A program made the position numbers and the translations under genes. A stretch of DNA of 36,147 nt from Lentisphaerota bacterium (GTDB lineage Bacteria > Verrucomicrobiota > Kiritimatiellia > PWTM01): the NCBI GenBank assembly GCA_016873715.1, contig VGWF01000038.1, forward strand, positions 1-36,147. The letters run 5' to 3'. The notes under the pieces are model-generated. The model saw nothing but the letters and a program-made list of their open reading frames with translations. It had not been told where the DNA came from and searched no databases. Shown here piece by piece: positions 1 to 36,147 of the stretch; position 1 is the stretch's first letter; every line of letters begins with the position of its first letter.

Positions 1-2
1 AC

Positions 3-89
3 ACCAAGATGGAGATGATCTCCAGAAGAGCCTTCGGGTTCCGAAACTTCGAGAACTACAGACTTCGCGTGAGGGCCTTGTGCTGCTAA
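3..89 (+). pseudogene. C-terminal end of an ISL3-family transposase (cut by window edge)
   Basis: Frame 3 reads 28 codons to a TAA at 87-89 and contains AFGFRNFENYRLRV. This matches the well-conserved C-terminal tail of ISL3-family DDE transposases (GFRNFENFR-type motif). The rest of the gene lies left of the window, so it cannot be told whether the transposase is intact. The terminal inverted repeat candidate follows 21 bp downstream, as expected for the right end of an element. Family assignment rests on recalled motif similarity only. Confidence 0.65.
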
Positions 90-110
90 CGTCCAAACGC
101 CGCTGCCCCC

Positions 111-127
111 GTCTTTGGGGAAGAGCC
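111..127. mobile_element. Right terminal inverted repeat of the ISL3-like element
   Basis: Read inward, the reverse complement of this stretch begins GGCTCTTCCCCAAAGAC. It lies just past the transposase stop, and a GGCTCTT-type end is usual for ISL3 elements. The left end and the target duplication are outside the window, so the boundary (about base 127/128) is not proven. Confidence 0.5.
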
Positions 128-277
128 GGAGCCTTGAACGGACCAGTGCCAGTGTCCTCATGATCATGCCCCCCCCGCAGAATCACCCCACCATGCCCCG
201 GCGTCAGGGCACACAGCCAAGACCCTGTTCTTGTACATCATGCTGTATGGCGGGGAGGCTACAACATCAACCGCTGG

Positions 278-306
278 TTGTCACGCCCAAGCTGCGGCTG
301 TTATGA
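278..306 (+). promoter_or_regulatory. Candidate rsmD promoter, leaderless arrangement
   Basis: TTGTCA (278-283), a 17-bp spacer and TTATGA (301-306) form a vegetative-type promoter. The -10 box ends 8 bp before the ATG at 315, so transcription would start on or next to the start codon. The rest of 128-302, between the IS end and rsmD, shows no gene or other signal to me. Confidence 0.4.
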
Positions 307-314
307 TGGATGTC

Positions 315-917
315 ATGGGAGCCATTCGAATCACGGGGGGCGTCCTCGGCGGACGACAGATCGCCGTCCCTCCGTCGGGGGTCCGACCCAGCCAGGACCG
401 CCTCCGCCAGGGTGTGTTTTCGTCGCTCGGGGCGTTCGTCGAGGGGACCCGCGTCCTTGACCTTTTCGCAGGCTCCGGCGCCCTCGGGTTCGAGGCCTTG
501 AGCCGGGGCGCCGCATCCGTCTGCTGGGTCGAGCGGCATCCCGGAACCGTGGCGGTCCTCCAGCGGAATGTTCGTGACATCTCGGCCGCGACGCCCGGGG
601 CGCTTCTCCGCGTCATTCGAGGTGACGCCATGGCCCCCGACCGCTACGCCGCGCACGGACCGTTCGATCTCGTCTTCGCCGACCCCCCGTACGGAGCCGG
701 AACGGAGTCGGGCCTCCTGTCCCGCCTGCTGGTCCTCCTCTGCCGTCCGGCTCTCCTTGCGACGGGGGCGGTGCTCGTCTACGAGCAGCCCGCCGCGGCG
801 CCCGTCGCGTCCAGTCCGTCCTGGGACCTCGTCCGCGAGCGGAAGTCCGGCGACAGCCGCTGGCTTCTCTACCGCCTGCGAGGGGCAGAGCCGGCGCCGG
901 TCCCCCGCGAACCTTGA
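315..917 (+). CDS. rsmD: 16S rRNA (guanine(966)-N2)-methyltransferase RsmD
   Basis: RsmD methylates N2 of G966 of 16S rRNA using S-adenosylmethionine, in the cytoplasm. The 200-residue protein begins with the family hallmark MGAIRITGGVLGG. It has the SAM-binding loop VLDLFAGSGALGFEALSRG (about residues 54-72) and the catalytic DPPY motif (about residue 123), typical of N6/N2 amino-methyltransferases. Length matches the family (about 180-200 residues). The start at 315 was preferred over in-frame ATGs at 303 and 306 because it fits the RsmD N-terminus, and a promoter whose -10 box covers 301-306 would place the other two upstream of the transcript. No Shine-Dalgarno is visible. It stands alone, just right of an insertion sequence end; nothing suggests damage. 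Confidence 0.9.
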   Translation: MGAIRITGGVLGGRQIAVPPSGVRPSQDRLRQGVFSSLGAFVEGTRVLDLFAGSGALGFEALSRGAASVCWVERHPGTVAVLQRNVRDISAATPGALLRVIRGDAMAPDRYAAHGPFDLVFADPPYGAGTESGLLSRLLVLLCRPALLATGAVLVYEQPAAAPVASSPSWDLVRERKSGDSRWLLYRLRGAEPAPVPREP

Positions 918-1022
918 TCTTGCCCGGCGCTTGCGGCATCGTCGCCCCCCGAGCGGGCGATGGTAGCGCCGAGATGGCAGCGACTGCGGCACGGGCCCGC
1001 GCCCGATCCCGAGGCAGGGGAA

Positions 1023-3770
1023 ATGAACGGTCGCAAGGCATGGTCGGCGATCGCCGTCGCGTCGGTCGCCGCGACGGCCTGGACGCAACGGCCGCCGCAG
1101 CCGGAGACGCAGCGCGCCATCGAGATCCCGCTGCGCGCGCCGGCCGGGGTCGCGTGCGCGATCGAGTCGGCGGCGGATCTCGACGCGCCGGCGTGGACGG
1201 AGGAGTCCGCTCTCGTCGGCACCGGGGGGCCCCAGTCCGGATTCGTCAGCCTTCGCGACGCGGGCCCGCGTCGCTTCTTCCGCCTCCGGCATCCGGCCGC
1301 GTCCCCGAGTCCGATCGTCCATCGCGACGCGCCGTCCACGAACACGCTGATGTTCGAGGACTTCAACGACCCCGGAACGCGGTCGTTTCTCCAATGGCTG
1401 CAGGGGATGTCCTACGCGAGCAACACCGGCGGTCTCGCTTCGTTCCCCTATGATGGCGCCACGCACGATCCCAAGGTGGTCTTCACGCAGCTCTACGGGT
1501 CCATCGACTTCCTTTCCTTCGGCTGGATCCGCGTCCGCCACCGCTACTCCGGCACCAACAGCACCGCCACCGCATGGGCGAATCCCGCGAAGACCGGCGA
1601 GCAGGCGACCTTCCCCGTCCGCACGAACCTGCAGACGTTCACCGGCAACCGCGCCTTCCCCGTCGCGGGCGACGGAAGCGGCGTCCGCATCGATCCCGTC
1701 CCGACAACCAACGTGCCGGCCGGCGTGTGGGGCGTGGACTACATCGCGCTCGATCGCGGCCGCACCGTCGGCTGGGAGTTCGACGAGACCGGCAGCGCCC
1801 GCGGCGGCGTGAACGCCCCGGTCTTCGGGTACGGCTTCGCCGGAGTCGCGGACGGCGCCGCCATCGAAGGAACCAACGGGTTCGCGGTGACCAACGGCCT
1901 GTTCGCCGCGCCCGCGCCCGCGGGCGGCGCGACGATGGAGTTCGGGATCGCCGCATCGTACGGACTGACCAACATCGACACCGCTGTCCATCGCTGGATC
2001 GAAATCCGTCTCCGCAGCTCCGTCGCCGGTCCGGCGCGGATCGAGTTCGCCAACGGCAGCGGGGGGCGCGCCGTCAACCGCCCGTCGTTCGAAATCGCGG
2101 GCGACGGGGGGTTCCACACCTACTTGCTCGACTTCCGCGGCGATGCGGCGTGGACGCACAGCGCGGTGACGGCGCTGGCGCTCGTCCTGCCGGAGACCGG
2201 GGGCGGCGGTTTCTCGGTGGACTACCTGAGAATTATCGAGACCGCCTTCCTGCCCGACGGCGAGGCCGGGGTCGGGATCGGGGAGGCCGTCGAGCTCGCG
2301 GTCCCCGCACTGGCCTCCGGTTCCTACGCACTGCAGTCGTCCGCCTCCGGCGGCGTCTGGCGGACCGACGAGATCCTCGACGGCGCGCAGACGCCCACGG
2401 TGCGGTTCCGGAGCCTCGCCGCCGGCTCGCACCGGATCGCCGCGCTCGGCGGTCCGCCGCAGGTGTCGAACCCGCCCGCGCCGGTCACGGTCCCGGCCGG
2501 CGGGGCCTTCGTCCACGACCTCCCCGCCGGCACCTTCACCGAGCCCGACGGCCATGCGATGCGCTACGCCGCGACACTCACGAACGGCCTGCCGCTGCCC
2601 GAGTGGCTCGGGATCGTTGCGGACACCGGACGCCTCACCGGCGCGCCGCCGTACTGGGCCGAGGCCCCGCTCGACCTGCGGATCCTGGCCGACGACCAGG
2701 TCGACGGCGCCGCCACCGGCACGCTGGCGCTGACCGTCGGGCCGCCGACCGTCGCTCCGTCCGGCCCGACCGCCGAACTCCGCGCCACGCAGCTTCCCTA
2801 CTCGACGGTGCCCGACCCGTCCGAGTGCTGGGCCTTCGGCGACACCAACCGCCTCGCCGAGTGGGCCGGCACGCGGGCCGACTTGAAGGTGCTGAAGCTC
2901 TACATCGACACCGTGAACAACGCCACGACGCAGCAGCTCCGGAACCTCGCCGCCGTCGCGAACGCGCACGGGATCCGCGTCGCGATCGAACTGGGCGGAC
3001 TGCTGGAGGCGTACTGCATCACCGGGGACACGCTCAACGCCGGCGAGCGATCCCACGCCACGGAGATCGCGAAGATCCGCAAGTGGCTCGATGCGGGCGG
3101 CACGGTCGACCAGCTCGAGTTCGACGATCCCATCAACCGGGCCTGGTACCCGGAGAACTCTGAAGGGGTCCGCGTCGAGACCGGCCTGTTTACCCTCGAA
3201 ACCGCCACCCGGGAGCTGCTCGACAGTATGCGGCTGCATCGGGCCGCAATGCCGGGCGTGAAGTTCATCTACCTTCCCAACTTCCCGAACTGGGGCTGGG
3301 AGGGTGGGCCGGCCTACTACAACTTCGGCTTCTCGCCGGGGCGGATGGGCCGGGGCGACTTCAAGCCCGTCATCGAGCACGTGCTCGCCGCGGCCGCCCG
3401 GGCCGGGATGCCGTTCCACGCGATCTGCGCGGACCACCCGCGCGACTACGCCCTCGGCGCGCACACGTCCAACCAGACCTCGATCAAGAACACCGTGGAC
3501 TGGATGCAGCGCGTGCGGAACCTGGAGGCCTACGCGGAGTCGCGCGGCGTCCGCTTCATCCTGATCGCCAACGACTCGACGGCGGGTTCGACGAGCGGCA
3601 CGGCCTTCCAGAATGCTGCGGCCGATTACGTCACGCGCTACAGGGCCGCCGGTGGCTCTCCGTCGGGATACAACATCCAGTCCTGGTACGATCACCCGAC
3701 GGCCTGCCTGCCTGAGGCGGTCGAGGGCACGCTGGCCCGGTCAATCCTCGAAGCCTTCGGCCGATTCTAG
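1023..3770 (+). CDS. Large secreted protein: putative Ig domain plus TIM-barrel-like C-terminal domain
   Basis: A 915-residue exported protein of unknown function. It starts with a Sec signal peptide (Lys/Arg then hydrophobic, to about residue 20), and the ATG has a purine-rich site (AGGCAGGGG) just upstream. Residues about 110-420 are rich in Gly, Thr and beta-type segments and are not recognised. Residues about 480-570 resemble the cadherin-like putative Ig (He_PIG) repeat, including LPEWLGIVADTGRLTGAP. From about 585 to the end, alternating strands and helices (LKVLKLYID, IRVAIELGG, DQLEFDDP, VKFIYLPNF, VRFILIAND) look like a (beta/alpha)8 glycosidase-type barrel; an acidic residue in LEFDDP could be catalytic. 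Substrate and family are not known to me. The stop lies 5 bp from the end of the convergent CotH gene. Confidence 0.8.
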   Translation: MNGRKAWSAIAVASVAATAWTQRPPQPETQRAIEIPLRAPAGVACAIESAADLDAPAWTEESALVGTGGPQSGFVSLRDAGPRRFFRLRHPAASPSPIVHRDAPSTNTLMFEDFNDPGTRSFLQWLQGMSYASNTGGLASFPYDGATHDPKVVFTQLYGSIDFLSFGWIRVRHRYSGTNSTATAWANPAKTGEQATFPVRTNLQTFTGNRAFPVAGDGSGVRIDPVPTTNVPAGVWGVDYIALDRGRTVGWEFDETGSARGGVNAPVFGYGFAGVADGAAIEGTNGFAVTNGLFAAPAPAGGATMEFGIAASYGLTNIDTAVHRWIEIRLRSSVAGPARIEFANGSGGRAVNRPSFEIAGDGGFHTYLLDFRGDAAWTHSAVTALALVLPETGGGGFSVDYLRIIETAFLPDGEAGVGIGEAVELAVPALASGSYALQSSASGGVWRTDEILDGAQTPTVRFRSLAAGSHRIAALGGPPQVSNPPAPVTVPAGGAFVHDLPAGTFTEPDGHAMRYAATLTNGLPLPEWLGIVADTGRLTGAPPYWAEAPLDLRILADDQVDGAATGTLALTVGPPTVAPSGPTAELRATQLPYSTVPDPSECWAFGDTNRLAEWAGTRADLKVLKLYIDTVNNATTQQLRNLAAVANAHGIRVAIELGGLLEAYCITGDTLNAGERSHATEIAKIRKWLDAGGTVDQLEFDDPINRAWYPENSEGVRVETGLFTLETATRELLDSMRLHRAAMPGVKFIYLPNFPNWGWEGGPAYYNFGFSPGRMGRGDFKPVIEHVLAAAARAGMPFHAICADHPRDYALGAHTSNQTSIKNTVDWMQRVRNLEAYAESRGVRFILIANDSTAGSTSGTAFQNAAADYVTRYRAAGGSPSGYNIQSWYDHPTACLPEAVEGTLARSILEAFGRF

Positions 3771-3775
3771 ACGGG

Positions 3776-6700
3776 TTACGGCGCGGTGCGGGCGCGGAGG
3801 CGGAGGAAGAGGTTGGTGTCGGCGGACGGCGGGGGGAGGGTGGCGGAACGGAGGTCGAAGCCCGGGAGGTTGCTGACGACGGAGTCAGGGACATCCTCCC
3901 AGGGGCCTGCGATCTGCGGGGCGCGCTGGACGACCGGGTCGGCGCCGGGGCGGTCGAGGGCGTCGCGGAAGCGGACGTCGAAGCCCGCGGGCGTGCGCAG
4001 GAACTGCAGGCCCGAGACCCCGCGGTCCGGCACCGCCGGGTCGCCGCCCGTGGCGTACTCGACCAGGTTGGGCTCACCGTCGCCGTCGTCGTCCGCCCAT
4101 GCGCTCCCCGCGCCGGTCGCATTCGTCCAGCCCGCGAACGACGGACCCGACGCGCCGGGCGAGGGGATGTCCGCCCGCCAGCTCGCCGGAAGGTCCGCCC
4201 GCAGCCCCGCGCCGCGGCGGTTCAGCGAGAGCCCGTCCCCCGCGAAGCCGTCCGGCCACGGCGGCGCGTTGGTGTACTCCACCTCGTCCTCCCACACCTG
4301 CGGATGGAAGCCCGGCTCCTCGATCGGCGGATCGTCGGCCCGGCGAAGCTCGATGCGCCCCGCAACCTCCGGCGCGTCGTTCGTCGGCCACGGGCCGGCC
4401 AGCCGAAGCGCCCCCTCGATGCCGTACGCCGCGCGGAACGCGTTCGAGGCCGCGGTGTCCGACGGATTGAACGGCACGAGCACCAGCCGCCCGCCCGGCG
4501 CGAGCACCGGCCCGCCGTCGAAGTCGATGTCCACGTCGCCCCGCAGCGTCCAGTGCGCCAGGGTCTCGACGTTCGTCCCCGTGTTCCACAGCTCGATGAA
4601 CGGCACCTGCCCCGGCCCCGCGGGCGCCGGGTGCGCCTCGGCGATCACCACCTCGCCCACCCGTGGCGGCGCGTTCGGCGCGCCGGCGCCCGGGCGCGGA
4701 CTCAACGGCGAGGCCGCGTCGACCAGCGTCTGGAGCGAGAGATGGACCACCGCCCCCGTGCCGTCCGGCCAGCGGCCGACGGTCCGCCCGTTGAGCGTCG
4801 CCCCGAACTCCAGCCGGTCGACGAACCGGCGCGGACGCCCCGTCGCGTCGGCCTCGATCAGCGTCACCGTCTCCCCGTGGGCCGCGTCGAGCCGGAACTC
4901 CCACGGCTCGGGCGTGCCCGCCGACGGGTTCCACTCGCCGTTCGGCGCGAAGTCCGTCTCGTCGAACACCAGGAACGCCCCCGGGGACAGGCTCGTCCCC
5001 GCCGGAATCGCATACTGCCGGAACCCGTCCTCGTTCTCCGGCTCGACCGCGTCGCCCAGGTACCAGCCGCCGACCGCCACCGCTCCGGTCCCCGGGTTCA
5101 TCAGCTCGATCGCGTCGACGAAGGGCATGTCGGTGTGCGTCAGCACCTCGTTGAGCGCCACGCGTCCGTCGGGACCCAGCCCGGCCGCGCCGGGCGAGCC
5201 GTGGATCTCGGAGGACGACCGCCAGTTGGCCGCGTTGGACATCGCCGCGTCGGTCCACTCGGCCCCCGCGAACTCGAGCGAGCTGCCCCTGCCGTCCGCC
5301 CGTCCGGGCCAGGCGCCGGAATCCCTGTACCGCGTCTGCCGGATCGGCGCGCCCCCGCGGTCGAGCAGCGTGAGCTTCTCGCCGCCGTCGGCAAGCTCCC
5401 CGTCGCCCCATTCGCCGGCGATCCGGTGCGAGACGTTCGTCCCGTGCCGCGCCTCGAACGCGCGACGGTCCGCGACGACGACCGCGCGGTCGCCCGGCGC
5501 CAGCGAGAGGGCCCCGAGCCTCGCCGCCCCGGCCGGGTCGCCCTCGGCAAGCTGCACGCCGTCGAGGTTCACGCGGCCGGTGGAGACGTTGACGATCTCC
5601 AGGTACTCGAAGTGCCGCGGCATGACCTCGGGCAGCGCCGAAAGCTCCGCGCCGACCGGCCCCAGCGGCCGGTAGTGGATCTCGCCGATCGCCAGGTCGC
5701 CGGGACCCGCGTAGCGCTCGCCGACCATGTAGAGCGCCGTCGCCGCGCCGCTCCAGTTGGTGCCCGCCAGCGCGCGCACGGTCACGAGCGACGTCGCCGT
5801 CACCGGCACCTCGCCGGAGTACACCTGCGCCGCGGGGTCGAGCGAGCCGTCCGCCCGACGCGGGTCGGTGCCGTCGGTCGTGAAATACACCGTCCCCGTC
5901 AGCCCCGACAGCGTGAACGGCGTGCCCGCCGCGACCACGCCCGGCGCCGGCGACAGGACGGGGCGGGACGTGAACTGGGCATCGGTCCACGCGACGCGGT
6001 TCGAGAGCCAGGTCTTGAGATAGGCGACCTCGCCGGGGAAGGTGGAACCGTGCGCCGCCGAGGGCCACTGGCCCCAGCGGACGTAGTCCCGCGTCGCCGC
6101 GTTGCTCCCGACGTGGTTCGCGTATCCGTCGATGATCGTCATCAGGTTCGTCAGCGCGAAGACGTCCTCCCGCAGTTCCTGCCACCGGTCGATGTGCGCC
6201 TGTCGGAACGCCGGGTCGGCGAAGAGACGCCTCCACCAACCGTAGGTCCACGGGTCCGTGCCGCCCGAGGCGAACCACTCGACCGCGTTGGCGCTGCGTG
6301 AGTCGTACGACGAGAAGCAGCGATCGAAGTCCCAGAGCGGCCCGGCGGCGATCCGCTCGCCGCGGTCCTTGAACATGTAGGCGCTCAGCCGCAGCGAGTC
6401 CGGATTCTTGGACAGCAGGTTGACCCAGTGGTGGTCGATCCACGTCGGCACGTCGATGAAGGCCGCGTAGCCCGTCGCGGGATTCGTGAAGGCGGTTCCG
6501 TTCAGCGCGTCCTCGAAGCGCTGGACGTAGTTCGTCAGATACGCGATCTGCTGCGGCACCAGGTTGGTCTTGAACGGGTCGGCCAGCACGACCCCCATGC
6601 GCGTGGTGGCCGTCGTCCACGAGAACTCGTCCTCGTCGGCCGTCGTCTGGTCGATCTTGATGATGTAGCCGCCGCTGCATTCGGGCAACGCGGTCTCCCA

Positions 6701-8524
6701 CGGGTCGAGTTCGGGGAGGTCGACGCGGCGCCCGGAGAGCTTGATCTTCTCGCAGATGTAGTACAGGCCGGCGTACTGGTTCGACGCGAGGTTGATCGTC
6801 GCGTTGGTCGACCAGAAGACCTCCACCCAGCGGCCGTCCGGCGCCCACTGCCCGAGCTGCCGGCCCAGCTCGAAGGCGACCGCGTTGAAGATGTAGGAGC
6901 GGTCGTAACTGTAGCAGCCGATCAGCGACCAGTCGGACTCGCGCGGCATGCCGAGGACCTCGAAGTCCTCGTCGTTGTCCTCCTCGCTCCAGAATTCGAG
7001 GGCATAGGGCTTCTTGGCGAAGCCGGACGACGACTTGCCGCGCACGTTCATGCCGCATCGCGCGCTGAGGACCGCCGGCCCGGTGACCTCCGTCTCGCCG
7101 TTGGAGCCGGGCTCGACGAGGAATGCGTGGCAGGTCACGTTCGTCACCTGGGTCGTCACGGCGCCCGGGACCGCGAAGTCGACGTTTCTCAGGAGGAGCA
7201 GGGGCAGGTTCGACCGGAACGGGCGCACGTTGGGATCCGCCAGCGTGTACTGCGCGGTCGTGATGACGCCGCTCTGGCCGTTGGTCGCGAAGACCCGCGC
7301 CCGGACGTGCAGGCTCGTCGACACCGCGATCGGCCCCGCGTAGATCGCGCTGTTGGTGGTCGGCACGAGCGAGTTCGTCGTGAAGCGGATCATCTGTCCG
7401 TCGCCGGCGCCGGAGAGGGTCAGGACGAAGTCGTTCGTGTAGATCCCCGACGGCATCGAGAAGGCCACCGTCTGCGGAAGCCGGAGGATCTCCGGTCCGC
7501 CGTTCGTCACGCCGGGGGTCGCGATCGACAGGTACCCGCGCTGGTCGTTCGTCGAGGCCTCCGTCGCCACCAGCCGCGGCTGGAAGAAGAGGTCGCCGCT
7601 GGTGGCGCTGCTGTTGACGCACTGGATCGCCATCCAGTTCGTGCCGTTGCGCAGGTGCGGGATTCCGGACTCCATCGAGTGGAATTCGAACAACGTGGGG
7701 TTGCGGTTGAAGGTCGCCTTGGAGTCGTACGTGAGCTGGGAGGCGGGCGGGGCGTTGGAGGAAACGATCCACTGTCCGTTCAGGAAGACGGCGAATCCGT
7801 CGTCGTACTTCGCATACAGGTCGAGCCGGTCGACCGTGGAGGTGTCGGCCACGGTGAAGGCGCTGCGAATGAGGACCGACGTGTTCGTTCGGTACATCTG
7901 CAGGACATTGATGCCGAGTTCGTTGGTCATCGGCGAGGAGTTGAAGTACCCGACCGCGAAGCTCCCGTGGATCCAGGAGGAGTCGTCGAACGAGGGTTGG
8001 GTCCACGCGGCCCCCGGGTGTGTCGTGGGGATGAAGGCGGTGCACGGCGACGTGATGTCGACGAGGTTGGTGCTCGTGCCGATGCCCGGGATGAGGCCGT
8101 AGGAGACGTCGGAGTACTGCGGGGGATACTTTGGCGCGTAGGACGAGACGATCGTGGTCCCGTTCGACGCGACGAGGGCGAGGAACTCGCCGCCCTTGTC
8201 GAGCTGGAAGTCGGCGTGGACCTGCCCGTTGGTGAGCGGGATCCCGCGGCCGGACGCATAGACCAGCAGCGCGCCGCGCGCGGGCACCGAGACGGCCGGG
8301 AACCGCCACTTCGTCAGGTTCGACGCGCTGTCGGTCAGGTACCAGCCGTTCAGCGGGACCGCCGTCGCGTCCGGGTTCGTGATCTCGATCCAGTCGGGTC
8401 GCGCGCCGTACAGATCCTGGATCCCCGCCTGGTTCGAGGCCATGAACTCGGAGATGTACGGCGCGGCCCGGGGCGCGGACGCGCCCACGAGCCAAGCGCA
8501 GAGGACTAGGATCGGACGGATCAC
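3776..8524 (-). CDS. Giant secreted CotH-kinase-family protein with lamin-tail and chitobiase-like domains
   Basis: A 1,582-residue exported multidomain protein. I chose the GTG at 8524: it is followed by a signal peptide (IRPILVLCAWLVGASAPRAA) and preceded by GGGGGAG 7 bp upstream; longer readings would run through the promoter region. Order of domains: lamin-tail domain (about 20-90, ISEFMASN...DWIEITNP); beta-sandwich with YAKYDDGFAVFLNG (about 150-330); chitobiase/FN3-like domain (about 370-430); CotH kinase-like domain (about 440-750, with MNVRGKSS, AKKPYALEFW and GPLWDFDRCFSS); second chitobiase-like domain (about 870-910, YFTTDGTDP); three more lamin-tail domains (from about 945, 1120 and 1290); then a DDDGDGEPNLVEYATGGDP segment and a terminal beta domain (about 1475-1582). 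CotH proteins are protein kinases known from Bacillus spore coats. In PVC bacteria similar proteins are exported, and their role is unclear. Confidence 0.88.
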   Translation of the reverse strand: MIRPILVLCAWLVGASAPRAAPYISEFMASNQAGIQDLYGARPDWIEITNPDATAVPLNGWYLTDSASNLTKWRFPAVSVPARGALLVYASGRGIPLTNGQVHADFQLDKGGEFLALVASNGTTIVSSYAPKYPPQYSDVSYGLIPGIGTSTNLVDITSPCTAFIPTTHPGAAWTQPSFDDSSWIHGSFAVGYFNSSPMTNELGINVLQMYRTNTSVLIRSAFTVADTSTVDRLDLYAKYDDGFAVFLNGQWIVSSNAPPASQLTYDSKATFNRNPTLFEFHSMESGIPHLRNGTNWMAIQCVNSSATSGDLFFQPRLVATEASTNDQRGYLSIATPGVTNGGPEILRLPQTVAFSMPSGIYTNDFVLTLSGAGDGQMIRFTTNSLVPTTNSAIYAGPIAVSTSLHVRARVFATNGQSGVITTAQYTLADPNVRPFRSNLPLLLLRNVDFAVPGAVTTQVTNVTCHAFLVEPGSNGETEVTGPAVLSARCGMNVRGKSSSGFAKKPYALEFWSEEDNDEDFEVLGMPRESDWSLIGCYSYDRSYIFNAVAFELGRQLGQWAPDGRWVEVFWSTNATINLASNQYAGLYYICEKIKLSGRRVDLPELDPWETALPECSGGYIIKIDQTTADEDEFSWTTATTRMGVVLADPFKTNLVPQQIAYLTNYVQRFEDALNGTAFTNPATGYAAFIDVPTWIDHHWVNLLSKNPDSLRLSAYMFKDRGERIAAGPLWDFDRCFSSYDSRSANAVEWFASGGTDPWTYGWWRRLFADPAFRQAHIDRWQELREDVFALTNLMTIIDGYANHVGSNAATRDYVRWGQWPSAAHGSTFPGEVAYLKTWLSNRVAWTDAQFTSRPVLSPAPGVVAAGTPFTLSGLTGTVYFTTDGTDPRRADGSLDPAAQVYSGEVPVTATSLVTVRALAGTNWSGAATALYMVGERYAGPGDLAIGEIHYRPLGPVGAELSALPEVMPRHFEYLEIVNVSTGRVNLDGVQLAEGDPAGAARLGALSLAPGDRAVVVADRRAFEARHGTNVSHRIAGEWGDGELADGGEKLTLLDRGGAPIRQTRYRDSGAWPGRADGRGSSLEFAGAEWTDAAMSNAANWRSSSEIHGSPGAAGLGPDGRVALNEVLTHTDMPFVDAIELMNPGTGAVAVGGWYLGDAVEPENEDGFRQYAIPAGTSLSPGAFLVFDETDFAPNGEWNPSAGTPEPWEFRLDAAHGETVTLIEADATGRPRRFVDRLEFGATLNGRTVGRWPDGTGAVVHLSLQTLVDAASPLSPRPGAGAPNAPPRVGEVVIAEAHPAPAGPGQVPFIELWNTGTNVETLAHWTLRGDVDIDFDGGPVLAPGGRLVLVPFNPSDTAASNAFRAAYGIEGALRLAGPWPTNDAPEVAGRIELRRADDPPIEEPGFHPQVWEDEVEYTNAPPWPDGFAGDGLSLNRRGAGLRADLPASWRADIPSPGASGPSFAGWTNATGAGSAWADDDGDGEPNLVEYATGGDPAVPDRGVSGLQFLRTPAGFDVRFRDALDRPGADPVVQRAPQIAGPWEDVPDSVVSNLPGFDLRSATLPPPSADTNLFLRLRARTAP

Positions 8525-8564
8525 CGGGTCACTCCCCCGGATCGGCCGCGACCCGGTGCAAATC

Positions 8565-8578
8565 AGGATAGCACATCC
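8565..8578 (-). promoter_or_regulatory. Possible extended -10 promoter of the CotH gene
   Basis: On the minus strand TGTGCTATCCT carries a TG-N extended -10 (TATCCT at 8570-8565) about 40 bp upstream of the GTG start. No convincing -35 box lies 17 bp away. The gene has a Shine-Dalgarno, so a leadered transcript would make sense. The flanking arms GCGACCCGGT (8548-8557) and ACCGGGTCGC (8611-8620) are a perfect 10-bp inverted repeat around this intergenic region and could be an operator or simply a stem. Confidence 0.3.
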
Positions 8579-8622
8579 TCCGACCGCGGTCCTCTCGCAG
8601 GATGCCCCGGACCGGGTCGCGC

Positions 8623-8651
8623 TTTTCATCGAGCCCGGGATGGTCCATACT
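8623..8651 (+). promoter_or_regulatory. Candidate promoter of the thi operon, near-leaderless
   Basis: TTTTCA (8623-8628), 17 bp, then CATACT (8646-8651) and the C-rich discriminator GCCGCGCCT leading straight into the ATG at 8661. Only 9 bp separate the -10 box from the start codon. No TPP riboswitch (no CTGAGA-type thi box) is visible between the divergent genes. Confidence 0.4.
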
Positions 8652-8660
8652 GCCGCGCCT

Positions 8661-9029
8661 ATGCCGTCTCCATCCAGCGAGCGACGCTTCAGGACCGTGT
8701 GGGAAGGATTCGTCTTCGCGCACGCCCTGACGCTCCACTCGCTGACGCTCCGGCTGTTCCGGGTCCTTCCCATCGCGAGGGTGAGGCTCGACCGCATCGT
8801 CTACATCCGCCAGCGCAGCGGCGAGGACCTGCGGGACCTGATCCGGCTGGGGCGGTGCTGGTACTGGCCGCACCCCCTGTTCATGGGTCGACCGGAGTTC
8901 GACCACGCGCCGTACGTGATCCGCCTGGTGAACGGCACGAGGGTCTTCGTCCGGATGCGGCACGGGTTTCACTACATGATGCGCGAGGGCGTCGGCCGCG
9001 CGAAGGCCGCCGCCTCGGGCGCGGACTGA
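8661..9029 (+). CDS. Conserved-looking hypothetical protein, first gene of the thi cluster
   Basis: A 122-residue cytoplasmic protein without a signal peptide that I do not recognise. It is basic and aromatic-rich, with a helix-like segment WEGFVFAHALTLHSLTLRLF and later VRLDRIVYIRQRS and YVIRLVNGTRVFVRMRHGF, which read like beta strands. The ATG at 8661 was chosen because a promoter-like -10 box ends 9 bp before it; an ATG at 8640 is in frame but would fall inside that promoter. thiM starts 30 bp downstream on the same strand, so the two are probably co-transcribed. A link to thiamine metabolism is only suggested by position. Confidence 0.7.
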   Translation: MPSPSSERRFRTVWEGFVFAHALTLHSLTLRLFRVLPIARVRLDRIVYIRQRSGEDLRDLIRLGRCWYWPHPLFMGRPEFDHAPYVIRLVNGTRVFVRMRHGFHYMMREGVGRAKAAASGAD

Positions 9030-9059
9030 CGCCCGCGGTCCCGCGGGAAGGGGAATCGC

Positions 9060-9881
9060 ATGACACCGGAAACGCTGGTCGAAACCGCCGTGGCGGCGCT
9101 GGACGGCATCCGCGCGCGCCGGCCGCTCGTGCACAACATCACCAACTACGTCGTGATGAACTCCACGGCCAACGCCCTGCTGTCGCTCGGCGCCTCGCCG
9201 GTGATGGCGCATGCGATCGAGGAGGTGGCGGACCTCGCGTCGATCGCCGGGGCGCTCGTGATCAACATCGGCACGCTGTCGGGCCCGTGGATCGAGGCGA
9301 TGGTCCGCGCGGGCCGGGCGGCGCGGGCGGCGGGGGTGCCGGTGGTCCTCGATCCCGTCGGGGCGGGGGCGACGCGGCTGCGGACGGACACGTCGCTGCG
9401 GCTGATCCGCGAGGCGCCGCCGACCGTGATCCGCGGCAACGCGTCGGAGATCCTCGCCCTCGGGTCGTCGGGCGCCGGCGGCCGCGGCGTCGACGCGGCG
9501 CACACGGTCGAGCAGGCGCGTGCGGCGGCGGTCGGCCTTGCGCGTTCGACCGGCGCGGTGGTCGCCGTGACCGGCGAGGAGGATTTCGTGACCGACGGGC
9601 GCCGCGAGGTCCGCGTGGCCAACGGGCACGCCCTGATGGCGCGCATCACGGGGACGGGCTGCGCCGCGACCGCCGTGACGGGGGCCTTCTGCGCGGTGGA
9701 GCGGGATGCGCTGGCCGCGGCCGCCGCGGCCCTGATCGTCTTCGGCGTCGCGGGGGAACTGGCCGCCGCCGGCGCGCCGAGGCCGGGGACCTACCAGGTC
9801 CGGCTGCTCGACGCGCTCGACGAGGTGGACGGGGGGGCGGTCCGGGCGCGGAGCCGCATCCGCGTCGCCGCGACGGCATGA
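9060..9881 (+). CDS. thiM: Hydroxyethylthiazole kinase ThiM
   Basis: ThiM phosphorylates 4-methyl-5-(2-hydroxyethyl)thiazole with ATP, the thiazole salvage step of thiamine synthesis. The 273-residue protein has the family landmarks in order: [13 protein letters not shown] (about 23-35) for substrate binding, [33 protein letters not shown], and [10 protein letters not shown] (about 196-205) with the catalytic Cys of ThiM-type ribokinase-fold enzymes. Length is normal (about 265-275). A Shine-Dalgarno GGGAAGGGGA precedes the ATG. Its TGA overlaps the ATG of thiE by 4 bp, indicating translational coupling with the next pathway step. Confidence 0.95.
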
Positions 9882-10549
9882 GGCGGACGCCCGATTACTC
9901 GGTCTACGTCGTCACCGACCGGGCGCTCGCCGGCGGGCGCCCGCTGGCGGACGTCGTCGCGGCGGCGCTCGACGGCGGGGCGGGCATCGTCCAGGTCCGC
10001 GAAAAGATCCTGGATTCGCGTGCGTTCTTTGATGAGGTGCTGGCCGTGATCCGGGTCGCGCGGGCGCTGGGCCGGCCGGTGATCGTCAACGACCGGGTGG
10101 ACGTCGCGCTCGCGGCCGGCGCGGACGGCGTGCACGTCGGCCAGGGCGACCTGCCCTGCGAGGCGGTGCGGCGGATGGCGGGGCCGGAGCGGATCGTCGG
10201 CGTCTCGGTCGGCTCCGTCGCCGAAGCGGTGGCGGCCGAGCGCGCGGGGGCGGACTACCTCGGGATCAGCCCCGTGTTCGCCACGCCGACGAAGACGGAT
10301 GCTCCGCCCGCGACGGGGCTGGACGGGCTGCGGCGGATACGACAGGCTGTCCGGCTGCCGCTGGTGGCGATCGGCGGGATCCATGCGGGGAATGCCGCGG
10401 ACGTCATCCGGGCGGGGGCCGACGGCGTCGCGGTGGTTTCCGCGGTGATGGCGGCGGCCGATCCGCGGGCCGCGGCGGCGGGATTGGTGCGGGCGGTGGC
10501 GGAGGGGCGGAATCTGTCGGGAATCATGGCACGGGAGGAACGGCGATGA
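9878..10549 (+). CDS. thiE: Thiamine-phosphate synthase ThiE
   Basis: ThiE couples thiazole phosphate (the ThiM product) to HMP pyrophosphate, giving thiamine phosphate. The 223-residue TIM-barrel protein shows YVVTDR near the N-terminus, IVQVREK (pyrophosphate-binding region), [40 protein letters not shown] (the conserved P-x-TxTK loop) and [19 protein letters not shown]. All are standard family motifs and the length is normal. It overlaps thiM by 4 bp (ATGA) and the downstream lipoprotein gene by 4 bp. thiC, thiD and thiG are not in the window, so this operon looks like a salvage/joining module. Regulation by TPP is not evident from the leader. Confidence 0.95.
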
Positions 10550-11340
10550 CGACGATCCGGATGGCGGGATGGTGTGCGATGACGGCGGCCGCCACGTGGC
10601 TGGCCGGCTGCGGCGGCGGCGAGCCGCCCGAGGCGTTCGCGGCGCGGGAGGAACTCCGGGCCCAGGTGGGCAAGTTGTCGCGGACGGTCGACGACCTGCG
10701 CGCGGAGGTCGAGACCATGCGGTCCGAGCGCACGACCAACCTCAAGGCCGTCGTGCAGGACATGCTGCGGACCGAACTCGACGGGATGATCGCGACGACG
10801 GTCCAGGCCCGGGTCGAGTCCAAGATCGGCGACAAGGCGGAGATCGACCGCGTCTTCCGCGAGAGCGTCGCCGACGCGATGACCGCGTACGAGGCGAAGA
10901 AGAAGGCCGACGAGGAGGCCCGCCGCGAGCAGGAGCGCGTCGCCCGCGACCAGGAGCGCGCCAAGCGCGACGAGGAGCGGTGGACCCGGGTCGCGCAGGA
11001 ACTCGGCCTCAACGAGACCCAGAAGGAGCAGATGCGCGCGGCCAGCCAGGCCATCCGCCAGGAGATCGAGGCCGGATGGGCGCAGATCCGCGAGACCGGC
11101 CAGCCGCCGGACATGGATGCCATGCGCCGCCGCGCGGCCGAACTGAAGGCCCAGTTCGAGGCCTCGCTCGCGCAGAGCCTCACGCCGCAACAGATCGAGG
11201 CCTACCGGCAGCAGGACTTCAGCTTGCTCCGGATGCTCGACGGCATGGCGTCGTCGAGCGGCGGCCGCGGCATGATGTTCGGGGGCCGGGGGGGCGGCGA
11301 CCGCGGGCCCGATCGCAGTCAGGGCAAGCAGGGCAACTGA
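10546..11340 (+). CDS. Coiled-coil lipoprotein with Spy/CpxP-like region
   Basis: A 264-residue exported protein. Its signal peptide ends in the lipobox LAGC (Cys about residue 22), so it should be lipid-anchored. After a short Gly/Pro-rich linker comes a coiled coil (about 30-75), and about 100-145 is a very charged helix rich in Glu, Arg and Lys (KKKADEEARREQERVARDQE). The segment LGLNETQKEQMRAASQAIRQ through LTPQQIEAYR resembles the LTxxQ pattern of Spy/CpxP-type periplasmic helix-hairpin proteins. The C-terminus is Gly/Arg-rich and probably disordered. The ATG overlaps the thiE stop (ATGA). Why a periplasmic lipoprotein should be coupled to thiE is unclear; it may simply be read through. 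Confidence 0.8.
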   Translation: MTTIRMAGWCAMTAAATWLAGCGGGEPPEAFAAREELRAQVGKLSRTVDDLRAEVETMRSERTTNLKAVVQDMLRTELDGMIATTVQARVESKIGDKAEIDRVFRESVADAMTAYEAKKKADEEARREQERVARDQERAKRDEERWTRVAQELGLNETQKEQMRAASQAIRQEIEAGWAQIRETGQPPDMDAMRRRAAELKAQFEASLAQSLTPQQIEAYRQQDFSLLRMLDGMASSSGGRGMMFGGRGGGDRGPDRSQGKQGN

Positions 11341-11353
11341 CCGGCAGATCCAC

Positions 11354-11427
11354 CCCGCCGGATCCCCTCGGCGGGCAGGGTGCAGCCGTGGCGCCGCTCC
11401 CACCGCCATCGTGGAGGCGGCGCCACG
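11354..11427 (+). terminator. Two tandem hairpins after the thi operon
   Basis: A 7-bp perfect stem (CCCGCCG/CGGCGGG, 11354-11375, 8-nt loop) is followed by an 11-bp perfect stem (CGTGGCGCCGC at 11387-11397, GCGGCGCCACG at 11417-11427). The inner loop can extend the second stem. No T-run follows, so this is a stem-loop ending or mRNA-stabilising structure rather than a classical terminator. The remainder of 11341-11606 holds only the next promoter. Confidence 0.45.
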
Positions 11428-11528
11428 GGGCGCATCTCCGATTCACCGACCCGATCGCGCGGGCACCTCCGTCATCGCTGCACGGGACCGGAGATGAGCC
11501 CGGGGTCCCGGGGATTTCAAGAATCGGG

Positions 11529-11557
11529 TTGACAGTCCCCTGATCGTCGTCTACCGT
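11529..11557 (+). promoter_or_regulatory. Promoter of the first twin lipoprotein gene
   Basis: A perfect TTGACA (11529-11534), a 17-bp spacer and TACCGT (11552-11557), followed by the discriminator CCGCCGCG. The same -10 and discriminator occur before the paralogous gene at 12168. CCGTCC (11554-11559) pairs with GGACGG (11573-11578), giving a small hairpin at the predicted 5' end. Expected start of transcription is about 11564, leaving a leader of about 43 nt. Confidence 0.7.
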
Positions 11558-11606
11558 CCGCCGCGTTCTAATGGACGGATTGTACCGACAGCGTGAGGAA
11601 GCGACG

Positions 11607-12104
11607 ATGAATCTGACGAATTCGATCAGGCTCTCCGGGTGGTTCGCCCTGGCGATGGCAGTGACCGTGGGATGCGAGGACTTCACTCGCCTCCCGGAAG
11701 GGCAGACCGCCACCACCTCGACGGCGCAGGCCACGAGGACCAACGCGACGGCGGCGGCGACAACGCCGGTGGCCGCAACGCCCAGTCCGTCCGGATCCCT
11801 CGGCGTCACGGGAGCGGGCGGCGGCTTCCTCTGGAAGCCGGTCTCGGAGTCCCGGGGCACCCTGGTCGTGCTTCTTCCGGAGACGTACACCGGCGGCATC
11901 AGCACCGTGTTCATCGCCGAGTCGAACGGCACGGTGGTCGAGGTGGGGAGCTACCGCGGCAACTACAATGGAAACCGGGCCCACTACGACTTCACCATGG
12001 CGGGCGGCGGGTACGGCACGGGCATCTACGTCGTCGCCGATCTCGAGGATGGAACCACGGTGAACTGGTATATCGCCGATGGATCGAGCCGGACGCAATA
12101 CTGA
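11607..12104 (+). CDS. Small lipoprotein, twin 1
   Basis: A 165-residue exported protein of unknown function. A short signal peptide ends in the lipobox-like VTVGC (Cys about residue 23). A low-complexity Thr/Ala/Pro linker (about 32-65) follows and then a compact Gly-rich domain of about 100 residues beginning GSLGVTGAGGGFLWKPVSES. It includes LPETYTGGISTVFIAE and ends GIYVVADLEDGTTVNWYIAD. The ATG at 11607 has GAGGAA 8 bp upstream; an earlier in-frame ATG at 11571 would put a charged stretch before the signal peptide. The next gene is a close paralogue. The Thr/Ala linker looks like a stalk that lifts the domain off the membrane. Confidence 0.8.
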   Translation: MNLTNSIRLSGWFALAMAVTVGCEDFTRLPEGQTATTSTAQATRTNATAAATTPVAATPSPSGSLGVTGAGGGFLWKPVSESRGTLVVLLPETYTGGISTVFIAESNGTVVEVGSYRGNYNGNRAHYDFTMAGGGYGTGIYVVADLEDGTTVNWYIADGSSRTQY

Positions 12105-12144
12105 ACCCCGGCCGTGTCGTTGCAGGAAAACCAAGGAAAGCGTG

Positions 12145-12173
12145 TTGATAACCCCGAGGTCGTACCCTACCGT
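12145..12173 (+). promoter_or_regulatory. Promoter of the second twin lipoprotein gene
   Basis: TTGATA (12145-12150), 17 bp, TACCGT (12168-12173), then CCGCCAC. Spacing and the TACCGTCCGCC block are identical to the promoter at 11529, so promoter and gene were duplicated together. At the predicted RNA 5' end CCGCCAC (12174-12180) pairs with GTGGCGG (12186-12192) around a 5-nt loop. Confidence 0.65.
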
Positions 12174-12219
12174 CCGCCACGGTCCGTGGCGGAACAGCGG
12201 GTAACGTGAGGACAGGATC

Positions 12220-12729
12220 ATGACGATGATGACATCAACGCGGCACGCGGGATGGCTGGCGGTGGCGGTGGCGGCGACGGTGGGATGCGAGGATTGGACC
12301 CGCCTGGAAGTCACCCCGGACCAGACGTCCACGATCGCGGCGACCCCGGCCGCGACGACGACGAACGCGACCGCCGCGACGACGACGGCCGCGACCACGG
12401 CCACGGCCGCACCGTCCGGAAGTCTCGGCGTCACCGGCGCCAGCGGCGGGTTCCTCTGGAAGCCCGTCTCGGAATCCAACGGCAAGCTGATCGTGCTGCT
12501 CCCGGATCAGTACACGGGCAGCATCAGCACCGTGTTCATCGCCGAGTCGGACGGAACGGTCGTCGAGCAGGGCTCGTTCGTCGGGGTCTTCAACGGCGGG
12601 CGGGCGCACTACCGGTTCTCCCAGGTGGGTGCCGCCTATGGCACGGGGATCTACGTGGTCGCCGACCTGGAGGACGGCACGACGGTGAACTGGTACGTTG
12701 CGAACGGGGGCACCCGCACGGAGTACTGA
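12220..12729 (+). CDS. Small lipoprotein, twin 2
   Basis: A 169-residue paralogue of the preceding gene: same signal peptide style with VAATVGC (Cys about 23), a Thr/Ala-only linker (about 38-65), then the same domain with SGSLGVTGASGGFLWKPVSE, LPDQYTGSISTVFIAE and GTGIYVVADLEDGTTVNWYV. The linker has diverged much more than the domain. The start at 12220 has GAGGA 7 bp upstream; ATGs at 12226 and 12229 are alternatives. Function is unknown. The pair has two separate promoters but a single terminator, so the twins can be expressed independently. Confidence 0.8.
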   Translation: MTMMTSTRHAGWLAVAVAATVGCEDWTRLEVTPDQTSTIAATPAATTTNATAATTTAATTATAAPSGSLGVTGASGGFLWKPVSESNGKLIVLLPDQYTGSISTVFIAESDGTVVEQGSFVGVFNGGRAHYRFSQVGAAYGTGIYVVADLEDGTTVNWYVANGGTRTEY

Positions 12730-12746
12730 TCCGGTCGGATCCGGGG

Positions 12747-12787
12747 AAACGGGCGGTCTGCGGCGTGCCGCGGATCGCCCGTTTCGT
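12747..12787 (+). terminator. Rho-independent-type terminator after the lipoprotein twins
   Basis: AAACGGGCG (12747-12755) pairs with CGCCCGTTT (12776-12784), with a further inner stem of CGGC/GCCG around 12761-12770, and a T-rich tail TTTCGTTT. It sits 18 bp after the stop of twin 2 and faces the convergent end of the UDG gene. Confidence 0.7.
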
Positions 12788-12807
12788 TTGAACCGCGTCG
12801 TCCCGGC

Positions 12808-13644
12808 CTATCCGTCCGATGCCTTCCGGCCTTCCGGTGCCGGACGCCCCAGGCGGGCGAGAACCTGGAGCATGTCGTTCCACACGTCCCAGTAGCGGGC
12901 CTTCTCGTCGCCCCCGCCCCGCAGCAGGTAGGACGGGTGATAGGTCGGCATCACCGGGATGCCGCGGTAGGTCTGCCACTGCCCGCGCAGGCGGCTGATC
13001 CCCTTGAGGCCGAGGAGACCGAAGACGGCGGTGGCCCCGAGGCAGACGATGGCCTTCGGGGCGAGGGCGGCGATCTGCTCCTCGAGGTAAGGGATGCAGG
13101 TCCGCATCTCCTCCTCCGTCGGCGGGCGGTCCTTGCGCATCGCGAAGTCCTCCGTCGGCCGGCACTTCACGATGTTCGCGATGAAGACGTCCTCGCGCGC
13201 GAATCCCATGCGGATGATGAGCCGGGTCAGCAGCTGGCCCGCCCGCCCGACGAAGGCCAGCCCCTGGCGGTCTTCGTCCGCCCCGGGGCCCTCCCCGACG
13301 AACAGGAGTTCGGCGCGCGGGTTCCCCTGGCCGGGGACCGTCCGGGTGCGCGTGCGGTGCAGGGGGCAGAGCGTGCACGATGCGATGCGGCGGGCGACGG
13401 CCTCCAGGCCGCCGGCCGGCTCGGTCGCCGCATCGCGCGGAGAGGCGGGCAGCGCCGCGGGCGTTGCGGGGCGGCTCCGGGCCGGTGCCGCCCGGCGCGG
13501 CGGGGGCTCGGCGAGCCGTGCGACGTCGTCCGCCGGCGTCTCGACGGTCCGCATGCCCTCCGACTTCTCGAACTCGGCCCAGCGGGCCAGGTCGTCGGCG
13601 ATGGCGGCCAGTTCCCGGCGCGGACGGGGTTCCGTCGGTGTCAT
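12808..13644 (-). CDS. Family 4 (iron-sulfur) uracil-DNA glycosylase
   Basis: This enzyme removes uracil from DNA as the first step of base excision repair. The 278-residue protein has a disordered Pro/Ala/Arg-rich N-terminal region (about 1-90) and then the UDG domain. Four Fe4S4 ligands are visible as CTLC (about 113-116), VKCRP and RTCIP. The active-site motif [20 protein letters not shown] fits family 4 (GExPGxxED...PFVGxAG), and HPSYLLR is the C-terminal HPS(Y/A) motif. The start at 13644 is preferred over a longer reading because a promoter-like element lies directly upstream. No Shine-Dalgarno is present, in keeping with a leaderless mRNA. It is divergent from pilT. Confidence 0.92.
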
Positions 13645-13652
13645 GGGGCGGC

Positions 13653-13681
13653 ATTGTCGGGGCAGGGGAGGGCCGCGGCAA
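13653..13681 (-). promoter_or_regulatory. Leaderless-type promoter of the UDG gene
   Basis: On the minus strand TTGCCG (13681-13676), 17 bp, GACAAT (13658-13653), then the C-rich discriminator GCCGCCCC running directly into the ATG at 13644. The -10 box ends 8 bp before the start codon. Confidence 0.5.
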
Positions 13682-13716
13682 GCCGTTTTCCTCCGTCTCC
13701 GGGGCAACGATTCGCT

Positions 13717-13745
13717 TTGCGGTTTTCCGCGATACCGGATAAAAG
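13717..13745 (+). promoter_or_regulatory. pilT: Leaderless-type promoter of pilT
   Basis: TTGCGG (13717-13722), 17 bp, TAAAAG (13740-13745). The -10 box ends 6 bp before the ATG at 13752, so the transcript should begin at that codon. This is the only obvious vegetative promoter for the pilT-secretin-pilB-pilC run. Confidence 0.55.
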
Positions 13746-13751
13746 ATGCGC

Positions 13752-14825
13752 ATGGCTGCTGTCAACATCACGGCCCTGCTCGAAGACATGGTCCGCCGGG
13801 GGGCCTCGGACCTGATCCTGACCGTCGGGGCGCCGCCCCAGATGCGCATCCACGGCCAGATGCAGCCGGTGCGTCCCGAGGTGCTGGATCCGCCGGACAC
13901 GCGGGCCGTGGCCGACCTGCTGATGAACGACCGCCTGCGCGGCGTCTTCGAGGCCAAGGGCAGCGCGGACTTGGCGACGTCGCTGCCGTCGGGCATCCGG
14001 TTCCGCGTCCACGTCTTCCGCCAGCAGGGTTCGGTCGCGCTGGCGCTCCGCCAGATCTCGTCGAAGATCCCGTCCTTCGAGAGCCTCGGCCTGCCGGAGG
14101 TCGTCCGCGATTTCGCGACGGCCCCGTTCGGCCTGGTGCTGGTGACCGGGCCGGCGGGCAGCGGCAAGTCGACGACGCTGGCGGCGATGATCGATCACAT
14201 CAACCGCCACCGGCAGGGGCACGTCATCTGCATCGAGGACCCGATCGAGTACGCGCACCGGCACGGCGGCTGCACGATCGAGCAGATCGAGATCGGCGAG
14301 GATGCCCCTTCGTTCACCGATGCGTTGCGCAACGTGTTCCGGCAGACGCCGGACGTGATCATGGTCGGCGAGATGCGCGACCTCGAGACGATCGCGCTCG
14401 CGCTGACGCTGGCCGAGACCGGCCACCTGATCCTGGCGACGCTGCACACGCAGGACACCTCGAACGCCGTGAACCGCATCGTCGACACGTTCCCCGCCGA
14501 GCAGCAGGAGCAGATCCACATGCAGCTGTCGATGTCGCTCGTCGGCATCATCTCGCAGCAGTTGATCATCGCGCGGGAACGCGACCGGCGCGTGCTGGCG
14601 TGCGAGGTCCTGCGGGCGACGAGCGCCGTGCGGAACCTGATCCGCGAGGGCGCCGTGCAGCAGCTGTACTCGGTCCTGCAGACCAGCCGCAGCGACGGCA
14701 TGCAGTCGATGGAGGAGTCGCTGCGGCAGCTCCACACCCACGGGTTCATCACGGAGGAGCAGGCGCTCAGCCGTTCGTCGAAGCCGAAGGAGATGATGCG
14801 CATGATCCGGACGAGGGTCGGATGA
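13752..14825 (+). CDS. pilT: Type IV pilus retraction ATPase PilT
   Basis: PilT is the cytoplasmic hexameric ATPase that powers pilus retraction. The 357-residue protein has the N-terminal PAS-like domain ([18 protein letters not shown]), Walker [10 protein letters not shown] (about 133-141), Asp box, Walker [10 protein letters not shown], His box LATLHTQDT and the PilT-specific C-terminal AVRNLIREG element. The last is needed for retraction and argues for PilT over PilB-type extension motors. The start at 13752 ([14 protein letters not shown]) is chosen over the ATG at 13746 because the latter lies inside the promoter discriminator and neither has a Shine-Dalgarno. The stop overlaps the downstream secretin start by 4 bp. 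Confidence 0.93.
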
Positions 14826-16345
14826 GGGAGGCGCTCCGAGTGAAGACGACGATGATCCGGTTCGCTGCCCGTGCGGTGTCGGTGGCCGTGGCGCTGGCCG
14901 CGACGGCCCGCGGCCAGGACGCGGCCCCCGCCGCGCCGGCGGCCGAGGCCCCGGCGGCGCCTCCCGCCGCGGACGCGCGCGTCACGCTGGCGATCGAGGA
15001 GGGCGACATCCAGCAGGTGCTCACCGCCTTCTCGCGGCAGACGGGGCGCAACATCGTCATCGGCCCCGACGTCCGGGGGCCGGTGACCGTCCGCGTCAGC
15101 GACGTGGCGTGGCAGACGGCGCTCGATGTGATCCTCCGCCCGTACGGGTTCGCCTACGAGGTCGTCGGCGACGCCGTCATCGTGATGAAAGCCGACGCCG
15201 TCAAGGCCCCGGCGACCCCCGAGGGGACGGCGGTGTTGACGATCGCCACCGAGGTTCGCGTGTTCATCCTGAAGTACCTCGATGCGTCGGACCTCGAGGA
15301 GGTGGTCAAGTCGCAGCTCAGCCCGCAGGGCAGCATCGTCGTCCTCCGCCCGCTGGGGCAGTACTGGGAGCCCGAGTCGTCCTCGTCCGGCGGGGGGAGC
15401 ATGTCGAAGTCGGGCCCGGACTCCGCCCTCGCCCGCGGCCGGCGCACGCAGGAGTCGAAGGAGGTTGTCCGGAGCAAGCGGTTCATCGTGAGGGACACGG
15501 CGGCGTCGCTCAAGGTCGTCGCCGACCTCGTGGCGCAGCTGGACGTCCAGCCCGACCAGGTCCTGATCGAGGCGCGCTTCGTCGAGGTGAGCTCGAACTT
15601 CGCCCGCGACATCGGGCTGGAACTCAACGGCGGCGGGACGTTTCTCAACGGCAACCAGGTGCAGAGCCTCTCCGGTCAGTCCGGCACCCTCCGGGCCGAG
15701 CCGCGCATCTTTCCCCCGGACACCCCGTACCCCTCGGTGCTGCCCTTCAACACGGGCGGCACGCTGTTCTTCCAGCAGCTGACCGACATCCAGTTCAGCG
15801 TCCTCCTGCACATGATCGAGGACGAGCGCTCCGCCAACGTCCTGTCCTCCCCGCGCATCATGACGCTGAACAACCAGGAGGCGCGGATCATCATCGGCGA
15901 GAAGTTCCCGATCGTCGAGGTCAGTTCCGTTCCCACGACGACCGGCATCGAGAAGACGGTCACCCTCGACTACTACGAGAAGATTGGCATACAGCTTGCT
16001 GTGGTACCCCAGATCTGCGCGAGCAACCGCATCGGGATGATCGTCCGGCCCTCGGTGACGTCCAGGACCTCGCTGGTCGAGGAGATCTACCCGGTGCTGT
16101 CGACCCGCGAGGCGGAGACCCAGATCATGCTGCAGAGCGGCGACACGGTGGTGATCGGCGGCCTCGTCAAGGACGAGGACCGCGCCGAGCAGTACCGCGT
16201 CCCGTTCCTCAGCCAGATTCCGCTTCTCGGCCGGCTCTTCCGCCGCGATGCCGGCGCGAAGGACAAGATCGACCTCCTGATCTTCCTGACGGCGACGATC
16301 CACGCCGAGGGATCCGGGACCGCGGGGTTCGCGACGCCCCGCTGA
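14822..16345 (+). CDS. pilQ: Secretin (PilQ/GspD family outer-membrane channel)
   Basis: The outer-membrane secretin through which the pilus leaves the cell. It is 507 residues, short for the family. It has a signal peptide (to about residue 30), an Ala/Pro linker, an N0/STN-type domain (about 50-122, with [20 protein letters not shown]), one N1-type domain ([18 protein letters not shown]), a Ser/Gly-rich loop, and the secretin barrel (about 240-500) ending in the signature [16 protein letters not shown] (about 459-474). The ATG at 14822 overlaps the pilT stop (ATGA); a GTG at 14840 with GGGAGG in front is a good alternative. No AMIN domain is seen, so PilQ versus GspD rests on the pilT/pilB neighbourhood. 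A patch of rare codons around 15984-16005 is unlike the rest of the gene. Confidence 0.88.
15984..16000 (+). promoter_or_regulatory. Intragenic sigma-54-like promoter in the secretin gene
   Basis: TTGGCATACAGCTTGCT has GG (15986-15987) and GC (15998-15999) separated by exactly 10 bp. TGGCA and TTGCT match the -24/-12 consensus (TGGCACG-N4-TTGCW) at 10 of 12 defined positions. It points toward pilB, 367 bp downstream. The codons across it (ATT, ATA, CTT, GCT and, just after, GTA) are rare in this otherwise GC3-rich gene. Confidence 0.45.
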
Positions 16346-16366
16346 GCGAAGGAGATGGCTCCCGAG

Positions 16367-18133
16367 ATGGCGGACAACGGACAGCTTCAGGCCGACACCC
16401 TGGGCTCCCGCCTGCCGCCGCGGGCCCGCCGCCTTTGCGCGACGCTGGTCGAGACCGGCCGGCTGACGCCCGAGCAGGTCGATCGCGCCGCGGAGGTCAG
16501 CCTGGGGACCGCGCGGCCGATCGAGGCGGTGATCGTCGACCTGGGCTACGCGAGCGCCGAGGACGTCGTCCGCGCCGTGTCCCGGCAGCAGAACATCCCC
16601 TTCTTCGATCTCGGGCCCGAATTCAAGCTCCAGCCGGAGGAGGTCGCCCTCGTTCCCGAGAAGATCGCCCGGCGCTACGGCCTGATCCCGGTCTGCAAGC
16701 CCGGGGACGCCTTCGTCACGCTGGTGATGAAGGACCCGCTGAACCTCGCGGCCGTGGACGCGGTCCGGTCGCTGACCTCGATGGAGGTCCGGCGCGCGGT
16801 CAGCCTGGAGGAACGGATCCTCCGGGTCATCGAGCGCGAGTACCGCCCGGACGCGCACATCGAGAGGAATCTCAAGGACATCGTCGAGATGGAGGTCGGC
16901 ACCGAGGCCGCGGAGACGGAGGCGGCGGCCCTCGACGCGGAGCAGCTCAAGGTCATCGCGAACGACGCGCCCGTCGTGAAGTTCGTCAACCTGATGCTGA
17001 TGCAGGCCGTCCGCGACCGCGCCAGCGACATCCACCTCGAGCCCGGGGAGAAGGACGTCCGCATCCGGTTCCGCATCGACGGCGTGCTTCGCCAGGTGAC
17101 GCCGCCGCCGAGGCGCCTGTACCCGGCGATCGTCACGCGGTTGAAGATCCTGTCCGAGATGGACATCTCCGAGCGCCGACTCCCGCTCGACGGACGCCTC
17201 AAGTTCCGCGTCTTCAGCCGGGAGATCGACGTCCGCGTCTCGTCGCTGCCGCTGGTCAACGGCGAGAAGATCGTCATGCGAATCCTCGACCGCAGTTCGC
17301 TCGTCGTCGACATGGCGAAGATCGGTTTCGATTCCCGGATGCTCTCCCGTTTCCAGCGGGTCCTCCAGGAGCCCAACGGGATCATCCTGCTGACGGGCCC
17401 GACGGGCAGCGGCAAGACCACGACCCTCTACAGCGCCCTGAGCTACCTCAACCACCCGGACGTCAACATCCAGACCGTCGAGGACCCGGTCGAGTACGTT
17501 CTCGAGGGCATCAACCAGACCCACGTGCGCGCGAAGATCGGCATGACCTTCGCCAGCGCCCTCCGGGCGATCCTCCGGCAGGACCCGGACATCTGCCTCA
17601 TCGGCGAGATCCGCGACGAGGAGACCTCGCGCATCGCGATGCAGGCCTCGCTGACCGGCCACCTGGTGCTGAGCACGCTTCACACGAACGATGCGCCGTC
17701 GTCCTTCAGCCGCTTGCGCGACATCGGCGTCGAGCCGTTTCTCGTCGCGGCGACCGTGAAGCTCGTCATCGCCCAGCGGCTGGTCCGCCTCATCTGCAAG
17801 TTCTGCAAGCAGGAGACCACGCTGACCGACGAGCAGAAGGAGATCCTCTCCAACGTCTGCCCGGAGGCCGTGGACTGGCCGCACTACAAGGGCGCCGGAT
17901 GCGATGCGTGCAACCATACCGGGTACAAGGGCCGCCAGGGCGTCTTCGAGTTCCTCGAGGTCAACAACCCGATCCGCCAGCTGATCCTCCAGAAGGCCGG
18001 CGACGTGACGATCCGCGAGATGGCGATCAAGCAGGGGATGGAGACGCTGGTCGTGAACAGCCTCCGCAAGCTGAAGGACGGCGTCTCCACGATGGAGGAA
18101 GTCATGACGGTCTGGCCGATGGAGGACGAGTAG
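16367..18133 (+). CDS. pilB: Pilus extension ATPase PilB (GspE family)
   Basis: PilB powers pilin polymerisation at the inner membrane. The 588-residue protein has an N-terminal MshEN/T2SSE_N domain (about 20-165, LTPEQVDRAAEVSLGT...IPFFDLGPEF) and the AAA-type motor. Motor landmarks are ASDIHLEP, Walker A GPTGSGKTTT (about 345-354), VEDPVEY (Asp box), Walker B CLIGEIRDEET (about 412) and His box LSTLHTNDA. Two zinc-binding CxxC pairs follow, CKFC (about 477) and CDAC (about 512), typical of PilB/GspE and absent from PilT. AAGGAG ends immediately before the ATG at 16355, too close to serve it, so the ATG at 16367 (12 bp spacing) is chosen. Gap to the secretin is 21 bp and to pilC 6 bp. Confidence 0.93.
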   Translation: MADNGQLQADTLGSRLPPRARRLCATLVETGRLTPEQVDRAAEVSLGTARPIEAVIVDLGYASAEDVVRAVSRQQNIPFFDLGPEFKLQPEEVALVPEKIARRYGLIPVCKPGDAFVTLVMKDPLNLAAVDAVRSLTSMEVRRAVSLEERILRVIEREYRPDAHIERNLKDIVEMEVGTEAAETEAAALDAEQLKVIANDAPVVKFVNLMLMQAVRDRASDIHLEPGEKDVRIRFRIDGVLRQVTPPPRRLYPAIVTRLKILSEMDISERRLPLDGRLKFRVFSREIDVRVSSLPLVNGEKIVMRILDRSSLVVDMAKIGFDSRMLSRFQRVLQEPNGIILLTGPTGSGKTTTLYSALSYLNHPDVNIQTVEDPVEYVLEGINQTHVRAKIGMTFASALRAILRQDPDICLIGEIRDEETSRIAMQASLTGHLVLSTLHTNDAPSSFSRLRDIGVEPFLVAATVKLVIAQRLVRLICKFCKQETTLTDEQKEILSNVCPEAVDWPHYKGAGCDACNHTGYKGRQGVFEFLEVNNPIRQLILQKAGDVTIREMAIKQGMETLVVNSLRKLKDGVSTMEEVMTVWPMEDE

Positions 18134-18139
18134 CCGGCC

Positions 18140-19381
18140 ATGGCGGGTTTCACCTACGTCGCGCGAAACCAGGCCGGGCAGGTGGTCCGCGCCGCCCTCG
18201 ATGCGGCCGACCGGCAGGACGCCCTGTCCCGGCTTCGCGCCATGGGCCTCATCGTGGTCGACCTGGCGGCGCAGGGCGAGGCGCCCGCCGCCGCATCCGT
18301 CCGTCCCGCCGCCAAGACCCGCCGGCCGCTGTTCAGGATGGAGAAGTCGATCTCGACGTCCGAGAAGTCGGTTTTCTGCCGCCAGCTCTCCATCACGGTG
18401 AACGCCGGCATGCCGCTGCGCGACGCGCTCGAGTCGATCGCCAACGACATGGACCATCCCACGTTCCGCAAGGTGCTGCTCGCCGTGGTCGCCCGGCTGC
18501 ACCAGGGCGAGTCGTTCTCCCATTCGATCGAGCGGTTTCCCCAGCATTTCAGCACGCTGTTCGTGGCGCTCGTGCGCGCCGCCGAGGAGTCGGGGAGCCT
18601 CCCGGAGACCCTCGACCAGCTCGCCGGCTACATGGAACGCAGCGAGAAGCTGATCAAGAAGATCAAGGCGGTCACCTCCTACCCGATGTTCATCCTCGTC
18701 TTCTTCCTGATCGTCAGCGTCGTCATGACCGCCTTCGTACTGCCCAAGTTCATGGACAGCTTCAAGGGATTCGACGTGGTCCTGCCGCCCCTGACCCGGT
18801 TCGTGTTCGGGATGAACGCCTTCGTCCTCGGCCACTGGTACTGGTTCGTCGGCGCGATCGTCGTTCCGGTCGTGAGCGCGCTGCTCTACCGCCGCAACCC
18901 GAAGGGACGGTACAATCTCGATGCCGCGGTCCTCAAGCTGCCCTTCTTCGGGGTCTGCATCCGCGAATTCGCCCTGGCCCGCTTCTGCCGCAATCTCTCC
19001 ATCATGCTCCGCGGCGGCGTCGGAATCACGACGGCCATGGACATCACCTCGGCGGTCAGCGGGAACGTCGTCATCGTGGAGTCCATGCTCAAGGCCAAGG
19101 AGCGGATCCTGAGCGGGGAGCGCATCGCGGCCAGCCTCGCGAAGGACAAGGAAGTCCCCAAGCTCATCATCCGCATGGTCGGCGTCGGCGAGGAATCCGG
19201 ACGCCTTCCGGAAGTGCTTGACAAGGTTGCCACGTTATACGAAGAATACGTTGAAAACCGGATCGTGACCGCGACGTCGATGTTCGAGCCGGTCGTCATC
19301 TGCCTGTTCGGCGGCGTGGTTCTGGTCCTCGTTCTTGCGATCTATCTGCCGATCTTCACGGTCTCCCAGGGCGTGAAGTAG
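18140..19381 (+). CDS. pilC: Inner-membrane platform protein PilC (GspF family)
   Basis: PilC is the polytopic inner-membrane protein on which the PilB motor assembles the fibre. The 413-residue protein starts with the small FTYVARNQAGQVVRAALDA domain. Two homologous T2SSF domains follow (about 75-195 and 275-400), each with the FCRQLSITVNAGMPLRDALE or FCRNLSIMLRGGVGITTAMD pattern. Membrane segments lie near 190-215, 230-255 and at the C-terminus (VVICLFGGVVLVLVLAIYLP). Length is normal. No strong Shine-Dalgarno is seen, and with 6 bp after pilB it is probably translationally coupled. It ends the motor/platform block; the pilin genes follow after 292 bp. Confidence 0.93.
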   Translation: MAGFTYVARNQAGQVVRAALDAADRQDALSRLRAMGLIVVDLAAQGEAPAAASVRPAAKTRRPLFRMEKSISTSEKSVFCRQLSITVNAGMPLRDALESIANDMDHPTFRKVLLAVVARLHQGESFSHSIERFPQHFSTLFVALVRAAEESGSLPETLDQLAGYMERSEKLIKKIKAVTSYPMFILVFFLIVSVVMTAFVLPKFMDSFKGFDVVLPPLTRFVFGMNAFVLGHWYWFVGAIVVPVVSALLYRRNPKGRYNLDAAVLKLPFFGVCIREFALARFCRNLSIMLRGGVGITTAMDITSAVSGNVVIVESMLKAKERILSGERIAASLAKDKEVPKLIIRMVGVGEESGRLPEVLDKVATLYEEYVENRIVTATSMFEPVVICLFGGVVLVLVLAIYLPIFTVSQGVK

Positions 19382-19428
19382 ACGGTGAAACGGGGGTTTC
19401 CGACCTCTGGATGGAACCGAGGGTCCAT

Positions 19429-19474
19429 GGCGGCGGGCAGGGGGGGCATCTCCCCCGGGAGTCCCGTCGCCGCC
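19429..19474 (+). terminator. Large hairpin after pilC
   Basis: GGCGGCG...GGG on the left pairs with CCCGTCGCCGCC (19463-19474), and inside it GGGGG (19442-19446) pairs with CCCCC (19452-19456). There is no T-run. It may cap the pilC transcript or be a dispersed palindromic element. A CATAAT -10-like box at 19496-19501 has no matching -35. The remaining part of 19382-19673 contains the sigma-54 site listed separately. Confidence 0.4.
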
Positions 19475-19603
19475 CGATCGAATCGCCCCGCCTTTCATAA
19501 TCGCCCCCGCTTGTTTCTCATTTATGGGAAAGGAAAGGCCCCGGCGCTCCGGTTTCCCGGGCGCCCGACAGACTGCGATCCCGGCATCGTCGAATCCGGG
19601 GAG

Positions 19604-19620
19604 TTGGCACGGCGCCTGCT
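19604..19620 (+). promoter_or_regulatory. Sigma-54-type promoter of the first pilin gene
   Basis: TTGGCACGGCGCCTGCT: GG (19606-19607) and GC (19618-19619) are 10 bp apart, the -24 box TGGCACG is perfect and the -12 box CTGCT has 4 of 5 matches. Transcription would start near 19631, leaving a 43-nt leader with the purine-rich ribosome site. Pilin genes of many bacteria are controlled by RpoN with PilR, so the location is as expected. Confidence 0.6.
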
Positions 19621-19673
19621 CCATGCAGCCCTCGCGGTTGGGCTGGGTGGAGAGAAAGAAAGGCGCAACGACG

Positions 19674-20129
19674 ATGAACCGGAACAAGGTTGGCGGGAAG
19701 AGCGGGGCGGCGCGTGCGTCGCGGGCCGGCTTCACGCTGGTCGAGTTGATGGTCGTGGCCGTCATCGTGGCGATCCTGGCGGCGGTTGCCATCCCCCTGA
19801 TGACCGGCGGCAAGAAGAAGGCGATGGCCTCCGAGGCCGATTCTTCGCTGGGCGCCGTCAGGGCCTGCCTGCGTGCGATGTACGCGGAAACGCGGAACTA
19901 CTCCAAGGACCCGAACGGCAACACGATCCAGGCGGGGGATCCCCTGACGTCGATCCCGGGGGTCTCCGTCGGCGATCTCGAGGGCAAGTACTTCAAGGAA
20001 TCGGATTACGATGTCGCGTCGATTTCGGCGTCGGCCTACTCCCTGCGCTGCAGGGGGAGCACCGGCGAGGTGTCCGGGGTGACGATCACGCTGGACCAGG
20101 GCGGGACGTTCATCAGGACGGGACTTTGA
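19674..20129 (+). CDS. Type IV pilin, first of three tandem paralogues
   Basis: A 151-residue prepilin. The 19-residue basic leader ends RASRAG and is cleaved before F, giving mature FTLVELMVVAVIVAILAAVA with the essential Glu5. The globular part (about 110 residues) has LRAMYAETRNYSK, IPGVSVGDLEGKYFKE and a C-terminal strand region ending IRTGL, shared with the next two genes. Two Cys (ACLRAMY and LRCRG) could form a disulfide; the second pilin has none and the third only one. The start at 19674 is set by the leader; GAGAGAAAGAAAGG lies upstream. A sigma-54-like promoter precedes it. Pseudopilin (T2SS) use cannot be excluded, but pilT and pilB nearby favour pili. Confidence 0.88.
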   Translation: MNRNKVGGKSGAARASRAGFTLVELMVVAVIVAILAAVAIPLMTGGKKKAMASEADSSLGAVRACLRAMYAETRNYSKDPNGNTIQAGDPLTSIPGVSVGDLEGKYFKESDYDVASISASAYSLRCRGSTGEVSGVTITLDQGGTFIRTGL

Positions 20130-20286
20130 GGGATGTGAGGACGACGTGACCGGCTGACGGGTGTACCGAGGCGGGTTGCGAAGGTGGGAACAGGGAGCCG
20201 GCCGGGGGATACCGGTGCGCCAGCCGCCTGATGCGGCGGGCGGAGGACGGGGAAGAAAACAAAGAAAAAAAAGAGAACGAAACCAT

Positions 20287-20304
20287 GCCGGCCGGAAGGC
20301 CGGC
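20287..20304 (+). promoter_or_regulatory. GNRA-capped leader hairpin before the second pilin
   Basis: GCCGGCC (20287-20293) and GGCCGGC (20298-20304) form a perfect 7-bp GC stem with a GGAA loop, which fits the GNRA tetraloop rule. It lies 22 nt upstream of the ATG at 20327 and just after an A-rich, unstructured stretch (20262-20284). A role in mRNA stability or ribosome access is inferred. Confidence 0.5.
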
Positions 20305-20326
20305 GACAAGAAAGCGAACGAGAAAA

Positions 20327-20746
20327 ATGAAACTGCGCACGAGTAAGAAGGGGTTCACGCTGGTTGAGTTGATGGTCGTCGCCGTGATCGTGGCGATCCT
20401 GGCCGCCGTGGCCATCCCGCTGATGAGCGGCAACAAGAAGCGCGCGATGGCGACCGAGGCCGAGGCGGCGCTGGGCAGCGTCCGTACGGCCCTCCGCGCG
20501 ATGTACGCGGAGACGAAGGCCTACGACAAGGATCCGAACGGCACCACGATCTCGGGCAGCGTGACGAACATCCCGGGCGTGACGGCGGAAGACCTCGAAG
20601 GCAAGTACTTCAAGGCCGCCAACTACTCGATCGAGTCGATCTCGACGAGCAGCTACTCGATCCAGGCCGTCGGCAGCACCGGCGAAGTGAACGGTGTGAC
20701 GATCAAGCTGAACCAGGACGGTAACTTCACCCGTACCGGCCTGTAA
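20327..20746 (+). CDS. Type IV pilin, second paralogue, likely the major pilin
   Basis: A 139-residue prepilin with the shortest leader of the three: MKLRTSKKG, cleaved before FTLVELMVVAVIVAILAAVA (Glu5 present). The mature chain is about 130 residues and contains no cysteine. Shared blocks are LRAMYAETKAYDK, IPGVTAEDLEGKYFK and the C-terminal FTRTGL. The ATG at 20327 was chosen because an upstream in-frame ATG at 20285 would put a perfect GC hairpin inside the coding region and a long Arg-rich extension on the leader. Its own strong terminator and its structured leader suggest abundant, separately controlled mRNA, which is why I favour it as major pilin; this is inference. Confidence 0.88.
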   Translation: MKLRTSKKGFTLVELMVVAVIVAILAAVAIPLMSGNKKRAMATEAEAALGSVRTALRAMYAETKAYDKDPNGTTISGSVTNIPGVTAEDLEGKYFKAANYSIESISTSSYSIQAVGSTGEVNGVTIKLNQDGNFTRTGL

Positions 20747-20763
20747 TCCGATAACGAGCCAGA

Positions 20764-20815
20764 GCGCGGGCGGTGACGGGGGTGGAAAAGCCCGCACCGC
20801 CCGCGCGGCTTGTTT
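20764..20815 (+). terminator. Strong terminator after the second pilin
   Basis: A 12-bp perfect stem, GCGCGGGCGGTG (20764-20775) with CACCGCCCGCGC (20795-20806), then GGCTTGTTT. It separates the second pilin from the third by a likely transcription stop. Confidence 0.75.
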
Positions 20816-20833
20816 CGGGGGGGGATTTGCCGG

Positions 20834-21271
20834 ATGATCGCGCGCATGAGAAGAATACGACCGGCGCGACGCGGGTTCACGCTCGTGGAGTTGATGATCG
20901 TGGCCGTGATCGTGGGGATCCTGGCCGCCGTGGCCGTGCCGCTGATGGCGGTGAACCGGAAACGGGCCATGGCGACGGAGGGCGAGTCGGCGCTGGGAAC
21001 GGTTCGCGGGGCCCTGAGGGCGATGTACGCCGAAACCAGGGATTATTCGAAGAGCTTCACCGGCTCGACGATCACGCCGGGGCCCGTGACGGTCATCCCG
21101 GGCGTGGGGCCCGTCGATCTCCAGGGACAGTACTTCGCCGCGGAGAACTACGAGATCGAATCCGTGGGTCCCACGACGTTCATCCTGCGCTGCAGCGGTA
21201 CCACGGGCAGCGTCGCGGGGGTGACGATCCGGATCGATCAGGACGGTACCATCACGAGGGTCGGTCTGTAG
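20834..21271 (+). CDS. Type IV pilin, third paralogue
   Basis: A 145-residue prepilin: leader MIARMRRIRPARRG, cleavage before FTLVELMIVAVIVGILAAVA, with Glu5. The mature chain of about 131 residues keeps LRAMYAETRDYSK, VIPGVGPVDLQGQYF and a terminal ITRVGL, with a single Cys. It is the most divergent of the three (DLQGQYF instead of DLEGKYF). The ATG at 20834 has a G-rich stretch (GGGGGGGGA) 8 bp upstream; the ATG at 20846 is an alternative giving a 10-residue leader. It lies beyond a terminator but only 31 bp before pilM, so it may head the pilM transcript as a minor or alternative pilin. Confidence 0.85.
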   Translation: MIARMRRIRPARRGFTLVELMIVAVIVGILAAVAVPLMAVNRKRAMATEGESALGTVRGALRAMYAETRDYSKSFTGSTITPGPVTVIPGVGPVDLQGQYFAAENYEIESVGPTTFILRCSGTTGSVAGVTIRIDQDGTITRVGL

Positions 21272-21302
21272 CGCCGGGCGCCGGTCGGAAGCGGACAACA
21301 AC

Positions 21303-22253
21303 ATGGTCTATCGCGAGACAGTGGCGGGCGTGGACATCAGCGACGGCGGCGTCGCCGTCGCCTGCGTCGTCCCGCGCCGGGGCGGGGGGCTGGGCGTCAC
21401 GCACGCCGGCTACGCCGACATCCCCGGGGACGCGAAGGACGCGGATGTTGCCGCCATCGTCCGGTCCGTGTGGAAGCAGGCGGCCATCCCCACCTACACC
21501 GTGGCTTCGTGCCTGAACACGGGATCCCTCCTGCTCCAGTACTTCCACTACCAGAACCTGTCGGAGGACGAAACGCGGTCCGCCCTGCGGCTCGAGGCCG
21601 AGGAGTCGCTCCAGGTCCCGGCGAAGGACCTCCTGTTCGACTGGCACGGCGCGGAGACCGGGGGGGCGTCCTCGGACCGGGCCCCGGCCCGCGAGGGCGT
21701 GCTCGTCGCGGCCCCGCGCGCCGCCGTCGACCAGCACCGCGCCATCCTGGCCTCGGCCGGCCTCTACCCGGTCATCCTCGACGTCGGCGCCCTGGCCGTC
21801 TGCAACCTCTGGATGCGGATCGACGGCGCCCGGCTCCGCGACGAGGTCGTCTTCGCGGTCAATCTCACCCGCCAGAGCGCCCACCTCGTCATCCTCGCGT
21901 CGGATGGCCGGGTGTACCCCCGCACCATCGTGTGCGGGTCCGCCGACTGGGGTTCCTCGATCGACTACCTCATCGACAACATCACCGGCCAGGAGGACTA
22001 CGCCGAGACGAAGCTGGGCCTTCCACCCGTCCGCCGCATCCTGATGACGGGGTCCATCCCCGGGGGCGGCGCTTTTCTCGAGAAGATCCGGAGCCGCCTC
22101 GCCCATCCCGTCGAGGGATGGACGCCGATGGCGGGGGAGCATGTCAGCGTGGCGCGCCGGGCCTCGCGCCTGAAGACGGATCCCGACCTGGCCCGCCGCA
22201 TGACCGTCAGCCTGGGCCTCGCCCTGAGGGGGTTCGACCGTGACGGCGTTTAG
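21303..22253 (+). CDS. pilM: PilM-like actin-fold pilus assembly ATPase
   Basis: PilM is the cytoplasmic actin-like member of the PilMNOP alignment complex and binds the N-terminus of PilN. The 316-residue protein begins with the phosphate-binding-type AGVDISDGGVAVACVV. It has EETxxALRLEAEESLQVP-like helices (EDETRSALRLEAEESLQVPA), then LASAGLYPVILDVGALAVCNLW, characteristic of the PilM family. The late GSIPGGGAFLEKIRSRL is the second nucleotide loop region. Slightly shorter than typical PilM (about 350). The stop overlaps the next gene by 14 bp, and the next gene's Shine-Dalgarno (GAGGGGG) lies inside pilM. Confidence 0.82.
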   Translation: MVYRETVAGVDISDGGVAVACVVPRRGGGLGVTHAGYADIPGDAKDADVAAIVRSVWKQAAIPTYTVASCLNTGSLLLQYFHYQNLSEDETRSALRLEAEESLQVPAKDLLFDWHGAETGGASSDRAPAREGVLVAAPRAAVDQHRAILASAGLYPVILDVGALAVCNLWMRIDGARLRDEVVFAVNLTRQSAHLVILASDGRVYPRTIVCGSADWGSSIDYLIDNITGQEDYAETKLGLPPVRRILMTGSIPGGGAFLEKIRSRLAHPVEGWTPMAGEHVSVARRASRLKTDPDLARRMTVSLGLALRGFDRDGV

Positions 22254-22860
22254 GATCAACCTCATGCGGGAGATCGTGCCCCCCCCCGCCCGCCGGGCGA
22301 GGATCTTCCTGCTCTTCATTGCCTATGTCCTCGTGTTCGGCGCGATTTCGACCTTCGCCGCGTGGCGCCTCACCATCCGGATGGTCGAGTTGCGCGGTCG
22401 GCGGCACGGGATGGATCTTCAGGAGAAGTGGTTCCGGCAGAAGTTCCCCGACGTGGCCTCGTTCCAGGAATACTCCGACGATCTCCGGCTCGGGCTCGAG
22501 CACTGCGAGACGCAACTGGCCGGCATCGGCGAGGTCGTCGGCCGGCGCTGCGACCTGCCCCCGCTGCTGCTCTCGATCCTCCAGCCGATGACCCCCGGCA
22601 TGCGCGTGGGCTCGTTCTCGATCGACCGGGAGAAGAAGTCCTTCGGGTTCGAGGTGTCCGTCCCCGCCGCGACCTTCGAGCGCCGCCGGCAGGGCGACGC
22701 CGACATCATGACGTCGTGGAACGAACACCCCGTCCTCCGCACCCGGCTCAAGAGCATCGTGCTGATCGGCAGCCGGCGGGCCCGGGGCCCGACGGGGTTC
22801 GAGTATGTCCTGACCTTCAGCGGCGTGATGAAGGACGCGCGCGCAACGGCGGAGCCCTGA
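22240..22860 (+). CDS. PilN-like inner-membrane pilus assembly protein
   Basis: A 206-residue bitopic protein starting at GTG 22240, 14 bp inside pilM, with GAGGGGG in front. The short cytoplasmic N-terminus FRINLMREIVPP matches the INLLP-type motif by which PilN docks on PilM. One membrane span follows (about 21-42, IFLLFIAYVLVFGAISTFAAW), then a coiled coil and a periplasmic alpha/beta domain (VGSFSIDREKKSFGFEVSV). This topology and its place after pilM are those of PilN; sequence similarity alone would be weak. Confidence 0.75.
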   Translation: MTAFRINLMREIVPPPARRARIFLLFIAYVLVFGAISTFAAWRLTIRMVELRGRRHGMDLQEKWFRQKFPDVASFQEYSDDLRLGLEHCETQLAGIGEVVGRRCDLPPLLLSILQPMTPGMRVGSFSIDREKKSFGFEVSVPAATFERRRQGDADIMTSWNEHPVLRTRLKSIVLIGSRRARGPTGFEYVLTFSGVMKDARATAEP

Positions 22861-22862
22861 TC

Positions 22863-23378
22863 ATGGACGTGGGTGCTTTCCTGCGGTCGAAGACGAGGAT
22901 GCGGCTGTGGCTGCTCCTTCCCCCGGTGGCGTTCGTCCTGCTGGCGGGAGGGGGCGCGTGGTACTGCGTCCGGGCGGACCGCGACATCCGGTGGAAGAAG
23001 GAGTTCCTCGAGTCGGCCCCGGAACTGCGGGTCATGCTCCAGAACGCGCTGTCCGTGTCGAGCAACTCCTACCTGACCGCATGGAGCACCGGCCAGGCCC
23101 GGGAGAACCTCAACTCCCTGTTCAACGACGTGGCGCGGCAGTCCGGTTTCACCATCAACTCCCTCGGCATCGAGGAGGGGACCGGGGCGCGGAAGGGGTT
23201 GCGCGCGACGGTCAAGGGCGACGGAACCGTGGACCTCGTGCTCCGTTTCATCGAGGCCGCGGAGAAGCCCGGGAACCTGGTGACCCTGGAGTCGGCCACG
23301 ATGACCGCGATGCGACCGATGGCGAATCCGCCCTACCAGGTGGAGATGACGTTCCTCTATGCGTACAACCCGAAATAG
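22863..23378 (+). CDS. PilO-like inner-membrane pilus assembly protein
   Basis: A 171-residue bitopic protein 2 bp after the PilN-like gene. It has a short basic N-terminus, one membrane span (about 17-38, LWLLLPPVAFVLLAGGGAWYC), a helical segment and a small alpha/beta domain (GFTINSLGIEE..., LVLRFIEAAEKPGNLVTLES). This fits PilO or GspM, the partner of PilN. Called mainly by position and topology. The stop overlaps the next gene by 20 bp. Confidence 0.68.
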   Translation: MDVGAFLRSKTRMRLWLLLPPVAFVLLAGGGAWYCVRADRDIRWKKEFLESAPELRVMLQNALSVSSNSYLTAWSTGQARENLNSLFNDVARQSGFTINSLGIEEGTGARKGLRATVKGDGTVDLVLRFIEAAEKPGNLVTLESATMTAMRPMANPPYQVEMTFLYAYNPK

Positions 23379-23889
23379 CCGGAGGACATGCGCCCCCTTC
23401 GCCGCGGCCGCGGCGCTCCTGTGCGCTGCGGGGGCCGGTTGTCGCGACGCGGCGGAGTCGCAGGGGCTGCAGGCGCACCGGGCCGTTGCCGATCGCGTGG
23501 CTCGCGCCATGGACGACCTCCAGAAGCGCCGGGCCTCGCTGGAGGCCGGCGCGGACATCCAGGACGCGGTGGCCGGATTGAACGTCATGAAGGAGCCCCC
23601 CGCGCCGGCCCCGGAACCGGTCGTCGCGCCCGAGGCCGATCCGGCCGCGGATCCGGCCGATCCGGCGGCGGATGCCCCGGCGCCCGCACCGTCCGTCTTC
23701 CGGCTCCAGGGCATCGCCTGGCATCCGGCCGCCCCCCTGGCGATCGTCAACAAGCGTACCGTCGGCGTCGGCGATACGGTCGACGGCCGCCGCGTCGAGA
23801 GCGTCACCCGCGAGGGCGTCGTCCTGGTCGGCCCGGACGGCGACCGGCTGGAACTCCGACTCTATGAACCCGGATCGCAACAGCCCTGA
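23359..23889 (+). CDS. PilP/GspC-like lipoprotein
   Basis: A 176-residue exported protein. The signal peptide ends in a lipobox-like AGAGC (Cys about 28). A helical region and a Pro/Ala/Asp-rich spacer (about 78-112) follow, and the C-terminal domain FRLQGIAWHPAAPLAIVNKR with VGVGDTVDGRRVESVTREGV has the homology-region fold signature of PilP/GspC/GspB proteins. PilP links the PilN/PilO pair to the secretin. The ATG lies 20 bp inside the PilO-like gene, and the stop overlaps the following pseudopilin gene by 26 bp, so the whole pilM-to-pseudopilin run appears translationally coupled. Confidence 0.75.
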   Translation: MRTTRNSRRTCAPFAAAAALLCAAGAGCRDAAESQGLQAHRAVADRVARAMDDLQKRRASLEAGADIQDAVAGLNVMKEPPAPAPEPVVAPEADPAADPADPAADAPAPAPSVFRLQGIAWHPAAPLAIVNKRTVGVGDTVDGRRVESVTREGVVLVGPDGDRLELRLYEPGSQQP

Positions 23890-24346
23890 GCCCGTGCGAC
23901 GCGCCGCGGCGCGCCGGGGCGCCACGCTCATCGAGGTGCTCTGGACCTGCGTCATCCTCGCGGTCGTCGCCCTGGCCGCGGGGTCGTTCGTCTCCCTCTC
24001 GACCGGCACCGTCTCGGTGACGCGCAACCACCGCCTCGGCCTCGAGGCCGCCAACAGCCGCCTGGAGGACCTTCGCTCGGCCGGCTTCGACGCGGTCAAG
24101 CCGTCGACGCAGAACTACGTGACCAACTACATCCGATGGTCGGGCTCGGCCTGGGTCCGTTCGACGAGCAATCCGGGCGAGGTGCTGACGATCCTCGGCC
24201 AGACCTATCCCATCATCACGACCGTCGTCTACGTCGACATCAACGGCGGGCCGGTCTCCTACGACGTGCTCCATGTCGCCGTCCTCGTGAAGTACCGGAA
24301 GAACGAACCCAACACGGTGAGGTTGTGGACGTACATCGGTCCATGA
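23864..24346 (+). CDS. Pseudopilin/minor pilin (PilV- or GspI-like)
   Basis: A 160-residue prepilin-like protein with a type III signal: basic leader ending AARRG, cleavage before ATLIEVLWTCVILAVVALAA, with Glu5. The first mature residue is Ala, not the Phe of the three pilins. The globular part (SRLEDLRSAGFDAV, TYPIITTVVYVDING) suggests a PilV/GspI-type minor subunit. The start at 23864 is the only ATG giving a short leader; it lies 26 bp inside the PilP-like gene. Its own stop overlaps the next start (ATGA). Confidence 0.8.
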   Translation: MNPDRNSPEPVRRAAARRGATLIEVLWTCVILAVVALAAGSFVSLSTGTVSVTRNHRLGLEAANSRLEDLRSAGFDAVKPSTQNYVTNYIRWSGSAWVRSTSNPGEVLTILGQTYPIITTVVYVDINGGPVSYDVLHVAVLVKYRKNEPNTVRLWTYIGP

Positions 24347-24813
24347 AGCCGCGCCCCGGTCGCGCGGGGTTCACGGTGGTCGAGCTCCTGGCCACCGTCG
24401 TCACGGCGGGCATCCTGGCCGTGGCGATGGGGTCCATCCTGTATTTCTCCTTCACCGCCCTCCGCCGGAACAACGAACGGATCACGCTCCAGCGCGACGC
24501 CACGTTCGCCTTCGACATGATCGCCCGCACCGCCCAGGGCGCCTCGCCGGCCGAGATCACCCTGGCGACGAAGTCGGTCACCTTCGGCACCAATGCGTTC
24601 CGCACGAAGCGGATCCGGTTCTTCGACAACAACACCGGCGACCTCGTCTACGATCCCGACATCGCCATCGGCGGCAACGAGCAGGTCATCGTCAACGACC
24701 GGCTCAGTTCGTTCGGCGTCACGATGGTCGGCAGCCGGCTCGTCATCCAGATGGTGGTTTCGTACAGCACCGAGAATCTCACCTACTCCAATTCGGTCAC
24801 GATGAGGAATTGA
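24343..24813 (+). CDS. Pseudopilin/minor pilin (PilW- or GspJ-like)
   Basis: A 156-residue prepilin-like protein: leader MKPRPGRAG, cleavage before FTVVELLATVVTAGILAVAM, with Glu5. The following RNNERITLQRDATFAFDMIA is typical of the long helix of PilW/GspJ-type subunits. The rest is beta-rich (KSVTFGTNAF, RIRFFDNNTGDLVYD). It overlaps the previous gene by 4 bp and is followed after 12 bp by a PilX-like gene. The order PilV-, PilW-, PilX-like is the usual one for minor pilin operons that prime the fibre tip. Confidence 0.82.
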   Translation: MKPRPGRAGFTVVELLATVVTAGILAVAMGSILYFSFTALRRNNERITLQRDATFAFDMIARTAQGASPAEITLATKSVTFGTNAFRTKRIRFFDNNTGDLVYDPDIAIGGNEQVIVNDRLSSFGVTMVGSRLVIQMVVSYSTENLTYSNSVTMRN

Positions 24814-24825
24814 CGGAGGCGCACC

Positions 24826-26217
24826 ATGAACGCGATTCGTCGTCCAGCAGAACCCGCCGGAGGCACTCCGGATTTCACGGAGGGCACGGATCCGAAGCCG
24901 GTCCGGTCCGGTCCGCCGTCTTCGATCCGTGATATCCGCGCCATCCGTGGTTCTCCACGTCCGGTCGATGGCCGGCGCGGTGCGACCCTGCCGATCGTCA
25001 TGGGGCTCGTCGTCGTTCTCACCCTCTTCGGCGCCGGGATGCTCGCCAGTGCGGGGGCGACCCGCCTCGACGCCATCCGCCGCCAGCAGTCGCTCCAGTG
25101 CTTCTGGGGCGCCGAGTCCGCCCTGGCCCTCGTCCGCCACCGTCTCTTCAACGAGCCCTCGTACCGGCAGTCCCCGACGCCCATTGTCTTCACCAGCGGC
25201 CTGATGCGGGCCGATGCCCAGGTCGTCCGTTCGGGCGACCTCTACACCGTCACCGCGCGCGGCTCCAACACCGCCAACCGCCTCGGCCGGCGGATCCAGC
25301 AGGAGTTCCAGCTCCAGCAGTTCGGCTACTGGGACGACTTCGCGCTCTTCGCCGGTGTCGGAGGCGGCGACATGGGACAGAGCGTGTCCATCTACGGCGA
25401 CGTCTTCTGCGAGGGCGATCTCCGCATGATGCAGACCGCGGCGATCTTCGAGTGCCTCTACTGCAAGGGCAGCCTCAACATGAGCCAGAGCGCTGTCGTC
25501 CACGACGAGGCCTACATCGGCGGCACCATCAGCCTCAAGAACTCGTCCACGATCGAGGGCGGATCCTATCCCTTCAGCAGCCCGGCGAATCCCTACTACA
25601 TCGTCCAGCCCACCGTGCCGGTGCTCGATTCCTCCTACTACAACTCGATGCCCCCCATCGCGGCGGTTTCCAACTCGGGATTGAACTTCGGCGCCAACAT
25701 CAACCTGGCGGGCCAGACGAAGTTCGTCCAGGGGGCCGCCTCGCTCCAGCAGGTCAAGACGCTGACGAGTTCCCCGGGCGGCGGAATCCTCGTCGTCCGG
25801 GATTCGTTCTCCCTCCAGCAGTCCTGCCAGATCGGCCCCAACGTCACCGTGATCTGTGGCGGCAACTTCGAGATGGGCCAGAGCACCCGGATTGGCACCA
25901 ATGCCCTGGTCTACTCGGGGACCCGGATCAACATGAAGCAGTCCGGGATCATCTCCTCCCGGGCCGCGTTGATCACGCCGGGAATCATCGACATGAAGCA
26001 GGCCGCCCAGGCGTCGGGCTTCCTCTACGCCGGGCAGGACCTCGACATCTCGCAGACCATCACCATCCAGGGCCTCGCCTACGCCAAGAACCGCGCGGAC
26101 CTCTCCCAGGGCGTCATGATCACGTACAACAAGAGCGTCCTTCCGTTCAACTTCCCACCGGGCATCCAGACCAACGACGCCGTCACCATGACCCCCAGGA
26201 AGTGGAGGGAGTTGTAG
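24826..26217 (+). CDS. PilX-like pilus assembly protein with beta-helix-like repeats, copy 1
   Basis: A 463-residue protein. GGAGG 6 bp before the ATG fixes the start. Residues 1-50 are an unusual Pro/Arg/Ser-rich extension encoded by a palindromic repeat. GATLPIVMGLVVVLTLFGAG (about 52-71) and RRQQSLQCFWGAESALALVR give the PilX N-terminal pattern: hydrophobic helix, no Glu5, Ala/Glu box. From about 175 on, a motif of the type M-x-Q-S/T followed by an Ile/Val strand recurs (DMGQSVSIYGD, RMMQTAAIFE, NMSQSAVVHDE, EMGQSTRIG, NMKQSGIIS, DMKQAAQAS), spaced about 18-22 residues, as in a parallel beta-helix or bactofilin-type fold. A closely similar copy follows. Role proposed: tip or adhesive minor subunit. 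Confidence 0.75.
   Translation: MNAIRRPAEPAGGTPDFTEGTDPKPVRSGPPSSIRDIRAIRGSPRPVDGRRGATLPIVMGLVVVLTLFGAGMLASAGATRLDAIRRQQSLQCFWGAESALALVRHRLFNEPSYRQSPTPIVFTSGLMRADAQVVRSGDLYTVTARGSNTANRLGRRIQQEFQLQQFGYWDDFALFAGVGGGDMGQSVSIYGDVFCEGDLRMMQTAAIFECLYCKGSLNMSQSAVVHDEAYIGGTISLKNSSTIEGGSYPFSSPANPYYIVQPTVPVLDSSYYNSMPPIAAVSNSGLNFGANINLAGQTKFVQGAASLQQVKTLTSSPGGGILVVRDSFSLQQSCQIGPNVTVICGGNFEMGQSTRIGTNALVYSGTRINMKQSGIISSRAALITPGIIDMKQAAQASGFLYAGQDLDISQTITIQGLAYAKNRADLSQGVMITYNKSVLPFNFPPGIQTNDAVTMTPRKWREL
24885..24951. repeat. ATCCGTG-type palindromic repeat inside a coding region
   Basis: The right half carries three 9-bp-spaced units (ATCCGTG at 24925, ATCCGCG at 24934, ATCCGTG at 24943). The left half at about 24874-24892 carries the inverse (CACGGAGGGCACGGATC), 14 of 17 bases complementary to the first right units. 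GGTCCGGTCCGGTCCG lies in the loop. It is translated in frame as residues about 14-45 of the PilX-like protein. Similar strings occur as dispersed intergenic repeats in PVC genomes, by my recollection. Confidence 0.5.
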
Positions 26218-26310
26218 GCCCCCCGGTCCCGCCATTCGGGCGCTTCTCCGGCTCATGGACCTGATCCTGCGGGCGCCCCGGAATCCGCATGGCACCCGGG
26301 ATCCAGCGAA

Positions 26311-26385
26311 CGGCCGGGCCGGCGGCCCGGCCCTGCCACGGATTTCCCGGGAGCGACGGGTAGGGCCGGGCCGCCGGCCCGGCCG
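26311..26385. repeat. REP doublet (REPIN-like) between the PilX-like genes
   Basis: A 24-bp perfect inverted repeat: left arm 26311-26334, right arm 26362-26385, spacer 27 bp. Each arm is itself a near-perfect hairpin (GGCCGGGCCG, one centre base, CGGCCCGGCC). Reading outward-in, the right arm begins GTAG (26360-26363) and the left, on the other strand, GCAG. GTAG is the 5' signature of REP units mobilised by RAYT transposases. No RAYT gene is in the window. The rest of 26218-26465 holds nothing else that I can see. Confidence 0.65.
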
Positions 26386-26465
26386 GACGGAAGGCCCGCG
26401 CGAGCGTCGTCGTCGTTGCACCGGACCGGAGAAGCGGCCCCGCCATTCCGGCCGGCGGTATCGCC

Positions 26466-26493
26466 TTGCGTTTTCCGCCCGGCCCTGTAGCCT
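26466..26493 (+). promoter_or_regulatory. Promoter of the second PilX-like gene, near-leaderless
   Basis: TTGCGT (26466-26471), 16 bp, TAGCCT (26488-26493), then CGCCTGTGGCG and the ATG at 26505. The TTGCG-TTTTCCGC opening closely resembles the pilT promoter. It would let this gene and the next lipoprotein be expressed apart from the upstream minor-pilin run. Confidence 0.45.
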
Positions 26494-26504
26494 CGCCTGT
26501 GGCG

Positions 26505-27827
26505 ATGTGCGAGACGGCGACATTCGAGGCGGGGGCTGGCCGCGGACGGCCGGGGCGCCGCAGGCCGCGGGATCGTCGCAGCCGGCGCGGGGCGACGCTT
26601 GCCCTGGTCCTGGGCTTGGTCGTGATCGTCGGGTTCCTGGGCAACGGGCTCCTGAGCTCCGCCGGAAGCTGCCGGCTCGATGCCGTCCGGCGCCAGCAGT
26701 CGCTCCAGTGCTTCTGGGGCGCGGAGTCCGCCCTGGCCCTGGCGCGGACACGGCTCTACACCGACGAGTCCTATCGCAGTTCGCCGACGGCCATCGTCCT
26801 GACGAACGGCCTCATGGTGGCCCACGCGAGCGTGTCCAGGGCGGGGAACACCTACGTTGTCTCCGCGACGGGATCCAACACCCACAGCCGGATCGACTGG
26901 CGGCTGAGGCAGGATTTCACGCTGCAGTCGCTCGGCTTCTGGGACGACTTCGCCCTGTTCGCCGGTCCCGGGGGGATCGACATGTCCCAGAGCGTGTCGG
27001 TCTACGGCGACGTCTACTGCGAGGGCGACCTGCGGATGTCGCAGTCGGCGGCGATCTTCGAGAGCCTGTACTGCCGCGGCGACCTGGAGATGAGCCACAG
27101 CGCCGCGATCTACGAGGAGGCCTACATCGGCGGCCGGATCTCCATGAGCAGGACATCGGTCGTCTACGGGGGGTCCTACCCGTTCAGCAGCCCGGCGAAT
27201 CCGTACGAGATCCTGTCGCCCACGGTGCCGACGCTCGACACGTCGTTCTACGACAGCCTGCTGAGGCTCGCGGCGTCGAGCGACTCGGGGCTCAACTTCA
27301 ACAGCAGCATCGACCTGGCCGGCCAGACCCGGTACGTCTCCGGCAATGCCTCGCTCAAGATGTCCCAGTCGATCGTCAGCCGTCCCCCGGGCGGCGTCCT
27401 CGTCGTCGCCGGGTCGTTCGACATGAAGCAGAACAGCCAGATCGGCCCCGACGTGACCGTGATCTGCGGCGACGGGTTCTCGATGGGCCAGAACACGCGG
27501 ATCGGGACGAACGCGCTGATCTACGCCGCCGGCGGCATCGACATGCGGCAGAGCGGCATCGTGGCCAACCGGGCGGCGCTCCTGACGCCCGCGACCCTCA
27601 CCATGCGGCACGCCGCGCAGGCCTCGGGGCTCGTCTACGCGGGGCGGACCCTGGACCTTTCGCAGGGCATCGTCATCGAGGGCCTGGCCTACGCCGGGTC
27701 GCGGGCCGACCTCTCGCAGAGCGTGAGGATCACCTACAACAAGACGGTGTTGCCCTGGTCGTTGCCGCCGGGCATCGCGACCAACGGCGCCGTGCAGATG
27801 CTGCCGCAGCAATGGCGGGAGATGTGA
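26505..27827 (+). CDS. PilX-like pilus assembly protein with beta-helix-like repeats, copy 2
   Basis: A 440-residue paralogue of the preceding gene with high similarity along its length, for example RRQQSLQCFWGAESALAL, FWDDFALFAGPGG, YPFSSPANPYEI and IGPDVTVICGDGFSMGQNTR. Its N-terminal extension is shorter (about 27 residues, Arg-rich) and lacks the repeat-encoded segment. The hydrophobic helix is RRGATLALVLGLVVIVGFLG. The M-x-Q-S repeats are more regular here (DMSQSVSVYGD, RMSQSAAIFE, EMSHSAAIYEE, KMSQSIVS, DMRQSGIVA, DLSQSVRIT). The ATG at 26505 is used because the TTG at 26466 lies in the -35 box; a GTG at 26499 is an alternative. A lipoprotein follows after 22 bp. Confidence 0.75.
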   Translation: MCETATFEAGAGRGRPGRRRPRDRRSRRGATLALVLGLVVIVGFLGNGLLSSAGSCRLDAVRRQQSLQCFWGAESALALARTRLYTDESYRSSPTAIVLTNGLMVAHASVSRAGNTYVVSATGSNTHSRIDWRLRQDFTLQSLGFWDDFALFAGPGGIDMSQSVSVYGDVYCEGDLRMSQSAAIFESLYCRGDLEMSHSAAIYEEAYIGGRISMSRTSVVYGGSYPFSSPANPYEILSPTVPTLDTSFYDSLLRLAASSDSGLNFNSSIDLAGQTRYVSGNASLKMSQSIVSRPPGGVLVVAGSFDMKQNSQIGPDVTVICGDGFSMGQNTRIGTNALIYAAGGIDMRQSGIVANRAALLTPATLTMRHAAQASGLVYAGRTLDLSQGIVIEGLAYAGSRADLSQSVRITYNKTVLPWSLPPGIATNGAVQMLPQQWREM

Positions 27828-27849
27828 CCGGTTCTTGGGGAGATTGAGC

Positions 27850-28596
27850 ATGAAACGGATGACGCTGGCGTGGACGTGGGCGGTCGGGATCGCGGCGGCC
27901 TGCGGCCTGTGGCTGGGCGGCGGGTGCGAGGTGGTGGATGAGTACAACAACGTGCTGTCGATCACGCCGTCCTCGACGAATGTCACGGAGGCGTCGGGCG
28001 TGGTTCTCTTCTCCGTTGCGGTCAACGGCGTGTCGAACCTGACGGTGGGCGGCTCGTCGACCAACAGCACCACGTCCGGCCCGCCCGTGATCCTCCCCAT
28101 CGTATGGTCCGTGGCGAACCCGGCCCTGGGATCCATCCAGGCGGCGGCCGGGCTGACCGCCGTGTACACGCGCAACGGACTGGCCGTCGGCAACAACTAC
28201 GTCTACGCGAGGGACTCCGGGCGTCGATACGAAAGCGTGGCGGTCGTTTCGCAGACGAACCCGGAAGAGGCCGATGAGCCCGGCTCCGGGGCCACCAATG
28301 CGCCTGCTCTGACGGGACCGGGATCCCTGGTCGTCTCGCCGGCGGCCACGGTGGTGACCAATGTGTCCGCAACCGTGACGCTCACCGTGGTCTCGGAGAC
28401 GATCAACGCCGCCTCCGGGCCGGTTCAGCTCCCGTTCATCTGGAGCGTCTCGTCCGCCGGTCTCGGCGTCATCCAGGTCTCCGGCGGCCGGACCGCCGTG
28501 TACGAGCGCAACGGCGCGGCGGTGGGGAACAACTTCATCACCGTCGTCGATTCCAGCGGCCGCTACGAGGGCACGGCCGTCATCGAGCAGCGCTGA
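27850..28596 (+). CDS. Lipoprotein with two Ig-like repeats
   Basis: A 248-residue exported protein with lipobox-like WLGGGC (Cys about residue 26). Two repeats of about 90-100 residues follow. The first runs LSITPSSTNVTEASGVVLFS to VYARDSGRRYESVAVVSQ, the second LVVSPAATVVTNVSATVTLT to TVVDSSGRYEGTAVIEQ. Each carries the block P(I/F)(V/I)WSV...LG.IQ...G.TAVY.RNG.AVGNN, so this is an internal duplication of a beta-sandwich, Ig-like unit. GGGGAGA lies 6 bp before the ATG. Sitting 22 bp after the PilX-like gene, it is probably the last gene of the pilus locus. Function is unknown; Asn/Thr-rich surfaces fit an outer-membrane or adhesive role. Confidence 0.78.
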   Translation: MKRMTLAWTWAVGIAAACGLWLGGGCEVVDEYNNVLSITPSSTNVTEASGVVLFSVAVNGVSNLTVGGSSTNSTTSGPPVILPIVWSVANPALGSIQAAAGLTAVYTRNGLAVGNNYVYARDSGRRYESVAVVSQTNPEEADEPGSGATNAPALTGPGSLVVSPAATVVTNVSATVTLTVVSETINAASGPVQLPFIWSVSSAGLGVIQVSGGRTAVYERNGAAVGNNFITVVDSSGRYEGTAVIEQR

Positions 28597-28657
28597 CCGG
28601 GGATCGCGCAACGTCCCGGTCCGCCCGGAGGCGCCGCCGGCCGGGCCCCGCGGGGTC

Positions 28658-31600
28658 TCAGCGGGCGGCGGTCCGCGGGGGCTCCTCGCACACGACGCGA
28701 AAACCGACGTTGAAGACGCGCTGCCAGGGCGGATGGGCGGTCCGGATCGAGGGACGGCACCGCACGGGCGGGTCGAAGAACGAACCGCCGCGGACGACGC
28801 GCGGGACGTCGCGCGCCTCGTCGTTGCGGCCGTCGCCGTCGGAGTAGGGGTAGGCCGCGCGGGCGCTGCGGGTCCACTCGCCGGCGTTGCCGGCCATGTC
28901 GTGAAGGCCCCACGCGTTGGCGCCGTACGAGCCGATGGCGGCGGTCACGACGGCCCCGTCGTCCCCGGCCGACTCCTGCGCGACGGCCCCGTCGAGCAGC
29001 AGGTGCTCCAGGCCCCCCGTGATCCGCGTCTTCCCGCGCAGCACGCCGGTGAACGAGGCGTCGGCGGTGTTGGCGAGGCGGGCGAAGGAGGCGGCGTCGG
29101 TCCAGCCGGCGGGCATGCGGGCGTCGGACCCGGCGCGCGCGGCGTATTCCCACTGCGCCTCGGTCGGCAGCCGGAACGTGCGGCCGGTGCGCGCGGAGAG
29201 CCACCGGCAGAACGCGGCGGCCTCGTTCCACGAGACGCGCAGGACGGGCTGGCGCGGCTCGTTGAGCGGGAGGCCGATGTCGTCGTCGACCGCGTGGCGC
29301 TTGCCGTAGTGGCCGCTGTCGTGCGCCGCGGCGAACCGGGCGAACTGCTCGTTGGAGACCTCGCAGACGCCCATGCGGAACGGCGCGACGTCGACGGCGC
29401 AGACGGGCCGCTCGTCGCCGTCGCTGCGCGGGTCGCCCATCGCAAAGCGCCCGCCGGGGATCGCGACGAGATCGAGCGTGACGCCGCCGCCGAGGTCGAC
29501 CGTCTCGCGCGGGCCCGCGAGCGCGGCCTGGCGGCGCGCGGCCTCGCCGCTTGCGAACGGCCAGCCCTCGACCGCCGGGGCGGCGACGGCGGCGGGCGGG
29601 GCGGGGGCGACGGGCGTGGCGTCGTAGGCATCGGCCTTCGGGATCGCCTCGGGATCCTCCGCGGGGCCGCCGATCCGCCCGCGCATCGCCATGCGGCGCT
29701 CGTGCATGCCGTCGGGGATCGGGAAGACCTCGCCCCAGGTGCCGTGGCACGGCGCGTTGAGGTCGATCCACGTGACGAGGCGGTCCCAGTCCTCCGCGGC
29801 GAGCCGCACGCCGTGGTGGCCGCGTTCGAGCATCTGGACGAGCGGGCTGGTGCCGGCGTGGTATTCGCCGGGGACGAGCATCGAGACCTCGTCCTCGATG
29901 CCGACGCGCCGCACGCGGGGGACGAGCGCCTCGTAGGCCGGCGTGTAGCGCAGGACGCCGCCCGTCGCCTCGCGCATCGCCGGGTGCATGCGGTCGGTGT
30001 CGAGCCTGCTGCCCGCGAGGCCCCGGTAGCCCTGCACCCGCTCCTCGCGGCGCAGATCCGGAAGGCCCGGGCGCGAGCCGTCGTGACAGCCGGCGCAGTG
30101 GCGGTCGAGCACGGGCTGCACCTCGCGGGCGAAGTCGAAGCCGCGGACCGGCCCGCGCCACGGCGTCACGTCCCGCGGCGCGCGGCGCGCGGCGGCGGCC
30201 GTGGCGGCCGGCGCGGCCTGGGGCGGCGGCTCGTGGCAGCCGGCGCACGCGACGGTCTCGCCGGGCATCGCGGTGTACCAGCTGCGCATGAGCTGCACGG
30301 CGCGGCCGTCCGCGTCGAGCGCCTGGAACGCGATCGGCGTGCACGCGGGGACGCGGAAGAACGCGGAGCCGTCCTCCTCGACCGGCACGGTGCCGACGAT
30401 CCGCATGACCTCCCACGGCCCGCCGCGGCCGACCTTGTCCGGGCCGGCCATGTTGAGGTAGCCGAAGTGGTAGGCGACGAGGCGCAGGGCCTTGATCGTG
30501 CCGCGCGGCACGCCGGCGAGGCCGGGGCCGGTGTGGACGTCCTGCAGGTAGACCTGCGCGTCGGCGCGGGCGGGGTCGATGCGCGGCGGGATCGCGGGCG
30601 GGCGCGGCCGCGACGCGAGGAGCACGGGCTCCAGCAGCGCGCGGTCCGGATCGGCGTGCAGGACGGCCAGCGTGTCGTTCGTGTCCGCGAGGCACAGCGA
30701 CCACGGCCCGCCCGGCGCGAACTGCGCGGAGACGAGCAGGTGCGCCGCGTCGAGCGGGCAGGGCGTCAGGAACTTCGGCCAGTCGTGCTGCACGAGGTTG
30801 TCGTGGACCATGCGGCGGACCGGCTGGCCCTCGCCGGAGAGGCGCCGGATGCCCTCGCCCTCCGTCCCTCCGCGGCTCGTGTCGAGGATCACGAGCTGGC
30901 CCATCCGGTGCGGGCCGTGGTAGCCGGAGAGGATGCACGCGATGCGCCCGGGCCGGCCGGGCATCTCGCGCGGGAAGTAGAGCGAGTTCGGGAACCACGA
31001 GTTGCTGCCGTAGAGGGCGCGCTGGCCGGTGCCGTCGGGGTTCATCGCCATCAGCATGCGCAGGTAGATGTGGCTGATGCCGGTGTACTCCCAGCGGTGA
31101 TAGAGGACCTGGCCGTTGGCGAGGACGGTGGGATGGAGGTCGTGGTCCTGGTCGAAACAGAGCTGCCGCAGGTTCGAGCCGTCGGCGTCGATGCGGTAGA
31201 GGTTCGACACGCGCTTGAGGCCGTGCCAGCAGGGGACCGACTGGAACGTCGCGGTGGAGCCGAAGACGATGCCGCCGTCGGGCAGGCGGCAGGCGTCGAA
31301 GCAGTGGACGTCCTCCGGTAGCGGCGAGAGGTCGCGCAGGCCGGAGCCGTCGATGCCGATCTCGCCGATGCGCCACGTCGACGGCGTCGAGCACGTGAAC
31401 AGCAGGCGCTTCGCGTCCGCGTCGAGGTCGATCTCGCCGACGTAGCCGCCGTCCGGCGGGCGGTGCAGCGTGCGCAGGGCCGGGACGCCCCCCGTCCAGG
31501 ACAGGATCGCGATGTCGTTGTCGTAGCCGTCGCGCTCGAGCGAGCTGTTGCACTCGTGGTTCGACGGGAGGCCGATCTCGCGCCCGGCCTCGCGTCCCAT

Positions 31601-32020
31601 CGAGAGGCGCTGGTCGGGGTTCCGCACGCGCTTCGCCTCGGCCTGCATGTCCTTCGGCCGGCGGCGGACGAGGAGGATCCGCGCGTCGCGCACGAGCGGG
31701 TGGTCGCGCATCGCCGTGTCGCGCAGCGCCGCCAGGTCGCCCAGCAGCGGATCGACCGCCTCCGGCTTCGCGCCCGCCGCCGCGGCGGCCTCCAGGCGGT
31801 TGCTCAGGGCCGCGAGCGCCGCCGCGTACTCCGCGCCGCGCGCGTAGCGGTCGCCGTGCTCCGCGCGCGCGTCCGCGATCGAGCGCCCCAGCGCGCCCAG
31901 CCGGTGCGCGCGCCAGATCTCGATCTCCGGCGGACGCTCCGGCACCCGCGCCGGCTCGAACGCCGCCCGGACCGTCGCGGCCGCCAGCAGGATGACGACG
32001 GCAGATACTGCGCCCTTCAT
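28658..32020 (-). CDS. HzsA-like/di-CxxCH cytochrome/SUMF1-domain fusion protein
   Basis: A 1,120-residue exported protein starting MKGAVSAVVILLAAATVRAA (signal peptide). Residues about 140-560 are TolB/WD-type propeller repeats (IDLDADAKRLLFTCS, YRIDADGSNLRQLCFDQDHD, LYFPREMPGRPGRIACILSG), resembling the middle domain of hydrazine synthase subunit alpha. Two c-type haem motifs follow, CAGCH at about 590 and about 639, then WIDLNAPCHGTWGE, the pattern seen in HzsA-related and planctomycete cytochrome proteins. Residues about 847-1115 are a SUMF1/FGE-sulfatase domain (VAIPGGRFAMGD, LPTEAQWEYAARAG, GLHDMAGNAGEWT, VVRGGSFFDP, VGFRVV). The two active-site cysteines of true formylglycine-generating enzyme are not both present near VRCRPSIR, so sulfatase activation is unlikely. 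Most likely a periplasmic redox or binding protein; hydrazine synthesis is not implied. Confidence 0.85.
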   Translation of the reverse strand: MKGAVSAVVILLAAATVRAAFEPARVPERPPEIEIWRAHRLGALGRSIADARAEHGDRYARGAEYAAALAALSNRLEAAAAAGAKPEAVDPLLGDLAALRDTAMRDHPLVRDARILLVRRRPKDMQAEAKRVRNPDQRLSMGREAGREIGLPSNHECNSSLERDGYDNDIAILSWTGGVPALRTLHRPPDGGYVGEIDLDADAKRLLFTCSTPSTWRIGEIGIDGSGLRDLSPLPEDVHCFDACRLPDGGIVFGSTATFQSVPCWHGLKRVSNLYRIDADGSNLRQLCFDQDHDLHPTVLANGQVLYHRWEYTGISHIYLRMLMAMNPDGTGQRALYGSNSWFPNSLYFPREMPGRPGRIACILSGYHGPHRMGQLVILDTSRGGTEGEGIRRLSGEGQPVRRMVHDNLVQHDWPKFLTPCPLDAAHLLVSAQFAPGGPWSLCLADTNDTLAVLHADPDRALLEPVLLASRPRPPAIPPRIDPARADAQVYLQDVHTGPGLAGVPRGTIKALRLVAYHFGYLNMAGPDKVGRGGPWEVMRIVGTVPVEEDGSAFFRVPACTPIAFQALDADGRAVQLMRSWYTAMPGETVACAGCHEPPPQAAPAATAAAARRAPRDVTPWRGPVRGFDFAREVQPVLDRHCAGCHDGSRPGLPDLRREERVQGYRGLAGSRLDTDRMHPAMREATGGVLRYTPAYEALVPRVRRVGIEDEVSMLVPGEYHAGTSPLVQMLERGHHGVRLAAEDWDRLVTWIDLNAPCHGTWGEVFPIPDGMHERRMAMRGRIGGPAEDPEAIPKADAYDATPVAPAPPAAVAAPAVEGWPFASGEAARRQAALAGPRETVDLGGGVTLDLVAIPGGRFAMGDPRSDGDERPVCAVDVAPFRMGVCEVSNEQFARFAAAHDSGHYGKRHAVDDDIGLPLNEPRQPVLRVSWNEAAAFCRWLSARTGRTFRLPTEAQWEYAARAGSDARMPAGWTDAASFARLANTADASFTGVLRGKTRITGGLEHLLLDGAVAQESAGDDGAVVTAAIGSYGANAWGLHDMAGNAGEWTRSARAAYPYSDGDGRNDEARDVPRVVRGGSFFDPPVRCRPSIRTAHPPWQRVFNVGFRVVCEEPPRTAAR

Positions 32021-32026
32021 GCGCCC

Positions 32027-32055
32027 ATTTGAACCCCGGCCCGCGAGGCGGTCAA
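32027..32055 (-). promoter_or_regulatory. Leaderless-type promoter of the HzsA-like gene
   Basis: On the minus strand TTGACC (32055-32050), 17 bp, TCAAAT (32032-32027), then GGGCGC and the ATG at 32020. The -10 box ends 6 bp before the start codon, the same spacing as at pilT. Confidence 0.45.
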
Positions 32056-32148
32056 TAGCCAACATCCACCCCCAAGGCTCGACTGTGCCCCGCGAATCAG
32101 GAATGAAAGTCGCTCCGGGGGTCTGTTGCACGGCGCCGGTGACACGGC

Positions 32149-32214
32149 GCCCTCCCGGGCCGTCCTCTCCGATCTCCATGGAGCGGAGCCGGGAGGGCCG
32201 CGCTCCACGCGGCC
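32149..32214. repeat. Nested palindromic element in the divergent intergenic region
   Basis: CCCTCCCGG (32149-32157) pairs with CCGGGAGGG (32189-32197), with the palindrome CTCCATGGAG (32174-32183) between. Directly after it GGCCGCG (32196-32202) and CGCGGCC (32208-32214) make a second 7-bp stem with loop CTCCA. This looks like a dispersed repeat. The rest of 32021-32384 holds the minus-strand promoter and a weak candidate for lacZ (TTGACT at 32290, TAGGAC at 32311, spacer only 15 bp). Confidence 0.5.
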
Positions 32215-32228
32215 GCATCCCTGCGTAA

Positions 32229-35594
<3,366 letters not shown>

Positions 35595-35691
35595 GGGCGG
35601 AAGGACGGAGGCGGAAACCTCGAACCTGAAAGCCGGAGGGATGTGCCCCTGTTCGTCGGCGCAGGGAAGGGACCATGATCGTCGTCCGGCG

Positions 35692-35793
35692 TCAGCGGAT
35701 GACGTGGATTTCGACGGGGAGGCGGAGGCGGGACCACGCGCGGTCGGCCGTGAGGACCGGGATGCCGCGGGCCACGGCGAGGGTCGAGGGGCG
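35692..35793 (-). pseudogene. Remnant of a VapC-type PIN-domain toxin
   Basis: On the minus strand a frame ending TGA at 35692 reads LAVARGIPVLTADRAWSRLR followed by LPVEIHVIR. This is the C-terminal end of a class of VapC PIN ribonucleases (LGLPVLTADRAWxxLxLxVEVRLIR). TADRAW includes one of the PIN acidic residues. Upstream of about residue -33 the frame enters the purine-rich strand of a low-complexity tract and no PIN sequence remains. No antitoxin gene is seen. The stretch 35595-35690 shows nothing recognisable. Confidence 0.6.
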
Positions 35794-35814
35794 GGGCTGA
35801 CCTCCGACCTCTGA

Positions 35815-36111
35815 CTTCCGCCCGCTGGGCTCCGCTCCCCGCTCTTCCCCTCCCGTCTCCCCTCTCCCGGCTCCCCCCCCCCCGCTCTCCTCCTCTCCGC
35901 TCTCTGCTCTTCCCTCTCCGCTCTTCGCTCTTCGCTCTTCCCTCTTCCCTCTCCCGACTCCCCGCTCTCCTCCTCTCCGCTCTCCGCTCTTCCCTCTCCC
36001 GTCTCCCCCCTCCCGACTCCCCCCTCCCCGCTCTCCGCTCTCTTCTCTCCGCTCTCCGCCCTCCGCTCTCTGCTCTTCCCTCCCCGCTCTTTCCTCTCCG
36101 CCCTCCCGCCC
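35815..36111. repeat. Polypyrimidine/polypurine low-complexity tract
   Basis: About 300 bp in which the plus strand is almost only C and T, broken by single G or A. The heptamer GCTCTTC occurs seven times, three of them in direct tandem near 35920. A 38-bp block at 35882-35919 recurs at 35962-35999 with one mismatch, a period of exactly 80 bp. Open frames through it are compositional artefacts. Confidence 0.85.
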
Positions 36112-36147
36112 TCATCCCCCGCGCAGGCGGCGCAGCGTGGCGGTGGG
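36112..36147 (-). CDS. Possible last codons of a gene entering from the right
   Basis: On the minus strand the base composition becomes normal and reads PTATLRRLRGG then TGA at 36114-36112. Eleven codons cannot identify a protein. It is listed because the pyrimidine tract ends exactly at this stop, as intergenic repeats often do. Confidence 0.25.
   Translation of the reverse strand, partial: PTATLRRLRGG

Follow-up and report, generated by a model that had tools for sequence, protein, structure and literature searches.

The secretin gene of a type IV pilus operon carries on its coding strand a candidate intragenic sigma-54 (RpoN) -24/-12 element, TTGGCATACAGCTTGCT (positions 15984–16000, plus strand), picked out by a position-specific scoring matrix, a class-derived matrix and a strict pattern, with a predicted transcription start at about 16011. 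This element is probably a lineage-specific intragenic RpoN promoter that drives pilB and pilC and has left its imprint on the codon choice of its host gene; as a kind, intragenic sigma-54 promoters are already known.

The window, which is the whole stretch of 36,147 nucleotides analysed here, is contig C38 of a 5.1-Mb genome assembled in 289 contigs. Its plus strand encodes, in order, pilT, the secretin, pilB, pilC, three tandem pilins and pilM. The retraction ATPase gene pilT (13746–14825; TIGR01420 over the cut-off) lies upstream of the site. The host gene (14852–16345) encodes a secretin of PilQ/GspD type with Pfam Secretin, STN and Secretin_N domains, the NCBIfam GspD and PilQ models scoring below their cut-offs; the open reading frame listed at 13094–16345 is over-extended on its 5' side, the true start lying near 14852. 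The proposed first target is pilB, the extension ATPase gene (16355–18133; T2SSE and MshEN, TIGR02538 at 604.9 bits), which begins about 344 nt after the predicted start, and the proposed second target is pilC, encoding the platform protein (18140–19381; two T2SSF domains). The pilin gene pilA1 (19674–20129; N_methyl) is followed by its two paralogues near 20333 and 20855 and then by pilM (21303–22253), all on the plus strand. The genome encodes RpoN (Sigma54_DBD, E=1.4e-58, G000:C129) and has three strong Sigma54_activat loci for enhancer-binding proteins (on C111, C85 and C76); rpoN was found in all 36 class genomes tested.

A rare-codon patch in the secretin gene

Codons ending in A or T make up only 24 of the 498 codons of the secretin gene, and five of those 24 fall within the eight consecutive codons ATT GGC ATA CAG CTT GCT GTG GTA (15983–16006, plus strand). 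The break in the pattern of G/C third positions claimed by the sequence-only reading is borne out on the scale of the genome, and more strongly than that reading proposed. Codon rarity was scored for every eight-codon window, required to have flanks low in A/T third positions, and with a score of 9.43 the patch ranks first of 172,661 windows (283,139 codons of its own genome), the runner-up scoring 8.64. The own-genome tests covered 1.23 Mb of the 5.1 Mb, sampled as stretches. When a subset of 96,543 codons was resampled synonymously, 0.05 windows as extreme as the patch were expected.

In ATT, ATA, CTT and GCT, four of the five rare codons, the wobble base sits on an informative position of the sigma-54 motif. 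ATA is the rarest Ile codon and the sole one to supply the purine of the motif, and the synonymous choice at motif positions departs from the genome norm with P of 1.4e-7 for this peptide, given own-genome codon usage. The argument from rare codons and the argument from the motif are not independent, because the wobble-position T creates the match. The fifth rare codon, GTA, falls just downstream of the motif, which does not account for it. A 14-bp near-palindrome of chance-level quality, CTGTGGTACCCCAG (15999–16012), lies over the predicted -12 to +2 positions and is completed by GTA.

Strength of the sigma-54 element

The GG-N10-GC spacing and the agreement with TGGCACG-N4-TTGCW at 10 of 12 positions are both as previously claimed, though the spacing alone is no evidence, since GG is forced by Gly (GGN) and GC by Ala (GCN), and 10/12 matches are common. 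Two further 10/12 matches occur in the window, both inside pilT, and a better plain-consensus match (11/12) lies at 19605, ahead of pilA; in the genome, matches with up to two mismatches number 299, below the reversed control. Plain consensus counting was therefore rejected as a criterion. The two pilT sites (14217 and 14259) were likewise rejected, the first scoring 11.8 and the second below 11, with neither conserved.

Scored with a matrix built from 42 E. coli intergenic-sense sigma-54 ChIP sites (PMC4591121), spacer omitted, TTGGCATACAGCTTGCT reaches 17.22, the highest score among 2.47 million positions in the 1.23 Mb of its own genome and above that of 32 of the 42 training sites; with the reversed matrix no position attains this score. 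A class-derived matrix places the element tied first at 19.45, with the reversed control reaching up to 16.8. A third matrix, derived from five pilA sites, was over-fitted and was dropped. Across 40 synonymous resamplings of the 283,139 codons, the mean number of sites as strong as TTGGCATACAGCTTGCT was 0 in the sense and 0.025 in the antisense orientation. The matrices and the class survey described below were chosen once the finding had been seen.

The strict pattern TGGCAYRN4TTGCW has three matches in the whole 5.1-Mb genome, and TTGGCATACAGCTTGCT is among them. The other two are near-perfect sigma-54 elements in intergenic positions, ahead of an Hsp20 gene and of a type III glutamine synthetase gene (L154:1539–1555 and L155:1518–1534, on contigs C15 and C16). 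Type III glutamine synthetase genes belong to a class of target typical of RpoN. By a rough estimate, base composition alone would give about three strict matches per genome, so the count is in itself no evidence; the evidence lies in the position of the site and its codon cost. RNA folding at the secretin site gave a z-score of 0.00, and Rfam, terminator and sigma-70 scans there returned nothing notable, including no Rfam family.

Comparison with related genomes

The sequence-only reading had proposed that relatives with the same peptide would keep the nucleotide string, and this prediction fails. Among 29 aligned secretin homologues from the class, none retains the string. The three nearest genomes (G006, G002 and G007; secretins 62–66% identical) retain the peptide KIGIQLAVV exactly, which the homologue alignment identifies as a conserved secretin motif, and encode it with ATC GGG/GGT ATC CAG/CAA CTG/TTG GCG/GCC, giving 6/12 motif mismatches each; the remaining aligned homologues have at least four mismatches. 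Rare codons at the patch position occur in none of the aligned relatives, and the pilT-secretin-pilB-pilC regions of the three nearest genomes contain no sigma-54 site. These results rule out an ancestral site. They are compatible with a lineage-specific one, because the three genomes, although of the same family, belong to a different genus and have no pilins after pilC. The secretin site is thus not a conserved intragenic sigma-54 promoter, and appears instead to be specific to its lineage. With one genome to represent its own genus, any selection on the site is a presumption. Taken alone, the absence of the string in relatives would read as a refutation, a view that was changed by the genome-wide rank tests. 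The earlier claim that selection acts on the DNA is supported in so far as two genome-wide outliers, one of codon choice and one of motif score, coincide in 17 bp; the absence of the string in relatives counts against it.

If chance is the explanation, a run of rare synonymous mutations must have produced an outlier of rank 1 on two measures, with a resampling expectation near zero, on the correct strand of a fitting operon and in a genome whose other two strict matches resemble real promoters. We regard this as unlikely, even though several observations suit it: the string is absent in relatives, the GG and GC are amino-acid-forced, GTA is left outside the motif, 10/12 matches are easily found, the strict matches seen equal the approximate number expected, and the finding was selected from a 36-kb window after looking. 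The peptide IGIQLA is also predisposed to match, because four of its six codons carry fixed matching bases (GG, A, T and GC).

The reading as a lineage-specific promoter gains from the recurrence of sigma-54 sites around the operon elsewhere in the class. Across 46 class loci, 93 kb in all, the survey spanned the region from 300 bp before the secretin gene through to pilB. On the operon strand six sites score at least 15, that of the window included, as compared with none on the antisense strand and none with the reversed matrix. In family f32, nine operon-strand sites scoring at least 13 precede the secretin gene (L096:474, L205:806, L206:891, L210:840, L212:826, L213:885, L219:922, L220:840 and L223:267), versus none in three controls, and inclusion of weaker forms extends this to 11 of 15 genomes. 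These sites lie 30–55 bp before the secretin start, and no pilT gene is found directly upstream of the secretin there. Their common form is TTGGCA(T/C)(A/G)N4(T/A)TGCT, which contains both bases at which the window's element departs from the consensus (T in 7 of 11 sites and A in 4 of 11), so that the two mismatches are normal for the class. In a further genome, G017, the sigma-54-like site CTGGCACAGAAACTGCT (L084:2699–2715; score 16.0) falls within the secretin gene, at its low-complexity 3' end, and precedes pilB. Counting the orthologous f32 sites as one event, there are about three separate placements including that of the window. Upstream of pilT, no operon-strand sigma-54 site was found in 16 genomes. 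Among the papers searched, none dealt with sigma-54 in Kiritimatiellota.

The pilA sigma-54 element and its upstream dyad

The window contains a second sigma-54 element, overlooked in the sequence-only reading. This intergenic element ahead of pilA, TTGGCACGGCGCCTGCT (19604–19620, plus strand; 11/12, predicted start about 19631), scores 15.98 and ties for second among the 2.47 million positions with the E. coli matrix. Counterparts precede the first pilin gene in four family relatives, with scores of 15.5–18.0; in other families the regions upstream of pilA contain no sigma-54 site. In relatives of genus g3, second sigma-54-like sites occur downstream in the pilin clusters (L146:3980 and L147:4763, in minus-strand orientation, and L149:6330).

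An AT-rich dyad, TTTCTCATTTATGGGAAA (approximately 19514–19531, plus strand), has its centre some 82 bp ahead of the -24 element of pilA and is a candidate activator site. A spacing of 81–82 bp between the centre of such a dyad and the -24 element is shared by three genomes, namely that of the window, G006 (TTTTTCATTTTTGAAAAA) and G002 (TTTTTCAATTTTGACAAA); in the pilin promoters of other genomes the dyad is weaker or shifted. The 400 bp upstream of the secretin site contain no dyad of the pilA type, and inverted repeats upstream of that site include nothing convincing as an activator site. Because the dyad is missing there, binding without promoter function, or chance, retains some probability.

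RpoN holoenzyme might bind the secretin site and yield no useful transcript, acting as a parked closed complex, as a roadblock to read-through from pilT, or as tolerated noise. The lack of the dyad would be consistent with such binding, as would the situation in E. coli, in which most sigma-54 binding sites are intragenic, are less occupied than intergenic sites, and in many cases may be noise (PMC4591121). Simple noise does not explain the codon anomaly, however, and the orientation of the site and the recurrence of sites around pilB suit a promoter, making binding without a transcript decidedly improbable. Another role for the patch in DNA, RNA or translation (a different operator, ribosome pausing during synthesis of the secretin core, or a short tract converted from an A+T-richer homologue) is very improbable. 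In its favour are the position of GTA beyond the motif, its completion of the near-palindrome at 15999–16012, and the conservation of the peptide among secretins; against it, the palindrome is no better than chance would give, the fold and Rfam results are unremarkable, no relative has rare codons at the patch, and no donor for a converted tract is known.

Proposed mechanism and relation to known systems

Under the reading as an intragenic promoter, RpoN holoenzyme would bind 15984–16000 on the coding strand of the secretin gene, and an active enhancer-binding protein would then permit transcription from near 16011. The resulting mRNA would carry a leader of ~344 nt within the secretin gene and would cover pilB and pilC and possibly the pilins. 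Extension ATPase and platform protein could in this way be raised without PilT, in step with pilin produced from the RpoN promoter of pilA, and the rare codons would be the mark of selection that set wobble bases to the promoter consensus while the protein was kept. RpoN binding, transcription and the direction of the effect on pili are all inferred. The earlier proposal of an internal RpoN promoter for pilB-pilC is favoured by the presence of rpoN and of enhancer-binding proteins, by the orientation of the site toward these genes, and by recurrence in the class at shifted places, and is disfavoured by the conservation result. The main weaknesses of the promoter reading are the missing dyad, the GTA codon outside the motif, and the choice of tests after the fact.

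In E. coli, sigma-54 promoters that lie within genes in the sense orientation and give long leaders have been documented, for example inside yqeC, driving yqeB (Bonocora et al., 2015, PMC4591121). The secretin site resembles these in having a strong -24/-12 element within a gene, on the sense strand and separated from the next gene by hundreds of bases. Unlike them, it stands out in the codon usage of a gene with 95% GC3, lies in a type IV pilus operon, is not conserved between genera, and is a prediction from sequence. A second parallel is provided by the PilS-PilR/RpoN promoter of pilA in Pseudomonas, Geobacter and Dichelobacter; in P. aeruginosa, pilB expression also depends on PilR (PMC6058289). 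Common to both are type IV pilus genes under RpoN control, which in the present case is proposed, and the pilA gene of the window has a predicted promoter of this sort. The secretin site differs in its position within the secretin gene, from which it faces pilB-pilC, and in having no dyad upstream.

If the promoter reading is correct, selection can reshape codons to host a promoter while a conserved protein motif is kept, and the pilus operon is split such that the cell can increase extension independently of retraction. RpoN would then be a regulator of type IV pilus assembly that recurs in a largely uncultured class, and a search for extremes of codon rarity that overlap strong sigma-54 sites would offer a genome-only route to intragenic promoters. 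A broader generalization, plausible but tentative, is that where a G+C-rich genome shows an extreme patch of rare codons, a regulatory site has been built inside a protein-constrained gene; in the present case an RpoN promoter would have migrated into the secretin gene, where it would raise extension (pilB-pilC-pilA) without pilT, as RpoN sites hop around the operon across the class.

The closest parallel within the class is provided by the f32 sites, which share with the secretin site the motif form TTGGCAY-R, the operon and the direction. The f32 sites differ in being intergenic, 30–55 bp ahead of the secretin start, where they would drive the secretin gene as well. In three f32 loci the gene preceding the element resembles, by eye, a LuxR-type (HTH) regulator.
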